Of a DNA stretch of 64,000 bases, positions 1 through 64,000 are shown piece after piece (positions within the stretch are counted from its first letter, which is position 1; each line of letters starts with the position of its first letter). The position numbers and the translations under genes were made by a program. The stretch covers positions 270,519 to 334,518 of the forward strand of contig NC_020053.1 of the NCBI RefSeq assembly GCF_000317145.1, in the 5' to 3' direction. This DNA comes from Chamaesiphon minutus PCC 6605 (GTDB taxonomy: Bacteria; Cyanobacteriota; Cyanobacteriia; Cyanobacteriales; Chamaesiphonaceae). The notes below the pieces were generated by a model. That model saw only the letters and a program-made list of their open reading frames with translations, was not told where the DNA came from and did not search any database.

Positions 1-251
1 TCGGTGCTGGGGAGGATAAAATATTTGGTGATAATATCTCGACTAACTGAGGCATTCTTGGGAGCGATCCCTAATTCGTCGCTTAAAAATGCTGAGAGAT
101 CGTCTTTGTTTAATTGCTGGGGGTGTCTATTTGCCGCCCGATCTTTCTGTTGTTTGGGCGGCGCATCGGTTTCTACCCACAGATAAAAGTTTCCTGCTTG
201 GATAAATTCATCACCTGAGTTGGGAATCCATGTACCGTGCAGAATTTTCAT
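1..251 (-). CDS. SNF2-family DEAD/DEAH helicase, N-terminal part (runs off the left edge)
   Basis: The minus strand is open from an ATG at 251 to the window edge (83 full codons). The protein begins MKILHGTWIPNSGDEFIQ and continues with GNFYLWVETD, the conserved opening of cyanobacterial SNF2-type helicases, whose N-terminal region precedes the helicase core. Only this N-terminal segment is visible, so no ATPase motif can be checked. It faces away from the HNH gene to its right; the 200-bp gap between them should hold both promoters. The family match is from memory of the N-terminal sequence and the exact role is unknown. Confidence 0.7.
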   Translation of the reverse strand, partial: MKILHGTWIPNSGDEFIQAGNFYLWVETDAPPKQQKDRAANRHPQQLNKDDLSAFLSDELGIAPKNASVSRDIITKYFILPST

Positions 252-447
252 ACAGGGTGCCGATCTTGCTGAAGAGACTTGTTTAGCTTTATTTTAGCCT
301 GTAAGTGCCTGGTATTTGAGTGCCCCTTGGTATGATGGTGAAGGGCGAATCGAGTCCAGAAGACTTGGGATTAGAGCCACCACAGAATCCAAATGTTCGA
401 GCGGCATGTAAAGGCTGAAGCACAGTTTACCGAGTAAGTTGAGAATT

Positions 448-930
448 ATGGCTTTAACGCTGGAATATCCAGATAATTGGGCGGACATTGCCACTACAGT
501 CAAGCAAGCGGCAGGATATCGCTGTAACCGCTGTGGCTTGAAGTGTCTGCCCCCAAATAATAGTTATCGCCATCTAGATTTATCTCTCAGACGTAAGCTT
601 TCGGCGCAAGTCCACCACCTGGATGGGAATCCCGCACAGAACGACAGGTCAAATCTCGTCTGCTTGTGCAGCGGGTGTCATTTACGGATGCACCGCCATC
701 GTCCTCAACCGACACCAGGGCAATTATCGCTGAAGTTAAAGCTTACCAAAGTACGCAGATCGCGCCAGAACAAGCAAAATTGGCAGTTAACCCTTGCTGA
801 TTTAATCGATCGATTGCCCCGATTATCCACGGAATTGCATCGGCAAATGGAATTAGACTTGTCTATTAAGAAGGCTCTCTGCACGACTGAAGCTCATAGA
901 GAAATAGCTGACAATAGCGAGATCGGCTGA
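448..930 (+). CDS. HNH-type zinc-binding nuclease-like protein
   Basis: A 160-residue protein with an HNH/McrA-like layout: CNRCG (residues 26-30) gives one pair of zinc ligands, HHLDGNP (56-62) supplies the catalytic-type histidines, and CLCSGCHLRMH (72-82) closes the finger and the final H motif. The C-terminal half is basic and lacks a recognisable domain. A TTG nine bases upstream is also in frame, but the ATG at 448 is preferred. Neither start has a strong ribosome-binding site. It stands alone on the plus strand and ends just before the palindrome that marks the end of parB. Stand-alone HNH proteins of this size are common on plasmids; the substrate cannot be inferred. Confidence 0.75.
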   Translation: MALTLEYPDNWADIATTVKQAAGYRCNRCGLKCLPPNNSYRHLDLSLRRKLSAQVHHLDGNPAQNDRSNLVCLCSGCHLRMHRHRPQPTPGQLSLKLKLTKVRRSRQNKQNWQLTLADLIDRLPRLSTELHRQMELDLSIKKALCTTEAHREIADNSEIG

Positions 931-938
931 CCATAAAA

Positions 939-966
939 AATTGTGGGACAACGTTGTCCCACAATT
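939..966. repeat. Perfect 28-bp palindrome, candidate parS (copy 1)
   Basis: The inverted repeat has the half-site AATTGTGGGACAAC followed by its exact reverse complement. It lies 17 bp beyond the stop of parB. The 22-bp core (half-site TGTGGGACAAC) recurs perfectly at 3080-3105, just upstream of parA, and at 51739-51768. No T-tract adjoins it in either direction and the half-site is identical in three separate places, which favours a protein-binding site over a terminator. The position around parAB suggests a centromere site bound by ParB (inference). Confidence 0.65.
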
Positions 967-983
967 AAAATCGATGGTGGATG

Positions 984-2162
984 TCAAGTTGACTGCTGAA
1001 GCTCAGAACGTTTGATTTTCAATGCCTTTTGGATTTCCTTGAGTGCGCGTTCGAGGTCGGATAGTTCTCGATCGGTTTGAATATCTGATAGCAATTTGTT
1101 CACCTTCCCAGTTACTTGAACGACTCGATCTGGTTTGGAAATCGGCGTGGGTGAATGACTCTCGATAATGTCATTAACTAAAACCTTGGTTTCCATCAAC
1201 GATAATTTATCTTCAGCTATTTGTTGAATTACTTCAGCTCTGGCTTTGACAGCATCTTCCTCTGACTGTCCCAAATATTGAGGTGTAAGTCGATCGATCT
1301 GTTTTGCCTTGCTACCTTCAATCCCATACTCTCTAATCGCCGCTTTCACATCATCAGCTACCTTCAGCAACGGTAAAATGTGCTTACTGATGCTAGCAGG
1401 ATGGAGTTGCAGTGCCAGAATTACCTGAAAAATCTGTTTTTCCTCATCCTTATTATCGATCCGGTTCAGCCATGCTTGCTGCGTGTCGGGATCGGCAATT
1501 TTCAGCAGATTAAAATCTGGATTAGTCCCTTCTCGCTCCATCTTCCGCAAAGCAGCATGAAGAGTTTTAGGGATGTCAGTTTCTCGTCCGCTCCAATTGG
1601 GATAACGATCGACCGTAATTTTGACGATCGCTTCGGCGATATCGAGATCGTGAAGGCGTTGTGATTGAATGCTGGTGACGACCTGCCGCTCGAAGATCTC
1701 TGTCGCATTTAGAGATTCTGCTGAGGTTAAAAACACCGCATCCAACTTCTCCCAATCTAGTTTTTGAGCACTGCGCCAGCGCAATTCACCTTCAAATAAC
1801 TTGTAGCGATCGCCATTTGGAATGACGATAATCGGCGTGAGCTGACCCTTGGTGCGAAGACTTTCAGCCCGTTCTTGAATTAGCGCAGGGGGAATTACAG
1901 TACGCGGTTGAGCCTCATCCCGATCGATCGAACTTATTAAAATCTGATGAACGCCAGATCGCTCGGCTAATTGTGCCGTGAGCTGCTCGATCTGAAGTTC
2001 GAGTTGAGACTGCTGGACGCTATCGAGTTCCAGTGACTTGAGCCTAGCAACTTCAGCTTTGAGTTCCTCTACCTCGGATTGTAAGCCCTCAATTTGTTGG
2101 TATTCCCGCGCACCTTGGAAAGAATCGCGCAATCCGCCGAGTTTTTTAGTTTGAGCAACCAT
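984..2162 (-). CDS. parB: ParB-family plasmid partition protein
   Basis: 392 residues. Residues 20-70 form a Leu/Glu-rich coiled-coil-like stretch. A ParB/sulfiredoxin-fold N-domain follows (about 74-135), with DEAQPRT at 82-88, an SLRTKGQLTPIIV-type segment and GELRWRSA (125-132), the counterpart of the GERRxRA box that binds CTP in ParB proteins. The C-terminal half holds a helical DNA-binding-type region. It starts 5 bp after the stop of parA and is clearly co-transcribed with it. The long N-terminal coiled coil is unusual for chromosomal ParB but not for plasmid forms. Palindromes at 939-966 and 3080-3105 bracket the pair and are the obvious candidate targets. Confidence 0.85.
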   Translation of the reverse strand: MVAQTKKLGGLRDSFQGAREYQQIEGLQSEVEELKAEVARLKSLELDSVQQSQLELQIEQLTAQLAERSGVHQILISSIDRDEAQPRTVIPPALIQERAESLRTKGQLTPIIVIPNGDRYKLFEGELRWRSAQKLDWEKLDAVFLTSAESLNATEIFERQVVTSIQSQRLHDLDIAEAIVKITVDRYPNWSGRETDIPKTLHAALRKMEREGTNPDFNLLKIADPDTQQAWLNRIDNKDEEKQIFQVILALQLHPASISKHILPLLKVADDVKAAIREYGIEGSKAKQIDRLTPQYLGQSEEDAVKARAEVIQQIAEDKLSLMETKVLVNDIIESHSPTPISKPDRVVQVTGKVNKLLSDIQTDRELSDLERALKEIQKALKIKRSELQQST

Positions 2163-2167
2163 AAATT

Positions 2168-3052
2168 TTATGCCTCCGTTAATAATTCCACAATTTTGGC
2201 GGTAATCGGGTCGAAATCTTTGATAGCATCACAGCCCGGACGATAAAGCTGTAGCGGCAATCGTTCCAAAGATGCGTTGAGATAGTAATTAGATTGACGA
2301 ATCGCAGGGAAGCAATGAATCCCCATCTCTTCGATTAGCACTGGCAGCGTATCGCTCAAATCGATGTCTGTACGGAGCTTACCCTGCTTGTTCAGTCCTA
2401 AAAAATTCCGGTGCATCGCAGTTTCAGCCCAATCTACCCGATTGGGGACGAATCCCAAAATCTCTGGTTTAGGCCGCAGTCTCAATTCTGATAATTGCCT
2501 AAAGTACCACCGGATAAACCCAGCAAAGCCCTCAGCATCCTTATTCTCTGGCTTAATCGGCGATAGAACGTGGGTGCTAGCAGCCAGGGCAACGACCCCC
2601 ATTGGTTCTAAGGTGGCTGGGGTATCGAATAAAATCACATCGGCAGCTAGGGGATAATCTTCGAGCCGATCCTGTAATAAATAATGTCCGCGTGGATTAA
2701 GGGGGATTTCGCGAATTACTCGCTCGATCGCCTCACCACCTTGGATAGCGGTAATTTTGTCAGTTTTTTCTGCCCAGACTGGTTTGAGGGGATAGTTTCC
2801 AGCAAAATCAGGCTCGAACACCGTCGCGATCGAGTCTTGTGGTTCTGGATTCATGGACAATCCAGTGAAGGTACTCAAGGAACTAGAGATATCTAATTCG
2901 ATAATCGTCACCTTAAATCCTTTGGCAGCGATCGCATATGCCAAATGAACGGCAGCGGTTGTTTTACCAGAGCCGCCAGCATTACTGGCAATACAAATCC
3001 GAATTTGTCTTTGAGCCACTTTGGACTGGCTACTTTTTTGCGGTAAGGTCAT
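2168..3052 (-). CDS. parA: ParA-family partition ATPase
   Basis: 294 residues. A deviant Walker A motif, SNAGGSGKTT (residues 23-32), sits near the N-terminus, followed by the ParA/MinD-type hydrophobic strand ending in a DTPAT switch motif (FDTPATLEP). This is the motor of a type I partition system, working with the ParB encoded immediately downstream to move plasmid copies apart. The short N-terminus lacks the helix-turn-helix extension of type Ia ParA, so self-repression would more likely be done by ParB. The palindrome at 3080-3105 lies 27 bp upstream of the start, where it could serve both as operator and as parS. Confidence 0.88.
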   Translation of the reverse strand: MTLPQKSSQSKVAQRQIRICIASNAGGSGKTTAAVHLAYAIAAKGFKVTIIELDISSSLSTFTGLSMNPEPQDSIATVFEPDFAGNYPLKPVWAEKTDKITAIQGGEAIERVIREIPLNPRGHYLLQDRLEDYPLAADVILFDTPATLEPMGVVALAASTHVLSPIKPENKDAEGFAGFIRWYFRQLSELRLRPKPEILGFVPNRVDWAETAMHRNFLGLNKQGKLRTDIDLSDTLPVLIEEMGIHCFPAIRQSNYYLNASLERLPLQLYRPGCDAIKDFDPITAKIVELLTEA

Positions 3053-3079
3053 GTGGTAGATGTGCGAACTTTACGCAAG

Positions 3080-3105
3080 CGTGTGGGACAACGTTGTCCC
3101 ACACG
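3080..3105. repeat. Perfect 26-bp palindrome, candidate parS/operator (copy 2)
   Basis: Half-site CGTGTGGGACAAC followed by its exact mirror. It shares a perfect 22-bp core with the copies at 939-966 and 51739-51768 while the outermost bases differ, yet remain self-complementary in each copy. It lies in the gap between the relaxase stop and the parA start, where the parAB promoter must be. Confidence 0.65.
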
Positions 3106-3145
3106 ATAGATTGAACCACATAAAGTGCAAATCTGTTAGCGATCG

Positions 3146-4381
3146 CTAAAAAGACAGACCTTCTTCCTCAAAGTATTCATCTTGCTCCCGTTGGAGTAGC
3201 CTCGCCTCTGGCGAATCTAAATCGCTGACGACATAAGCAGCAATTCTAATAAATTCATCCGCTTCCTCTAAAGCTTCACGATTCACCAGAGGTGACGCTA
3301 CGCGAACGAGGGGAGTTTCAAACTTTTTAGACTCCACCCCATTAAAGCGTTCGAGTTGCTCGACATCCGTGCGCTCGATATGGGGCAAGCCCACTGGTTC
3401 CCACTTACCATCCTTTGTCTGAGTAGCTTTGAGCATCAGTCGATGGGGGCGCATCCGCATGACGGTTAAAATGTCCCCTTCTAATTTAATATCTGCCCGA
3501 CTGTTCTTAAACTTTCTGCCCCGTCCTAATTTCAGCACTGCCATCTCCACAGCCCGATCGAACATTTCGCGATCCAGCATACTCAAACGCACGGGCTTTT
3601 CTTGGCTCTTGATATTAGTCGCTTGCATTAACGCAAGATCGAGATCGGTAATCGGGACTCGCTGGCTCACTACCGACCACTTCGAGCCAATATCGACACC
3701 CTTATAAACTCGATCGTCTTTGAGAAAGGTCACGCCCTTGATACAATCGCGATCGCTAAGATTAAAGCGAACATCGATATCAGATTCAGCCAAGCGATCG
3801 AGCCAAGTTTGGAGATTCGGGCAATCCTGGAGCGAAGTAGCGACGAGCCGAGCGATATCCGTATTGAGGTGCAGCCCTTGAGCTTTTCGATGTTTGAGTT
3901 CCCAAGATGATGTTATTTTCTGCAATCCAAAATCGCGCTCTAATTCTCTGAGGATCGTTTGAATCTTGTATCGATCGAAACTATCTTTTACATATTCACC
4001 TAACACCGTTACAGCATTAGTCACAACATGAATATGGTCGTGGTCGTGAGCGTAATCGTGTCCTGGGTCGTCGCGGTCGTGATCGATCGCAATAAACTGG
4101 CAGTCTTCATAGCCCAATCGATCGAGAACTCGAAAGGCAACTGCTTCTTTGATAACATCGTCAACCCGACCATCCGCTGGGGCGAATGAAATTGAGAAGT
4201 GACGAACGGGTTTAGTTACACTAGGACGGAGATTAGCTACGAGTCGAAACTCCCGCGCTAAGTCGGCAGGCGTGGAACTAGCAACACAACTACTAATGAT
4301 GCGAGGTTTTTTATCTGGGTCAAGCAAATAGCCCATTAGGCCCCCAAAGCCTTTACCTTTAGTGATATTAGCGATCGTCAT
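3146..4381 (-). CDS. Relaxase / mobilization nuclease
   Basis: 411 residues. The N-terminus has the relaxase pattern KGKGFGGLMGYLLDPDK, with Tyr18 a candidate for the nucleophile that cleaves oriT. The HUH-type metal site is at residues 112-118 (HDHDHIH) followed by VVTNAV, as in the relaxase/mobilization nuclease domain (PF03432, MOBP-like). The region after about residue 170 has no recognisable helicase or primase domain. The start overlaps the mobC-like gene by 14 bp, so translation is likely coupled. One palindromic cyanobacterial repeat (GACGCTACGCGAACG) is embedded in frame near 3295. The exact MOB class is not resolved. Confidence 0.85.
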   Translation of the reverse strand: MTIANITKGKGFGGLMGYLLDPDKKPRIISSCVASSTPADLAREFRLVANLRPSVTKPVRHFSISFAPADGRVDDVIKEAVAFRVLDRLGYEDCQFIAIDHDRDDPGHDYAHDHDHIHVVTNAVTVLGEYVKDSFDRYKIQTILRELERDFGLQKITSSWELKHRKAQGLHLNTDIARLVATSLQDCPNLQTWLDRLAESDIDVRFNLSDRDCIKGVTFLKDDRVYKGVDIGSKWSVVSQRVPITDLDLALMQATNIKSQEKPVRLSMLDREMFDRAVEMAVLKLGRGRKFKNSRADIKLEGDILTVMRMRPHRLMLKATQTKDGKWEPVGLPHIERTDVEQLERFNGVESKKFETPLVRVASPLVNREALEEADEFIRIAAYVVSDLDSPEARLLQREQDEYFEEEGLSF

Positions 4382-4769
4382 GACTTTGGGTAAGTGCGAT
4401 GAGAATTGCCTGGATAGCTTGTTGGTTATCTGCGATTAGCTGCTGTAGTTGCTGGGAATCGACAGCAACAGATTTTCCATTTAGCAGAGCGCGATTCATA
4501 GCTCTACCGATCTGTTGGAGATCGTTACCCTGCGACTTGAGTTCGCGAAGGTTTAACATTAACGGAGCGTAATTCGGATCTGGGAGGTGCCGAGCGATCG
4601 GATAAGTTTGCTTTTTACCTCTAGATATTAGAAACTGGGAACGATTCAGACCGACTTGCTTGGCATTGGCTTCGATAATTTCTAAATCCTGGCTTCCTAC
4701 TCGTAATTCGATGCGATTAGTTTTCCGATCGGAAGTCTTTATCTTTGGGTGTTTATCTAGATTACTCAC
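4368..4769 (-). CDS. MobC-like relaxosome accessory protein
   Basis: 133 residues. The segment KTNRIELRVGSQDLEIIEANAKQVGL reads like a ribbon-helix-helix start, and the C-terminal part (LRELKSQGNDLQQIGRAMNRAL) matches the MobC/bacterial mobilization motif in which an LxxIGxNxNQ-type helix contacts the relaxase. Such proteins bind oriT and help the relaxase open the DNA. It precedes and overlaps the relaxase gene, the usual order. The divergent non-coding stretch upstream (4770-5314) is therefore where oriT would be expected. Confidence 0.8.
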   Translation of the reverse strand: MSNLDKHPKIKTSDRKTNRIELRVGSQDLEIIEANAKQVGLNRSQFLISRGKKQTYPIARHLPDPNYAPLMLNLRELKSQGNDLQQIGRAMNRALLNGKSVAVDSQQLQQLIADNQQAIQAILIALTQSHDDR

Positions 4770-5314
4770 AACTGCTCGGAGCTACTTTTACTTACAGATC
4801 GCCAGAGCGTTTACTACGGAGGCAGACACGCAAAGTATTATGAAATTTATGGATTTTTCAGGGCTAAGTGAGCGGTGTCAACCGATCGATTAGTCTCAAA
4901 AATAAGGAGAGGACGAGGGCGAAAACCCATAACCAGATTGCACCGATTGGAGACTGCCACAGGCAATTGTACGGGCACTAACATAGCTGGCTACTCCTCC
5001 TACCACTAACTCCAGGCTGCACTCAATTCTATGCTTTCACCGATAGATTCGGATCGGTTAAATTGCGGGTAAATTCTGGGGTAATTTAGCGGTTTTGAGG
5101 TAGGTTGCTATTAATAATTCAGTTAAATTGGGGTGTTTTAGGGGTGCAACAGGGGGGATAAATAGGGGTGTAATCGGTCATCTAGCTGGAGTTATCACCC
5201 CGAACATGTGGGATTTAGAGGTGTTATGAGGGTGCTTTTGGGGGGATTGGCGGTCGTAAGATCGATGGCGATCGAGATATATTATCGTGGTGCCGATCGT
5301 GAGTCTAATCTGAC
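4770..5314. other. 545-bp non-coding region with G-rich repeats, candidate oriT or iterons
   Basis: No credible gene lies in this divergent gap. From about 5058 the plus strand holds spaced G-rich words: GTTAAATTGCGGGT (near 5057), GTTAAATTGGGGTG (near 5122), then TTTTAGGGGTGC, AATAGGGGTGTAAT, TTAGAGGTGTTATGAGGGTG and a run of six Gs near 5240. A mirror ATCACCCC occurs near 5195. The repeats are imperfect and not strictly periodic. The position next to mobC-relaxase argues for oriT; the repeated GGGGTG words would also fit iterons bound by an initiator. No nick site can be assigned from sequence alone. Confidence 0.4.
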
Positions 5315-5758
5315 ATGTTTAAATTCGACATCATCAAAAGTGATTTCAATCAGGTACTAATTGCCGAGTTTCTCAAACGCATCGGTAAGAGCAAGCCAAC
5401 AATCCTCAAGGCACTCTATGGTTTTTATGCTTCGCAGGCACGATCCGAACATCCCGATAGTTCGCAACAAGACATCGAGCTAGCACTACTCGAATCGCTC
5501 AATACGTTATCCGCTCAGATGAGATTCTTGGTTAATTACCACAGAGTTAAAGATGGGATTAACTTATCGCCTGAATGTTTGATGAGTTTTGGGTTATTGC
5601 CGATATCTCAACCATTAACTACTCCACAGGCTCAGTTCACAGATTCGGCTTCAGTCGATTCCCCACAGGGGACGCTTCGCGAACGCGATGACGATGAGGA
5701 GGTGTGGGTACAGCCGCCATCATCTTTTGACTTTTCGGTCTTGGGGATGAATAAGTAG
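5315..5758 (+). CDS. Conserved-looking hypothetical protein, first gene of the actin/ParA operon
   Basis: 147 residues with no family I can name. The first ~95 residues look helical (FLKRIGKSKPTILKALYGFYASQ, then LLESLNTLSAQMRFLVNYHRV) and the C-terminus is acidic and Pro/Ser-rich. A cyanobacterial repeat (CCCCACAGGGGACGCTTCGCGAACG-like, about 5660-5690) is inserted in frame near residues 115-125, in the disordered part. It lies 29 bp before the actin-like gene on the same strand, so it may be a small DNA-binding adaptor of the kind that accompanies ParM-type systems, but that is inference from position only. Confidence 0.6.
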   Translation: MFKFDIIKSDFNQVLIAEFLKRIGKSKPTILKALYGFYASQARSEHPDSSQQDIELALLESLNTLSAQMRFLVNYHRVKDGINLSPECLMSFGLLPISQPLTTPQAQFTDSASVDSPQGTLRERDDDEEVWVQPPSSFDFSVLGMNK

Positions 5759-5787
5759 GTGTCGATCGAATATATCAGTGAGTAAAC

Positions 5788-6951
5788 ATGGCTAAACGCA
5801 AGAGATTATCTGCGGCGATCGATCTGGGTTCGAGTTTAATTAAGATCGTGGGGGTTTGCGACGGCGCGATGAGTGCGGTGGTGATGTCCCCAGAATTAAT
5901 CGCCGTCAATCGGGGATCTTTAGATAATGGAGCGAATTACAGTCTGGGGACGGGAGCGGCAACTGCGACAGTCGATTATTGCTTTGTTGGTGTCAATGAC
6001 AATTATTATGCCGTCGGCGATCTGGCACAGCGGTTTGGAGCTTTGCAACGGTTCAAGCCACTGAAGACCGAATCTGCCGCCTACAAGATTTTGGCAGTTG
6101 TCGCGATTCTAGCCCAGCGGTTTGGATTGGGGCATAGCTTCGATCTCTCGATCGGGTGCTTGTTACCGCCTGGAGAGCTGATGGATCGGGCATTATTGAA
6201 ACAACAACTCATGGAATTTCTGCCCGACTTTGAAGCTCCCCAGGGCAAGATGAATGTGAATTTGGTGGAATCTTGCTTTCATCCAGAAGGTGCCGGGATT
6301 CTGGAATTGTATCGAGATCGGCATCCAACCAGTCTGAGATCGTCAGTGGGAATGCTAATGGCGGGTCATCGCAATCTGACTTGTTATGCGACCAAGAATG
6401 GCGTAATTACCCACTTTGCCAGTTGTGACTTAGGTTTTAGCAACTGGGTAAAAGAAGTGGTCAAGCGCACTGCTGGGTACAAGTTAGAGACATTAACTAG
6501 GGCGATGGCTAACTACTGGTTCGCGCAGGATGCGACAGCTCTCAAGCCGATTCTGCGCCGACAAGAGGAGCGAACCGCCGCACAGGAACTCGCTCATCTA
6601 ATTGAGGTACTGGAATCGACTAACGAGACTTATTGCAATATGGTCTTCGACTGGCTCAACGAACATCTACCGACAGGTATCGAGGAAATGATGATTTCTG
6701 GGGGGACGGCGGATGTCCTGAAAGAGGAGTTGGTGTCTTACTTCGATGAGAAGTTACCACCGCGTCCTGAGCTACATGGCAAAGCGGCAATCTATTACAG
6801 CAACACTGGCTTTAACTTACCAGAGTTAGATGTACCGCCAGAATGTCAGTCGCGGATGGCAGATGTCTACTGTCTGTGGCAGTATTTGATGTCCAAACCC
6901 CAACCAAAACTCACTAAATCTAGAACTAAAACAACCGTAGAGGCGAAATAA
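5788..6951 (+). CDS. ParM-like actin-family plasmid protein
   Basis: 387 residues with the actin/Hsp70 ATPase architecture. The phosphate-1 motif AIDLGSSLIKIV lies at residues 10-21, a second phosphate-type loop (SCDLGFSNW) near 212, and an adenosine-type motif ISGGTADVL near 303. This is the pattern of ParM/Alp actin-like proteins that push plasmids apart as filaments. The next gene, a ParA-like ATPase, starts 5 bp downstream, so the two are coupled. Since a separate parAB pair lies 3 kb away, this module may serve conjugation or a second segregation route. Confidence 0.7.
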   Translation: MAKRKRLSAAIDLGSSLIKIVGVCDGAMSAVVMSPELIAVNRGSLDNGANYSLGTGAATATVDYCFVGVNDNYYAVGDLAQRFGALQRFKPLKTESAAYKILAVVAILAQRFGLGHSFDLSIGCLLPPGELMDRALLKQQLMEFLPDFEAPQGKMNVNLVESCFHPEGAGILELYRDRHPTSLRSSVGMLMAGHRNLTCYATKNGVITHFASCDLGFSNWVKEVVKRTAGYKLETLTRAMANYWFAQDATALKPILRRQEERTAAQELAHLIEVLESTNETYCNMVFDWLNEHLPTGIEEMMISGGTADVLKEELVSYFDEKLPPRPELHGKAAIYYSNTGFNLPELDVPPECQSRMADVYCLWQYLMSKPQPKLTKSRTKTTVEAK

Positions 6952-6956
6952 TCATC

Positions 6957-7973
6957 GTGGTCAAAAAAGCAGTTAAAACAGCTCCAGCAGGAGAGAACGG
7001 AACCGATCTGACTCCAGCCAGAACGACGATCTGGGTCGCGATTAGCGAGAAAGGTGGCATGGGCAAAACGACAGTCGGACTGGCAATAGCAGAGCTACTC
7101 ACTGCCGCAGAGCGTCAATTTTTCCTCATCGATGCCGATGCTTCTACCCCTAATGTTGGCTTAACCTATCGCCAGGAGATGTATCGCGGATTTCGGAACT
7201 CAAACCCCGTGGTAAGTGAAGGTGAATCTACAACTGTCTCGCGTAAGGATAAAAGTTCGACGGCTACCAAGCCCAAAGGGGCAGATTTTATCCTCCAGGA
7301 GCAGATTACCTTTACAGGTAATGCGGATAGCTACTTTCACGCTGATAAAATCTTGGACATCGCGAGGACGCAGGATGTTTTGATCGTGATGCCGTCCCAG
7401 GTGGCAAGTTATGTCAACCGTTGGCTGGAGCAGAATGATGTGGTGGGAATGCTCGCAGATCCCGATAATACGATCGATATCGTCTTTTTCTTCATCACTA
7501 ACGGCACGCCAGAATCGATCGATTTGTTTGTGGAATCAGTCGAGAGTACTCAGGGCAAAATCCCTCACGTTCTAGTCAAAAATCTGGGTGCGCCGACGAA
7601 TATCCGATGGAAGCATGGATTCGATGAAGATGGCAAAGTTCGGGCGATTTTGGATAAATATGGCTTCGGGTCGATCTTCTTCCCTGAGATGGAAGTAGCC
7701 CCAGAAGATAAGAATAAGATCCTCAGCGAGTATATTCCTTTTGGTGAGGCGATCGATTCTGACTGGATTCCCTTTTCGACCAATCGACGGCTCAAAAAGT
7801 GGTTGAAGGAGGCGACACAAGCTTTAGGGAGTACAGGTGTGATTCCGTATCATCCCGACTATATTCCTGAAGCGGTTGTTGCTACGAATCTGGAAGCTGA
7901 GATTAGCCAGAGGCTAGGCTCCGCCAACGAAGCTAGTGAAGCTCCTGCTTTGCAGGATGGGGCGCAGATTTAG
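6957..7973 (+). CDS. ParA/CobQ-like P-loop ATPase
   Basis: 338 residues from a GTG at 6957, 5 bp after the actin-like gene. The deviant Walker A motif ISEKGGMGKTTVGLA spans residues 30-44 and is followed by FFLIDADAS. An internal segment of about 40 residues after residue 78 is longer than usual. Unlike the parA at 2168-3052, no parB follows, so it probably partners with the actin-like protein. ParA-like ATPases of this sort also assist relaxosome positioning (VirC1-like), which would fit the nearby relaxase. A repeat word (AGGCTCCGCCAACG) lies in frame near the C-terminus, and the last codons overlap the convergent HNH gene by 4 bp. Confidence 0.75.
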   Translation: MVKKAVKTAPAGENGTDLTPARTTIWVAISEKGGMGKTTVGLAIAELLTAAERQFFLIDADASTPNVGLTYRQEMYRGFRNSNPVVSEGESTTVSRKDKSSTATKPKGADFILQEQITFTGNADSYFHADKILDIARTQDVLIVMPSQVASYVNRWLEQNDVVGMLADPDNTIDIVFFFITNGTPESIDLFVESVESTQGKIPHVLVKNLGAPTNIRWKHGFDEDGKVRAILDKYGFGSIFFPEMEVAPEDKNKILSEYIPFGEAIDSDWIPFSTNRRLKKWLKEATQALGSTGVIPYHPDYIPEAVVATNLEAEISQRLGSANEASEAPALQDGAQI

Positions 7974-8398
7974 ATATTAAGTGGCAAGTCTGGATATAGT
8001 CCTTGAACTGCTAAGGCTTGTCGGAGTTGAAGGCGGCTGGTTTCGTTCATCTGTAATAGGAAGATTGTGGTTCGTCCGGTCGCGGTTATGCCCACAATCG
8101 ATCCACCTTCAAGTTGAAAATGTTCTGCCCAGATTTGAGTGCGGGGGTTGAACAGTGGCGTAATCGCACCTGTGAGCGGATCGATGCTGGTGAGGTCTGA
8201 ACCCTTGTGACGATTGCAGGGTAAGCAGGCAAGGACTAAATTATCGTCGGTACTCTCGCCGCCATGTTTGATGGCGATAACATGGTCTATCTCGTGGCTG
8301 AAAATGGAAAAGGTTTGGTGAATGCGGCAGTATTCACAAGCCCCTGATGCCCGCTGACTGACTAGCTGGCGGAGTGTGGCTGAAAGATAGATAGTCAT
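7970..8398 (-). CDS. HNH endonuclease family protein
   Basis: 142 residues. CEYC (21-24) and CLPCNRH (58-64) provide the zinc ligands; EIDHVIAIKHGG (36-47) is the first H of the HNH motif and DNLVLAC the Asn region. The C-terminal half, with conserved-looking FNPRTQIWAEHFQ and GITATGRTTI, is typical of a cyanobacterial HNH subfamily that is regularly preceded by a small partner gene, as here (8404-8790, 5-bp gap). The role may be toxin-like or in restriction; no substrate can be inferred. It converges on the ParA-like gene. Confidence 0.8.
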   Translation of the reverse strand: MTIYLSATLRQLVSQRASGACEYCRIHQTFSIFSHEIDHVIAIKHGGESTDDNLVLACLPCNRHKGSDLTSIDPLTGAITPLFNPRTQIWAEHFQLEGGSIVGITATGRTTIFLLQMNETSRLQLRQALAVQGLYPDLPLNI

Positions 8399-8403
8399 CA
8401 GGG

Positions 8404-8790
8404 CTAGTTTTGGGGCGTAGCTTGAAGTGCTGCATAGGCTCTAATTTTGAGGAAGCCGATTAGGGTGTCGAGTTGCTGATATAGTTCGATTTCGGCAGTT
8501 TCGGCGGCGGTGAGGGCGGTTTCTCGGTTCTGTTGGAGGAGGGTTTGCAATCGCGATTGGGACGCTGGGGATACTTTGAAGTTGACAATCTGCGCTGAGG
8601 TGGGTCGATCGCACAAAAAGTCTAGAATCTCTTGATAGGTACTAGATGTATTTGGATTGGCTGGATCTGTGGTAGGTGGTTCTAGTAATCTGGTGGCAAT
8701 GAGACGAGTAAAGAGGTCGGAGAATTGGTTTTGGAATGGGGCTAGGCGTTGGGCGAGGTCGTCAGGGATATCGATCGTGATTTGAGCCAT
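8404..8790 (-). CDS. Small partner protein of the HNH nuclease (antitoxin-like)
   Basis: 128 residues. The N-terminus MAQITIDIPDDLAQRLAPFQNQ reads like a short strand plus helix of an antitoxin-type dimerization domain, and the rest is helical with many Gln and Leu. It is translated just upstream of the HNH gene with a 5-bp gap. Pairs of this kind are common in cyanobacterial genomes. Function as an immunity or regulatory protein is inferred only from the pairing. Confidence 0.6.
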   Translation of the reverse strand: MAQITIDIPDDLAQRLAPFQNQFSDLFTRLIATRLLEPPTTDPANPNTSSTYQEILDFLCDRPTSAQIVNFKVSPASQSRLQTLLQQNRETALTAAETAEIELYQQLDTLIGFLKIRAYAALQATPQN

Positions 8791-8908
8791 AGTAGTATTT
8801 TTTTGATAATGTTGTTCGATCGAGGGTGTTGCCGTGGGTTAGCTTCGATCTCAGAACCTATTGTGAGGGCTGGAAAGATGGCTATGACTATATTTTAATC
8901 GAGACGAT

Positions 8909-9508
8909 CTAACGGGGGAGAATTTCATCGAGGCAAAGCTGGAGGTTTGGCAGGAGGCTGGAGGTAATAGGTTGCCCTAAGCGATATTGCTGTTGGCTGT
9001 ATTCTTCGCCATTGAGTTGGCAGACGGTGAAGGTGGGTTGTTTTGGTTTACCGATAAAAGCAACACCGCCTAATCCGCGATAATCGACGATCCAATATTC
9101 AGGAATTCCGAGCAGGGCGTATTCTTCAACTTTGCGGGCATAGTCTGTTTCCCAGTTGGTGCTAACAACTTCAACTACAAGTTTAATCGAGCGACCTAAT
9201 GTAATAACGGGTTCTTTTTCCCAGTATGGTTCGTTGACGATCTGTATTTCATCTAAAACGATAATATCGGGGCGACGGGCGGTAGCTGTGTCGATGAAGG
9301 GGCGAAGCAGACAGTTACGGGGAATGAACCAGGGATGTTGGGCGATTGCGATGCCGATTTTGATGGCGAGTTTACCGCTGACGGTTTCGTGGGGGCCAGT
9401 GGGTTCCATATCGATTAGTTCTCCGTCAGCCAGTTCGTAGCGGGGATTATTTTGGTATTGAGTGAGGAAGTCTGCAAAGGTCAGGGTTTTGGTTGGGGTG
9501 TAAGTCAT
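8909..9508 (-). CDS. Uma2 family (DUF820) PD-(D/E)XK protein
   Basis: 199 residues. The order of motifs matches Uma2/DUF820: YELADGELIDMEPTGPHE near the N-terminus, RRPDIIVLDEIQIV (active-site Asp), LVVEVVSTNWETDYARKVEEYALLGIPEYWIVDY (the ExK-type core and typical downstream helix) and a C-terminal strand. The family has a restriction-endonuclease fold, is greatly expanded in cyanobacteria and has no agreed function. It is a single gene with its own 5' gap and no obvious partner. Confidence 0.85.
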   Translation of the reverse strand: MTYTPTKTLTFADFLTQYQNNPRYELADGELIDMEPTGPHETVSGKLAIKIGIAIAQHPWFIPRNCLLRPFIDTATARRPDIIVLDEIQIVNEPYWEKEPVITLGRSIKLVVEVVSTNWETDYARKVEEYALLGIPEYWIVDYRGLGGVAFIGKPKQPTFTVCQLNGEEYSQQQYRLGQPITSSLLPNLQLCLDEILPR

Positions 9509-9552
9509 GGTGTTTTCTCTTTCGATTTATTCAAGATGCGATCGCCGTCAGT

Positions 9553-10023
9553 TTAACTTTTCCAAAGCCTGGGATCTAGCTCGAATGGTTGCGGAGATTC
9601 TATAGCTAGCCTTACAAAATCGGGATGTGACGGATTAATTAGATAGTTTAATTCCATTGGAATAACTACCGAAGGCACAGCTAAAATCGCTGTCGAACCC
9701 GAACGAAACCATCGATCGCCCATAGTTGCCAAAATAGCAGGTGCGGGAATATTCCGCCAATCTGGAGGCAACTGAGCCACTTCTAGATACTCGATCTCTA
9801 CTTCTGTCGGCACATCCACCCGAATGTAAGCCAACATCGTCGCCACATCTTCAACTTCCATGTGGACGAAGACTTCTAACGCTGCAAGTGAAAGCGTTCC
9901 CGAAGTGTAAACCATCCCCTGTCCGCGAGAATTCCAACGTCCGCCGACTCTTCTGGCACCTTCGCCGCTAAAAGCTGTATCTGCATACTTGCGCTTAGAA
10001 ATTCGCCACAGACTGAGACTCAA
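9553..10023 (-). CDS. RES-domain toxin (NAD+-degrading family)
   Basis: 156 residues. LWRISKRKYADTAFSGEGARRVGGRWNSRG near the N-terminus contains the Arg of the RES triad and the GGRWN signature. ALEVFVHME supplies the Glu, and a Ser-containing motif follows in the C-terminal half. RES toxins deplete NAD+ and are neutralised by a Xre/MbcA/ParS-type antitoxin, which is exactly the upstream gene, overlapping by 4 bp. The length and motif set look intact, so the module is probably functional as a plasmid-stabilising toxin-antitoxin system. Confidence 0.88.
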   Translation of the reverse strand: MSLSLWRISKRKYADTAFSGEGARRVGGRWNSRGQGMVYTSGTLSLAALEVFVHMEVEDVATMLAYIRVDVPTEVEIEYLEVAQLPPDWRNIPAPAILATMGDRWFRSGSTAILAVPSVVIPMELNYLINPSHPDFVRLAIESPQPFELDPRLWKS

Positions 10024-10451
10024 CTGTATACACCATACTCAATTCGATCGAGTAATTCCACTACCTGTTCTGTCCCTGCATCCGTATCGAGGAGATCGAC
10101 AGGTGCATGACCATTCAATCCGCGATTGGGTCGCTTCAGCCAGCTAGTGGCCGTGTCAGCACTCTCAAATACATCCTGCGCTTGAGCCGCAACTCTGGCC
10201 AGTCGGTACAATCGATCGGACCAGGTGGAGTTTAAAGGCTTATCTTCTTTCTGGAGTCTGACGATCGTGCGGATGGAAGTGCCAACCACCTTGGACATCT
10301 CAACGTCTGAGAGTTGATAGTAGTTCGCCACTCGCTTGAAAGACTCGATCGATAATCCGCGCCGGACTACTTCAGCCCGATCGATCGCTGAAGATAAACT
10401 TGTCGAACCTGGTATTCCTAAAATATCCAGTAATTGGGTTGATGGAGCCAT
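10020..10451 (-). CDS. Xre/MbcA/ParS-type antitoxin (DUF2384)
   Basis: 143 residues. The N-terminal half includes a helix-turn-helix-like stretch (YYQLSDVEMSKVVGTSIRTIVRLQKE) and the C-terminal half the toxin-binding domain (ATSWLKRPNRGLNGHAPVDLLDTDAGTEQVVELLDRIEYGVYS), where the last residues plug the RES active site in characterised family members. It overlaps the RES toxin by 4 bp with the antitoxin first, the standard order. It probably represses its own promoter, which would lie in 10452-10520. Confidence 0.88.
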   Translation of the reverse strand: MAPSTQLLDILGIPGSTSLSSAIDRAEVVRRGLSIESFKRVANYYQLSDVEMSKVVGTSIRTIVRLQKEDKPLNSTWSDRLYRLARVAAQAQDVFESADTATSWLKRPNRGLNGHAPVDLLDTDAGTEQVVELLDRIEYGVYS

Positions 10452-10542
10452 AACTTACCTCAATTTAGGCATCTGTCTTAATTATAACGCTAAATGCTCA
10501 AATTCCCAATCGACTCACTCAGCGGTATGTGACGATCGGGCA

Positions 10543-10782
10543 TCATTCTATCAACACAAAGTAATTTTGATGTTTATCGAAGGCAATGCCAAACTTACGA
10601 TCGATCCAGAACAGCACCCGCTTTCTTCCGTAGATATTTCTGAGGATAAATTGTTGGTAAATATCCGATTCAGACTTACAAAAAGTTCCAGATAACTTAA
10701 TCTCTCGATTCCTGGTATATGCTAGACAATCGATTCTGCAAGCTATACGGATTGTCATCAGATCTACTTGGTCTTTTTTCAT
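10543..10782 (-). CDS. Small hypothetical protein in a 400-bp gap (doubtful)
   Basis: A 79-residue open frame fills most of the gap 10452-10853. It has a mixed, plausible composition (YTRNREIKLSGTF, then RKRVLFWIDRKFGIAF) and a weak GGAAT element before the ATG, but no recognisable domain. An equally long frame exists on the other strand. Apart from this and the terminator at 10820-10845, I see nothing in the gap. Confidence 0.25.
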   Translation of the reverse strand: MKKDQVDLMTIRIACRIDCLAYTRNREIKLSGTFCKSESDIYQQFILRNIYGRKRVLFWIDRKFGIAFDKHQNYFVLIE

Positions 10783-10810
10783 ACAACCGGATTCCTAGCC
10801 TTACTACTCG

Positions 10811-10845
10811 ATCGATTAAAATCCCCCGATCGATATTGGGGGATT
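10811..10845 (-). terminator. Rho-independent terminator of the big helicase gene
   Basis: Arms AATCCCCC (10820-10827) and GGGGGATT (10838-10845) enclose a 10-nt loop. On the minus strand the stem is followed by TTTTAATCG. It lies 9 bp beyond the stop codon of the helicase gene that ends at 10854. Confidence 0.65.
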
Positions 10846-10853
10846 ATTTACAC

Positions 10854-13800
10854 TCAACCAGTTATCAGCTTATCGATAATCTCGATCGCAGTATCAACCG
10901 GAATAAACACCTTAGTTCGATAGTTGATAATCTCTGTAAAACAGCCCAAAGCCTTGAGCCAATCGATTTTATCGCTACCATAAACAGCCACTACTTCCAA
11001 CCGATCTTCCCCTTTATAATAGTTTCGCTGTAACTGCCACTGTCCAGCCGATGTAACCTCATTGCGTTCCCAAACTAATTGGAAGATTTCATCGCCAGTC
11101 AGTTTAGAATCGCCAGCAATGCCAAAATCCCGATATACCTTATCGATTTTCAGCTTGTCGATTTCTCGTCCCAGTAACAACCGACCATCGTTAGTTTGGA
11201 GTCGATAGACACGAGGACTTCCTGGCAATTGTCCCCAGATTGGCAGCAACAATCCACAGCACAGATAGATCCGTTCTCGATCGAACTCAGGTGCCAAATC
11301 GAGCAATTGCTGCCACTGTCGCCAATATTGACCGTTAGGAATTTCGGGCATCCAGACCTTATCGAAGTCGGGTTTATCTAACCGTTGATAGGTTTTGGGA
11401 TGGACGGGGTGATAGAGGGTGACTATATCGACAATATTGCCACGGTGGGTATGCTGGTCGGTGACGTGAGCGATCGCTAAATTACCATTTTTAATATGAC
11501 GGTAATAGCGGAAACCAGATTGGAGAGCGGCTTGTTGGGCGCGTTCGACCGAGATCTGCTTCGGTTTATTCAGTTTATCGATCGCATAACAGATCGTTTC
11601 ACCGCCAGAAGAATGGGTACTCAATAATTGGGTATCGACCACCTCAAATCCACCCTCCGCCCAAATTGTCTGTACCCCACGCTCGAAGGTGCCATTGGCT
11701 TTAGCTTGGGCGATCCGCTCTAGAATCCGCTGCTCGAAGTCGGCGAATAACCGATTTTGGAGGTCGATTTTGAGAGCTAAGAGCCGATTGAGAAAGGTGT
11801 TCATCTGGGGCAGATTGTCGGATAAATTCCCATCCTTATTCAGGAGTTTGAGTCCGGTATATTCGGCAAATTCTGTTGGTGAAATCCCATCGATTCCTTG
11901 CGCGTTCATGTCGGCAAAGAACTCTGCCAGGGCTGACTTAGCATAGGGGCTGGTGAAGTCGAGAATGCCGCGAAATAGCCCATTATTCCCCGTGTTGCGC
12001 TGCCCCTTAGTAATGGCACCCAGGGAACTGAGACGGCTGGCAATCGTCGCTGTAAACCGCAATTCTCCCTTGACATCGCTGGTGAGCAAGACGATTTCTG
12101 GCGGTTGGGCTTGATTGCTGCGGTGCGATCTGCCGACCCCCTGGCAAGCAACTATCGGCTCGAAGCCAGCCTCGACTAGATAGTGGCGGCGCAATTGTTG
12201 GTTGGCACAAGCGAGATCGGCGTGATAACTGCGTCCGGTACCCCCCGCAGCGGAGAAAATCAGCACTCGTTTCTCGCCAGATTGGAACGCAGCAGTTTCG
12301 GCAAGATTGCTCGCGCCAGGACGTTGAGCTAGTTGATACCGTCCGTCTTCCAGGATAATCCGCTGACTGCGCCCAGTAATTTCTGCAACCTGGTGATGAC
12401 CAAAATGCCAGTTGATCTGGTCTAACAGTCCGTTCACAGGGGGGAGTACCGACATCCGCTCGATCAGTCCATCTCGCAGTGCTAGTGCCTCTTGGGAGAC
12501 AATGGGATTACCTTCGGGGTCGGTCATCAATTCGCTTTTAGTCGCGCCGCTGTCGTCTACATAGGTTTGATAGAGGTTGATGGGGAAGGAGTTCATCAAA
12601 TAGTCGATGATATTTTCTCTGGGGGTGAAATCGACAGCCCGCATATCTCCCCACTGACTGGTGGGAATATCGGCTAACTTGCGATTCATTAGAGCCTCAT
12701 TCGTCGAGACAATTTGAATCACACAAGAGCGACCTTCAGCCAAGTCCCGTTCGATCCATTCGATTAAAGTGTCAGTTTTAGCAGCGCATAATAGGGCATT
12801 AAAAAAGCGTTGTTTGGCAGACTCGAATTGACTGCTAACCGCTGCTTTAGCTCTGCCGTTGGTACATTTACCGCTCTCATTTTCCAACCCGATCGATCGC
12901 AGAACTTCATCGATTTGGTGGTGGATATAGACAAAGGCGTGGGCATAGGTATCCCAAATTTCTCGCTGTGCTGGCGTTAGTTTATGAACGACAGTTTCAA
13001 ACTTCACCCCCTCAAAACTCAGCGTCCTGGCGACGTAGATCCCCAATCGCTTGAGATCTTGAGCGACTAACTCCAGAGCAGATGTACCGGATGCTTCCAT
13101 CTCGCTGATAAACGCCGCTCTGGATGTAAACGGGAAAGCTTTAGTCTGCCACAATCCCATCCGTTGGTAATAGCTGAGACTCGAAACCTTAGCCGCACCT
13201 GTCGCACTCAGATATGTGACTCTAGCATTGGCTAAATGGTTAATTAACTGAGTACCAGCCAACGCTTGAGCGGAAGCTTTGGTTTGTCCCCGCTCTCCAT
13301 CGTCACCAGCCGCATTGCCCAGCATGTGCGCCTCATCGAAACAGATCGCCCCATCCCAATCCGCGCCCACCCAGTCGATAATCTGGTCTACCCTAGATTT
13401 CTTGCTGCCCTTAGCTGGACTCCGCAACCCGCCATAGGTAACGAATAAGATACCTTCAGCTAGACAGATAGATTCGCCCTGCTTGAATTTCGATAAGGGG
13501 ACGACTTGATGGGAACTGCCACCCAACCGTTGCCAATCGCGTCTGGCATCTTCGAGGAGAGCTTCATTTTTACTCACCCAAATCGCTTTTCTGCGTCCCT
13601 CACACCAGTTGGCAAGGATAATTAAAGCCGCCTCCACGCCCTTACCTACGCCTGTAGAATCGCCGATACTAGCTGCTTGACGGTGATATTTGCCGTCGGG
13701 ATTGTCGGGATTGGCGACAGCGATCTGTTTATTCTCGGCAATGTACCAACGGGTATCCAGAAATTTACTATGCGCCTCACACACATAGATCAGCGCTTCC

Positions 13801-15203
13801 AATTGCGGGTGTGAGGCTAATCCTTTCGTTAGAATCCGCTGGGGCAGTAGTGGTTGGACGGTAGGATAGGGAGCCTTAATTGCCGCCATTGCGATCGATT
13901 CTGCTAATGGGGTAGGATGTGGTGCCGCGCCAGGGATCTGAATCGCACTGGCTTGGTACGGTGTGTATACGGCATCGATTGTCTTGACTTCTTGTTTGAC
14001 GGCGGGTTGATAAGTCAATCGCACCAATTCGCCAAATCGATCTAACGTCTCGACCACAGGTTCGGGTTTCTCGATTCGCACGATCTTTTCTGGGCGCGGA
14101 TCTGCGGGAGAATCGATAACGGGGATGATGGTTAACTGTGGTTGCAAGCCCAGTTGGAATAAGGGCAGTTCCACAAAGGGGTTGGGGACAGTAGCGGCAG
14201 CAGCTATTAATAATTCCTCCCGCTCCCAATATTTGACAATCTGACGGTTAGGCGTGGCTTCCATTGTTAAGCTTGCCAGTTCTTTGGCAGTGACGGAGAA
14301 CTTAAGATCGATACTCCGGAGGAGAGGCTGCGCCAACGATCTCATCGGTTCTACGTTGGTAATCTTATCGAACACCAAAATGCGGACATCCATCGATGTG
14401 CCGTGATAGCGATAGTGACTGCCATCGACGAATAGACTCAGTTGTAATCGAGCGGGGAGGCTGGCAAAGTATTCGGGGTACTTTTCAGGAGAGAGCCAAT
14501 GAGCGACAATTGCTACCAGTCTGCCATTGGGTTGCAGCCTCAATAGAGCCGATCTTAGATGTTTGAGGCAAGCATCGGGATTGCGTTTGCTTCTACCGAC
14601 TGAGGCACTAAAGGGCGGATTCATCACAATCAGAGTTGGCTGTTCGCCTTGGGGCAGTACATCGTTGAGATGCTCTGCATCCACAGTGTAAATCGAGCCA
14701 CAGGTAGGGAATAGCTCGTGAAGTAAGGCATTCCGCGACTTGGAAATCTCATTGAGGATAATTTTGTGTGGGAATGCGCCATTAAGTTGGCTAATCGTAG
14801 CAGCCACCAAAATCCCCGTCCCCGCGCTCGGTTCGTGCAGGGTGTCGCTTTCCTTGATTTGAGCCAGTCGCGCGACAATCCAGGCGAGTGAGAGGGGAGT
14901 CGAGAACTGTTGCAACTGGATCTGTTCCTCCGAGCGGATTTGGTGGTGCGGAACTAGAGCCTGAAGATCCATGAAATCCTCGATCGTAGTAAAACTGCCA
15001 GTGAGGATCGAACTTACCATTGCTGCTTCAATCAGATCGGTAGCTTGTTTCCAATTCCAGCGTCCCATTGCTGCGCCACCACCACAGATATCGCTCATCA
15101 ATTCGATGACAACATCTTGAGTCAATCTGTCGCCAGCGGTTAATTTAGCAGCTAATTCGGTCACAGCTACTTGAGTCTGAGTCTGAGCTTGAGTAATCAT
15201 CAT
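10854..15203 (-). CDS. N6-adenine methylase plus Strawberry-notch-type helicase, 1449 residues
   Basis: The N-terminal domain is a class I methyltransferase: EPSAGTG (124-130) is the SAM-binding motif and NPPF (195-198) the adenine N6-methylase catalytic motif. The middle and C-terminal parts follow the bacterial Strawberry-notch helicase pattern: DSTGVGKG (Walker A, about 520), ATP-site CFDEAHML (about 620), then GTGRSYHADLACANQQLRRH and VGRSHRSNQAQPPE with the downstream GELRFTATIASRLSSLGA block. The start is placed at the MMITQAQ methionine because the upstream 18 codons run through the terminator hairpin at 15230-15255. Such giant proteins are typical of plasmids and large phages; a role in anti-restriction, DNA modification or replication is possible. 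Confidence 0.85.
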   Translation of the reverse strand: MMITQAQTQTQVAVTELAAKLTAGDRLTQDVVIELMSDICGGGAAMGRWNWKQATDLIEAAMVSSILTGSFTTIEDFMDLQALVPHHQIRSEEQIQLQQFSTPLSLAWIVARLAQIKESDTLHEPSAGTGILVAATISQLNGAFPHKIILNEISKSRNALLHELFPTCGSIYTVDAEHLNDVLPQGEQPTLIVMNPPFSASVGRSKRNPDACLKHLRSALLRLQPNGRLVAIVAHWLSPEKYPEYFASLPARLQLSLFVDGSHYRYHGTSMDVRILVFDKITNVEPMRSLAQPLLRSIDLKFSVTAKELASLTMEATPNRQIVKYWEREELLIAAAATVPNPFVELPLFQLGLQPQLTIIPVIDSPADPRPEKIVRIEKPEPVVETLDRFGELVRLTYQPAVKQEVKTIDAVYTPYQASAIQIPGAAPHPTPLAESIAMAAIKAPYPTVQPLLPQRILTKGLASHPQLEALIYVCEAHSKFLDTRWYIAENKQIAVANPDNPDGKYHRQAASIGDSTGVGKGVEAALIILANWCEGRRKAIWVSKNEALLEDARRDWQRLGGSSHQVVPLSKFKQGESICLAEGILFVTYGGLRSPAKGSKKSRVDQIIDWVGADWDGAICFDEAHMLGNAAGDDGERGQTKASAQALAGTQLINHLANARVTYLSATGAAKVSSLSYYQRMGLWQTKAFPFTSRAAFISEMEASGTSALELVAQDLKRLGIYVARTLSFEGVKFETVVHKLTPAQREIWDTYAHAFVYIHHQIDEVLRSIGLENESGKCTNGRAKAAVSSQFESAKQRFFNALLCAAKTDTLIEWIERDLAEGRSCVIQIVSTNEALMNRKLADIPTSQWGDMRAVDFTPRENIIDYLMNSFPINLYQTYVDDSGATKSELMTDPEGNPIVSQEALALRDGLIERMSVLPPVNGLLDQINWHFGHHQVAEITGRSQRIILEDGRYQLAQRPGASNLAETAAFQSGEKRVLIFSAAGGTGRSYHADLACANQQLRRHYLVEAGFEPIVACQGVGRSHRSNQAQPPEIVLLTSDVKGELRFTATIASRLSSLGAITKGQRNTGNNGLFRGILDFTSPYAKSALAEFFADMNAQGIDGISPTEFAEYTGLKLLNKDGNLSDNLPQMNTFLNRLLALKIDLQNRLFADFEQRILERIAQAKANGTFERGVQTIWAEGGFEVVDTQLLSTHSSGGETICYAIDKLNKPKQISVERAQQAALQSGFRYYRHIKNGNLAIAHVTDQHTHRGNIVDIVTLYHPVHPKTYQRLDKPDFDKVWMPEIPNGQYWRQWQQLLDLAPEFDRERIYLCCGLLLPIWGQLPGSPRVYRLQTNDGRLLLGREIDKLKIDKVYRDFGIAGDSKLTGDEIFQLVWERNEVTSAGQWQLQRNYYKGEDRLEVVAVYGSDKIDWLKALGCFTEIINYRTKVFIPVDTAIEIIDKLITG

Positions 15204-15223
15204 ATTTGGTAATAAATGGGCAC

Positions 15224-15255
15224 AAAAAAGCCAGCAACTATTACTAATTGCTGGC
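15224..15255 (-). terminator. Rho-independent terminator after the 15278-15712 gene
   Basis: Inverted repeat GCCAGCAA (15230-15237) / TTGCTGGC (15248-15255), followed on the minus strand by six Ts. It lies 22 bp after the stop of the 144-residue gene and just ahead of the methylase-helicase start, which argues that the helicase has its own promoter or relies on read-through. Confidence 0.7.
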
Positions 15256-15277
15256 AAAATCCGATACGATTTTAGGT

Positions 15278-15712
15278 TTAGATAATCCCGGCGGCTTCCA
15301 TTTCTAGAACTTGACTTATATATTCTCTGAGAACTTCCCAGTTAATCCCGATGTTAGCATCGTGGTTATCCATTGCCATTGTTAAGACTAATCGTGCCCG
15401 ATCTCGACTCAGATCTGAGTTAATCGAAAGCACATCATCAACGTGCCAGATCTTGGCAAACGTATCATTGCCACCTTCTAACATTTGAATGTGTTCGATT
15501 ACTATTTCGATGCTAATATCTTCCCAGCGTTCTCCGGCTTTGCCTTGAGTCACTTCTTGAATGGTATAACTATCATCTTCGATCGATTCAATTTGGACTA
15601 GTTTGAGATTTTTCAACTGAAACAATTTATTTTCCCCCTCATCTCGGATGACAGCATAGCCATAATGATTAAGATAAGCATCGATGGTTAAGGGATTAGA
15701 GTTGAGTTGCAT
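15278..15712 (-). CDS. Hypothetical protein, 144 residues
   Basis: I do not recognise a family. The protein opens with LTIDAYLNHYGYAVIRDEGENKLFQLKNLKLVQIE, a strand-rich segment, and ends with a helical acidic region (LREYISQVLEMEAAGII). There are no cysteine clusters, signal peptide or membrane segments. It is one of a run of small leftward genes (15278-18003) between the VWA protein and the methylase-helicase. A clear terminator follows its stop codon, so it closes a transcription unit. Confidence 0.65.
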   Translation of the reverse strand: MQLNSNPLTIDAYLNHYGYAVIRDEGENKLFQLKNLKLVQIESIEDDSYTIQEVTQGKAGERWEDISIEIVIEHIQMLEGGNDTFAKIWHVDDVLSINSDLSRDRARLVLTMAMDNHDANIGINWEVLREYISQVLEMEAAGII

Positions 15713-15747
15713 ATTTTTAGATTAATGAGTGGGTAATAAAATTATCT

Positions 15748-16026
15748 TCAATCTAATTTGAGATTGATTATTTGTGCTAATTTCTCTTTAGCAGCCTCCA
15801 AAGGCTTAATACTGTCATTTAAGTATTGTCGTTCGCTATATAGATGTTCTAGTTCGCCCATAATACTCCCCACTAAATCTGCAATTTCTGCTTTATCCGA
15901 TCGATTGAGATCTTGGCAAAGGCGATCTAAGTCATTTAGATTAATTTTCTTGCCCTCGATCGTACAACCTTGTATTTGGACGATCCGAACGATTTCTTGT
16001 ACTTTCTTATTTTCTGATTCGTACAT
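15748..16026 (-). CDS. Hypothetical protein, 92 residues, coiled-coil-like
   Basis: A short, charged protein of unknown family. The C-terminal half (IMGELEHLYSERQYLNDSIKPLEAAKEKLAQIINLKLD) is predicted helical with heptad-like hydrophobic spacing, suggesting oligomerization. It is in line with its leftward neighbours, 35 bp upstream of the 144-residue gene. The opposite strand is also open here but has unlikely composition. Confidence 0.55.
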   Translation of the reverse strand: MYESENKKVQEIVRIVQIQGCTIEGKKINLNDLDRLCQDLNRSDKAEIADLVGSIMGELEHLYSERQYLNDSIKPLEAAKEKLAQIINLKLD

Positions 16027-16097
16027 ATTTAATTTCTACTTTTAGTTTCGGAAAAAGTTCTAATTGCATGACTGGGTAATTAAGATATTTTTGTTTC

Positions 16098-16445
16098 TCA
16101 TAAATCCAGGATTTCTCTAACTAAATCGATAAGTGCTTGCCCCGTTAAAGTCGGTGGATTGTATAGATTTACATCGTCCATCCAAAATTTTGGATTCGCC
16201 CCACCTGCATGAGCGTGCGTTTGGGGAGAAGTACTGCCGCCATAGATGCCAAATTCGTAGGCAATTGCACGTTTTACTTGAGCATCGGTGGGTTGCAATG
16301 CTCTGATTTTCTCCCACCGCTCTTTGGCTCCTGCCGTGCTATGTAAGGACTGATACAGGCATTGTTCTAGAATGCTCCGTTCGGGCAAGGATGGAGTTGG
16401 AAACAGGCTAATTTGTCCCTGACAACGATGTTTTTTTCGACTCAT
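16098..16445 (-). CDS. Hypothetical protein, 115 residues
   Basis: Unknown family. The N-terminus is basic with a CQGQISLFP motif; the middle is helical (AKERWEKIRALQPTDAQVKRAIAYEFG). A glycine/histidine-rich stretch (GGSTSPQTHAHAGG) is followed by an FWMDD motif and a helical tail. The stretch from WEKI to FGIYGG may be a compact DNA- or protein-binding domain, but I cannot match it. It is preceded by the VWA gene and separated from it by a strong terminator (16470-16496). Confidence 0.6.
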   Translation of the reverse strand: MSRKKHRCQGQISLFPTPSLPERSILEQCLYQSLHSTAGAKERWEKIRALQPTDAQVKRAIAYEFGIYGGSTSPQTHAHAGGANPKFWMDDVNLYNPPTLTGQALIDLVREILDL

Positions 16446-16469
16446 AGATATGAATAGATGAATAGGTAC

Positions 16470-16496
16470 AAAAAAGCCAGCAATCGATCGCTGGCT
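16470..16496 (-). terminator. Rho-independent terminator after the VWA gene
   Basis: AGCCAGC (16475-16481) and GCTGGCT (16490-16496) form a stem, and the whole 22 bp is palindromic. On the minus strand it is followed by a run of Ts. It lies 38 bp past the stop of the VWA gene. Confidence 0.7.
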
Positions 16497-16533
16497 GGGT
16501 ATTAAGTTTTACTGTGCTCATCAATCTGGGATC

Positions 16534-17145
16534 TCAAGATCTTGAAGGTGGTAGCATCAATCGATTACCTCCGGTAGCCAAGGCAACGATAGTGGCACTT
16601 AGTTCCACATGACCTCGACCGAGATCTTGGATGTAGGTACTGCCACAACCTAGCTCCGCCAGTTTTCGCATAAACGCGATCGCATCCCGATCTCGATCGT
16701 CACCAATGTGGATCGTAGAAATGGTGCCAGTTAATCGCTTTGCAGCAGCAATCGCATCTAGTTCGCTATTCGGCTCACCATCAGAAATCACGACGGTACG
16801 AGCTGGTTGGAGGGCAACAATTCGATCGAGTGCTAGATCCAAAGCAGTACTGCCACCACATCGCCATAAACCGTCAGGACTAGTAATTTCAGCAACTACA
16901 GAGTCAAAGGTAAATAGCTTGTAGTTACGCCAATCTAGACCTTCCACAGCTTTTCGTAGCACATCAATCCGACGTTCTTTGCCTTTGCACTCAGCATCCA
17001 TCGATCCTGAAGTATCTAGTAGCAAGCACCAAATATCGGGATTTCCAGTTCCAATCCGCTGATGATAATTAGCAGCAACGCCTGTATCCGGCAATTGGGA
17101 TGCTTGTTGAATAATTGCTGCTAATGGGTTAATTAAACCACTCAT
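16534..17145 (-). CDS. von Willebrand factor A (VWA) domain protein
   Basis: 203 residues. The MIDAS metal site is complete in outline: DTSGSMD at 44-50, a GGSTALD threonine loop near 117 and ISDGEPN near 140. The domain fills most of the protein; no membrane anchor or signal peptide is present, so it is cytoplasmic. Phage and plasmid VWA proteins of this kind often accompany AAA+ ATPases, but no MoxR/CoxD partner is visible nearby. The start overlaps the stop of the upstream 17142 gene by 4 bp, so the two are translationally coupled. Confidence 0.8.
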   Translation of the reverse strand: MSGLINPLAAIIQQASQLPDTGVAANYHQRIGTGNPDIWCLLLDTSGSMDAECKGKERRIDVLRKAVEGLDWRNYKLFTFDSVVAEITSPDGLWRCGGSTALDLALDRIVALQPARTVVISDGEPNSELDAIAAAKRLTGTISTIHIGDDRDRDAIAFMRKLAELGCGSTYIQDLGRGHVELSATIVALATGGNRLMLPPSRS

Positions 17146-17693
17146 ATTTGACTCCGATATTGTTGTAATAGGGTAGAGTTAACCGGATGTTTGATATCGT
17201 CATTGGCATAGCATTTAAAACCTGATGGCAACTCATTACAGAGCATCCTCGCCAGACTCCTAAACTCACAGATACTAGCTGAATCAAGATCTGGGGCATT
17301 AACTGTCTCTGGGATTTGATATCTATTTCCCGTGTGATAATAAACAAATTTCCAGCCATCAGACTTGAAACTTTCTTGGAGATATAGACGGATATCGCCT
17401 TGCTTCTCCCAAACATTTACTGAAAAAGCATGATGTTGATAATTCCTAAAGAAATCGGCGGTTTTGAGCAGCCTAGCTACGGTTGCTTTAGTCAGGTCAT
17501 CATTAGTGCTAGTTGGTGAGTCAGCTCTACGTTGGGAGGCAGCATTGTTAGGATGATTTAGAATCTCTTCCTTCGTATCTTGCCAATATTTTTCAGTAGC
17601 AGCTTGAATAGCGATCGCACGTCTGGCAACTTCTTTGGTTACAGCTTCAATTAATTGGAGTAACTGGTCATCTGGTAGAATTGATAAATCCAT
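17142..17693 (-). CDS. Hypothetical protein coupled to the VWA gene
   Basis: 183 residues from the ATG at 17693 (MDLSILPDDQLLQLIEAV); an upstream in-frame start at 17723 would add 10 residues but begins inside a hairpin. The N-terminal helix-rich part (LLQLIEAVTKEVARRAIAIQAATEKYW) is followed by a low-complexity linker. A C-terminal globular part has DGWKFVYYHTGNRYQIPE and a short cysteine-containing segment. No family recognised. The 4-bp overlap with the VWA gene suggests a joint role. Confidence 0.6.
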   Translation of the reverse strand: MDLSILPDDQLLQLIEAVTKEVARRAIAIQAATEKYWQDTKEEILNHPNNAASQRRADSPTSTNDDLTKATVARLLKTADFFRNYQHHAFSVNVWEKQGDIRLYLQESFKSDGWKFVYYHTGNRYQIPETVNAPDLDSASICEFRSLARMLCNELPSGFKCYANDDIKHPVNSTLLQQYRSQI

Positions 17694-17710
17694 AATAAAT
17701 ATTTGAATGA

Positions 17711-17743
17711 AACTCCCACTCAAAGTTAATTTGAATGGGAGTT
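17711..17743 (-). terminator. Inverted repeat, probable terminator of the 41-residue gene
   Basis: 14-bp arms (AACTCCCACTCAAA and TTTGAATGGGAGTT, one mismatch) around a 5-nt loop. It lies between the small gene ending at 17878 and the next start; on the minus strand it is followed by TTTCATTC, a weak T-tract. Confidence 0.45.
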
Positions 17744-17877
17744 AAATAATTTACCGACGGGGTAGTAGAATAACTAATCGATCTCACCACAAAATACCAA
17801 TTGCCATTGGCGACTGGCAATAATAATTAAAAGTGTGAATTTGGACTAAACTTCGTAACAAACAGGCTCGAAATTCA

Positions 17878-18003
17878 CTACAGAGCAAAGAATTCATAAT
17901 AGATTTCCATTAATGCCTCACGAATAGAAAATTGTCGGTTCTCAAATTCTCCATTCAGCAAACAAATAAAGTGTTGACGAGCAGCAATTAGTCTAGTTAA
18001 CAT
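17878..18003 (-). CDS. Small protein, 41 residues
   Basis: An open frame from ATG at 18003, beginning MLTRLIAARQHFICLLNGEF and ending EIYYEFFAL. It is preceded by AAGGATATCCC, a good ribosome-binding site 6 bp from the ATG, and followed by a probable terminator at 17711-17743. It sits in line with the phage-like genes at 18038-19714. The composition is that of a real small helical protein. No family is known to me. Confidence 0.5.
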   Translation of the reverse strand: MLTRLIAARQHFICLLNGEFENRQFSIREALMEIYYEFFAL

Positions 18004-18037
18004 GGGATATCCTTAAAGTAATGTTTGCGATGATCGA

Positions 18038-18592
18038 TTAACCAATTCTGAGGTGAGTTCCTCTGGGCTGAAGCTGGGCTAAAACTTCCCCATTAATTAC
18101 CAATTCCTTTGCACCAGACTCCGCTAACTGTTTCCGAATCGTCTCGGTACAAACTTTATAACTAGTTTGGACTGTGACTAGATTTGCCGGAAAATCTTTC
18201 GCGGGAATATTCTCATTAGTCCATAGCGGTTGTTTTCCACCATTCTTGACGAGTTTGATAGTCGCTTCTCGACCTTTAATAGTCGAGTCAGCACGATTCT
18301 CTAAGATTTTCTCGAGGTAAGTTTTGAAGTTTGACAAGGCATTTTCCCTGACTTCAATCTGACTATTGAAGTTGTCGCGGCGTTTTCGGAGATAAGCAAT
18401 TTCCCCCTCTTTGGCTGCAACTACCGCAGCAATAGCATCTACCTTAGTGGCAATTTGCGCCTCTAACTCATCAAAGCTATTAATTAAGGCGATAGGATCG
18501 GTTTTCCCCTCTACTTCTTCCTCTTCAATAAAAGCCATAATTTGTTCGACTAAATCGTCGCGGCTTAATTCTAAATCTAATAATGATGTCAT
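18038..18592 (-). CDS. Siphovirus Gp157-like protein
   Basis: 184 residues. The layout matches the Gp157 family: an N-terminal acidic helix (LSRDDLVEQIMAFIEEEEVEGK), a long coiled coil (VDAIAAVVAAKEGEIAYLRKRRDNFNSQIEVRENALSNFKTYLEKIL) and a C-terminal domain beginning STIKGREATIKLVKNGGKQPL. In phages Gp157 genes sit in early recombination/replication blocks next to single-strand annealing or SSB genes, which fits the DUF932, TOPRIM and SSB genes downstream. Precise function is unknown. Confidence 0.8.
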   Translation of the reverse strand: MTSLLDLELSRDDLVEQIMAFIEEEEVEGKTDPIALINSFDELEAQIATKVDAIAAVVAAKEGEIAYLRKRRDNFNSQIEVRENALSNFKTYLEKILENRADSTIKGREATIKLVKNGGKQPLWTNENIPAKDFPANLVTVQTSYKVCTETIRKQLAESGAKELVINGEVLAQLQPRGTHLRIG

Positions 18593-18628
18593 GATTAATT
18601 CTTTGGCGTGAGTAGTTAAATCGAGAAT

Positions 18629-18649
18629 GCCCCAGTGAATTGCTGGGGC
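18629..18649 (-). terminator. Stem-loop after the DUF932 gene
   Basis: GCCCCAG / CTGGGGC with a 7-nt loop, 16 bp beyond the DUF932 stop. The following minus-strand sequence is only moderately T-rich, so it may terminate or protect the transcript 3' end. Confidence 0.45.
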
Positions 18650-18664
18650 AAGTAGTAATATTAA

Positions 18665-19714
18665 TTAACTGTTTGCAGTAGCAATTTCTAGCCAAGTGGT
18701 GGTTGGTAAATACAGAACGCTGGAGCCAAGCCGCTCGACTTCTGTAGCGCGATCGTAACTCCCAATGTCTTCAGCAGTACGAGTGACAGCATTGAGCATA
18801 CCGAACTGTGAAAGGTCGCCAGCATCGATTAAATGTTTCAGTACCAAACCAGATTCATTTTCACTAAGTCCAATCGATCTAGCGGTCACTTCTACCGCCT
18901 TAACTGGATTACCAGTAATCGGGTTATATCTGGCTCCTTGCATGTCTGCAACAGCTTCCTGGAAGGTGGAGATACTAATTGCATTTCGCACTAAGTCACG
19001 AACTTTTAGCTTGAAAGCATCATCGATCGCTTGGATAGTATCAATGGCATATAAATCGCTATTTTCAGCACTACGTCCGGCATGATTTTTACGTTGCTTC
19101 TTATCTTTGAGAATTAGACCATTAGTACACGCGAGTCTCATGATAAATGGTTCGACAGAAATCGAACTATTCCCGATTTCACCATTACTCAAAATAAAGC
19201 CAGCTTGAACTGGATCGCCGACTGCAATTGCCGCTTCGATATCCGTGTTGATGACCTTGAGATACATTCTTTCGTCGGTTACTTGGCAACTTGCAATTTT
19301 AATACCACTACCCATCTCACTGAGTTCTGGTAATACCATTGCAAGAATTTCATGATTATCGACAATCCGATATCGGCTACTCAAAAATGCCCGCATTTGA
19401 CCACGCAGAGTACGAATGAGACTCGTTTCATCTTGCCGTTCATCTAACCAGTGGTTGACATTTTCTGCCAAAAGATCTGGCGACTGTCTCATCATCCGAT
19501 CGTAATAAACTTTCGGAATACTGAGCTTACTTGCCATCTGTGCATGAGCATAGGCAGTAGCTGGCATTAATTCCAAGCCGCTGGTTGTCTCCAATTGAAA
19601 TTTCCCACTAGGCACCATTGTCAAACTTTTGGTGCTGGCATGGAAATCCCGTTTGGTTTCCTGCTGTTCTAATAACTCTTGAGCTAGTTCGACAATCGTG
19701 CGTCCAGTTTTCAT
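18665..19714 (-). CDS. DUF932 (phage/plasmid-like) protein
   Basis: 349 residues. Segments characteristic of DUF932 are visible: an N-terminal FQLETTSGLELMPATAYAH block with HAQMASKLSIPKVYYDRMM, then LRGQMRAFLSSRYRIVDNHEILAMVLPEL, then FILSNGEIGNSSISVEPFIMRLACTNGL with the basic KQRKNHAGR stretch. The family is carried by phages and plasmids, and some members are linked to DNA recombination, but a biochemical function is not established. It lies between a small gene and Gp157 in the leftward block. Confidence 0.85.
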   Translation of the reverse strand: MKTGRTIVELAQELLEQQETKRDFHASTKSLTMVPSGKFQLETTSGLELMPATAYAHAQMASKLSIPKVYYDRMMRQSPDLLAENVNHWLDERQDETSLIRTLRGQMRAFLSSRYRIVDNHEILAMVLPELSEMGSGIKIASCQVTDERMYLKVINTDIEAAIAVGDPVQAGFILSNGEIGNSSISVEPFIMRLACTNGLILKDKKQRKNHAGRSAENSDLYAIDTIQAIDDAFKLKVRDLVRNAISISTFQEAVADMQGARYNPITGNPVKAVEVTARSIGLSENESGLVLKHLIDAGDLSQFGMLNAVTRTAEDIGSYDRATEVERLGSSVLYLPTTTWLEIATANS

Positions 19715-19740
19715 GATTTTAAAATGTGATAATGGTTAAT

Positions 19741-19774
19741 AAAAAACCGCTAAGCATCAATAGCAACTTAACGG
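19741..19774 (-). terminator. Rho-independent terminator after the 49-residue gene
   Basis: CCGCTAAG (19747-19754) / CTTAACGG (19767-19774) form a stem with one mismatch; on the minus strand six Ts follow directly. It lies 16 bp beyond the stop at 19791. Confidence 0.6.
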
Positions 19775-19790
19775 CACATATCCTAAGTAA

Positions 19791-19940
19791 TTAGTACTGA
19801 GAATCTTGGTAATAAGCCTCACGATCGAGCATCAACTGTTCGTCAAACTCTAGCTGTTCTTCTTCGTGAGGAAGGCTAGAAGTCTCAATTACTCCACTCA
19901 AGTGTTCGATGGATGAGACTGGTATAATCAAAGTATTCAT
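19791..19940 (-). CDS. Small acidic protein, 49 residues
   Basis: Open frame from the ATG at 19940, reading MNTLIIPVSSIEHLSGVI at the start and ending in an acidic helix (EEEQLEFDEQLMLDREAYY). The terminator immediately after it supports a real transcript. No strong ribosome-binding site. Acidic small proteins in such blocks are sometimes DNA mimics, but nothing specific shows that here. Confidence 0.4.
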   Translation of the reverse strand: MNTLIIPVSSIEHLSGVIETSSLPHEEEQLEFDEQLMLDREAYYQDSQY

Positions 19941-19995
19941 GACTAACAACTAGTAATTGGATAAGCGGGTGACTTTGCTCTAACAAAATCACCCA

Positions 19996-20041
19996 CAAAC
20001 AATAGACGAGCGGATCTACAGATTTGCTCGTCTATTGTTTG
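19996..20041 (-). terminator. Strong hairpin spanning the stop of the TOPRIM gene
   Basis: Two perfect 16-bp arms (CAAACAATAGACGAGC at 19996-20011 and its complement at 20026-20041) with a 14-nt loop. The stop codon at 20032-20034 lies inside the right arm. The minus-strand continuation (GATTTTGTTAG) is T-rich, so it probably works as a terminator, though the overlap with coding sequence is unusual. Confidence 0.6.
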
Positions 20042-20904
20042 GGTGGAGATAACATTCGCTTGACGATCGTTAGTAATCGATCGGCATCAAGACTCGGCAT
20101 TTGCTCGATATCATCAGCAACTTTCAGATTCGACTCAATTTGCAGAGGATCGAGTAACAATGTTGGCAGGGAGAAATAACGAGCAGTATGGACGATCCGC
20201 TCTGCTTTATAAGTACCAGCGAGATCGTAATCTGGTAGCACCACCAACAAGACTCGCCCCAACCGCTCTTTAACCACTCGGAGCTTATCGAAAGCGGTTC
20301 GATTGGAATAGTCACCAGCTTCCAAACAAAAAGCTGGAATCCCGCGACTGTGGGCGATCTCAACAGACTTTTGACCCTCCACAACTAGGATGAGGTTAAT
20401 GTTGCCTGGATAAGGAAGTAATCTGGATAATCCGTAGGGTGTCCAAGGATTTGAGCCAGCACCGTCGAGCCACTCCTTACCATTGAAGGATTGAGGAAAG
20501 ATTACCTTGTCCGTGCGATAATCGATCCGCACCACCCTTTGCTTGGCGGAATACCAATAAACTGTTCGCCTCCCGTTCGCGTAGCGTCCCCTTTGGGGAA
20601 TCGTTTCAGCCAAATGCTCATCTTTTATCAACGGAAAGTGGAGTCGAGCGGGATGAATGCGGGGGATGATGACAGGACAAGGTTCTGACTTGACTCTGCT
20701 GGCGAACTGTTTAAAGTTTGGTACCAGTCGCGCCATAATCTCGACTCGATGTTCTCTGGTAGGTTCGTTCCAACACATCCAAGCACCTGTGGGTGAGAAA
20801 GTAAGATTGTGCCCGTTGCAAACAGGACAGTAATAACGTTCTCGGTAGCTGCGGTAGGGTGTCAAAGCATCCTTATAGTCGGCGAGAACGACTGGCTGGG
20901 GCAT
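20032..20904 (-). CDS. TOPRIM-domain, zinc-finger primase-like protein
   Basis: 290 residues. CPVC (26-29) with Cys44 resembles half of a primase CHC2-type zinc finger. The TOPRIM core is clear: VVEGQKS (174-180, with Glu176) and PDYDLAG (224-230, the DxD metal site). No RNA-polymerase domain or helicase is fused, so it resembles the compact plasmid/phage TOPRIM proteins that load or prime replication. A cyanobacterial palindromic repeat (CGTTCGCGTAGCGTCCCC-like) is inserted in frame near residues 100-112. The gene follows DUF5895 with a 3-bp gap. Confidence 0.75.
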   Translation of the reverse strand: MPQPVVLADYKDALTPYRSYRERYYCPVCNGHNLTFSPTGAWMCWNEPTREHRVEIMARLVPNFKQFASRVKSEPCPVIIPRIHPARLHFPLIKDEHLAETIPQRGRYANGRRTVYWYSAKQRVVRIDYRTDKVIFPQSFNGKEWLDGAGSNPWTPYGLSRLLPYPGNINLILVVEGQKSVEIAHSRGIPAFCLEAGDYSNRTAFDKLRVVKERLGRVLLVVLPDYDLAGTYKAERIVHTARYFSLPTLLLDPLQIESNLKVADDIEQMPSLDADRLLTIVKRMLSPPKQ

Positions 20905-20907
20905 TGG

Positions 20908-21942
20908 CTAAAAGGGAATTTCATCCTCTGGAACCTTATCGTCTTCAAATTCATCATCGTCCTCAAACTCAGGCGGATCGATATACTCCGGTGCGGGTGC
21001 TGGTTTAGTCTTAGTCACAACCGGAGTGGTGGGAATAGTTGGTGCGGGTGCCGATTCTTCAGCCACGGGAGATGAAGCTACATCGATCGCATTACTATTA
21101 TCTTCAGGGGGAATCGCAGCAGTTACTACCGCTGGTGTGGGCTGAAGGATTTGGGGATCTGGTTCTGGGGCAGGTGCCAACATAATCGTCCCAGCAGTAG
21201 GTGGTGAGAGCAATGAGCGCGATCGAGGGTTGAGGATGTCGATAATGGCATCGGCAAGCCGTTCGTCAGTGCCCATATAGAAATCCTGCCAGTTCAGAAC
21301 AGTGGGATGGACGTAGCCATCGATATAACAGGCAGGGGATTTTACTTTATCGCCGACAGATTTGCGAACGATAATCGGCGCAAAGATGCACAGGGCGTTG
21401 AAAACTTCATTTTTAGGACGGAATAAAGTCTTGTTTGCTTCAGCCTGACAACGCGCTACTGAGGTGCAAAATTTCTGCCACTCGATCGATAAAGTCGCTT
21501 GGTGGGAACCCTTGGCAAACAGTCGGAGTGGAATATCGTGGAGTGGCTGCTTGTTAGCGTCCATAAACATCACCAAGAAGATTTGGAAGTTACCAGCGTT
21601 AGGATCGTTGCTGTGCTTGGCGCGATCCCATTCGCCCAGTACGACGAGAGTTTCCTCGGTTTGACTGGCTTGGCGATCGAATGCCCCCAATTGACAGATG
21701 GGAGTGAGGATCATTCGAGGTTTCTGGAGCAAGATCCCCACCTCGGTTTGCCCACTGTTATAGGCGTACTCAGTCATTTCCGTCCCTTCGAGGTTCTTCC
21801 AGCCAGCTTTCTCAGCTTGACTCAGTGGCACAAAATAACCGCACTGAGCGGGATTTTCGCCGCGCAACGCTTGGGCGTAAGGATAGGAGAAATCGGTAGC
21901 TGGTAATGCGTCGGTAAGATATCGACTAGTAGTAGTGGTCAT
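20908..21942 (-). CDS. DUF5895 protein with an SSB-like acidic C-terminal tail
   Basis: 344 residues from the ATG at 21942, chosen because AGGAAATTC precedes it. The N-terminal ~235 residues match DUF5895, a cyanobacterial plasmid/phage family (GYFVPLSQAEKAGW, then LGEWDRAKHSNDPNAGNFQIFLVMFMD). A ~75-residue Ala/Pro-rich linker and an acidic tail ending DEIPF follow. That ending closely matches the DDDIPF tip by which bacterial SSB recruits partners. The arrangement (globular domain, disordered linker, DxIPF tip) and its position among SSB and TOPRIM genes suggest a single-strand-DNA-related role (inference). Confidence 0.75.
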   Translation of the reverse strand: MTTTTSRYLTDALPATDFSYPYAQALRGENPAQCGYFVPLSQAEKAGWKNLEGTEMTEYAYNSGQTEVGILLQKPRMILTPICQLGAFDRQASQTEETLVVLGEWDRAKHSNDPNAGNFQIFLVMFMDANKQPLHDIPLRLFAKGSHQATLSIEWQKFCTSVARCQAEANKTLFRPKNEVFNALCIFAPIIVRKSVGDKVKSPACYIDGYVHPTVLNWQDFYMGTDERLADAIIDILNPRSRSLLSPPTAGTIMLAPAPEPDPQILQPTPAVVTAAIPPEDNSNAIDVASSPVAEESAPAPTIPTTPVVTKTKPAPAPEYIDPPEFEDDDEFEDDKVPEDEIPF

Positions 21943-21974
21943 GAATTTCCTGGGATAATGTGAATGAAAGCACC

Positions 21975-22004
21975 AAAAAAGCACCAGTTTTTGAGACTGA
22001 TGCT
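21975..22004 (-). terminator. Terminator ahead of DUF5895
   Basis: On the minus strand AGCATCAGT and ACTGGTGCT pair (one G-T) and are followed by six Ts. It lies in the 5' region of DUF5895, about 130 bp after the RelE-like gene, so it either ends that transcript or attenuates transcription into DUF5895. Confidence 0.55.
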
Positions 22005-22135
22005 AGGGGTGAGGCTAGAGGTGATGACTACGACAGTTACTCCTCACTTTTACCAAGCGAAGCGACAGGGTTTTAGCAGCGATCTAATGCTGCATAAACA
22101 AGCAGAAAATGCTAATGGAGATTGAGGCTAGAAAT

Positions 22136-22573
22136 TTAATTATCTGTGGATTCTTCGCTATCTTGCTGACCCTGACTCTCTGTAGATATCGGTTCTACGC
22201 GTTCTTCTGATGGTGCTATTTCTGCTGTAAGATCTTTTAGATCTTCTTGCTCGATTATATTCTCAATTTCTTGGTTAGAGATATTCTCTCGGTCTGATTT
22301 AGCATAAATTGTAGTTAGCAATATTGCTTCGAGAGTTACCGTGTAATAGATGATTCGATATCCACCACTTTTACCTCTATTAGTAGTACTATTTCTGACT
22401 CTAACTTTATAAACAGGATATTTATTTCCAATAATACGGTCGCCAGGAATTTCACCAGCTTCTAGCTGTTCGATAAGCGATTTAATATCTTCTTTGATTA
22501 AACGATTCGCCTTACCAAGTTTCTTAATGTCTTTTTTAAATTTAATGCTTTCAACGATGATAACTGGTGGCAT
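22136..22573 (-). CDS. RelE/ParE-family toxin-like protein
   Basis: 145 residues. The first ~105 residues follow the RelE fold: KFKKDIKKLGKANRLIKEDIKSLIEQLEAGEIPGDRI, then YPVYKVRVRNSTTNRGKSGGYRIIYY and a final ILLTTIYAKSD strand. The C-terminal 40 residues are an acidic disordered extension not usual in RelE. The upstream gene (14-bp gap) is the likely antitoxin. RelE-family enzymes cleave mRNA on the ribosome; whether this one is active is not shown. Confidence 0.75.
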   Translation of the reverse strand: MPPVIIVESIKFKKDIKKLGKANRLIKEDIKSLIEQLEAGEIPGDRIIGNKYPVYKVRVRNSTTNRGKSGGYRIIYYTVTLEAILLTTIYAKSDRENISNQEIENIIEQEDLKDLTAEIAPSEERVEPISTESQGQQDSEESTDN

Positions 22574-22587
22574 TCTATCTCGATCGA

Positions 22588-23043
22588 TTATAGTCCGGAT
22601 CTACTTACTTCTTTGACCAGCGTTTTATACCCCTCCTGCTGGACTCTTTCTGTAAACTCTTCTTCATACTTGCTGCTATTAACAAATCGGATGACAACAG
22701 CAACGTATTGAGGTTTTGTTAGTGTTAACGAGCGTTTGCCTAGCGTCTCCAAAGGAGAATCGAGGACGAGTTGACCTCGATCGTTAATTTCTCCAGTAGT
22801 CTGAATCATGATATCGTCCCATAATTCTGAGATGGGGGAAACATTTCCCATTAGACAATCGCGATAACCTTCACGAAAACCATCGAGAACTTCTTCCTTA
22901 GTTGGTTCGGGACAATCTTCTTCGTCATCATCACGAAACCAAATATCTATCTCAACTTGCTGTGGTTTGATTACTTCTAGAGATCGATCGATAATTAGTT
23001 GATTATCTTTATCGATTTCTCCTGAAACTTCGAGATATCGCAT
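22588..23043 (-). CDS. Antitoxin-like partner of the RelE protein
   Basis: 151 residues with an internal duplication: both the first ~35 residues (YLEVSGEIDKDNQLIIDRSLEVIKPQQVEIDIWF) and residues ~82-117 (TGEINDRGQLVLDSPLETLGKRSLTLTKPQYVAVVIRF) repeat the same strand-rich unit. Between them lies TKEEVLDGFREGYRDCLMGNVSPISELWDDI, a motif I associate with cyanobacterial antitoxins encoded beside RelE-like toxins. It precedes the toxin by 14 bp. The duplicated module suggests a fused dimer. Confidence 0.6.
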   Translation of the reverse strand: MRYLEVSGEIDKDNQLIIDRSLEVIKPQQVEIDIWFRDDDEEDCPEPTKEEVLDGFREGYRDCLMGNVSPISELWDDIMIQTTGEINDRGQLVLDSPLETLGKRSLTLTKPQYVAVVIRFVNSSKYEEEFTERVQQEGYKTLVKEVSRSGL

Positions 23044-23104
23044 ATATTTTATCTATTTTTAGTTACAGATATCTCCCGCATCAGCTAGGGAGATATCTAC
23101 TATT

Positions 23105-23539
23105 TTAGCGTGATGTCAACAGTCTTGATGCCACCATTTCCTCATAATCAGTGGCTTCTAATTCCTGCTGTCGCATGTAAACCAGAAAGTCCAACCCATA
23201 GCTCAGCGACTCGCTTAAATAGTCGAGATCGAAGACAGCAGGGTCTGAATAACGCTGCATTTCCCGAATCTTAATCTCGTGCCAGTAGCCTGAAACACGT
23301 TGGCTCGGACGGTAGACAATCTCACCACAGATGCCCCAAATCAAGCGTAATCGAGCGATCCACTCATCTCGCTCCTGGGGGATGTTGTATCCCAGATAAA
23401 CTAGGAATGCGGGTTTATCTGCGTCGGCATTACCCCACCCGTGAGGATCTTCAGCAGGTGCGTTACAGATAACTAAACCTGGGAGCAATTCTGTAAAGGT
23501 AAAACCTTGTTGAACTGTAGAAGGTTGCTGGGCTAACAT
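23105..23539 (-). CDS. Hypothetical protein, 144 residues
   Basis: Unrecognised. It contains PGLVICNAPAEDPHGWGNADADKPAFLVYLGYNIP in the first half and a helical C-terminus with DLDYLSESLSYGLDFLVYMRQQE. There are no membrane segments, metal motifs or signal peptide. It stands between the RelE pair and the 148-residue gene, preceded by a hairpin at 23563-23584 that lacks a T-tract in its own direction. Confidence 0.6.
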   Translation of the reverse strand: MLAQQPSTVQQGFTFTELLPGLVICNAPAEDPHGWGNADADKPAFLVYLGYNIPQERDEWIARLRLIWGICGEIVYRPSQRVSGYWHEIKIREMQRYSDPAVFDLDYLSESLSYGLDFLVYMRQQELEATDYEEMVASRLLTSR

Positions 23540-23661
23540 AAAGGTTCGTTAATTATATTTTTGGTCGTTCCACGACCTTTTTTATTGACAAAAATAGCAA
23601 AAGTTAGCAGCAAACCAACTCATGCTAGTTCTCAGAATTACCAAGCGAAGCACATCGATAA

Positions 23662-23691
23662 ATTGCTTGCTAGTGATTACTAGCAAGCAAT
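23662..23691 (-). terminator. Hairpin after the 148-residue gene
   Basis: Perfect 13-bp arms (ATTGCTTGCTAGT and complement) around a 4-nt loop, starting 7 nt after the stop codon at 23698. The minus-strand continuation (TTATCGATG) is weakly T-rich. Probable terminator. Confidence 0.55.
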
Positions 23692-23697
23692 GAAGAT

Positions 23698-24141
23698 TTA
23701 GCAAGTGGCGATCGCAGAGTCAGCTTTAGCTTTATTCGCAGCAATAGTAGCAGCACGTTTTTGTGCGGGTGTAAGCAGAACGCTCGTTTCAGTAACTTCA
23801 GTTGCAGGAGCGAGTTCTACAGCGATCGATTTAGCATCATCAATAATTGTTGATTCGACTGGTTCGAGTGCGACTACTTCGACTTCAGCAGTTACGGGTG
23901 CTGGAATAGACACGACAGCAATAATCTTGGAAATCCAGACACCAATGGTGGCAAGCTCTTTACCTAAGCGGAATTTACCAGCTACAACCAAGTTAGATTC
24001 TGGTACGAATAAGCGTTGGTTGACATCAGTAGCAGCGGCTGCAAAGTTGACTTTAATATCGCCATCGATGGCAGTACCAGTAATAGTTGTATCGACGACT
24101 TGAGCGGATATAATGAAAATGTTAGAAGTGAAAGTACGCAT
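23698..24141 (-). CDS. Hypothetical protein, 148 residues, paired with SSB
   Basis: The start at 24141 is fixed by AGGAGA seven bases upstream; the longer in-frame extension is not expected to be translated. The first ~75 residues are strand-rich (FTSNIFIISAQVVDTTITGTAIDGDIKVNF, then LFVPESNLVVAGKFRLGKELATIGVWISKI) and might be an OB-like domain. The C-terminal half is Ala/Val/Glu-rich and probably disordered. Its leader shares a ~65-bp block with that of the SSB gene, so the two are likely co-regulated. No family assigned. Confidence 0.55.
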   Translation of the reverse strand: MRTFTSNIFIISAQVVDTTITGTAIDGDIKVNFAAAATDVNQRLFVPESNLVVAGKFRLGKELATIGVWISKIIAVVSIPAPVTAEVEVVALEPVESTIIDDAKSIAVELAPATEVTETSVLLTPAQKRAATIAANKAKADSAIATC

Positions 24142-24342
24142 GAAAGTTCTCCTAATAAGGTGAATGATGTTCGATATTACAAAGCGCAGCAAAATTAACC
24201 CCTAAACTAATAGAGATTAATTTCACTAATACAAGGCGAAGCATGTTTTAGGAATAAGAAGGGGGTAAAGGGTTTTAAGGAATATCCACACCCTACACCC
24301 TACACCCCATAGCCTCTTACCCCATTACCCATTCCATTAGAA

Positions 24343-24663
24343 CTAAATAGCTTGAGACTTAGGAGGTAATTGAATTTCTGAAATAGTAACGACAGGTTTA
24401 GAGCGGAGTTCACCATCTTCGTTATGCCAAGACTCGAATGTCAGATCGCCTGTAACGGAAATAAGACAGCCTTTAGTGAGGAAACTAGCAGCTTTGACTA
24501 GTGCATCGCCGACGAATTTTAACTGATACCAATCGGTGGCATCATCGATAACTTTGACAGCTAATGTCGTGTCAGAGATTTGAAAGTAACCAGTACCATC
24601 TTTACGAGGAACATCAGCAGTAGAAGTAGCGCGACCAGTACGACCAGAAAGAGTGACAAACAT
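24343..24663 (-). CDS. ssb: Single-stranded DNA-binding protein (SSB), short form
   Basis: 106 residues from the ATG at 24663, preceded by AGGAAAATTCT. The C-terminal half carries the SSB/OB-fold signature FLTKGCLISVTGDLTFESWHNEDGELRSKPVVTISEIQLPP, in which the KG..V.V.G.L....W...DG.....V....I pattern is clear. There is no acidic DDIPF tail, unlike typical SSB; that tail is instead present on the DUF5895 protein upstream. The short length is like phage or plasmid SSB. It probably covers single-stranded DNA during replication or conjugation. Confidence 0.75.
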   Translation of the reverse strand: MFVTLSGRTGRATSTADVPRKDGTGYFQISDTTLAVKVIDDATDWYQLKFVGDALVKAASFLTKGCLISVTGDLTFESWHNEDGELRSKPVVTISEIQLPPKSQAI

Positions 24664-24838
24664 AGAATTTTCCTGAGATGGGTGAATAATTTTCGCGAAC
24701 AAAAAGCGCAGCAAAACTGACCTTTAAACGAATAAAGATCGATTTCACTTTCATTAGGCGTAGCAAAGATTAACTGCTAGCACAGTATTTTCGGGAGTGG
24801 TAGAAGCGATCGCATCAATCCAAGTAAGTTTCGATCGC

Positions 24839-26106
24839 CTGTCGGGGCGACTTGTCGCCTATAACGCTGATAGGATAAGTCTCATAGCTCTCAAGCCTTG
24901 TTGATAATTAGGTAGTTTATGTGGGGACAAAGACATTAATTCAACAACAACCTGCCAATTACTAGATGTTGAATCGACCCATGATTCACCCCAGAGTCCA
25001 ATATAGAAAGTGCTATGTCTAGCATATTTTCGGTGATGTTCTGTTTTTCTGCCGAGATATTCTTGAACTTGCTTTGATTTGATATCTATCCCTTGGATGA
25101 TACTCTTCAAGTATGCTAGTGATAGCAAAATCAATAATTTGCTCAATCGTTCGCCCGTTAAATTAGTCTTTTCTAAGTTATATCCTCCGCCCTTAAAGTC
25201 TCGAAACATCTCCTCAATTCCAAATCTTTTAGCATAGGTATCAACTGCTGCTTGTAGATCTGCCAAGCTGGTCAGAATATACCAAGGCTCTTTTGTGGTA
25301 ATATTTCGATATTTACCTAGCCATTTACCTGCTAGGTTAAATCCTTCAACTGGTGCAGTTTTTCTAATTGTTACTTCTTGATTAAAAAAGCTATTTCCTG
25401 GCTCTAATCCTAGCCTTTTCAGTTCAGTCCACAATTCCTCTTCAGTCTTGATACAAACATTCTTTTTCAGTCGTAAACAGAAATCTATTTTCTGCTCTCT
25501 AAGCCAGTTCGCAAGAGTAACACTACAAAATTCACGATCTCCCAGTACCAACAAGCTATAATCTGATAGGGCAGCGAATACTGGGGTTAATACTAATTGT
25601 TGGTTTTCCAATGTACTGTTCCCTTGTTTATCAAGCATTTGCCAATAAATAGGAATTGCTCTCTTTCGCCAAATCATACTGACCATCAAAATATTGTTTG
25701 ATTGCCATTTGGTTCGATCTATTGCTAAATATATAATATTATTCTGTTTGACATTGCCTTTAATCCAAGCAATCACTAGTGATAACCAAACATTATCTAA
25801 ATCCCATTCATCATTTGATAAAAATCTCTGGACTTTTTTTCTTCTGCTTTCAAATTTAATTGGCATCGCTAGTTTTGTTGCGATGCTTTCTAGCGTGACT
25901 TCTTTAATAGATTGCACTACTTGAATCAATAAAATTGTCAATAAGTAGTTACCGCGTGTGAATTTTTCTGACAAATGGGCATGATACAATTCTGGTAACA
26001 TTTAATTGTTTTTTGGGTAAGAAGCTCTCTTACCCTATCTTTTTTGATACTATTTGTCTAGAGTTGTCTCTCTGCCGAGTTTTCAGGCGACCTGTCGCCC
26101 CGTCAG
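24839..26106. mobile_element. IS4-family insertion sequence, 1268 bp
   Basis: The ends are related inverted repeats: CTGTCGGGGCGACTTGTCGCC on the left and, reading inward, CTGACGGGGCGACAGGTCGCC on the right (about 18 of 21 match). The direct repeat TTCGATCGC occurs immediately outside both ends (24830-24838 and 26107-26115), a 9-bp target duplication. The transposase gene fills the element. Perfect target repeats and an intact frame indicate a fairly recent insertion. Confidence 0.88.
24859..26001 (-). CDS. IS4-family DDE transposase
   Basis: 380 residues, apparently full length. The catalytic triad can be placed at Asp95 (LAIDRTKW), Asp155 (LVLGDREFCS) and Glu263/264 within the Y-(2)-R-(3)-E-(6)-K type signature (AKRFGIEEMFRDFKGG). 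The N-terminal region is helical and basic, as expected for end binding. It has its own inverted repeats and no frameshift, so the element may still be active. Confidence 0.9.
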   Translation of the reverse strand: MLPELYHAHLSEKFTRGNYLLTILLIQVVQSIKEVTLESIATKLAMPIKFESRRKKVQRFLSNDEWDLDNVWLSLVIAWIKGNVKQNNIIYLAIDRTKWQSNNILMVSMIWRKRAIPIYWQMLDKQGNSTLENQQLVLTPVFAALSDYSLLVLGDREFCSVTLANWLREQKIDFCLRLKKNVCIKTEEELWTELKRLGLEPGNSFFNQEVTIRKTAPVEGFNLAGKWLGKYRNITTKEPWYILTSLADLQAAVDTYAKRFGIEEMFRDFKGGGYNLEKTNLTGERLSKLLILLSLAYLKSIIQGIDIKSKQVQEYLGRKTEHHRKYARHSTFYIGLWGESWVDSTSSNWQVVVELMSLSPHKLPNYQQGLRAMRLILSAL

Positions 26107-26557
26107 TTCGATCGCTTATCACCAATAGGAGTAATGCAAAGTTCGGAGGCGATCGCTTTGAGGTTGGCTAAAGATTGTGTTTGGAGCCATTCACGACAAA
26201 TTACAGCGGCTGCGAGGTCGTTAGTGAGATCGTTACCCTGAATAGTCTCTACGAGGGGTGTCGATCGATCTTCAACGATCTTTATTCGATCGTAGACCAT
26301 CGCGGTTGAAGGTTGCGGCAAGAATTGAATTGCAATCAAAAAGTAGGCAATAAACAACAATAATGGGAACAGAGCTTGGTTAATGGCGGACATTTTTCAA
26401 CTATAAATTTCACACTCACAAAGCGAAGCTACCAAAAGCGATATTCACTAACAACTGAATGGCTAAGGAGTTATCCTTCACCTCAGCAAATCTAACAATC
26501 GCCTCACTTTCAAACGATAAGTACAAGACATTAGCTTGTTTTCTGATAAAATAAATA

Positions 26558-26583
26558 GAGCGGCAATCGCTTAATTGCCGCTC
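26558..26583 (-). terminator. Stem-loop between divergent genes
   Basis: AGCGGCAAT / ATTGCCGCT arms with a 6-8 nt loop; on the minus strand it is followed by CTATTTATTTTATC. No annotated gene would be terminated by it in that direction, so it may end antisense transcription from the repeat region, or be part of the leader of the 98-residue gene. Confidence 0.4.
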
Positions 26584-26616
26584 ATAGATTGATTAATAGT
26601 TTCACTTTAATTATAG

Positions 26617-26913
26617 ATGAAAATTCGTGGCGATCGAGTACCCGGTCGAAGCGGAACTCTCTATCAACGCACCAAGAAAAAACAGTTACAGAACGGACAA
26701 ACCAAAGAATATCCCCTCGTCCCTGGGGATCGAGATCCCCACAATATCGAGCATTGGTTTTGGCAACTAACATACAAGGAGAAGCAAGCAGATGGAAAAT
26801 ATAAATCCCGCACCGTCTCTGTTGCACCGGAACAGGTAGCAGCGGTTAAGGTCTTAATTGCCGGAAATGCACAGCTAGAGCTGATTATAAGTTATTTGCG
26901 TGGTTCCACGTAA
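26617..26913 (+). CDS. Small basic protein whose stop codon lies in the flanking palindrome
   Basis: 98 residues. It begins MKIRGDRVPGRSGTLYQRTKKKQLQNG and has a WFWQLTYKEKQADGKYKSRTVSV segment that resembles small cyanobacterial nucleic-acid-associated proteins with a Tyr/Trp-rich strand followed by KSR. The C-terminal helix (VKVLIAGNAQLELIISYLRGST) ends exactly in the first 22-bp palindrome: the last residues GST and the TAA are read from the half-site GTTCCACGTAA. Decayed copies of the same C-terminus recur in the repeat blocks on both sides of the BREX island, so this gene appears to belong to the repeat unit. No function is assigned. Confidence 0.6.
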   Translation: MKIRGDRVPGRSGTLYQRTKKKQLQNGQTKEYPLVPGDRDPHNIEHWFWQLTYKEKQADGKYKSRTVSVAPEQVAAVKVLIAGNAQLELIISYLRGST

Positions 26914-27202
26914 TTACGTGGAACTAAATAAAAGCTTTAAATCCTTACTCAGCAACAATTATAGTCTTCTCATATCCGATCTAGTGCTGGCTATTCCTAG
27001 AGTAGGATTACAACAAAAGTACTTTTGAATAACGGTTTTAGCTTATGCGTACAGTTCCACGTAATTACGTGGAACTGAATCGACAAATAAACTACCAGCA
27101 CACTGGGGATAGGTGGCAACTGTAAAAGAATTAATCGCCAGAAACCTACAGTCAGACACAATCTTGGGTTATTTGCATGGTTCCACGTAATTACGTGGAA
27201 CC
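26903..27202. repeat. Direct repeat block A bounding the BREX island, with three 22-bp palindromes
   Basis: Three identical palindromes (half-site GTTCCACGTAA plus its mirror) lie at 26903-26924, 27054-27075 and 27180-27201. The sequence between them (AATCCTTACTCAG, ATAGTCTT, CATATCCGATC, AGTGCTGGCTA, AAACTACCAGCA, GAATTAATCGCCAGAAACCT) recurs in the same order and orientation in block B at 48504-48836. The first spacing is 151 bp in both blocks. The region 27203-27463 beyond it is non-coding and holds a faint further copy of the inter-palindrome sequence. Blocks A and B enclose all BREX genes. Confidence 0.85.
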
Positions 27203-27463
27203 AGATCTTAACTTGTAGTCTTTACTAAATCAGCATTTCAGATTATAGATACCCGATCGATCTCACCCGATCTCGAGTACAGGATTGCGATTGAAATGCC
27301 TCTCAGTGGAGAGCGATGTTATCCCAAAACTCATTATGTCTGTACTCTCAGAAGAAGCTATTGCATAAATACAATCGCACAATGGTCTACCGCACAGTGT
27401 TTGGCAGATTAAATTTTCACAGCCAGCGACTATTTCACTGCGCTTGTCAAAACAGCAAACTCG

Positions 27464-29578
27464 TTACTTCAACACTCTTTGAAGAAATTCAATAGATTTG
27501 GGAATGTCTAGCAAGTAGTTTTGAATGATTTCAATAGAATAGATGTCCGGTAATGCTTGTTGAAATTTACTTAGTCGATACTCTGGTAAATTCATTGATA
27601 TAGCAGCTAGAGTTTCTGCCGATCGCCAAAATGAAGGGTTAGAAATTTCGGCGATCGCCAGTTTCAAACTATTTATGGTAAAACTATCTCCTTCAATTTT
27701 TAATTTAAAATTATCGACAACTATTTTTGAGTCTGAATAAACTTGCAGTCCATATTTAAGAGTGTGATTGATGGCACCACCTGCAAATGTCCACCAGATG
27801 GCTCGATCTGGGTCGAATTGCAGACTCCAACCAGAGGACTTGAGTAGCGGGGCTAGTTCGTGCCGATATTCATTTAGTACGAACTGTGCTCGCTCGTCAA
27901 GGTAAGGGAGCGAATCTTGACTGAGAATGATTTGCCGAACCTGCTGACATAGTTCAAATCCCAGCAATTGCGGGATGAATCCTCCCCAACTGGGCTTTTT
28001 CCCGCGTGGAGCTGGCATCACCAGCACGCTGCGTTCTGCATGGTTAACGTGCGATACCGTCCAAGATCTCCCGCCTAAAATGAATGAGCTAACTTCTGGA
28101 ACTAGTTTATCGACGAAAATCTGCTCTAAGGAGCCAATCGTATAGTTGGCTTTAGTTTGAACTTTATAAAGCTGCGGGCTACTAAAGACAGCATAAAGCT
28201 CCATAAAATTCTTCCGACCATAGACCTTCTCTGCTTTATCGCCGATCGATAGCAACCCTCCAGATCCAAATAGATACCCTGTCTGAATCATATACTGGAT
28301 CAGGGTTTCAAATTCTGCGTAGTCAATCCCGCTAAAGTCAGGTACGACCGAAAGATACTCCCAGCATCGCTCGGTGCTCACACCACCAAACTGAAGTGTT
28401 AGTGCCAGTAATTGATGCACTAGAACAGGCCAAGCTCTAGTCTGAACGGGAACTGACTCAACCCATCCCGTTCTTGCCAGTTCGATGATGGAGATCGCTT
28501 GTAAAACTGGTTCGATATCTTCGCAGTAAAAGGTGGTGTTGGCTTGCTGTCCGGCACGGCGACCCGTGCGACCGAGCCGCTGCAAAAATGAGGATACTGT
28601 CGAGGGTGCATTGGCTTGGAGCACTAGGTCTAGATCGCCGACATCGATGCCGAGTTCTAAAGTTGAAGTGCAAACGATACAGGCGTTTGTCCCATAATGA
28701 AATCGAGCTTCCGCAGCAGTCCGTTCTTCTAGCGAGACCGAGCTGTGGTGGACGAAGACATCGGTGCCGCGATCGCGCATTCGATCGGCAATGTCTTCGG
28801 CAAGGGCGCGACTTTGACAGAAGAATAGGCTTTTTCGATCGGCAGCTTTAGTGCTGGCTGCCGTTGCCATACTGCCAATGGTGTCGTTGAGATAAATTCT
28901 GAGGTCTTTATGCGAAGTTATTTTGGGCGGGTCGATAATACAACACTCTCTGCGGGAAGTCCCCTGCATCCAGGTCAGGATATCCGCTGGATTCCCAACG
29001 GTAGCACTCAGCCCGATCCGTTGAATGTCATTAGGTGTAAATTTTGCCAACCGCTCCAACACGGAAATGAGTTGCGTGCCACGATCGCTGCCAGCCAGAG
29101 AGTGAACTTCGTCGATGACGATCGCTCGTAAATCCTGAAATAGTTGGGCATGGGGCACCTTTGCCGAGAGGAGCATGACTTCTAATGATTCTGGCGTGGT
29201 CATTAGCAGTGCCGCAGGTTCGTTCAGAAACCGTTTTTTGTCAGCAGCTTTGACATCCCCATGCCAGAGGAATCGCCTTAATCCAACCATCTCGGTGTAA
29301 CGCCCCAATCGATCTGCTTGATTGTTCAATAGGGCTTTAATCGGCGCGACATAGATCGTCCCAACCCCTTTGGGTTCGTCAGTCATCAACGTCGCCAGGA
29401 GCGGAAACATCGCTGCTTCTGTCTTGCCACCTGCGGTCGGGGCGAGGATGACCGCATTTTTGCCGTCAAGTAAGGCGTGGCTCGATAGTTCTTGCACCGG
29501 ACGCAGCGAAGTCCAGCCTAAGTTTGTAGCGATCGCTGCTTGGAGTCGGGGCGGAAAGCGGGAGAAGGCGGATGTCAT
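27464..29578 (-). CDS. brxHI: BREX helicase BrxHI (Lhr-like)
   Basis: 704 residues. Superfamily 2 motifs: LAPTAGGKTEAA (Walker A, 45-56), TTPESLEVML, IDEVHSLAG (155-163, Walker B), GLSATVGNP (motif III) and a C-terminal LGRTGRRAG (motif VI, about 337), followed by a long Lhr-type C-terminal region. Order and neighbours (brxD 2 bp upstream, then pglZ) identify it as BrxHI, the helicase that replaces the Lon-type protease in type 2 and type 6 BREX. It is the last gene of the operon. Length and motifs look intact. Confidence 0.85.
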   Translation of the reverse strand: MTSAFSRFPPRLQAAIATNLGWTSLRPVQELSSHALLDGKNAVILAPTAGGKTEAAMFPLLATLMTDEPKGVGTIYVAPIKALLNNQADRLGRYTEMVGLRRFLWHGDVKAADKKRFLNEPAALLMTTPESLEVMLLSAKVPHAQLFQDLRAIVIDEVHSLAGSDRGTQLISVLERLAKFTPNDIQRIGLSATVGNPADILTWMQGTSRRECCIIDPPKITSHKDLRIYLNDTIGSMATAASTKAADRKSLFFCQSRALAEDIADRMRDRGTDVFVHHSSVSLEERTAAEARFHYGTNACIVCTSTLELGIDVGDLDLVLQANAPSTVSSFLQRLGRTGRRAGQQANTTFYCEDIEPVLQAISIIELARTGWVESVPVQTRAWPVLVHQLLALTLQFGGVSTERCWEYLSVVPDFSGIDYAEFETLIQYMIQTGYLFGSGGLLSIGDKAEKVYGRKNFMELYAVFSSPQLYKVQTKANYTIGSLEQIFVDKLVPEVSSFILGGRSWTVSHVNHAERSVLVMPAPRGKKPSWGGFIPQLLGFELCQQVRQIILSQDSLPYLDERAQFVLNEYRHELAPLLKSSGWSLQFDPDRAIWWTFAGGAINHTLKYGLQVYSDSKIVVDNFKLKIEGDSFTINSLKLAIAEISNPSFWRSAETLAAISMNLPEYRLSKFQQALPDIYSIEIIQNYLLDIPKSIEFLQRVLK

Positions 29579-29580
29579 GG

Positions 29581-30900
29581 CTAAAACTCAACTAGGGCGT
29601 ATCCCCGATCGTCCTCTGGTTCGGGATCGAGATAGGGGAGTCCTGCGCTCAATCTCTGTTCGATCTCATTCAGTGCAGTTTTATCGAAGCCTGCCACTAC
29701 CATCGGATCGTAGTCTTCATTCTCATCGGTGAGATCTAGCACATTGACGAATTGCCGGAGGAACTGACGGGGGACTACGCCCACATCGCCTTGGAAACCT
29801 TGAGTGGTCTTTGCCACTAATCGATCGATAAAGTCTACTGTAACTTTGTTCATCAGACGGTGGCGATCGACTGCGGGAAATATTTCCCTTAACTTGAGCG
29901 CAACTTCCTTCAGGCGATTGGCATCGAAGGGTTTGAGTTCTAGCTGAGGCTGGCGAGTGCTAACAAATCCGCCTTCATCTTGGAACTTAATCCGCTCGTA
30001 GAGTGGCTGGAGTCCGGCAACACCGCGTTGGGTGTCGAAGAATTCCGAGGTTCCGGTAAATAACCACAGCAACCCACGAAAGCGATCCGCCGCATCGCAA
30101 ATCTGGCGGATACCGTTGAGGGATTTACCGCGCACATCATGGCGCATTCTCAAAATAGTCTCAGCTTCATCGATCGCGATGACCAGTCCTTTATAACCTG
30201 CTGCCTTAGTGATTTCCAGAATACCCTGGAGGTAGTCTAGGGCTTCGCGACTGCCGATGTCACCCTTAATGCCTGCGACCTTCTTGGCACTGGCAGATAC
30301 ATTTTCACTACCGGATAGCCAAGCTAGTAAGGCACTGGCTTCGGCGACTTCGCCTTGTTGTTTGAGTTGAAAAATTGCGCGGAGGACTCGCGCCATATCT
30401 TCTGGAGCTTTGCCAGCGGTAAGAGATGCTAATTCCTCTTCCATCCGCTGTTGGACTTGGGTATCGAAGCCCTCGCCGTCTTCGTCAGCACCGCCAGCAA
30501 TCAGCGCGTCTTCGACTTTGGCAATCCAGCGATCGATGATGTCGCTCAGGGCACCTCTGGGGCAAGAACTGGTACCTAATTCTTGCACCACTTTCCGATA
30601 CACATCGTCAAATTTATAAAAATGCAGGTCGTTATCCGAGACGACGACAAAGCTAGTGGCAAACCCTTGCGCCTGGGCTTCTAAGACAGCCAGACGAGAC
30701 ATGAATGTTTTCCCACAGCCATAACCACCCCTGAGAAACTTGAATACTCCTTCCCCACTGGCCGCGAGACTGAGTTGACGACGGATTTCGGTCTGTTGCT
30801 TATCGATCCCGACGGCAAAGGCTTCTAGCCCCCGTTCGGGCACTGTGCCGGAGCGGAGTCGCTCTAAAATATGCGCTGTGTCTTTTTCGCTGATTGCCAT
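29581..30900 (-). CDS. brxD: BREX ATP-binding protein BrxD
   Basis: 439 residues. GGYGCGKTF (58-66) is the Walker A motif, with VIAIDEAETILRM as Walker B near 245 and an arginine-rich sensor region downstream. This domain pattern is the AAA-type BREX ATP-binding protein (DUF2791 family). It lies between pglZ (12-bp gap) and brxHI (2-bp gap), the order typical of type 6. The frame is intact. It is required in the pathway as an ATPase of unknown substrate. Confidence 0.85.
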   Translation of the reverse strand: MAISEKDTAHILERLRSGTVPERGLEAFAVGIDKQQTEIRRQLSLAASGEGVFKFLRGGYGCGKTFMSRLAVLEAQAQGFATSFVVVSDNDLHFYKFDDVYRKVVQELGTSSCPRGALSDIIDRWIAKVEDALIAGGADEDGEGFDTQVQQRMEEELASLTAGKAPEDMARVLRAIFQLKQQGEVAEASALLAWLSGSENVSASAKKVAGIKGDIGSREALDYLQGILEITKAAGYKGLVIAIDEAETILRMRHDVRGKSLNGIRQICDAADRFRGLLWLFTGTSEFFDTQRGVAGLQPLYERIKFQDEGGFVSTRQPQLELKPFDANRLKEVALKLREIFPAVDRHRLMNKVTVDFIDRLVAKTTQGFQGDVGVVPRQFLRQFVNVLDLTDENEDYDPMVVAGFDKTALNEIEQRLSAGLPYLDPEPEDDRGYALVEF

Positions 30901-30912
30901 ATCGAATCGAGG

Positions 30913-33786
30913 TTAGGTTTGTTTGACGTAGCGTTTACCACTACTGGTAGCTTCAATCCTGACTGAGAACGGTACTTTCTGGAGATGTTCCTCAAAGGCG
31001 ACAGCGAAGCGGCGAACTTGACGCGGATTGCCTAAAATTACCGCCAGTTCGGATTCCGCGATCGACCCATGCTGCTGGAGGTGGAGAAAAACTCGACTCA
31101 CATTGGGGTCGGCAAAACTATCTTCCCAATCGCCACCAGTCTGAACTGCATTGGGCGCATCTTTCGTCCGGCGTAGGGTGCCAGCGACCTTAAAGTACGA
31201 CTCTAGAGTTGCAGGTTCGACATCTTCTGAAGCATCGGGATGGTAAACCTCGATTTTGACTCGTTCGTCTTGGCTTCCGGCGAGGTCGAAGACCACCTCC
31301 ACCCATTCTGCATCCAATTGGACGGGGATCTGCTGATTTTGAATTACAACATTGGGTACATCTTTAATATTTACTTGGATATCGTGACGATCTGGTACCC
31401 TCAGAGCTAAGGAGATCGTTTTAGCTCCGGTAAAACTGAGTACGCCTTGGGCGACAGGTGCTGGTTTGACTCGAATTTTCAGCCGACTAAATCCGGCAAT
31501 ATCTGGTTGCGCTTGGACTTCTACCGCGTATTTGACGGTTTTGAAACTGGTGACATCGCGATTATGCGATACGCTCAACACCGGAATCACCCGCTCTTGG
31601 AGGCTATTACCACCGTGAACGAAGGTTGCGCCAGGAATCCCCGTTGCAAATACCGCTGTATCTTTACGAAAGAGCAAATATCCGGTCTGACCTTCATAGT
31701 TAAGTGCGCCCAGAGAAACTGTGACGGTTTCCGTCTCGGAGCGCGGATGGTCGTCTAGGATATAACGCCGTTGCGGAGCGCGGATCGTCCCCCAGGGTGC
31801 CTGTTTGGTGGTCTGGTCTTGGAGTAGAAAACCATGATCGGCGGTAAAGACAAATTCAGTGATGCCGATGCTTTTGAGTCGATTCCATGCCGATTTTAAC
31901 TGCTTGAGGCATTCTTCAAAGGCAATTAAACCCAGATTGGCTTCCCCCGCATCGTCGATTTCTTGACTGTGAACGACGATTAAATCCGCATTCGCACATC
32001 CTTGCTTCAAACTGTCAGTCGATCGATCGCCGACTTCGCTCAATTTAAACATTCGCACTCGCCGCCGACCGGAATTGACATTATCCACACTGCGATCGCC
32101 CATCGCCCGCACCCGCTCTTCCGGCTTGCGGACGGTATATTCGCCCATCTTGAAGCCCTTGAATCCTCGATCGCTCCCCAGGGTAAGTCTTCCGGCTTTA
32201 CTCAGGGGGGCGAGGACGTTCATCCCTACAGCGGTAATGGTGGGTAACTCCGCATAACGCGCTCTGAGGGTAACGTTCGTGCCTGCACCTTCAAAAGCGG
32301 CGATCAGTTCGGTGGCCATCTCATAGCGAAAGGCATCGATGATGAAATAGGCTGTCTTTGCATTGGTTTGGGTGAGCGGATGCACCTCTTGCTCGTAGAG
32401 CGATCTCTGTTGCAGGGATTCTACTGGCAAAAATCCTTCACTTTCACAGATCTGGGCGAAGCTGTGGGCGAGGTCATCTGCCCATTCCCGATAACGGCTG
32501 CGAAGCTTGTCGGAAATTTCCAAAAGCGAACCAAAATGTGGCAGGGTCGAGCTTAAAAGTTTAGCCCGCTGTTGCTCGAATCTGCGGTGGGCGCGATCGA
32601 CTGTACACCCCGTTTGCGTGTAACCCTCTAAGGCACTGCTGAGATTAGTTCGACCCTGAAGCGGTTGCGGGTGGCGAACCAATGTCAGACCGAGGATAGC
32701 GGCATCCCGAATTAACGACCACTCGATCCGCCGAGTCCGATCGCGAGCCAGCCAGAAGGAGGGCTGCTCTAAACGAACTTGCGCCCACTCCAAAGCTTTT
32801 TCCCAGGCTTCCTGCTGGAGTGCCTGCAATGCTCCACCTAAGATGGCGTTTTCTTCGCTGAGGAAGGTATCGATTTTACCCAGATCTTCCGGTCGGAGAT
32901 CTTTTAGCTCCGGTTCTAGATGTCCTTCTACTTGTCTGGCGATCGTTTCATAGGCTTGGGGATGGCTGTCGCGCAGATAACCGACCAACCGATCGCAGGT
33001 TTGTTTGAGTGGTGCGGAGAGTTGTTTGAGCCGTTTCAGATCGTCCAGAATCGGCGATCGCGCAAGATCGTGGACATATTCGACGCACATCAGCCATGCG
33101 ACAAAGGTTTCGCCCAGGTCGCTAAAGGAGAGGGCTGCGGATTGCCGATAAAAGGTGTGGAAGGCTGTATCCATTCCCGTCTTGCGGTAGAGATAGTCGG
33201 AGAGGATGCTCAGACTCTGGGCATCGCTGAATTTGGTCTTAAAGCTAGTAGCTGCTGTGGCGATCGTGCTAGCTAACACCCATTCGAGGTCGAGACTTTC
33301 GAGGTATTGAGATCGATCGCCTTGCGGTTGGTTACAGGCGACTGCGAGCCAATTGTCTGCGGCACTCAGGTCTAGATTATCCGTGTTAAGGTAGGCTTCG
33401 ATCTTGTCGGGATTAACGTGTCCTGAAGCAGTTTCGCGAATGAGGGTATTGAGTGCCTTACGATAGCATTTGCCAGCGCGATACAACTCTAAGATCGGCG
33501 TTTTCCGAATGCTGTCGGTAGTATGTCCAGGCATGTGAATTAGCACGCGATCGGGTAATTCGCCGTTGCCATAAGGTTCTAGTGCCAGCAGCATTTCTAG
33601 GTAGCTGCCCCGAAATGGAATCACCGGAAAGGGGAATTGCTCTTGCTGGTAACGTTCCACCAGTCGATCGACATAGCTATTATACGCCGCGTCTTTATCG
33701 AGCCACACGACAATGCCATGCTGACGCAGTTCGTACTTCAGTTCTTCTTCTAAGGTGGTTGCGATCGAGCCGAGAGAGATCGTCAT
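30913..33786 (-). CDS. pglZ: BREX alkaline-phosphatase-superfamily protein PglZ
   Basis: 957 residues. The PglZ domain is recognisable by YFIIDAFRYEMATEL (metal-binding Asp, mid-protein) and FVFTADHGFLLQDQ (DHG motif, about 640), both typical of the alkaline phosphatase fold. N-terminal sequence (IVVWLDKDAAYNSYVDRL) matches PglZ of the BREX group. In studied systems PglZ is needed for both methylation and phage exclusion. The start overlaps an Xre/MbcA-type regulator gene by 4 bp, so the two are translationally coupled. It looks complete. Confidence 0.88.
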   Translation of the reverse strand: MTISLGSIATTLEEELKYELRQHGIVVWLDKDAAYNSYVDRLVERYQQEQFPFPVIPFRGSYLEMLLALEPYGNGELPDRVLIHMPGHTTDSIRKTPILELYRAGKCYRKALNTLIRETASGHVNPDKIEAYLNTDNLDLSAADNWLAVACNQPQGDRSQYLESLDLEWVLASTIATAATSFKTKFSDAQSLSILSDYLYRKTGMDTAFHTFYRQSAALSFSDLGETFVAWLMCVEYVHDLARSPILDDLKRLKQLSAPLKQTCDRLVGYLRDSHPQAYETIARQVEGHLEPELKDLRPEDLGKIDTFLSEENAILGGALQALQQEAWEKALEWAQVRLEQPSFWLARDRTRRIEWSLIRDAAILGLTLVRHPQPLQGRTNLSSALEGYTQTGCTVDRAHRRFEQQRAKLLSSTLPHFGSLLEISDKLRSRYREWADDLAHSFAQICESEGFLPVESLQQRSLYEQEVHPLTQTNAKTAYFIIDAFRYEMATELIAAFEGAGTNVTLRARYAELPTITAVGMNVLAPLSKAGRLTLGSDRGFKGFKMGEYTVRKPEERVRAMGDRSVDNVNSGRRRVRMFKLSEVGDRSTDSLKQGCANADLIVVHSQEIDDAGEANLGLIAFEECLKQLKSAWNRLKSIGITEFVFTADHGFLLQDQTTKQAPWGTIRAPQRRYILDDHPRSETETVTVSLGALNYEGQTGYLLFRKDTAVFATGIPGATFVHGGNSLQERVIPVLSVSHNRDVTSFKTVKYAVEVQAQPDIAGFSRLKIRVKPAPVAQGVLSFTGAKTISLALRVPDRHDIQVNIKDVPNVVIQNQQIPVQLDAEWVEVVFDLAGSQDERVKIEVYHPDASEDVEPATLESYFKVAGTLRRTKDAPNAVQTGGDWEDSFADPNVSRVFLHLQQHGSIAESELAVILGNPRQVRRFAVAFEEHLQKVPFSVRIEATSSGKRYVKQT

Positions 33787-34388
33787 GTGGGCAGAAAGTC
33801 TAAATGGTTGTCGAGGGCGGCTTGTTGGCAGACGGCAGCGGCTGTGTTGAGGACACGCTCTTTTTGACCTGCTTTTAAGGCTTGGATGGGAGTAGTGTCT
33901 TCGAGGTAGGGGTTGGCGCGGGTAAGCCAGTTGAGTTTACCATAGTCGGATATGGCTAAGGCTTTGAGGACAGCAGGTAAGCCATCGATAACGCCATCGG
34001 AGCCTGCGGGATCGAATTGCCACGCGGGAAAGCAGAGTTTACCGTTGTCTTTGATGGCGAGGAGGGTTTGACCGCTAACTCGATCGTGTGGTGTTTGGCG
34101 AGAGGTACCTAAGAGTTGCGCGACTTGGCTGGCACTGAGCGATCGATCGAGGAGTTGGCGGCGGTGCTGGAAATGTCGCGCCAGGGTGTCCATTTCTAGT
34201 TGGATGCGTTCTTGGCGGGTGAAGGTTCTACCCGCGATCGATTCAGCTAGGGCATCGGCGGTAGGATCTACGGCTGTTGTGCTAGTAATTTGCTGTAAGG
34301 CTTGGGTAACGATCGATTGTTCGATCGGGGTGAGGGTTTGGAAGGTTTCGAGATGTTGGGCGGTATGCGGGTCGAGGACGATCGCCAT
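33783..34388 (-). CDS. Orphan Xre/MbcA/ParS-type regulator inside the BREX operon
   Basis: 201 residues. A central helix-turn-helix-like stretch (DRSLSASQVAQLLGTSRQTPHDRV) is followed by the toxin-binding-type C-terminal domain (GVIDGLPAVLKALAISDYGKLNWLTRANPYLEDTTPIQALKAG), as in antitoxins of RES toxins. No RES gene adjoins it. It overlaps pglZ by 4 bp and is preceded by two direct repeats GTAAGAGATGTCAA (34397-34410 and 34435-34448), 38 bp apart, which could be its operator. The simplest reading is an adopted regulator of the pglZ-brxD-brxHI part of the operon. Confidence 0.7.
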   Translation of the reverse strand: MAIVLDPHTAQHLETFQTLTPIEQSIVTQALQQITSTTAVDPTADALAESIAGRTFTRQERIQLEMDTLARHFQHRRQLLDRSLSASQVAQLLGTSRQTPHDRVSGQTLLAIKDNGKLCFPAWQFDPAGSDGVIDGLPAVLKALAISDYGKLNWLTRANPYLEDTTPIQALKAGQKERVLNTAAAVCQQAALDNHLDFLPT

Positions 34389-34396
34389 AAGTACCT

Positions 34397-34448
34397 GTAA
34401 GAGATGTCAATCTGTCTTAATTGTTGCGCTTTGGGTAAGAGATGTCAA
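34397..34448. promoter_or_regulatory. Paired direct repeats upstream of the pglZ-linked regulator
   Basis: GTAAGAGATGTCAA occurs at 34397-34410 and again at 34435-34448, 38 bp start to start. They lie within 60 bp of the regulator start at 34388. A transcription-factor operator is likely; identity of the bound protein is inferred only from position. Confidence 0.5.
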
Positions 34449-34532
34449 GCTAGGGACTAAGTGTGACTTCAATCATCATAAATTGGCCGAATTGGGAATT
34501 GCTGCTTTTAGCGGTAGCAAACTACCACAATT

Positions 34533-34570
34533 AAAAAGTTGTGCTAAACTAACTTCAGCACAACTTTTTT
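34533..34570. terminator. Bidirectional terminator upstream of the DUF6932 gene
   Basis: AAAAAGTTGTGCT and AGCACAACTTTTTT form a stem with A/T tails on both sides, so either strand reads as a terminator. It lies 20 bp ahead of the nucleotidyltransferase-like start, and would stop leftward transcripts coming from pglX. Confidence 0.6.
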
Positions 34571-34590
34571 GCCATGCTCAAACAAAATTG

Positions 34591-34998
34591 ATGATTCCAC
34601 CCTTTGACGAGCGCGGTTATCTCCCCCAAGGTATCTACGAGCCAACATGGGATGATTTCTGGGAGCGGTTTGGCACCAATAACTATCGCAAACAACTGCT
34701 CACGGGCTTACGATTGGCTCTGGGAAATCTGAAACTAGCTGGCTGTCGGCGGGTATATATTGGCGGTAGCTTCATCACCGATAAGGAACGACCAAATGAC
34801 TACGATGGTTGCTTTGACATTTTTGGGATCGACGAAGATGCGATCGATCCTATTTTTCTGCAACCGGATCTGGCGGCGCAACGGACTAAGTTTGGTGGTG
34901 AATTAGTCCCGAATCCAGCAATGGCAGGGTTTTTCCAAACCGATAAAAATGGCAATCCCAAAGGAATTATCGTCTTAGATCCGACTACTATCCCCTAA
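34591..34998 (+). CDS. DUF6932 family nucleotidyltransferase-like protein
   Basis: 135 residues from the ATG at 34591. It opens IPPFDERGYLPQGIYEPTWDDF, the conserved N-terminus of DUF6932, and has GGSFITDKERPNDYDGCFD at 58-76, which corresponds to the GSx..D-x-D active site of minimal nucleotidyltransferases (Gly59/Ser60 and Asp70/Asp72). It lies on the strand opposite to BREX, between pglX and the regulator, and is followed 32 bp later by an Xre protein. By analogy with MNT-type toxins and antitoxins, the pair could be a nucleotidyl-transferring module, but the function of DUF6932 is not established. Confidence 0.7.
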   Translation: MIPPFDERGYLPQGIYEPTWDDFWERFGTNNYRKQLLTGLRLALGNLKLAGCRRVYIGGSFITDKERPNDYDGCFDIFGIDEDAIDPIFLQPDLAAQRTKFGGELVPNPAMAGFFQTDKNGNPKGIIVLDPTTIP

Positions 34999-35030
34999 TT
35001 AGTTCAAATTACTGCGAGGAATAATCGATC

Positions 35031-35480
35031 GTGATTCAAAATAAACATCAATATAAGGTCACTAATTCTAAACTCAAAGAATTAGAGCAATCTTTAGCAA
35101 ATCTAGCCGCTAATCCCGAAGGATTGTCCGAACGTCTGTGGCAATCTCAGCAAGCGGGAGTAAGAGTGTGGATCGACCGATTGAAGGCAGAAATTGCCGA
35201 ATACGATGGGTTGCAACAGGGCGAGTCGGTGTTCAAGATTTCTTCCCTCACCGAACTACCGATCGCTTTAATTAAAGCCAGAATTGCTAGCGGCATGACT
35301 CAAAAAGAACTAGCCGAAAAAATTGGCGTGAAAGAGCAACAAATTCAACGCTATGAAGCTAATCATTATGATTCGGCTAGCTTCGAGCGATTGCGGGAAG
35401 TCTTTGAAGCTCTGGGCATAAGTTTTAAAGAAATAATTATGGAAATCGAGGGGTCTGCTGCGATCCCGAAATCGCTATAA
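35031..35480 (+). CDS. Xre-family helix-turn-helix protein paired with DUF6932
   Basis: 149 residues from the GTG at 35031. The C-terminal half carries a clear HTH_3 domain (IASGMTQKELAEKIGVKEQQIQRYEANHYDSASFERLREVFEALGI). The N-terminal half is a helical, Gln/Glu-rich region without assignment. It follows DUF6932 on the same strand. It ends next to a 56-bp perfect palindrome that separates it from the convergent end of pglX. Either an antitoxin or a regulator of the pair. Confidence 0.75.
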   Translation: MIQNKHQYKVTNSKLKELEQSLANLAANPEGLSERLWQSQQAGVRVWIDRLKAEIAEYDGLQQGESVFKISSLTELPIALIKARIASGMTQKELAEKIGVKEQQIQRYEANHYDSASFERLREVFEALGISFKEIIMEIEGSAAIPKSL

Positions 35481-35488
35481 AGGGCAAT

Positions 35489-35544
35489 CTCTGAAATTTA
35501 GAGTAGGGGCAATTCATGAATTGCCCCTACTCTAAATTTCAGAG
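35489..35544. repeat. 56-bp perfect palindrome between convergent genes
   Basis: Two exact 28-bp halves beginning CTCTGAAATTTAGAGTAGGG and meeting at AATTCATGAATT. The inner part (GTAGGGGCAATTCATGAATT) is a widespread cyanobacterial repeat. It lies 8 bp after the Xre gene and 37 bp before the end of pglX, and would serve as a hairpin terminator in both directions. Confidence 0.7.
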
Positions 35545-35581
35545 GCAAATCATACTCCAATTCAGCAACGCCAAAAATTGC

Positions 35582-38500
35582 TCATTCATCCCCAGCTTCA
35601 GCCGCAGCCTCAAACAAAGGCCCCAAGTCCTCCGTATCATCTGCTTTTTTCCGCTTTTTATCGCGACGTTTGGCTTCTTTTTCTTGGAGTTCTTTAACCT
35701 TATCGGGATAATCGCTTTCAAACTGCTGCCGGAGCCGCTCGGAGTCTAATTCGTCGATCGTGAAGTCGCTCGCGATTTCGTCTTGGAGGCGGAGTTCCCA
35801 TTCGTAGGCTTTGGCGGGGTGATAGTGCCAGAAGCAGCCGTGGGCAACGGCGAGGGAGGGGTCGATTTGGCATTTGGCGGCAACGCGCTGGGGGAAGTAG
35901 CGGGCGGCGAGGTGCGACCAGTCGTAGTCTTTATTGCCTTTGCTTTGGGCAATGCAGAGTTCCGACCACCAGGTTTTGGGCTTTTTCCAGCCTTGAGGTG
36001 CGAGGAGCGGCCAGAGGGCGGCACTGTTGACCATTACACCGTCGTCGAGATCGAGGCTAAAGCGGGCATCGGTTTCGCGGGGGGGATCGCTGGGTTCGGC
36101 TGGAGGTGCCCCCTGTTCGGCGACTTGTTGAACGAGATCGGCAAAGGTTTTGAGTTCGGTGGCGAGTTGGGATATTTTGCTGTAGCGATCTTCGGCTTGG
36201 TTCTGTTGTTTTTTGTCGCCCTGGTTGCGGGAGTCCATCAGGTCGCTGAGTTCGCCTTCGAGTTGGCGGAGTTCGGGAAAGAGGTATTCGGCGAGGAGGT
36301 TGGTGAGGGTGGTGTCTGTCCAGCGGTGGATGCTGATGTAGGCGACGAAGTTTTTATTGGCGGAGGAGAGGGGGAAGTAGATCGGGCGTTGTTCGTACAT
36401 CTTGACGTGAATGTCTTTGAAGAAGTTGAGGCGGAGCCAGTCGCGGAGTTTGGCGGTGGCGATCGAGCTACCGTGTTGTTGCCATGCGGTGATGAGGGGT
36501 TGGCAGGCGGGATGGGTGAGGTTGTCTTTTGATTCGGGTCGATCGCCGGAGTAGGCGGAGAGGTACAGGATGCCGTGGGGCAGGGCTGTTTCAGGAGTTT
36601 TGGTCAGAATGCCCTCGCCGTTGGCTCCAAAGCGTCCGAGGGCAATACCGAGGGCGTAGGAAACCCAATTTGTCGCGGGGGGTTGTTCGTAATCTGGGTT
36701 CCAGTCGGGGAGGGGTGTACCGGAAGGTCGATCGACCGATTGCTGTGCCCAGGCTTGGGCGTAGTTCCAGCCGGAGGTTCCAGGTTGTCTAAATTCGACG
36801 GAGGTTTCGCGGGCGGCTTCGTGTTCGGTGAAGGTGAGATCTAATTTGGTGAAGATTTCGTCGGATGAGTCGATATAAAAGAGTGGAAGTCTTTCAATAT
36901 CGCTTGTTTGAAAGTTAACAGTTGGATTAAGAGCAATAAGAATATCTTTTGCAACTTTACTATTCAGGAGAACCGTACTCTCTATCGGATTTTTTGGAAA
37001 AACAGAAGCTCCTGAAATGTCAAACACACTTCTAAATCTCCTAATTCGAGCAGAGAAATTTGCGCCTATAGTTGAATATGATATTCCAGAATGAAAGTAC
37101 AAATGCCGACTTGGAGTGCCATTCCCCCCACCTTTAGAACCAAGAAAGTCGAACATTACTTGCTTCTCTAAAGCAGAATTCTCCCATAAAATAACATCAC
37201 TTAATGGTTCAAACCATCTTTTCCCTGCTGCACCTTTAACATATGGAACCCATTTATTAAGGCTTTCACCTTCATAAGATTGACTATCTTTTCTTAAGTA
37301 AACATTACTTAAATCGATTTCCCATGCAAGCCGAAGATAGCGAATATTATTTGAAGTTTGCATTCCCGCCCTGACTGTAGTTTCATCACCAATCTTGGAT
37401 GTTGCAGCATATTTATCGAGAAACTCCTCATCCCACCAGTAGACGATCGGCTTTTCTTTGATAGCGGTGAATCGATCGCTCTTAAACTCAAACTTTCCCA
37501 CTTGCGCCAAGACAGCCGATCGTTTTCGATTTGTTCTTTGGCGATCGTAAGCAAGCTCGTCTAGTGGCGTTGGCTGTAATGCGATACTTACTTCCAAAGT
37601 TGGAGCTAGCTTTTGAAATACGCTCAATGTTACTGCTAAAACTTCATTTGGCACCTCATCAAATGCACCTCGATCGAAATCTCCCAACAACCGCAAATCA
37701 TATTTGTCTATCAAAAACTCTCGAATAGAACTGAACTGCTTAATAAACATCCAGTTTCGCATCGTTAACAATGCCGAGATCCCACCCTGCTTTGCTAACT
37801 GCAACCCACGCTCTAAAAATACCGCATATAGATCTGCATTTCCTTTAGGATAATGTTGTTCGAGATAACTACTATCCGACATCTTACTCGTCCCTTGATA
37901 CGGGGGATTCCCCACAACCAGATCGTAAGAATTCTCCTGTACCATCCGAATAAACCGAACCCCAGCCGTCAACTGCTCCCCCCGCAACCGCAACCCGAGA
38001 TCGTCACCCCGCGTACATCGCCCCAAAAACTGCTCCAACTTTTCTAACACCGAAGCCTTTGCCTGCTCGAAATTAAATTCGGGCTGCACCACCACCGGAT
38101 TAAACAAATTTCCTTGCGCTGGGGGGAAAATCGTGCGTCCATAATCCTGCACCGCCAGATCCACCGCCTTATCTACCTTCAGCAAACTCCCCCACCGATC
38201 TGCACCCTTCAACGCTTGGACGATTCGATTCGTCAAATCCTCTGGAATCCCCGTCGCTGCCAAAATCTCCTGGCGCAACTCCACCAACATCGGATCTTCC
38301 TCCAGTAACGCCGCCACCTGTAAATTCGATGCCACCAAATTTAGCAGCTTCGGACTGGCATCTGGGCACAACGACTTCGCCTTGAGATCCAACGCCGCCG
38401 CCGCAATCTGCACCGCACGGGGATCGATATCGATGCCGTATAAATTATGTTCCAGAATCGACTCGACGATTTGGCGATTCGATCGATCCTCCCCCAGATG

Positions 38501-39610
38501 CCGCCCTTCCTCCCGATACAGCGCAAATAGCAACCCCACCGCAATTACCAAAAAGTGCCCAGATCCACAAGCCGGATCTAACAACTTCAGCTCCCGCAGA
38601 CTCCCAGGCGCAAACTTCACCGCCGCCGCCGTCAACGGTTGCTGTACCCAGTACTTCCACTGTTGCTCCTGCTCGGTTTCGATCGGCATCAACTCATCCA
38701 AAGACACTTCCCCCGCTGCACGTCGCTCCCGCCATACCTGCCGCCGTGCTTCTAACCGCGCCAAAGTCCCATCCGCCTCAGCCTCAGCTACCCAGCCGTT
38801 CTTCTGGCACATTGCCAACCATAACTGCCCCAAACTATTCTGGAGCAACCATTCCACCATGTACCGTTCCGTAAACATCTGCGTCTTACTAGCGATCTCA
38901 TGGGGTTCCACCTTTCCCCCCGCATTCAGCTTCGCATCCAACCCTTCCCGCTCTGGATCGTTCCAATACTGATACACCCATCCCAGCGTCGTATCATCTT
39001 GCCAAATCTCCTTCAACTCCGGCGCATCCAACGCTTCCACTACCGCCCGTAACGTACCCGCCGGAATCGGTAATAACGATGTCAGACTCACCTGCCCAAA
39101 CAACCCAGGCATCGCCAACGCCAACTCATCCCAGAGCAACTGCAATAGCGTCCCGTAGCCCTCCGTCTCATCCTTGCACAAATCCGGCGCAAACTCCCGA
39201 AACTCCCGATAGGCAGGACTTTGCCACCCACCCGTCACCACCGCAGGCTTCGATAGCCCCATCGCCTCCATCTGCTTGATTACCACCAGCCGATTTAACA
39301 ACGTCGCCGCTGCCAATTTTTCGAGCGATCTCAATTGCCGCTCCGCAATCTTTTGCCGCTGCTCCTCCTTGAGCTTTTTACCCGCAGTTTCTCCCCGCAC
39401 CTGCATCTCCACCCATTGCTCCAATCGCTGCCGCTTGACTCGATTTGCTTCCGTCAACCCCGCTTGGTTGGCAGCTTTAATCGATAAGCGAAACGTCCCT
39501 TCCCCAGCATTCTGCAAATCCTCCAGTAACCGCTGCCGCAGGCTGCGAATGGTTGCGGATAACTTGGATTTAGCTTCCGGCGTGAGATAGGACATGGAGC
39601 GATTTGACAT
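35582..39610 (-). CDS. pglX: BREX adenine-specific DNA methyltransferase PglX
   Basis: 1342 residues. DPACGSGHF (345-353) is the SAM-binding motif I and NPPY (568-571) the catalytic motif of adenine N6 methylases; YGIDIDPRAV near 391 is motif II. The long C-terminal target-recognition region has no homology that I can place. The gene lies between brxC and pglZ as in type 6 BREX. It is full length. A second possible start is at 39595. Methylation by PglX in characterised BREX needs BrxC and PglZ, so the broken brxC here predicts an inactive enzyme. Confidence 0.88.
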   Translation of the reverse strand: MSNRSMSYLTPEAKSKLSATIRSLRQRLLEDLQNAGEGTFRLSIKAANQAGLTEANRVKRQRLEQWVEMQVRGETAGKKLKEEQRQKIAERQLRSLEKLAAATLLNRLVVIKQMEAMGLSKPAVVTGGWQSPAYREFREFAPDLCKDETEGYGTLLQLLWDELALAMPGLFGQVSLTSLLPIPAGTLRAVVEALDAPELKEIWQDDTTLGWVYQYWNDPEREGLDAKLNAGGKVEPHEIASKTQMFTERYMVEWLLQNSLGQLWLAMCQKNGWVAEAEADGTLARLEARRQVWRERRAAGEVSLDELMPIETEQEQQWKYWVQQPLTAAAVKFAPGSLRELKLLDPACGSGHFLVIAVGLLFALYREEGRHLGEDRSNRQIVESILEHNLYGIDIDPRAVQIAAAALDLKAKSLCPDASPKLLNLVASNLQVAALLEEDPMLVELRQEILAATGIPEDLTNRIVQALKGADRWGSLLKVDKAVDLAVQDYGRTIFPPAQGNLFNPVVVQPEFNFEQAKASVLEKLEQFLGRCTRGDDLGLRLRGEQLTAGVRFIRMVQENSYDLVVGNPPYQGTSKMSDSSYLEQHYPKGNADLYAVFLERGLQLAKQGGISALLTMRNWMFIKQFSSIREFLIDKYDLRLLGDFDRGAFDEVPNEVLAVTLSVFQKLAPTLEVSIALQPTPLDELAYDRQRTNRKRSAVLAQVGKFEFKSDRFTAIKEKPIVYWWDEEFLDKYAATSKIGDETTVRAGMQTSNNIRYLRLAWEIDLSNVYLRKDSQSYEGESLNKWVPYVKGAAGKRWFEPLSDVILWENSALEKQVMFDFLGSKGGGNGTPSRHLYFHSGISYSTIGANFSARIRRFRSVFDISGASVFPKNPIESTVLLNSKVAKDILIALNPTVNFQTSDIERLPLFYIDSSDEIFTKLDLTFTEHEAARETSVEFRQPGTSGWNYAQAWAQQSVDRPSGTPLPDWNPDYEQPPATNWVSYALGIALGRFGANGEGILTKTPETALPHGILYLSAYSGDRPESKDNLTHPACQPLITAWQQHGSSIATAKLRDWLRLNFFKDIHVKMYEQRPIYFPLSSANKNFVAYISIHRWTDTTLTNLLAEYLFPELRQLEGELSDLMDSRNQGDKKQQNQAEDRYSKISQLATELKTFADLVQQVAEQGAPPAEPSDPPRETDARFSLDLDDGVMVNSAALWPLLAPQGWKKPKTWWSELCIAQSKGNKDYDWSHLAARYFPQRVAAKCQIDPSLAVAHGCFWHYHPAKAYEWELRLQDEIASDFTIDELDSERLRQQFESDYPDKVKELQEKEAKRRDKKRKKADDTEDLGPLFEAAAEAGDE

Positions 39611-39636
39611 GATTGATTGACTTCGTTTTTAGATCT

Positions 39637-39711
39637 GAATCCCCCAACCCCCTTGAAAAGGGGGCTTTAAAAGTCCCCCTTTTTAAGGGGGATTTAGGGG
39701 GATTTCTAGGG
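39637..39711. repeat. C/G-run palindromic repeat between pglX and brxC
   Basis: A run of matched C5 and G5 tracts (AATCCCCCAACCCCCTTG, AAAAGGGGGC, AAGTCCCCCTTTTTAAGGGGG, ATTTAGGGGGATTT). Repeats of this type are frequent in cyanobacterial intergenic DNA and can fold into stem-loops. A related short version occurs near 49735-49765 beside the TnpB-like gene. Confidence 0.6.
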
Positions 39712-41070
39712 TTTTCGCTTTTACTCCGACTCAGATCAACCGAATACGAATATTGGACTTACCATCAAGCTGAGATAATAAGCGATCGCGGAGTTGGTTG
39801 ACTAGCACCTCCACCTCCTCTGGCGAACTGACTTCCCGCCCACTTAACTCGATCGCAATCGTCATCACCTGTTTGTCGGTGGCTTGTGACAGGGCATCGT
39901 CCAGATAACTATTCGCCTCTTCCTCCGCCATGTTTAGCCTCAACACTGCCGAATCTTTTAGCTCCAGTAATTGGGGATAAAGTGCTTCAGCAGTCGTATC
40001 GTAGGTTGCGTCCGTCACCGGACGAAGTACATAGGTCGCCTTGTCTGGGCTGAGTCGGGCATAGCCAGACCGCTGCTTCACCTTGTGGCGAATCGCTTCT
40101 GCCTGCTGTTCCTGCTTCTCCAATAGCGATCGCCGGACGATCGTATAGTGAGACTCGATTGTCTGCAATTGCGGCTCCAGACGTGCAATATCGCGCCACG
40201 GTCGATCGATCGCCAGTTGTTCCGCTACCGCTGCAATCTCGGCTTGCACCTCAGTCGCCGATCCTACTTGTTCGAGTTGGGCAACCTGATGCTGCTGAAC
40301 CGACCCCGCCCGCGATACTGCGGCGATTGCGTCATCAGTCAGATCGGTCTCTAGAATGCCTAATTGTTGTATCCCATCGCGTAAAACATCGAGATTTCGC
40401 TTCACTTCTAGCAGCGTAGGTTCGACTTGGCGGGATTTGAGACACTTTTCTAATGCCGATTGCAACTTGGCTAAATTAGTAGGTAAATCTAACCGATTGG
40501 GTAGCTTATTGTAACGGTGCTCCAATTCTCGCAACCGCCTGACTTGATTGGGGAACTGCTTAAATACCGCATCGGCGATCGCATCATCTTCACGATCGAG
40601 ATCGATACCCAGGGCATCTTTGAATAACGTACAAATGGCAATCCGATCGCGGGGACTAATGCCGCGATCGCTCGGCGGTAGAATGTCAGCGCGTTTGAAA
40701 TCTCGATCCTTCGTAAATAAATCCATCACCCCAGGATCGCGAATCGACGTGACACTAGTACCATCTTCGAGCCGAATTTGAATTTTACTCGCCCGAAATA
40801 AACCAGCCAGACAAGCCTTCACCACATCCGGCGCGTAACCATAAGGTGGCCCGCCAAAAAAGTTCAACAACACTTGCCCAGAGACCCCATTTTCAGCCAA
40901 GACATACTCACCGATCCGTGCGGGCACCTCTCCGGCACAGGTCGGGTTATACTTGCCAGCATCTAGCTCCAGGATGCCTAGCCCATCCTGCATAAATTTA
41001 GTCGAAGGCCCGATTAAATCCTTTTCTAGTAGCTGCTTCAGTTCGGATGGGATAATCGCCACATCAAAAT

Positions 41071-42511
41071 CAATAGTCCGGACACCTTTTGAAAAGAAAA
41101 ATGATCGATCGATCCAAAAAAAGCAATTCATCGCTTAAAGTACAAGTAGAACCCAAGTACCAGATGAATTGCCCTATGGATATTGTACAGAACCTACTTG
41201 CCAAAGTGGGTAATTTAGCAAACCGCAACGCCAGTTCTTAGCCAGTATATTTGTGACGTTGTTTGTGGTATGCGGCAAGGCAAACTTTACTAATCTCAGT
41301 CGTTATGGGCAGTATAGCGAACGAACATACCGTCGTCAGTACAAAAAAACATTCGATTTCATTCCCTTCCACGCGCAGACAATTGCAGCAGCAATTGAAC
41401 CAAATTGAGAGCAGATCGCAGCGATTGATTGCTCATTTATCAGCAAGAGTGGAAAACAGACATGGGGAGTAGATAATTTCTATAACGGTAGTATCAGCAA
41501 GTCTCAAAAAGGGTTAGAAATTTCGGTGATTGCAGTGGTGGATGTATTAGCCCATCAAGGTTACACTCTCTCAGTACAACAAACTGCAAAAACCGAGCGT
41601 CAACCCATCCCCGACGCGAAACCAACGGCGAAGAAGAAGCGTAAATCGAAGTCGAAATCGAAGTCGAAATCGAAGTCGAAATCTAAATCTAAATCGAAAG
41701 CGAAAACAGAACCAGTGATTTCTGAGCGAGTCAAAGGCTATCTGAAACAACTGAAAATAGCTCGCTCCCATTTGCCTGCGGTAGTAAAATATTTAACCGC
41801 AGACAGCTTTTACAGTAAGAAATCTGTTGTTGATGGGGTGATTGAGCTAGACCTTCATTTGATTAGCAAATTGCGGATTGATGCGGATCTACGATACTGC
41901 TACACTGGCAAGCAAAAGCCCAAAGGTGCGCCGCGTAAGTATGATGGCAAGGTGAATTTGAGTGATTTGTCCCGACTGGAATTCGGTGGTGAGTTAGCTA
42001 ATGGCACTAAATTGTATAGCCAAGTGGTTTGGCATGTTTCACTTAAACGTAAAATTCGCATCGTTTACTTGGTTGACCAACGTCATCCCGAGAAGCAGCG
42101 AGTAGCTTTGCTCTTTTCTACCGACACGATGATTAATCCCATCAGTCTGTACGAGTACTACAAATCTCGGTTTCAAATCGAATTCATCTTTCGTGATGCC
42201 AAACAATTTACTGGGCTTTGCGACTGTCAATCCCGCCACCAACAATCCCTGGATTTTCATTTCAATGCATCCTTGGCAGCTCTCAATATTGCCAAGCTTG
42301 AACAGCAAAAAACTCAGTCGGATACTGGGGAAGATTCACAGCCGCAATCTTTTTCAATGGCAACTTACAAGCGGCTAGCTCTCAATGGACATCTACTTGA
42401 GCGGTTTATTTCCATGTTAGAACTTGACCCGACTTTGATTAAATCCCATCCTAACTACGATAGTCTTCTCCACTATGGCTCTCTAGCTCCATAAATCTGT
42501 CCGGACTATTG
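41071..42511. mobile_element. Insertion sequence in brxC, 1441 bp, perfect 14-bp inverted repeats
   Basis: The left end CAATAGTCCGGACA (41071-41084) and right end TGTCCGGACTATTG (42498-42511) are exact inverted complements. AAAAT lies directly outside both (41066-41070 and 42512-42516), a 5-bp target duplication. The transposase inside is damaged. Precise removal restores the brxC reading frame. Confidence 0.88.
41164..42494 (+). pseudogene. DDE transposase of the brxC insertion, frameshifted
   Basis: The 5' end (41164) reads MDIVQNLLAKVGNLANRN and then stops; the continuation FLASIFVTLFVVCGKANF is in a different frame. A TGA at 41406 interrupts that frame before EQIAAIDCSFISKSGKQTWG, which holds the first catalytic Asp. 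Downstream the frame runs to 42494 with KYLTADSFYSKKSVVD (second Asp) and YYKSRFQIEFIFRDAKQFTGL (Glu). A (Lys-Ser)n stretch of about 20 residues near 41640-41700 is encoded by a hexanucleotide repeat. IS family not named; the element is probably immobile by itself. Confidence 0.75.
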
Positions 42512-43176
42512 AAAATAGCGATCGAACAGTTCGGGTAGGATACTTTCTCCCACCTTTTCTAACACCACTGCAAAGCCATTGCCGAAATTCTTCACCTCCA
42601 TCTGACGACCTCGGAAATAGAGCGCACCATCTAGAAACGCGCGGACAACGCCATCTTTAACTTTTGTTTCCAAGCCTTCACACCGACTCTGCTCGTCAAA
42701 CAGCATCCGTTCTTTACCGATCGAGATCGACGCACTCCGACCTTGATACTTGTTGACAATATGCCGCGACCTTGCCAAGTCTCGCAGCAAGCTATCCAAA
42801 TCATCTAATTTCCCGACCACCCAAATCAACCGATCTCTGAAGTTTGGCGTATCACTGGTCTGAATCCAGGTTGCGGCGGTTTTCTCCTCCTGGGTTTTGA
42901 GATATTGAAAATCGATCGAAATCGTCGCCAGTTCGTTCGGGACTTGCAATCGATCGGTTTGCCGCTGTCGCCCATCGCTGTAATAAGCAGCCCACCGAAA
43001 CTTCTTCCCTTTGTAGCCTGGATTTGCCGCCCCGCCCAGTAAATCCTTCAACTTGTCGGCAACGATCGCGCTCGATTCGTTAGGAATAACCTGAGTTCGA
43101 TGAGGCTGTGCCTCATCATCAAATCAAGTCTCTGACTGTGCTTGAGTCATAAACATCAATTATTAAAATGAGATAT

Positions 43177-43223
43177 TTCCAAGTCATTATCAATAAGCTT
43201 TGATTATTGATAATGACTTGGAA
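43177..43223. repeat. 20-bp-arm hairpin beside the IS982-type transposase
   Basis: Perfect inverted arms beginning TTCCAAGTCATTATCAATAA (43177-43196) and ending 43204-43223, 7-nt loop. AT-rich, no coding sequence. Possibly a terminator for brxC-side transcripts or part of the element end. Confidence 0.6.
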
Positions 43224-43382
43224 GTAAAACGTCGATCGATAATTACAAATAATTAACAATTAATAAGTTATTAAAAGTTCTGAGGAGCGGTCGGCGAATA
43301 AAAGTACAAATAGCATTGCAACCCTTATGTATAATCTCTGATTCTGGTTAAATTAATATATATATTAGAAAACCACACTTAG

Positions 43383-44274
43383 ATGATGGACTTAACCGAA
43401 CTATTTTGTGAAATAGATGATTTCTGCCAAGATTGGCTGGCAACTTTTTCATCAATATCTTTCCCTGCCAACGGTAATAGCTTACCAAAACGCTGCGGCC
43501 TATCACTGAGCGAGGTCATGACTATTTCTATTCATTTCCATCAGTCAAGCTATCGAACATTTAAGGATTATTACCTCAAAAATGTTTGTCAAAACTTAAC
43601 TGATTATTTTCCAAAGTTGGTTAGTTACAATAGAATGGTGGAGTTGATGCCAAATGTTTTAATAGCTTGCCTTTATTATCTCAACTCTCGTCAAGGTAAG
43701 GTGACTGGAATTAGTTTCGTGGATAGCACGGCTATTCCAGTTTGTCACCCAAAAAGAATTAAAAGAAATAAGGTTTTCAAAGAAACTGCCAAGCTGAGTA
43801 AGAGTTCTATGGGATGGTACTTTGGATTCAAGCTTCATTTAATTATTAATGATTGCGGAGAGATATTAAGCTGCAAAAATCACACCTGGCAATGTCGATG
43901 ACCGCACACATTTGCCATCAATGACACAGGGAATATCAGGAAAAATATTTGGAGACAAAGGATATATTAAGAAAGAACTATTTGAAGAATTATTAAATAA
44001 AGGATTGCAGCTAATTACGCCACTAAAATCTAATATGAAAAACAAGCTCATCTTGATGGATGACAAAATATCACTTCGGAAACGCTCGCTGATTGAAACG
44101 GTAAATGACCAGTTAAAAAATATTTGTTATTTAGTCCATTCTCGCCATCGGAGCTTGCATAATTTCATGCTAAATCTGATTACAGCATTAATTGCTTATA
44201 CTCATCAACCTAAAAAGCCGAGTTTGAAGCTAGATGAGCCTGCTCAAAACTTCTTTAGTATTGTTCCTATTTAG
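43383..44274 (+). pseudogene. IS982-family transposase, one-base frameshift
   Basis: The first part (43383-43901) begins MMDLTELFCEIDDFC, typical of IS982, with GISFVDSTAIPVCH giving the first Asp. At 43875-43879 there are five As where four would keep the frame (CKITPGNVDDRTH). The frame resumes to 44274 with GDKGYIKK (second Asp) and RSLIETVNDQLKN (Glu). A single extra A explains everything, so it is either a recent inactivating slip or a programmed frameshift on an A-run. I favour inactivation. Confidence 0.75.
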
Positions 44275-46152
44275 CCGATTATTTATTTATTAACTTAACT
44301 CAATATTTTCAATCATTAATCATCTTAATGATGGGTTTTATCGTGCCAAAATTTACATAAAATTTGCTATTAAGCTGAACATGTTGTCACATCTGAGTTC
44401 GATGAGGCTATGCCTCATCGAACTCAGGTGAATAATACTGTAACTATCCCGTTCTCGCGCCCATTCCTGACCTGCCGAGCTTTGGAGCTTATAGCCCGTC
44501 TTCTCTGAATAAGACAATAGATTCAGCTCTCGCAGTTGCTCCAACGCCTGGGAAATCCGCCCCTCTTGATTGCCCTGTCCCAACCGCTCGTAGAGACATT
44601 GACTCACCAGTGCCACCGTTGTCGGCTCTTGTTCTTGAATTAGCTCCAGCAACGAGACAATCTTCGCCACCCGCGCCAAGAGCGCATCCTGCAATACTTC
44701 ATCCTGACCAAATATCCGCGTCAGGGTGGTTTGCATATCATTGTCCAGCGATGACTGCTGTACCTCGAAAATGTCTTCGAGGGTAATCAAATTTCCCAAA
44801 GGTCTTGCGCCTAGCTTTCGCTCGCGAAACAGGTCGCCTAAAAGCTGCAACAGCCCGCGAATCGCATGATCGTCACCCTTGGCTCGACTCGATCGTAAGC
44901 GTAAATTCGACGTAATTTGCATCAGCAGATCGACATATCCTGGCAGCATGGGATAGACTTCCACGAAATCTTCTTCGGAAATCGTCTGACACTGATATCC
45001 ATACAGCTTGAGATCGCTCCGATACTGCTGAAATATCTCCCTCAGTGCCCCTTCTTGCGTCGGCAATTTCTTGAGTAAGCGTTTATGCACCACATCCCGA
45101 ATATTCGTCGGTGCCAAATGCACCCGCAACTTAGGCGGGAATCGATCCTTGAGCTTACCGATACTGCTTTCGTCGTCGCTATCCTCTAACTTCTGCTGAC
45201 CCGTTGCCAACAGCCAAACTTGCCCCTTGAGCTTCTGCCCCAAAGCCGAGACAAAAGACTGAAGCTTCAACATCCGCGTGTTGTTTTGATAGATGTATTG
45301 ACTGACTTCATCGACTACCACAAACAACGTTTTACCCGCAGCCCGCAACCGCAGCATTTCGGAGATCGCTTTAATCGTTTCATCGACCGAAGATCCTTCA
45401 CCCGTATTCGCCCCCGCACGGCTCTCAAACCAACTCAACGGATCGGTATACCGACTCGGATTCATCGCGTGCATCACCTGAGAAAATTCTTCCTCAGCCA
45501 TCCGACTATCTTTCGCTTCAGCCCAAGCCCGACCGAGCAGCCGCTGGGCACTCGCTTCAAACTCCGGCCACAGACCTTCAAGTTCGAGGTTTAACTCGTA
45601 ATCTGCCACATAATTACTGGTACTGCAATAGCCCAGCCGTTTCTGGATTTCCCGCTTCACGGCTGCATGAATCTGTTCGTCATCCCGTGCCACCGCTCCA
45701 ATATCAAAGATGACGGCGATCGGTTGTACCAGACTCCGAACCTTCGTCCAAGCCGCCCTAAATTCATTGGATTTAGGCGATTCATCCCGTTTAAGAAAAA
45801 CTTCAGCGATCTCCTGTCCATCGGGCAAAATTAAGCCATCTAGAGCTAATCCCAACAGTTTGGCAAAGCTAGATTTCCCCGAACCGTAAAATCCAGAAAT
45901 CCATGAGGCGGGTAATTCTACCCCGCCAGTTTTTTGCAGTTCCTCGGCTAGACTGCTCAACAATTTGACAAACTGCTCGTGAATTCCAATCTTGGAGCGG
46001 GGATCGTTTTCAGGATATCCACCCGTGACTATGTACTCGGAAACTTCCGCCGCTACCTTGGCCGGATCTTGCTCATGGAAGTAAATGACTGGAGCGATAT
46101 CGCGCGTCACATCATTGGCAAATACATCCTTAATCTGCATCGAAGTTCTCCA

Positions 46153-46791
46153 TCATGAATAAATGCGCGGGCGATAATCACGGTCAGCCGACAACTCACC
46201 CATAAACGACAGTGCATTTAAGTCTTGACGCTTGCCAGGATAGAGTAAAACCACAGGCAAATTCCGCATTTTCCCATCGATCAGCTTGAGCAATGCTGAA
46301 GATCGAAAAAAGGGATAAAGTGCCCCTGTCCGTGCCAATAAAACCAGGGTGCGGTTTACCACCAAGGGATTCTCAGTGGCAAACTCATCGATTAAATTTA
46401 CAACATCTTTAGCAATCCCATCCACGCCATCAATGTAGTGCGACAGTTTATCTTTGAGATGATTCAACGCTCGATCGGGATCGCGCTCATAGAGACGGTG
46501 TTCCATCCGGATCGTGCTCTCGATTAATTTAGGATCTTCAGCCTTAATCCGATTTAATAGCAGTTGATGTAGCGAAATCGATCGGACATTCCAACCACCG
46601 CCTTTCAAATCGTCGCTCAAATTCCGAATTAATCGGCGCAGCTTAAATTCTTCGGTTGGATCGTAGACTAAAATGGCAAACCGATAATTTCGCATCGTGC
46701 TAATTTTCGGGCCGCTAGCTTCGAGCAAATCGCTCCGGAGAGCCGCAATCGATCGATCTAGTGAAACATCTGTAAATAGTGTACCCGTCAT
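46153..46791 (-). CDS. brxB: BREX protein BrxB
   Basis: 212 residues of the DUF1788/BrxB type: RFAILVYDPTEEFKLRRLIRNLSDDLKGGGWNVRSISLHQLL near the N-terminus and VVLLYPGKRQDLNALSFMGELSADRDYRPRI at the C-terminus, the latter being the P-loop-like GxR segment typical of the family. It overlaps brxA by 4 bp and lies 12 bp from brxC, so it is translated with both. Intact. Needed for methylation in the E. coli type 1 system. Confidence 0.82.
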   Translation of the reverse strand: MTGTLFTDVSLDRSIAALRSDLLEASGPKISTMRNYRFAILVYDPTEEFKLRRLIRNLSDDLKGGGWNVRSISLHQLLLNRIKAEDPKLIESTIRMEHRLYERDPDRALNHLKDKLSHYIDGVDGIAKDVVNLIDEFATENPLVVNRTLVLLARTGALYPFFRSSALLKLIDGKMRNLPVVLLYPGKRQDLNALSFMGELSADRDYRPRIYS

Positions 46792-47627
46792 CCGCCGTTC
46801 TCACCCCACCCTTCCAAAACCCCCGCCGCCCAAGCCTGGAGATCTGGATACTGCCAGCCAAAATCGTAGAGATCGCTCATCCGCGCAAATGCAAATCCAG
46901 GCAACTGTCTCACCCGCTGTTCTAAAGTCACATCGCTCAATCCCACCGAACGCAGATAGGGATTGTCGATCGGCGAACCTGAATAGGACAGATGCCGGAG
47001 CAGATACAGCCAATAACCTAATGCCTCATCGCTCACTTTGGGATAAGTAATCGTCCGACTACCCACCCCCACAGAACACAATCCTGCCGACGTTGATGAA
47101 GTGAGTAGACTCGAAGCCAGCCGCTGAAGTGTGACCGTTGCCCAATCCAGCTTAAATTCCTGCGCTAGCCACCGCGTGACGATATCGCGATCGATCGCCA
47201 ATACACCCTGCGATCGTCGCTGCTCGAAAAACTCCCCTGTAAACTTTCGGTAGGTCGGATCGCTCAATTGCAGGTGCCAATGGCAGATGTTTTGACGAGC
47301 GATCGGATCTCTGGGCTGCCAACCGATTAACACCGCTAATGCGTCTGGATATGTATCGTAGCGATAAGACAACTCACCCAGCAATAGCTGCACGCGAGCG
47401 ATACTTTTGCTCCCAAACCATCGCTGTGCAAACGCGACTTCAGTGCGTTGCTCCTTGGGGAGATCCAGCCGCAGATACTCCCAGTAGGCGCGACTTTCCT
47501 CTACAAGTAATGATGCCCGCAACTGTCGCGAATGAAACCCAATGACCTCCTGGCCATAAGTCTTAGCATCTGGTGTAGCCATAGAATCGAACCGCTCTTT
47601 TGCTACAAGTGTTGCCATTAAAGTCAA
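46788..47627 (-). CDS. brxA: BREX protein BrxA
   Basis: 279 residues matching the DUF1819/BrxA type: an N-terminal FHSRQLRASLLVEESRAYWEYL segment and a VAFAQRWFGSKSIARVQLLLGELSYRYDTYP block typical of BrxA, a winged-helix DNA-binding protein. It overlaps both brxB and brxE by 4 bp, so the three genes form a tightly coupled set. Intact. Confidence 0.8.
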   Translation of the reverse strand: MTLMATLVAKERFDSMATPDAKTYGQEVIGFHSRQLRASLLVEESRAYWEYLRLDLPKEQRTEVAFAQRWFGSKSIARVQLLLGELSYRYDTYPDALAVLIGWQPRDPIARQNICHWHLQLSDPTYRKFTGEFFEQRRSQGVLAIDRDIVTRWLAQEFKLDWATVTLQRLASSLLTSSTSAGLCSVGVGSRTITYPKVSDEALGYWLYLLRHLSYSGSPIDNPYLRSVGLSDVTLEQRVRQLPGFAFARMSDLYDFGWQYPDLQAWAAGVLEGWGENGG

Positions 47628-48208
47628 TGCTCCCCAATTCGATACATCGGCATTGGATAATTATCCGCTAATGGCAGCAGTGCTGCCGCTAATTTTTTCG
47701 CCTTAATGTCCAGATCCTCCGTACCATCATCAACCAAAAGCCTACCGCCTGGAACGATCTTAGTCTCGATCCGATCCGAGATGCTTAACAACGCTTCAAA
47801 TGCCGCTCGATCGAAAGACGCTCCTAGTTCGATCGATAACGGTAAAACCGCCGATGGCATCTGGCTTACAGCATTGCGTTTATGCTCGACTAACCGATCG
47901 ATCAGTTGCTCGTCAACGTTCGCACCCCAAAAAAATAAAGTTCTCAACGCATCCGGTTTCGCTAATTTGATTCTTTCTCGTCGATCGGTCTGAATTGCCG
48001 CCGATCTAACCGCCTCAAGTGCCGCCCACTGGTAAGTTTTAGGCAACAACCGCTTAAATAAGTCGCCGCCGCCTGCGGCATCAACAACGTCTGTCCGCCA
48101 CCAATCCAACCGCTTCGGCTCACACAAACCTTCCCCAGCCCAAGCGATCGTCATTTGCAGGGCTAAGATGGCATCCAAAGTTGAGGCAGAGATTCGTTCG
48201 CTAGTCAT
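47624..48208 (-). CDS. brxE: BREX protein BrxE (type 6 marker)
   Basis: 194 residues from the ATG at 48208 (MTSERISAST), preferred over 48223 because AAGG sits five bases upstream. The ALQMTIAWAGEGLCEPKRLDWWRTDVVDAAGGGDLFKRLLP region matches BrxE, the small protein that opens type 6 BREX operons. It overlaps brxA by 4 bp. Function unknown. Its presence first in the operon, with brxHI last, fixes the type. Confidence 0.78.
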   Translation of the reverse strand: MTSERISASTLDAILALQMTIAWAGEGLCEPKRLDWWRTDVVDAAGGGDLFKRLLPKTYQWAALEAVRSAAIQTDRRERIKLAKPDALRTLFFWGANVDEQLIDRLVEHKRNAVSQMPSAVLPLSIELGASFDRAAFEALLSISDRIETKIVPGGRLLVDDGTEDLDIKAKKLAAALLPLADNYPMPMYRIGEH

Positions 48209-48223
48209 TTTAGCCTTATCCAT

Positions 48224-48503
48224 TCGCGGAGTCGATCGATATTAAACTTGCCCTTTACGTGAATCGCCAACGAAACCTTCCACGATCTTTCGGATCTAAC
48301 CTCCCCTCGCTCGTTCGCAGTTCGGTTAACCCCGATCCCCGCTCCGATCGAAACCCTATCGTATCACCGAAAGACCCTTCTCCCGATCGATTCTTTATCT
48401 GTACTGATTTATATTGGGAGTTAAACCAAGCAACTATCTCGCGACAGCCACTTAGTTTAACTGTGCGTTTACCCCTCAATAAAAGTTTTAGCTTATTTAT
48501 TTA
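48224..48503. other. Upstream region of the BREX operon
   Basis: About 280 bp between brxE and repeat block B. Short frames exist on both strands (minus-strand 48255-48479, plus-strand 48259-48504) but overlap each other and lack recognisable domains. The BREX promoter should lie here. I see no clear operator or terminator. Confidence 0.4.
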
Positions 48504-48836
48504 GTTCCACGTAATTACGTGGAACTAAACATTGGCTTTAAATCCTTACTCAGTAAGAATTATAGTCTTAGCATATCCGATCGAGTGCTGGCTACTCTTG
48601 AAAGAGAATTTCGGTGAAAGTGTTGTTTGTCAATAGTTTTAGCTCATTTAAACAGTTCCACGTAATTACGTGGAACTAAATCAGCAGATAAACTACCAGC
48701 ATCTTCAGGAAATACTAGCGATAGTTGGCACCAGTCAAAAGTCAGTCAAAAGTCAAAGAAAGAATTAATCGCCAGAAACCTGTATTCAGAAGCAATTTCA
48801 GGTTATTTGGATAGTTCCACGTAATTACGTGGAACT
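48504..48836. repeat. Direct repeat block B bounding the BREX island, with three 22-bp palindromes
   Basis: Palindromes at 48504-48525, 48655-48676 and 48814-48835, all identical to those of block A. Spacings are 151 and 159 bp; the second is longer than in A because of a GTCAAAA-type duplication near 48735-48755. Before the third palindrome the minus of frameshifts leaves a readable ghost, KELIARNLYSEAISGYL then DSST and stop, matching the end of the 98-residue gene at 26617-26913. Confidence 0.85.
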
Positions 48837-48915
48837 GAAGATACCTTGACCGATCCACCAGCACAATCTACAATAGGCGGAAAGCGGAAAATCACGTTGA
48901 AAGGCTTGATTTTTT

Positions 48916-49704
48916 TTAGCGATCTTCCATAATCTTGGGATCGAGCACGATCGCCCGCTCGTAGTCGTTCGCGGCTCCCAGCAGGTCATTTAAAAAATCC
49001 CGCTTGAGCAGACTCCGCACGAAATAAGCAGATGCCAGATGAGGATCGAGATCGATGGCTCGGTCATAATCAGCCAACGCCCCGACAGGATCGCCAAGTT
49101 CCCGATGCTTGAGCGTACCGCGATTATAATACGCCTCGGACAAGTTGGGATCGAGTGAGATCGCCCGATCGTAATCGGCTAAGGCACCAGCAATATCCAT
49201 CAGTTTGACATTTTTTAGCAGTCCGCGACAGTTATATGCAGCCGCAAAATTCGGGTCGATCTCGATCGCCAGATCGAAATCCGTCAAAGCATACTCGATA
49301 TCCCCAAGTTCGGCATATTTAATCAACCCACGAGTGTTATACACCGAGGCATCGCGGGGGTTAAGGACGATCGACAGATTGAGATCGGCTAGGGCACCTG
49401 GAATATCGCCTAACTGCTGGTACTTCAGTAACCCACGATTGGCATAGGCGATCGCATAATCGGGGTCGCAGCGCACGGCTGAGTCAAAATCGACCAGCGC
49501 ACCCTGAATATCTCGCAATTTTGCATACCTAAACGAGCCGCGATAGTTATAGGCTCTGGCATAGCCAGGAGCTTGGCGCACGGCTCGATCGTAAGCCGCT
49601 AAAGCACCTCGATCGTTCCCGATTTGAGATTGTCGATTACCGATCGAAATATAGTTATCGGCGGTGATGATGAGATCGCCATGTTTGGGTAATTTATCTG
49701 ACAT
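48916..49704 (-). CDS. Tetratricopeptide-repeat protein
   Basis: 262 residues made of about seven 34-residue TPR units, each with the W/Y-G-Y-A-P pattern: ALADYDRAISLDPNLSEAYYNRGTLKHRELGD and close variants. Such repeats build a protein-binding superhelix. There is no signal peptide or catalytic domain. It lies outside repeat block B and points toward it. Its partner is unknown. Confidence 0.85.
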   Translation of the reverse strand: MSDKLPKHGDLIITADNYISIGNRQSQIGNDRGALAAYDRAVRQAPGYARAYNYRGSFRYAKLRDIQGALVDFDSAVRCDPDYAIAYANRGLLKYQQLGDIPGALADLNLSIVLNPRDASVYNTRGLIKYAELGDIEYALTDFDLAIEIDPNFAAAYNCRGLLKNVKLMDIAGALADYDRAISLDPNLSEAYYNRGTLKHRELGDPVGALADYDRAIDLDPHLASAYFVRSLLKRDFLNDLLGAANDYERAIVLDPKIMEDR

Positions 49705-49777
49705 CGACAGTTGGGGTATCGTAGAAACTTCATTTTGAACCCTCCCCCTTTTTCAAAAGGGGGATTCCGACAGTCAG

Positions 49778-51292
49778 TTACACAGCTTTTCGGTCGGAGC
49801 ATAGCTCACCTATCTGGCTGTGGCGTTTATCGTGGTTAGCGAATTGCTCCAAGGGTGGATGACCCAGCCTACTTTTGTCAAAGACTACTCGTTCGCAATT
49901 TATTTTAGATCGTTGCCATGCCGCTAACAAGACTGGTTCCAGCCTCAAATACTCTGTTTGAGCATCTCGCAATGTCAACTCGTCGTCATCAACATATCTA
50001 GCTAGGTACGCGCTAAACAAATCTCGCTGCATTACAATCCCAGTTTGGTCATAATGCACTCTTTCAGAAAGAGATTTCTTAACCCTTTCTCCAGTTAAAT
50101 GAGTTTGGGATAAAGCTGTTTTCCTAGTAGAAAATTTAGTAAATGAACCGCCAGCACTTTCAGCCTTGCGCTTCAACTCAGATTGAAACAACCCTGGAGA
50201 TTTAGCTGAAATAGCTTTACCATAACGCTTTTGCCATCCTTTTATGGACACGTTTTCAGCATTTATGTTATTACCATTTCGCAAAATATCATTAGCGATC
50301 TCTCTATTTTTCGACTTGACATAAGCCGCTCTACGCCGCTCTAGCTCTCTCTTTTTTACTGCTAATCGTTGATAGTTTTTAGTCTTATTCCACGATCTCA
50401 CACCCTTCTTATTCTTGCCTTTTTTAATTACAACTTTTCGACCTCTTTTGGCTGGGAAATCAGACTCATAATTATCTGGGTTGGCAAGACGCTGAGAGCG
50501 TTGCATGGCTTGTTGAATCTTTGATACCTGCTTTTTAATCACAGGCACCTTATCAGCAAAAGGCAATAATCCAGCATTATTATCGGCAACATAAGCAACA
50601 TTGGAGACATTTAGATCGATGCCAATGATACCATTGTTGATGAAGTTTGCAGGTTTTTGATAGGGTAATCCCTCGCAAATTAGTTGTGCAAACCATCTCC
50701 GCTTTCCGTTGAGATCTCGTTTGAGAATCCGTACATACTTGATTATTGATGTCAACCCGTGCATTAGCACTAAGTTAGACTCATCTATAATCGGATAAGC
50801 ACGGAGTTTCCCCCAAACTAATTGGTTTTCACTCCATCTAATCCCCTGTTTATTGCTTTTCCCCTCCATGCTATTAAAGCGATTAGGTACCTTAAACCGC
50901 ACATTTTTTGCGCGACCAAATAATACCTTTTCACTAGCTTGGAATGCTCTAGTAGCGAGTTTCTGTTGAGTAGCTGAATCTACCTTCTGAGCAATCCATT
51001 TAGCTGAGGATGCTGCTTGGGTGGCAAAAGACATTAACTCGAACTCACTATATCGTTGTTGAGTTTTAGCTAGTTGAAAAGCATCATTTCGAGCTTTCCC
51101 TTTAGCAATTTTTTTAGCTTGTTCAAAAGCTGGCGAGTTTCTAACCAGATTCACTCGCACCATCGCTTCATTCAGCAAAGCATTATAGAGTTGTCGTCCC
51201 GCCTGAAAGCGTGACAATAGCTCTGCATCTTCTTTACTACTGACAACTAATGCTACTTCTGTTATAAATGATGGAGTCTTAGCCCGTGGCAT
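49778..51292 (-). CDS. TnpB-like RuvC-fold protein of the IS605 group
   Basis: 504 residues. RuvC motifs are visible: GIIGIDLNVSNVAYV (catalytic Asp I), NINAENVSIKGW (Glu II) and MQRDLFSAYLARY (Asp III). The zinc finger, which in TnpB normally has two CxxC pairs before the last motif, reads SQTHLTG and YDQTG here, with all cysteines absent. The N-terminus (MPRAKTPSFITEVALVVSSKED) and the inserted basic stretch are longer than usual. The Cys loss is consistent with a divergent or repurposed TnpB. A 3' hairpin region near 49735-49765 could be part of an omega-RNA. Confidence 0.75.
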   Translation of the reverse strand: MPRAKTPSFITEVALVVSSKEDAELLSRFQAGRQLYNALLNEAMVRVNLVRNSPAFEQAKKIAKGKARNDAFQLAKTQQRYSEFELMSFATQAASSAKWIAQKVDSATQQKLATRAFQASEKVLFGRAKNVRFKVPNRFNSMEGKSNKQGIRWSENQLVWGKLRAYPIIDESNLVLMHGLTSIIKYVRILKRDLNGKRRWFAQLICEGLPYQKPANFINNGIIGIDLNVSNVAYVADNNAGLLPFADKVPVIKKQVSKIQQAMQRSQRLANPDNYESDFPAKRGRKVVIKKGKNKKGVRSWNKTKNYQRLAVKKRELERRRAAYVKSKNREIANDILRNGNNINAENVSIKGWQKRYGKAISAKSPGLFQSELKRKAESAGGSFTKFSTRKTALSQTHLTGERVKKSLSERVHYDQTGIVMQRDLFSAYLARYVDDDELTLRDAQTEYLRLEPVLLAAWQRSKINCERVVFDKSRLGHPPLEQFANHDKRHSQIGELCSDRKAV

Positions 51293-51342
51293 TTAAACAT
51301 CTTTACAACTCAACTATTTAAGCTTATCGTGATAGTAGATAG

Positions 51343-51549
51343 ATGTCAATCAATCAACCAAAAATAACATTAAAAGATACGTTTCAATATAGACTCAGTG
51401 AGCATTCAACAGGATTAGCTACGGTACATTTAGCCTGGATACCAAAGCGAATTAGACCAGTATTGAAGGGTAAGACAAGATTAAGATTAGTTGAAATATT
51501 AGAATCGGCAACTAGTGACAAAAGATGGATAATTAAAACTAAAGAATAG
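51343..51549 (+). pseudogene. Truncated TnpA (Y1 transposase) N-terminus
   Basis: 68 residues divergent from the TnpB-like gene. STGLATVHLAWIPKRIRPVLKGKTRLRLVEILESATSDKRWIIKTKE is the opening of a Y1 transposase (TnpA), but the frame ends before the HUH motif and tyrosine. Together with TnpB it marks a remnant IS605-type element that cannot move by itself. Confidence 0.6.
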
Positions 51550-51938
51550 ACTCAAACCATATATACTTTTCATTTAAATATGATGAGACAACAGCTATAC
51601 TTGATATCATCAAATCATTTAAAATGACAGAAGTTTTAGGTTGGTAAAAATGGAGTTTCCAGTCTTATTAAAACTTCCATCACTATGAACGAGGAGTTGT
51701 TTTTATGGCACCAGTGGTAAAGCTAGTATAGTCTAGCCAAGTTGTGGGACAACGTTGTCCCACAACTTGTCGATCTGCTAAATCGTAGATCGGTGTTTAG
51801 CTCTCATCTCAAGTCAAAGATCGATTTAAGTCTACAACTCGAAGAGGATCGACAATCGAGATCGAGTAATTTGACTCAAGGCTTAATCGCAAGTCAAGTG
51901 TTTAGATAGGACTTATTTACCCACCCGCTACACGCAAG
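51550..51938. other. Non-coding region holding the third parS-like palindrome
   Basis: 389 bp between the IS605 remnant and the conjugation cluster. Apart from the 30-bp palindrome at 51739-51768, I see only short frames. A small ATG downstream of GAGGAG near 51690-51705 begins an 8-codon frame that is unlikely to be meaningful. The promoter for the rightward cluster probably lies after the palindrome. Confidence 0.5.
51739..51768. repeat. Perfect 30-bp palindrome, candidate parS (copy 3)
   Basis: Half-site AAGTTGTGGGACAAC and its mirror, sharing the core of the copies at 939-966 and 3080-3105. It is 48 kb away from parAB in this window, upstream of the conjugation cluster. Either ParB acts here too (as a second centromere site or regulator), or the replicon is circular and the sites lie closer. 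Confidence 0.6.
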
Positions 51939-52514
51939 ATGGAACAAACCACTGCTCTCAACCATGCCATCAGCAAGTTAGCCTTAAATCGATCGTTTGC
52001 CAACTATCACATTCAAGCAGACGATCCGATTCGCGATGTAACTGGAATGCTCGATCGGATCGAACGAATTAAAGATGCTATTCCCCTAGCGGTGACTCAA
52101 TCCCTGGATTTGGCAGGGAAGAGATTAGAGACCCAATTCGAGCTAGTGAGCAAACCATTACTAGAGACTCTAGCCATCCAACAAGCCCATATGGGCACCG
52201 TTCGACATCAATTAACCTCGCTGGAAAAAAGGTTCATCGATGCCGGACGTGTCGCGGCTCCCGCTCAGATCTGGCATTCTTGGCTGCTATTGGGTTTGGC
52301 CTTGACGATCTTGGGATTATTGGGGTACAACACCGTCATTGCCAAGCAGAGTCCCAGTCCGGCTTGGACGCAGACACAGGCGGGTAAATTAGCCAAACAA
52401 ATAAGCGATCGCAATCCTCAACTAATGAATAATTGTCGGCCATTAACAGCAAAGGAACATCGAGAGTTGGGATCGCAGCATCAAGCGAAGAAAATCTGTT
52501 CGATTTTTCTATAA
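51939..52514 (+). CDS. Membrane-anchored coiled-coil protein of the conjugation cluster
   Basis: 191 residues. A helical region of about 100 residues (IRDVTGMLDRIERIKDAIPLAVTQSLDLAGKRLETQFELVSKPLLETLAIQQ) is followed by one membrane segment (WLLLGLALTILGLLGYNTVI, about 114-133) and a basic tail. No family named. First gene of the rightward set that leads into the VirB4-like gene, so it may be a transfer accessory. Confidence 0.6.
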   Translation: MEQTTALNHAISKLALNRSFANYHIQADDPIRDVTGMLDRIERIKDAIPLAVTQSLDLAGKRLETQFELVSKPLLETLAIQQAHMGTVRHQLTSLEKRFIDAGRVAAPAQIWHSWLLLGLALTILGLLGYNTVIAKQSPSPAWTQTQAGKLAKQISDRNPQLMNNCRPLTAKEHRELGSQHQAKKICSIFL

Positions 52515-52628
52515 AATCTCAGCCGGATAGCGCATCTCATTTATTAGCTAGCACAGTTATGTTGAGACGATATCGATAAGCCCAGACAAACGTGCCTGTA
52601 CTATTACAAATCGATCTTTTAGATCTAC

Positions 52629-53117
52629 ATGCCACAACCACAGTCTGCTTATCCAAGCTGCAATTCCTCACTAGAGCACGTTCCAATTGAGTCAGATCTA
52701 ATTTCGCTCCAGATGTCGCGATCGACTCAAACACAGCAAGAAATAGTTGCAGCATATTGTCAGAATTCCACTAAATTTGCGACCGAATATCAAATTAGGA
52801 TGGCGAGTGTCACTAAAGACTCGATCTATTCTAATTGGTCGATTGAAGCCAAGAATGTCATTCTAGCCCAAGCCAATCATCGCGGAAATTACTGGGTATT
52901 CGATGCTGGTCACTGCACCTATCTCGTGCCTGCCAAGCGTAGATATATCGACTCACATGCTTACACGATCGCCAGTTGGATCTTTAGGGGGCATAATTAT
53001 ACCCCCGATTATCTGAATATCGAACTAATCAGACCAGCAATACTCATGCCATTGGAGAGCGATTCCAATCTTCAAATATGGCAACTTCACCAGCAGGGCG
53101 AACTAATATTTTCGTAA
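52629..53117 (+). CDS. Hypothetical protein, 162 residues
   Basis: No recognised domain. The C-terminal two-thirds look globular (NVILAQANHRGNYWVFDAGHCTYLVPAKRRYI, then YTIASWIFRGHNYTPDYLNIELIRPAI). An internal start at 52713 (MSRSTQTQ) is possible. No ribosome-binding site clearly decides. It sits between two membrane-protein genes of the transfer cluster. Confidence 0.5.
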   Translation: MPQPQSAYPSCNSSLEHVPIESDLISLQMSRSTQTQQEIVAAYCQNSTKFATEYQIRMASVTKDSIYSNWSIEAKNVILAQANHRGNYWVFDAGHCTYLVPAKRRYIDSHAYTIASWIFRGHNYTPDYLNIELIRPAILMPLESDSNLQIWQLHQQGELIFS

Positions 53118-53186
53118 ATTAGCTTTTTACCCCTAAATATAAAAACAACTATTCGCTAGACCCAAAAACCGAGCGCGAGCATCATC

Positions 53187-53795
53187 ATGACTAAATATAA
53201 TCACCACAAACACAACCCTAAATCTAGCTTACTCGATCGAGTCTATTACTCATGTTCGGTTGAATTCTGGTTATCGATCGTTACCGTCGGTATTGCGGCT
53301 GATTGGATCTTCAAGCTCGGAGTTAATTCCTTACTGATTACGCTGGCATGGACGGGTACTCTCGGCACCTATTTAATATTTTCCAACCGGATTGCAGGCG
53401 ATCTTTGGTACAAATTTCGCAGCATCAAGGCACCTCAACATTTGTTATTACTGGTTGCTGGAATCTCAATCTTAGGCAGCTTATTCCTAATTACCTGCAT
53501 AACAGATACCGCTCATGCTTTGATACTTACAAATTCAGGCGAGCAGCAAATTAAAGACTTAATATCTGGTAAAGACGTGGGTGTTTCAAATTCTAGTCTA
53601 GCTGGCTTTGGAACCATGATCGTTAACTTAATTAAGGTTTCCTTTGGGATTGCATGTGTCTTTGGAATCAAACATGCTTACGACAAATATAGGGAACGGG
53701 CAGAAATACAAGAAATCGTTGAAGCTCCAGTAATTCTAATTATTGCTGTTTCGGCGGTCGATGGCATTATGGGTGCAATCTTCAAAACAGCATAA
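53187..53795 (+). CDS. Multi-pass membrane protein of the conjugation cluster
   Basis: 202 residues with about four or five hydrophobic segments (FWLSIVTVGIAADWIF, SLLITLAWTGTLGTYLIF, LLLLVAGISILGSLFLITCI, GFGTMIVNLIKVSFGIACVF, and a C-terminal APVILIIAVSAVDGIMGAIF). The arrangement, just upstream of a short membrane protein and the ATPase, fits a VirB2/VirB3-region component. It has no signal peptide cleavage pattern, so it is likely an inner-membrane part of the secretion channel. Confidence 0.6.
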   Translation: MTKYNHHKHNPKSSLLDRVYYSCSVEFWLSIVTVGIAADWIFKLGVNSLLITLAWTGTLGTYLIFSNRIAGDLWYKFRSIKAPQHLLLLVAGISILGSLFLITCITDTAHALILTNSGEQQIKDLISGKDVGVSNSSLAGFGTMIVNLIKVSFGIACVFGIKHAYDKYRERAEIQEIVEAPVILIIAVSAVDGIMGAIFKTA

Positions 53796-53801
53796 TAAAT
53801 C

Positions 53802-54125
53802 ATGTCCTACGATCGCGAACCAATCAGAGTCAACCGCATTCTCAGCCGCAAGCCAGGGATTGCCGGAATTCCTGCCGATGTATTTATCATCGCTCTGGGC
53901 TTGGATTTACTACTGTATCTATTTTTAATCCAGATCTTCAATCTGGGCTGGCAAGTATTCGCCCTAGCTGTTGTCGTCGTCGATGGCACTTGGATCGCCC
54001 TCACCCTCAAGGGCGTGTGGCAATTTGTCGGGTTATGGTTCAAACCACCTCGCTACATCCGTGCCAATCTCCCCTACCGTTCGCCCTTACCTCCAGCAGA
54101 AGACCCCGATGTTCGCACGTCCTAA
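53802..54125 (+). CDS. VirB3-like small membrane protein
   Basis: 107 residues with two close transmembrane segments (ADVFIIALGLDLLLYLFLIQIF and WQVFALAVVVVDGTWIALTLKGVW), a short cytoplasmic N-terminus and a basic/proline C-terminus. VirB3 proteins have this form and are encoded directly before VirB4. It overlaps the VirB4-like gene by 17 bp. Confidence 0.65.
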   Translation: MSYDREPIRVNRILSRKPGIAGIPADVFIIALGLDLLLYLFLIQIFNLGWQVFALAVVVVDGTWIALTLKGVWQFVGLWFKPPRYIRANLPYRSPLPPAEDPDVRTS

Positions 54126-56808
54126 ACCAGTCAAACAAGTCTGTCGTCCTGGGGAGAAGCCAGAATTACTATTTCCGATCGAGGGAGAATTAGATTTAGT
54201 CACCCATATCGATTTCGATTGCAATGGGCGACAATTTGGCGCGTATTTACTTCAGATTACCGAGCGCAAGTATCGACTGGTATTTGGGTTTCAATGCGAT
54301 GGCATTCACCCGAATCTACCGTGGGGTAGGATCGATCCGATTTATAACAGGCTATCTGCTGGGTTTAAGGATTTGCCGGAGGGAGAGGTGTTAACGATCC
54401 ACATGAAATCGTTTGTCGATAACACCGCCCGAATGCAGGAGTTATCCAAAACAGTGGAAAACTGTCAGTCAGATGTCTTGAAATACATCATCATGACCGA
54501 ACAAAAACGGTTGCAAACTCTGACAGACAAGGGAATGCGAAAACCCAAATCGCTGACCTTATTTGCGACGTTTACCTTCGACCCCGAAGCCGATGTCAAA
54601 GATGACCAGATCGAAGCTTTTGGTAAGGGTCTTTATAAAATGTTCGCTAAGTTTTCAGGGGCAGAAAAGATCGCTCAGTCTCGCGAATTTACAGAGTTCT
54701 TAGTCGCTGGTGTCAATACGTTCTATTTATGGGAACAGATCCTCACTAATAAGATGGGGCTGGGGGTTAGAGCTTTAAGTACCCAAGAGTTGTGGCAGGA
54801 TTTATGGGCGAGAGTTAATTCCACACCCGCGCCGCCCGTACCCCAACGGATATTTTTCAATGGTAAAACAGCCACCGAGAATATCTATCGTCCCCTCCAT
54901 CCCCTATCGATTTTAATCGACGAAGAATCTAGCTTACCGACGGCAGATTATCGCTGGGTGAAAGTCAAAAATAAGTTCGTCGGCGTGATGTCGATGTTAG
55001 ACCAACCAGATGAATGGAGTGACAAATTAGATGCACTCACTTACCTGTGGAATAAGTTAGGGGAAGATAGCGTTTACGATATCGAACACATCGCTCAGAT
55101 CGCTAAAGTTAGTCAAAGTATCAGTCGCAAAAAGCTCAAAGATCTGACCGATGAAGAGGTGTACAAAGCAGAAAAGGCAGCGGCTGAAGGCGATATTAAC
55201 GTTGCGGCGAACCTCAATGCCCTAGAAGCGATCGAGGCTCAAGAAATCCTCCATAAAGGCGGTGTCGAACTATCGATGTCATCGACGTTCCTCGTCCATC
55301 GCAATACGGTAGAGGAGTTAGATCGGGCTTGCGATTACCTCAAGTCTCTATTCCTCTACCCCGCCCATTTACACCGCGAGTATACCTACACTTGGTGGAC
55401 GTGGTTGCAAACGTTCCCTGTGGCTTGGGATATGGCACTATCTCGCCCTTTTAGTCGCGAGAGCAAGGTGTTTACCAATTATGTGGCGGGGACTGTCTCG
55501 CTGGCTTTGATTAATACTTACGACAAAGGTGGATTTGAGTTAATCTCCAACGATGGTGGCGTACCGCTGTACATCGACATTATTAATAACCACCATCATA
55601 TTCTGTGGATTGCCACTACCAGAGCGAGTAAATCTGTCTCCACTACGGGGATGCTCAACGGCGCATTGGCGAATAATTTGCCCGTGACGATTATCGACTG
55701 TCCGCCCACAAAAGAAGCCTCTACTTTCCGCGATTACGCGCGGCTATTGGGTGGAGCGTTCTTCGATGTGGGTTCGGAATGTAGCAATATTTTTGAGGTA
55801 TCCGATCTCTCATACCTATCGCCGGAAGATCGGGAAGATCGGCGCAAGGATTCCCAAGAAACCCTGTTAGAAATCCTCCAAATGCTGGTGACTGGTTCTA
55901 ATCCCGATACGTTCGAGCCAATGTTTCGGGATTTAATTAGATCCTTACTCACATTAGTTCTGTCCAAATTCTTCGCCGCTCGTGAAATCCAATCGCGGTA
56001 TATTGCAGCGATTAAGGGAGGCGTTGGTAGTGACGCATGGCAAAAGTACCCAGTGTTAGAAGACTTCATCGGTTTCTGCTCGCCGGAACGAGTCAATATT
56101 ACCGAACCAGAACAACTCAAAGCTTTAAGTTATATCGTCACCAAACTGCGATCGTGGACGCAGAGCCGAACGGGACAGGCTTTTTGTCGCCCATCTACTT
56201 TCAAAACTGACTCCCAGTTATTCGTGATGGCAATTCGAGGAGTAGCCAACGCGGAGGATATGGCAATACTCGCGACGGTTGCTTATGCAACAGCGATCCG
56301 CCGCGCTTACAGCAATCCTAAATCGGTACTATTTTTGGATGAAGCTGCTGCCCTACTCAAATTCCCTGCCCTAGCATTGATGATCGGTCGGTTGTTAGCA
56401 ATTGCTGCCAAAGCGGGGATCAGAGTAATGCTAGCCGCACAAGAAGTTCACTCAATTAAAACCTGCGCTGGCGGCGAACAGATCCTGGCTAACTGCGATA
56501 TCAAATTAGTCGGACGCATCCAACCGGAATCGGTAGATGCGATCTCCGAAGTTATGAAGATTCCGCTGGAGCTACTCGCGCCCAATCTCACCGAAGCATA
56601 CGTTCCCAATCGCGGTTGGGGTTACTCCAACTGGTTGATGTTAGATGGACGGAGTTATACCTGGGCGAGAATCTACGCTAGCTCCGGTACCTTAGCCGCT
56701 GTTGTCAATAACGTCCATGAAGTCGAACGCCGTCAAGCCCTGCTGGAGCAAGCCGAGCATCCAATTATCGGATTGGCTCGGTACGCTTCTGAATTACTAC
56801 CTGCATAA
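54109..56808 (+). CDS. VirB4/TraC-like conjugation ATPase
   Basis: 899 residues from the ATG at 54109 (MFARPKPVKQV); longer in-frame starts lie inside the upstream gene. The N-terminal half is the VirB4 non-catalytic domain, and the C-terminal half the P-loop ATPase, with Walker B LFLDEAAALLKF (Asp744, Glu745) intact. The P-loop is degenerate: IATTRASKSV (Ala502, Lys508, Ser509) lacks both glycines of the usual GxxxxGKS. VirB4 powers pilus assembly and transfer. It is preceded by VirB3-like and followed by VirB5/VirB6-like genes. Confidence 0.75.
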   Translation: MFARPKPVKQVCRPGEKPELLFPIEGELDLVTHIDFDCNGRQFGAYLLQITERKYRLVFGFQCDGIHPNLPWGRIDPIYNRLSAGFKDLPEGEVLTIHMKSFVDNTARMQELSKTVENCQSDVLKYIIMTEQKRLQTLTDKGMRKPKSLTLFATFTFDPEADVKDDQIEAFGKGLYKMFAKFSGAEKIAQSREFTEFLVAGVNTFYLWEQILTNKMGLGVRALSTQELWQDLWARVNSTPAPPVPQRIFFNGKTATENIYRPLHPLSILIDEESSLPTADYRWVKVKNKFVGVMSMLDQPDEWSDKLDALTYLWNKLGEDSVYDIEHIAQIAKVSQSISRKKLKDLTDEEVYKAEKAAAEGDINVAANLNALEAIEAQEILHKGGVELSMSSTFLVHRNTVEELDRACDYLKSLFLYPAHLHREYTYTWWTWLQTFPVAWDMALSRPFSRESKVFTNYVAGTVSLALINTYDKGGFELISNDGGVPLYIDIINNHHHILWIATTRASKSVSTTGMLNGALANNLPVTIIDCPPTKEASTFRDYARLLGGAFFDVGSECSNIFEVSDLSYLSPEDREDRRKDSQETLLEILQMLVTGSNPDTFEPMFRDLIRSLLTLVLSKFFAAREIQSRYIAAIKGGVGSDAWQKYPVLEDFIGFCSPERVNITEPEQLKALSYIVTKLRSWTQSRTGQAFCRPSTFKTDSQLFVMAIRGVANAEDMAILATVAYATAIRRAYSNPKSVLFLDEAAALLKFPALALMIGRLLAIAAKAGIRVMLAAQEVHSIKTCAGGEQILANCDIKLVGRIQPESVDAISEVMKIPLELLAPNLTEAYVPNRGWGYSNWLMLDGRSYTWARIYASSGTLAAVVNNVHEVERRQALLEQAEHPIIGLARYASELLPA

Positions 56809-56822
56809 TTCGCAAAACATCA

Positions 56823-58091
56823 ATGAAAAAACGACTACTTTCAATCGTTATGTCCGCGCTAACCCTGCTGGGCAACATTCGATCGCCGCTAGGCGACGCG
56901 CAAGCTTCGGCAGCGGCAACGGGTAGCGTTACAACTACCACTACTCAAACCGTTGAGATCGATGGCATTAAAGTTCCCATCCCACCTCAAAACACGACCA
57001 CCGTTGTAAATGGGACAACCGTACCAAATCCAACCACAGTCACACCCGCAGTCACCGCACCGACAGCAACCACAAAACCAGCAGCCAATGGCATCATCCC
57101 ACCAGACATCGGCAAGACAGTAGGAACTACGGCGCAAGGGATGGTGACTACAACAGTTACCAATGCCGGAACTGGCGCGATTCAATCGGGCGAACGATCG
57201 CTTACCACCACAGCAACCCAACAGACAGCAGAAATTAGTAACACCTTAAATAAGATCCCATTTGTCGGTGGGATCGCTAACGGACTAATGAAAGAAAAAA
57301 TCGCTGCTGGTATCGGCGATTTAAGTAAAATCGCCAATACTAAATTTATGGAGATGATGAACGATCCCAACAACCCATTAGGCGGAATTGGGAAAACGAT
57401 CGCGGGTTTCTTCGGTGGTGGGGGTGGGGGTAATCCCAATAATGCCAGTTCTCAAGCTACGGCTCAAACTACCGCGATCGAGGCTACAACCGATAGTTAC
57501 GGCAAAGGCGCGACTCAAGCAGCCACCATTTTGTCAAAGCAAGCCAATCCCAATATCGGCAGCATCAATACCACCCTCGCCAGCACCACACCAGCTAGCG
57601 ATATTGCGAGTACTGTCACCAATACCCAGGCCCAGCAGGATGTAGCCAAAATTGCCCTCAACACCAATCCTGCCAACGGATCGCTAACTCAATTAGATGC
57701 GATCTCCACCACATCGAGTAAGGTAATTGCCGAGAGTGCTAACGGTGTCTCCGGTCAAGCAGCCCTCAGAAGCCGAGTCTTGGGATCTGGGTTAAATGCG
57801 GCGGGGATGCAATATCAAGCGGCGCAAACCTACGATAACTCGCTCGACCAATTGAATGCCATCAGCCAACAGCTCGGACAACACGGTGCGATTAGTGCCG
57901 AAAGCGTCCGCATTGCCGCCGAGCAAAGAACCTTGAGTGCCGCACAACTGGCTCAAGCATCAACCGATGCAGCAGCACGAATTCGCCGCCAAGAAACTGA
58001 GGATCGCGCCAGCAAGCGATTGACCGATGAAGTCCAAAACACTAACTCCATCATCCAAGGGATGGTGGGCGCAGTTAAGTCGAAGAAGTAA
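56823..58091 (+). CDS. Secreted Thr/Ala-rich protein of the conjugation cluster
   Basis: 422 residues with a signal-type N-terminus (MKKRLLSIVMSALTLLGNI) followed by long Thr/Ala/Asn-rich segments and a central glycine run (GGGGGG). The C-terminal third is helical with regular Gln/Ala (AAGMQYQAAQTYDNSLDQLNAISQQL). The position between VirB4-like and VirB6-like genes is that of a VirB5/TrbJ-type periplasmic component. No family was found by eye, so the assignment is positional. Confidence 0.55.
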   Translation: MKKRLLSIVMSALTLLGNIRSPLGDAQASAAATGSVTTTTTQTVEIDGIKVPIPPQNTTTVVNGTTVPNPTTVTPAVTAPTATTKPAANGIIPPDIGKTVGTTAQGMVTTTVTNAGTGAIQSGERSLTTTATQQTAEISNTLNKIPFVGGIANGLMKEKIAAGIGDLSKIANTKFMEMMNDPNNPLGGIGKTIAGFFGGGGGGNPNNASSQATAQTTAIEATTDSYGKGATQAATILSKQANPNIGSINTTLASTTPASDIASTVTNTQAQQDVAKIALNTNPANGSLTQLDAISTTSSKVIAESANGVSGQAALRSRVLGSGLNAAGMQYQAAQTYDNSLDQLNAISQQLGQHGAISAESVRIAAEQRTLSAAQLAQASTDAAARIRRQETEDRASKRLTDEVQNTNSIIQGMVGAVKSKK

Positions 58092-58249
58092 GGGGTAGAG
58101 GAATTGGGGGAAAGGGTAAAGGGGAAAGGAACGCACTCACCCATTTCCCTTTACCCGTTTTTCCCTCACACCACCAACAGCACACAGACATCGATCGAGA
58201 TCCGAGTCAAAAGTCGATCCCCTTTCCCCTTTCCCCTTCCCTAACACCC

Positions 58250-59533
58250 ATGCCAGATATCTTACTAGACCCACACTTATTAGCCGCCGCCAACTTCAGC
58301 CAAGCAGCGGCTACTGGTTCGGCACTGGCCACCAACTTCGCCAAGGAATTCTGGTCGAATGTTTTTCAAATGGGCATCTTCGGACGAGTCGCACAGGTAT
58401 CTTTGACGATCGCGGGCATCGGCGTAATTTATCGCGGTTATTATTTTCTACTAGAAATTAAAGCTAAAACTTTAGATACCGAAAAAGTCGTCGGTTTTCT
58501 GATGGTCTTGATTCTGGTACTACTGATGCTATGGAATAGCGGACAGTTAGCCATGTATACGGTAATGGGAATGCGAAATTTTACTAACTCGATCTCCGAT
58601 ACGATTATGCAGGGAATTTCCTTCGATTTTGAGAAATTACAAGCAACTAGAAGTCTCAATGGCACAAATCTCGCCCAATCCTATTTTGTTAAATTTGAAG
58701 ACGAGTTAAAAAAATGCGCTCCCGCAGCCCAAACAGCCTGTTTTCAACAAGCACTAGATAATTTAAAACAAAGTGTAGCTACCAATCCCGAACAAGATCC
58801 GGTAGTTAATGCCAAAATAGCCGAGATTCAAACAGATCTCAATCGGGCAGCGGGGGTACAGCCAAACAGTACTTCAGCCACTTCGGGGTCGAATAGCACA
58901 ACAGCAGCGGCTGGTGCGTCAGATGGGACGATCGATGAGAAGGCTAAATGGGATATTATCGGCAAGGTCGGGGACTCGATTAAGTCGATGGGTAGTGCCA
59001 TTTCTAATGCGTTTGAAAATTTAATTCAGCTCGTATTTACCTGCTTGGCGATCGCCTTTTATATCGCCTTAGAACTGACTTTATTAGTATTTGGCTTCAC
59101 CTTCCCAATTAATATCGCCCTATCGTTATTCGACCCCGCACCGATTAAAAATTGGTTTGGTAATTTTTGGTTGTTAGTCAATGCCAAACTATGTTTTGCA
59201 ATTATCGTCGGTATTATTGTCTATTTGAATCTCTGGGCGCAGAGCCAGACGGGACTGGCAAGTTTAGGGATTTTTACGATCGGTATTTTAATGGCAATTT
59301 ACGCTCCCTTCCTCACCTTCTACTATTGTCAAGGTTCTGCTCTGGCTCTAGCTGGGGCAATGAACTCACTTACCAGCGCACCAGCGCGGGGAGCGGCAAG
59401 AGGAGCTGGTAGGGTAGGGGGTAGAGCTGCTGGTAAATTGGGAAGTGGCTTGATGCGTGGAGTGGGGATGGGGATGGGTAAGATGGGCAGAGCGCAGGGA
59501 CGGAAAATTGCGGCAATGGGTCGGAAGAAATAG
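58250..59533 (+). CDS. VirB6/TrbL-like polytopic membrane protein
   Basis: 427 residues with about six hydrophobic segments: VAQVSLTIAGIGVIYRGYYFLL, VGFLMVLILVLLMLWNSG, IQLVFTCLAIAFYIALELTLLVFGF, LLVNAKLCFAIIVGIIVYL and the final IFTIGILMAIYAPFLTFYY pair. A large periplasm-type loop follows the second segment. Such proteins form the inner-membrane channel in type IV secretion. The C-terminus is Gly/Arg-rich (GRAQGRKIAAMGRKK). No T4 coupling protein is visible in the window. Confidence 0.65.
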   Translation: MPDILLDPHLLAAANFSQAAATGSALATNFAKEFWSNVFQMGIFGRVAQVSLTIAGIGVIYRGYYFLLEIKAKTLDTEKVVGFLMVLILVLLMLWNSGQLAMYTVMGMRNFTNSISDTIMQGISFDFEKLQATRSLNGTNLAQSYFVKFEDELKKCAPAAQTACFQQALDNLKQSVATNPEQDPVVNAKIAEIQTDLNRAAGVQPNSTSATSGSNSTTAAAGASDGTIDEKAKWDIIGKVGDSIKSMGSAISNAFENLIQLVFTCLAIAFYIALELTLLVFGFTFPINIALSLFDPAPIKNWFGNFWLLVNAKLCFAIIVGIIVYLNLWAQSQTGLASLGIFTIGILMAIYAPFLTFYYCQGSALALAGAMNSLTSAPARGAARGAGRVGGRAAGKLGSGLMRGVGMGMGKMGRAQGRKIAAMGRKK

Positions 59534-59641
59534 TCGATCGATGTCTGAAGATCGGCATAAAGATCGGCACATTTTAGCAATTAAAAATGCTACAATTAGT
59601 ATGTAGAAACAGTTTTAGGCTCTAAAAAGATCGGCACTATT

Positions 59642-60811
59642 ATGGAATCTCTCGCCCTCATCGAACCATTATTACCTGGGTTGAGGAATCGAGTATCGAC
59701 CGATCTGGCTACGCAACTGTGGGCGGAGAGTAGTGCGCTCAATAGTAATTTACAGGTGGCGACGATTTTGGGGATTGGCGATTTAGTTCGCACGATGAAT
59801 TGCTACTACAGCAACCTCATCGAAGGACATCGCACCCACCCCATCGATATCGAACGCGCCCTCGCTCAGGACTTTTCGATCGATCCCCAACAACGAGAAT
59901 TACAGTTAGAAGCTAAAGCGCATATTGAAGTGCAACGGGAGATCGATCTGGGCAATGCGCCAGAATCGGTTGTGAGCGGGGAGTACCTGAAGTGGATTCA
60001 CCGTGAATTCTGTACTCGACTACCCCCTGAGATGTTGGTGCTGACTAATGCTGAAGGTAGCAGACAAATTCAGATCGTGCCTGGGGAGTGGCGCACGGGT
60101 GATGTAATTGTCGGGCGACACATTCCCATTTCCGCCCCAGCCATTGACAGCTTTATTAACCGCTTTGCAACTGGTTATCGACTGGAGAGATTGTCGCAGA
60201 TCGATCGAGTAATTGCTGTTGCTGCGGCGCATCATCGCTTGGTATGGATTCATCCCTTCTACGATGGGAATGGGCGGGTGGCGCGATTATTTTCCCATGC
60301 GATGTTTCGGGAAATCGGCATCGGTACCAGTTTATGGTCGATTTCACGCGGATTAGCGCGATCGAAAGATCGATATCGCGCTGTTTTGGCTAACGCCGAT
60401 TTACCCAGATGGAACGATCTCGATGGCAGAGGAAATCTGACAGCTAAGGGATTGCAAGCCTTTTGTGAGTTCTTTTTGAATACTTGTATCGACCAAGTGC
60501 AGTTCATGCGATCGTGCCTCGATCCACAGCAACTACTCACCAGAATTGAGGTGTATCTGGGGGAAGAAATTGTCGCTAAACGCTTGCTCCCTGGCTCCGA
60601 TCGGGTGGTTGCAGCGGTGTTTCGATCGGGAGAGTTAGATCGAGGGCGAGCGGCGGCGGCGAGTGGCTACCAGGAGCGGCAAGGGCGTAAGGTGTTACAG
60701 CAGTTGTTGGCGGCTGGCTTGTTGGTTTCCGATACGCCTAAAGGTGCGGTGAGGGTAGGTTTTCCATCTACTTTACTAGAGCGATATTTTCCGCGATTGT
60801 TCTTGGGGTGA
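59642..60811 (+). CDS. Fic-domain protein (AMP-transferring family)
   Basis: 389 residues. HPFYDGNGRVAR (204-215) is the complete Fic active-site motif. At 57-62, SNLIEG matches the inhibitory-helix motif (S/T)xxxE(G/N), placing it in class II (self-inhibited). The C-terminal part is a winged-helix-like region (GSDRVVAAVFRSGELDRGRAAAASGYQERQGRKVLQQLLAAG). The enzyme would AMPylate a protein target, unknown here. A partly decayed second copy lies at 61318-61600. Confidence 0.88.
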   Translation: MESLALIEPLLPGLRNRVSTDLATQLWAESSALNSNLQVATILGIGDLVRTMNCYYSNLIEGHRTHPIDIERALAQDFSIDPQQRELQLEAKAHIEVQREIDLGNAPESVVSGEYLKWIHREFCTRLPPEMLVLTNAEGSRQIQIVPGEWRTGDVIVGRHIPISAPAIDSFINRFATGYRLERLSQIDRVIAVAAAHHRLVWIHPFYDGNGRVARLFSHAMFREIGIGTSLWSISRGLARSKDRYRAVLANADLPRWNDLDGRGNLTAKGLQAFCEFFLNTCIDQVQFMRSCLDPQQLLTRIEVYLGEEIVAKRLLPGSDRVVAAVFRSGELDRGRAAAASGYQERQGRKVLQQLLAAGLLVSDTPKGAVRVGFPSTLLERYFPRLFLG

Positions 60812-60918
60812 TCCGCCACAGACTGGAACATTGCAGCAATGGGTAGGAAGAAATAGTCGATCGATAATCATTATGTATCGACAGTTTTAACCTCTAATCA
60901 AACAACACTAAGCCACAG

Positions 60919-61224
60919 TCATTTCCATTGCTCCTTGTCATTGTCGATCTCCCAACCTTCGCCATCTAGAACGGAGAATTCCGTCAGTTCTGGATCGGTT
61001 AAGAAATCATTTGCGGTTGACGCAATCGTCGCTTTGAGGTGTTGATGCCGTTCTTTGACAGGGAGATTGGCAAGTTGTTGGAGGGATAGAACCGAGCCTG
61101 TGGTTGCTTGGGTAAATTTCTGGCGGAGGAACTCAGTGAAGTTTACAACTTCTTGCTGTTGGGTGGGGGATAGTTGTCTTAAATTATTGATGACGATCTG
61201 CTCGTAGTCGATGCTCGTTTGCAT
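60919..61224 (-). CDS. DUF2281/VapB-like antitoxin-type protein
   Basis: 101 residues. The first half, MQTSIDYEQIVINNLRQLSPTQQQEVVNFTEFLRQKF, reads like DUF2281-type short antitoxins, and the tail EFSVLDGEGWEIDNDKEQWK is acidic. No toxin gene adjoins it: Fic lies on the other strand and the space to the right holds a broken fic copy. It may be an orphan left by a deletion. Confidence 0.55.
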   Translation of the reverse strand: MQTSIDYEQIVINNLRQLSPTQQQEVVNFTEFLRQKFTQATTGSVLSLQQLANLPVKERHQHLKATIASTANDFLTDPELTEFSVLDGEGWEIDNDKEQWK

Positions 61225-61317
61225 GGTTAATTCTCCATTCTCTGTTACTAATTTAATTCATATTCTCCTCGTTCTACAATTCACCCCAGTACTACCAACT
61301 CTCGCAACGACCGAGTG

Positions 61318-61610
61318 AAGTTGTGAGTGAGAAATACTTGAAATGGGTTCACCGCGAATTCTGTACTCGACTTCCCCCTGAGATAGTAATGCCCAAGGTA
61401 GCAAGCCAATTCAGAGCGTACCAAGGGAGTGGCGCACTGGAGATGTTATCGTCAGGCGACATATTTCCATTTCCGCACCAGCGATCGATAGCTTTATTAA
61501 CCGCTTTGCCACTGGTTATCGATTGGAACGATTGTCGCAGGTCGTTGTAGCCTACCGGAGGTAATTGAATAATTGCTGTTACTGCGGCGCATCATCGCTC
61601 GATCATCGCA
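61318..61610 (+). pseudogene. Decayed partial copy of the fic gene
   Basis: The sequence aligns with nucleotides ~59973-60245 of the intact fic gene: SEKYLKWVHREFCTRLPPEI matches SGEYLKWIHREFCTRLPPEM, and the stretch encoding SFINRFATGYRLERLSQ is also present, but in shifted frames and with a stop near 61550. The HPF active-site part is missing. A matching short copy of the end of the VirB6-like gene plus its intergenic sequence lies at 60835-60900, so the whole segment looks like one ancient duplication. Confidence 0.75.
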
Positions 61611-61655
61611 AAGTTATTTAGGAATAAATTGTGCTTTGTAACTCGATTTACATGA

Positions 61656-62324
61656 TTATGGGCATCTCATTTTCTTACCTGGATAAAGTCTATTAGAATT
61701 GCTCGTCTTCTGGATATATTCTAAATCTTGAAGGCGATTGCATAGATTTGAGATTGTCACGCCTAGTTCGTCAGCGATCGCTTTTAAATGTTGCCAATTA
61801 GTTAAATTACGTCCTTGCCGCACTTCTTCGAGTTGGTTTACTGGCATCAACAAACAACTAGCAAAGTACTGTGCTTGCCATTCTCGCCATTCTTCTGGGG
61901 TCTTTTCATGCCTAACTTTAATTATTTGTTCGTCCAGATTCCTACACAAAAATACCCGTTCTCGATCGCTTTCGGTAGCTGGAATATCCACATTATCTGA
62001 ATCGACATGTAGCAACCAATAACCGATCTCATGAGCTAAGGTAGATTGATAAAATCCACTACTATCCACGATCAAAGGAAAGGCTTCGTTGAGATAGATT
62101 TCTTTGGTATCTGGATAAATTTTTGCCGCAACTACACCATCTCGAACCGGATCGAATCGCTCCCATTGAATGTCTAGCTGCAAAAAATCAGCGGCACGAT
62201 CGGCTACCTGCGGCCATTTAGGTGGTATGGCGGAAGCTTCGATTTGGGCGAGCAGTCGATCGGCTGTCGCGGTAATTTCTTGCTTACCGATATATCCCAA
62301 CGGCTTAATGATGGTCATCCTCAC
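61656..62324 (-). CDS. ImmA/IrrE-type metallopeptidase-like protein with a mutated zinc site
   Basis: 222 residues. ImmA/IrrE layout: GVVAAKIYPDTKEIYLNE then STLAHEIGYWLLH, corresponding to the HExxH zinc site (98-102), followed by the third ligand region (AQYFASCLLMP). The motif reads HEIGY: the second His is Tyr (codon TAT, one base from CAT). It overlaps the upstream Xre gene by 20 bp, the usual partner. The protease may therefore be inactive; this needs confirmation. Confidence 0.75.
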   Translation of the reverse strand: MRMTIIKPLGYIGKQEITATADRLLAQIEASAIPPKWPQVADRAADFLQLDIQWERFDPVRDGVVAAKIYPDTKEIYLNEAFPLIVDSSGFYQSTLAHEIGYWLLHVDSDNVDIPATESDRERVFLCRNLDEQIIKVRHEKTPEEWREWQAQYFASCLLMPVNQLEEVRQGRNLTNWQHLKAIADELGVTISNLCNRLQDLEYIQKTSNSNRLYPGKKMRCP

Positions 62325-62676
62325 TCTCCAATAATTGGCGCATCGCTGCTGGATCTTGCATTTTCCGCAGCAGTACGGGCATTTTATCTTGATATGTTTT
62401 AGCTAATTGTTGAATTACCTTCGAGTCCTCTGGGGTAATTCGTCCAGCTAAATAACTAAGATTAGCTAGATCCATCTCTAAATCTAGATGCTCGATCAAC
62501 GATCGAATCACCTCATCTTTAGGCGGATAGTCGGCACGGTCGTTTTCTAATTTCGAGAGATAGGTATAATCGACTCCCACTTTGGCCGCTAGATCTCTCT
62601 GGCTATAACCCTTGCTCCGCCGAGCATCCTTAATACACTTGCCAAATGTCTGACTCACTTTTTTTAAAAATTGCAT
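62305..62676 (-). CDS. Xre-family regulator paired with ImmA
   Basis: 123 residues from the ATG at 62676 (MQFLKKVSQTFG). An HTH_3 domain (DARRSKGYSQRDLAAKVGVDYTYLSKLENDRADYPPKDEVIRSLIEHLDLE) fills the N-terminal half. Longer in-frame starts up to 62802 would pass through a hairpin at 62688-62716 and the operator-like repeats, so they are unlikely. It is probably autoregulated through the operators at 62743-62803. ImmA-type proteases cleave such repressors in known systems. Confidence 0.75.
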   Translation of the reverse strand: MQFLKKVSQTFGKCIKDARRSKGYSQRDLAAKVGVDYTYLSKLENDRADYPPKDEVIRSLIEHLDLEMDLANLSYLAGRITPEDSKVIQQLAKTYQDKMPVLLRKMQDPAAMRQLLESEDDHH

Positions 62677-62687
62677 ATTCTTGGTGG

Positions 62688-62716
62688 AACCATGCGGAGG
62701 TTTCCTCCGCATGGTT
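62688..62716. repeat. 13-bp-arm inverted repeat before the Xre start
   Basis: AACCATGCGGAGG and CCTCCGCATGGTT around three bases, within the leader of the Xre gene. It may be an operator or a leader stem-loop; the GGAGG would be paired in the RNA. Confidence 0.5.
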
Positions 62717-62742
62717 GCATCCGCTTTTTTATGATAATCGAT

Positions 62743-62803
62743 GTTGACTTGAAAAATCAACATGTGATATTCTCTACAAAAGTGGTTGACTTGAGAAATC
62801 AAC
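62743..62803. promoter_or_regulatory. Paired operators GTTGA..TCAAC upstream of the Xre gene
   Basis: GTTGACTTGAAAAATCAAC (62743-62761) and GTTGACTTGAGAAATCAAC (62785-62803) differ by one base and are spaced 42 bp apart, close to four helical turns. Each is a short palindrome (GTTGA...TCAAC). The spacing fits two repressor dimers bound on one face. They lie 67-127 bp upstream of the Xre ATG. Confidence 0.65.
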
Positions 62804-62926
62804 CATCTACCACACTAGATACGGACAAATCGATCGATGAGTGCCAGATCGGATTTTAGATTCGAGTGATTGGATCGATCGCACTGTCAGATTTGATGCC
62901 TAACTCAATTACCGCCGTCAGCGAGC

Positions 62927-63769
62927 ATGGTCAGTCCAACTAAATATCATCCGTCGTTTAGCTACAAAATTTGGGCTGATTCAGAGCCAGCCTTCGGACG
63001 AGAAGCCTTTCATTGTCCGATGCGGCGGGGCTTTAAGCGAGCGAGAAAGAAAGAGCCAATAATTCGCGCGTTATTGGAGCGAGATAGTCCAGCACAAGCA
63101 ATCGGACATCTTGCCCAGCAAGGAGTGTATGAATTTCACGCAGATCCGCAATTGCTAGATCGATCGGATGGAGTCAAGCTAATCATCGATCTGCTCGATT
63201 TAGAACGGTACGAAGTGGAAGTTGTGGCAACGGTCGCCCAAATATTGGAGCGATATCATGCCCAACCGCTCCTCAAAGGTAAGAAAATTCTCAAACTGGA
63301 AAAAGGCGATGAGGGGATACCAGAACCATTAGTCCTGAAATTACAACGCCAGGAGTTTAACTTTTATGCAGCAATGGATTGTATTTATGTCGAACCAGAT
63401 GGAACATTGCACATCCTCGATTTCAAAACCGGAAAGTCTAACTTCGATAAACGACAGGCACTTACATACTTACTAGCTGCCAAATATTTATACCCAGAAC
63501 AGTCGGTTGTGGCATCTTTTTATAATTTAGAGTCCCAACAACAATCGAGCATTATCAGGGCAACTCCAGCCCAGCTTCAAGGAATGGAAATATGCGTGGT
63601 GAAGGTTGCCAAACAACTAGCAGCAGATTTAAATTCTTACCGTAACAATCGCTCGGCATTCAATTTAGTTTTCCCGCCCAATCCTGGTTCTCAATGCCAA
63701 CATTGCCCCTTTTCCCCAGTTTGTGAATATACAGAATATCGAGAACGAGATGGCATCTACCCCGCATAA
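62927..63769 (+). CDS. Cas4-like PD-(D/E)XK nuclease with a cysteine cluster
   Basis: 280 residues. The nuclease core is YAAMDCIYVEPDGTLHILDFKTGKS (Asp151, Asp165, Lys167), the pattern of RecB/Cas4-type nucleases. Cysteines at 257, 260 and 266 (CQHCPFSPVC), together with Cys30 near the N-terminus, give the four-Cys iron-sulfur pattern of Cas4/AddB. There is no Cas1 or Cas2 nearby and no CRISPR array. The next gene overlaps its 3' end by 20 bp, so the two must act together. Confidence 0.78.
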   Translation: MVSPTKYHPSFSYKIWADSEPAFGREAFHCPMRRGFKRARKKEPIIRALLERDSPAQAIGHLAQQGVYEFHADPQLLDRSDGVKLIIDLLDLERYEVEVVATVAQILERYHAQPLLKGKKILKLEKGDEGIPEPLVLKLQRQEFNFYAAMDCIYVEPDGTLHILDFKTGKSNFDKRQALTYLLAAKYLYPEQSVVASFYNLESQQQSSIIRATPAQLQGMEICVVKVAKQLAADLNSYRNNRSAFNLVFPPNPGSQCQHCPFSPVCEYTEYRERDGIYPA

Positions 63770-64000
63770 TCCCCAAAGCGATCGAAATTTCTTAGCTGAA
63801 GTTTCGCTCCTCAAATATCAAGCTCAAACCCTGAAATTTACCAGCTATCGCTTACCACCCAATCTCGATCTGCAAATCGGTAAAAAACTCAGTTATCGTT
63901 TAGCACGTCACTTTCCTGGGGTAGTAGTCATTTGGCATGAGGAAATATTTCACGTCCTCGCTCGTCTCGATGGCAATATACCGAGTTTAGATGACTGGAA
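63750..64000 (+). CDS. Gene overlapping the Cas4-like nuclease, N-terminus only (runs off the right edge)
   Basis: From the ATG at 63750 the frame is open for 83 codons to the window end. It reads MASTPHNPQSDRNFLAEVSL, then KYQAQTLKFTSYRLPPNLDL and FPGVVVIWHEEIFHVLARLD. I do not recognise it with certainty. The KFTSYRLPP-type opening and the coupling to a Cas4-like nuclease would fit the N-terminal domain of a long prokaryotic Argonaute, whose genes often adjoin such nucleases. That is a guess; extension of the sequence decides it. Confidence 0.55.
   Translation, partial: MASTPHNPQSDRNFLAEVSLLKYQAQTLKFTSYRLPPNLDLQIGKKLSYRLARHFPGVVVIWHEEIFHVLARLDGNIPSLDDW

Follow-up and report, generated by a model that had tools for sequence, protein, structure and literature searches.

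The question raised by this locus is why a perfect palindrome overlaps the last codons and stop codon of a small gene, and recurs in two blocks 21.6 kb apart together with decayed copies of the end of that gene. The window analysed here, a 64,000-nucleotide stretch of Chamaesiphon minutus PCC 6605, belongs to a 446,651-bp plasmid-like contig with partition-like, relaxase-like and transfer-like genes (named by reading); no similar record was found in the plasmid collection, from which records of this genome may have been excluded. The small gene (26617–26913, + strand; translation MKIRG...SYLRGST-stop) encodes a basic protein of 98 residues (pI 9.9) and, as the earlier note had claimed, ends GST-stop inside the first palindrome (GTTCCACGTAATTACGTGGAAC, 26903–26924), the core of which supplies the stop codon itself (TAA, 26911–26913; GTTCCAC-G(TAA)TTAC-GTGGAAC). 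Six exact copies of this 22-bp palindrome are present in the window, with none expected from 100 shuffles, and the whole 6.76-Mb genome contains no others (reversed-sequence control, 0). Three adjoin the small gene (26903–26924, 27054–27075 and 27180–27201) and three form a far block (48504–48525, lying 281 bp upstream of brxE, 48655–48676 and 48814–48835); the two blocks are direct repeats, homologous across ~346 bp (73%). A different palindrome, TGTGGGACAACGTTGTCCCACA, has three copies in the window (939–966, 3080–3105 and 51738–51769), two of which adjoin parA/parB-like genes, and is a candidate centromere site.

When read back from the TAA of the core, all five window palindromes that do not overlap the gene are preceded by remnants of its C-terminus. 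Two of these ghosts are long and lie in frame before the third palindrome of each block, KELIARNLQSDTILGYLHGST-stop at 27125–27190 (+) and KELIARNLYSEAISGYLDSST-stop at 48759–48824 (+), just as had been reported, and three are short (VLAYAYSST, before the palindrome at 27054, KVLAYLFSST and IVLAHLNSST). The decayed copies stand at a fixed distance upstream of the palindromes. An EM motif search placed a 14-nt gene-end motif at one and the same distance before many palindromes, both coding and non-coding, with a log-likelihood of 96 compared to at most 51 in 12 shuffled sets, the controls being single-base shuffles and the gene-borne copies being mutually homologous, which raises the score. The previous description of the blocks as arrays of truncated gene copies was correct in that the ghosts are real, but a more accurate account is that one composite, made up of gene end, palindrome and ~150 bp, is repeated.

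The ghosts decay while the palindrome stays perfect. Between the window and genome G006 the small gene differs at 18, 24 and 52 first, second and third codon positions (pS 0.70, pN 0.21; dN 0.24, dS 1.97), and the dN/dS of ~0.12 indicates strong purifying selection on the protein. The corresponding comparison of the two long ghosts gives 4, 1 and 5 differences, a far weaker bias from few sites. The protein is selected in the intact gene, and the ghosts display no sign of protein selection; the proposal that it is DNA, not protein, that is selected thus holds for the palindrome and the ghosts and fails for the gene. Upstream, an inverted repeat in the likely 5' leader of the gene (GAGCGGCAAT...ATTGCCGCTC, 26558–26583, +) has counterparts of different sequence at the equivalent position in relatives, and we infer that it forms a leader hairpin.

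Stand-alone full-length relatives were found almost only in Chamaesiphon among the genomes searched. Every full relative found in this genus has its stop codon within or beside a palindrome with the core GTAATTAC (GTAAWTTAC in one subgroup), and a relative sharing the C-terminus and lacking the palindrome, the case named in advance as contrary to the DNA-level reading, was not found among them. In nearly every relative a second palindrome of the same type follows ~117–158 bp downstream. The types include CCAC, CCAT or CCAA before GTAATTAC, each with the matching arm after it, as well as TTTTCTAAA-GTAATTAC-TTTAGAAAA, TTTTAGGGT-GTAATTAC-ACCCTAAAA and TTAGGATGTAA-W-TTACATCCTAA. The arms differ between relatives, with both sides changing jointly (CAC/GTG, CAT/ATG, CAA/TTG). 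One arm of the CCA types lies in coding sequence, and the last residue of the protein changes along with it (T, M or K); the other types start at or past the stop codon. Since both arms change together even though one encodes the last residue, the DNA palindrome is itself constrained; the earlier statement that it is kept as the ghosts drift is likewise supported.

Outside Chamaesiphon a related domain is found at the C-terminal end of longer proteins of cyanobacteria, and those relatives whose flanks were scanned have neither the palindrome nor a GST/SSK end. The exact CAC core was present in 0 of 147 other genomes, and none of the other types was found in the few non-Chamaesiphon genomes searched. 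There are ~21 palindrome copies per genome, nearly all of them beside the small gene or beside its cargo; we rejected the idea of a large family of dispersed repeats, as 174 occurrences of GTAATTAC compared to 150 in the reversed control leave an excess that fits the ~21 known sites. Our literature searches found no description of this palindrome. A GTAATTA-core palindrome with changed arms also lies ~22 nt past the stop codon of another gene family (160–168 aa), without the small gene, at three sites in two Chamaesiphon genomes (L049, C1:1457730; L088, G002:C267; and C3:40115).

Protein and palindrome types correspond. At position 70 the protein has A in the CAC type, K in the CAT type and R in the CAA type, and this residue directly precedes helix 71–82 of an AlphaFold model (mostly confident, mean pLDDT 84) that consists of a beta-rich domain followed by two C-terminal helices; this tracking of the arm by residue 70 is suggestive, although with three types and few independent changes it may reflect shared ancestry. 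Neither the protein nor the region has a significant family in Pfam, PHROGs, PDB sequences or Rfam. The top fold matches are the nucleic-acid-binding proteins Pur-alpha and PC4, and these are not significant (best Foldseek E 0.15, for Pur-alpha; VIA Z 3.0 or less). With its pI and the correlation of residue 70 with the arms as indirect indications, the small basic protein probably binds DNA.

Between the two window blocks lies a 21-kb BREX locus (27464–48223, −) comprising BrxHI, BrxD, PglZ, PglX, a split BrxC, BrxB, BrxA and BrxE, with all eight genes matched by PADLOC profiles; we take the set BrxE, A, B, C, PglX, PglZ, D and HI to be BREX type 6. Transposase genes inserted into brxC (window 39731–46140) have left pieces of 595 and 466 aa, covering positions 1–569 and 764–1206 of the 1207 in the model, which makes the function of this BREX copy doubtful, and it is probably non-functional. 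Next to the far block is a TPR protein gene (48916–49704, −), homologues of which adjoin arrays elsewhere, recurring even though the cargo varies. A 56-bp perfect palindrome at 35489–35544, between an XRE-like gene and pglX, is probably a small mobile element.

Bracketing by palindromes of the same type is found in four loci, two of them orthologous, with three unrelated types of cargo. On the chromosome, CAT-type palindromes at C1:1814343/1814494 and 1836053 bracket an island encoding DrmD-like, type IIG, DruE-like and UvrD-like proteins, a mixture that led us to reject its classification as DISARM. The orthologous DrmD/DruE-like island in G006 is bracketed on both sides (676/836 and 18455/18625), and palindromes at 9974/10198 and 11890 enclose a photolyase-like gene of G003 (identified by reading). 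In all four, the cargo genes nearest the blocks point toward the small gene, and the first cargo gene has the far palindrome ~83–281 bp upstream. Direct repeats of the small gene's 3' end stand at both ends of the islands, with near/far homology over 346 bp in the window, 276 bp in G006 and 71 bp on the chromosome; similarity at the photolyase locus extends to 30 bp, little beyond the palindrome itself. Identity across two near/far pairs and one near/near ortholog pair peaks at palindrome 1, at +40 to +59 from its centre and at palindrome 2, and drops to ~50% at +80 to +99; the middle peak corresponds in the window to 26954–26973 (+), a stretch that reads AACAATTTGAGCTTAT in G006 and the chromosomal relatives. 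The pairing of palindrome and protein types, the bracketing of cargo operons and the symmetric extension of non-coding palindromes (see below) all go beyond the earlier note.

Small-gene homologues in G004 and G002 adjoin Druantia-like or GmrSD-like genes (the G002 gene being assigned by its likeness to that of G004), and some arrays of two or three palindromes bracket no cargo that could be recognised (C3:421 kb, C1:1656 kb, C1:1885 kb and G003a). No integrase or recombinase was recognised by reading the ORFs that the blocks enclose in the window or on C1, of which a part was also searched; a tyrosine recombinase is encoded immediately beyond the far palindrome of G003. Comparison of C3:42 kb with G003 did not yield a clean empty site: the TPR and recombinase flanks match at 80–86%, but divergence of the small-gene modules in between prevents their alignment as DNA, so the comparison is no proof of insertion. 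In two species (L075 and L084) the small-gene array is followed by a tyrosine recombinase gene, 86% identical in its DNA, and one of the two has a photolyase-like gene and an extra palindrome between array and recombinase. Three chromosomal small-gene copies are split at one codon (HWFW/W) by near-identical ~11.5 kb elements that carry a tyrosine-recombinase-like gene (L060, L064, L069 and L065: C1:1802553–1814350, 1885133–1896724, 2148488 and 1656764). The N-half and C-half of one such gene are now ~490 kb apart, which suggests rearrangement between copies of the element.

We propose, with a probability of roughly 0.4, that the small gene and its palindromes constitute a matched protein/site module, the 3' end of which serves exchangeable cargo as its boundary or attachment region. 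The module itself, the co-variation of its arms, the bracketing of different cargo and the decay of the ghosts beside intact palindromes are observed directly. The small basic protein, probably DNA-binding, would recognise its own palindromic cis-sites, and the site would be a composite of the gene's 3' end, the palindrome, the conserved stretch ~50 bp on and the second palindrome ~150 bp on. The module is located in plasmid-like regions of Chamaesiphon, some of them integrated, and its copies have diverged into different protein/palindrome types; cargo operons would have been inserted and exchanged at the composite, presumably by recombination at the array, whether site-specific or general. 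Recombination between two copies of the site would leave the intact gene at the 3' side of the cargo and only the last 60–80 bp of the gene, a ghost, at its promoter side; the ghosts would thus be displaced site copies. Against this proposal, no recombinase was recognised inside the BREX or DrmD/DruE-like island, arrays without cargo exist, and symmetric extension of the palindromes is not required for either protein binding or attachment.

The foremost rival is that the palindromes are operators or roadblocks, at which the small protein would silence or insulate adjacent operons in the manner of mycobacteriophage stoperators, with types akin to immunity groups. We consider this doubtful, although the locations of the sites, at 3' ends, in the gaps of convergent gene pairs and ~80–315 bp upstream of operons, would suit it, site and protein types are paired, and stoperator repressors likewise diversify with their sites (PMC6550527, PMC9283540). 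Operators have no need of long perfect palindromes with arbitrary extension, the distance from the far block to the first cargo gene is variable (~83 to 281 bp), and the ghosts and direct repeats of 276–350 bp are left unexplained. A more speculative extension of our own proposal, which we regard as quite unlikely, is a cargo-capture platform free of any cassette integrase, in which a fast-diversifying protein would recognise palindromic and possibly hairpin sites, its own gene end included, to insert, hold or exchange defence operons.

The next rival is a hairpin or REP-like function, in which the palindromes would act as RNA or single-stranded DNA hairpins at transcript 3' ends (as REP-like elements, stabilisers or terminators), spread by tandem duplication of the small gene's 3' end. 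Non-coding copies are perfect over up to 58 bp with unrelated outer arms, having a mean of 4.25 extra pairs compared to ~0.37 by chance, while gene-overlapping copies have 0–2; this extension keeps a hairpin role in consideration, as do the persistence of the hairpin in the odd-centred GTAAWTTAC version of G004 and G002 and the presence of palindromes after a different gene (~160 aa) in two Chamaesiphon genomes. However, extension may reflect either selection for hairpin stability or mere template-switch mutation of quasipalindromes during replication, by which imperfect arms become perfect (PMC7202029). Intrinsic terminators (a G+C-rich hairpin plus T run) were rejected, as five of the six window palindromes are not terminator-like; most copies lack a U-tract, and one type is nearly all A/T. 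Furthermore the chromosomal and G006 far blocks sit in divergent promoter regions, and ~21 copies per genome concentrated near the small gene or cargo are unlike dispersed REPs; we judge this explanation rather unlikely. Least probable is that these are neutral tandem duplications of a gene end, homogenised by gene conversion, among which defence cargo landed by chance. The ghosts have indeed drifted without clear protein constraint and the repeats are most alike within one locus, but the palindromes are perfect where their flanks fall to 50–75% identity, the conservation profile recurs between comparisons, and orientation and bracketing are repeated for three unrelated cargo types.

How defence islands gather and swap on plasmids is an open question. 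A boundary of the kind proposed would be legible in the sequence as a protein type matched to a palindrome type plus a ghost, so that insertions could be recognised and placed in order, and the many natural protein/site pairs make the rules of recognition testable.

Genomic islands are known to integrate at gene 3' ends (of the tRNA, dusA and prfC type), and the Chamaesiphon loci resemble them in having an intact gene at one end, a displaced 3'-end copy in direct orientation at the other and defence cargo between. They differ in that no integrase was recognised in either of the two large defence islands, the repeat spans up to 350 bp and contains two or three perfect palindromes, and the target is a small plasmid-borne gene with a site type that varies with the protein. 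REP elements with a RAYT gene also have a gene flanked by palindromic units, mostly at 3' ends, but membership was rejected, since no HUH/Y1 transposase motif was seen in the small-protein alignment (nor any Pfam match) and there are only ~21 palindromes per genome. Integron attC sites (PMC2727003) are likewise palindromes that form hairpins; they lie at the 3' ends of genes, vary in their arms and delimit exchangeable blocks of genes. They are imperfect, whereas the palindromes here are perfect and the cargo consists of operons of up to 21 kb. An integron cassette was rejected, as no integrase was found among the island ORFs by reading and the arms are GTTCCA...TGGAAC, not RYYYAAC...GTTRRRY. 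BrxR/CapW (PMC9122589, PMC9122601) provide a precedent for a putative DNA-binding protein gene adjoining defence systems, although no WYL or HTH domain was found in the small protein and its gene is oriented toward the operon from the operon's 3' side. Cluster A mycobacteriophages (PMC6550527 and PMC9283540, cited above) also pair a regulator-like protein, diversified in its specificity, with several sites cognate to it; their stoperators are short, asymmetric and spread across the phage genome, whereas the Chamaesiphon sites are perfect palindromes in blocks of one to three beside the small gene and its cargo.
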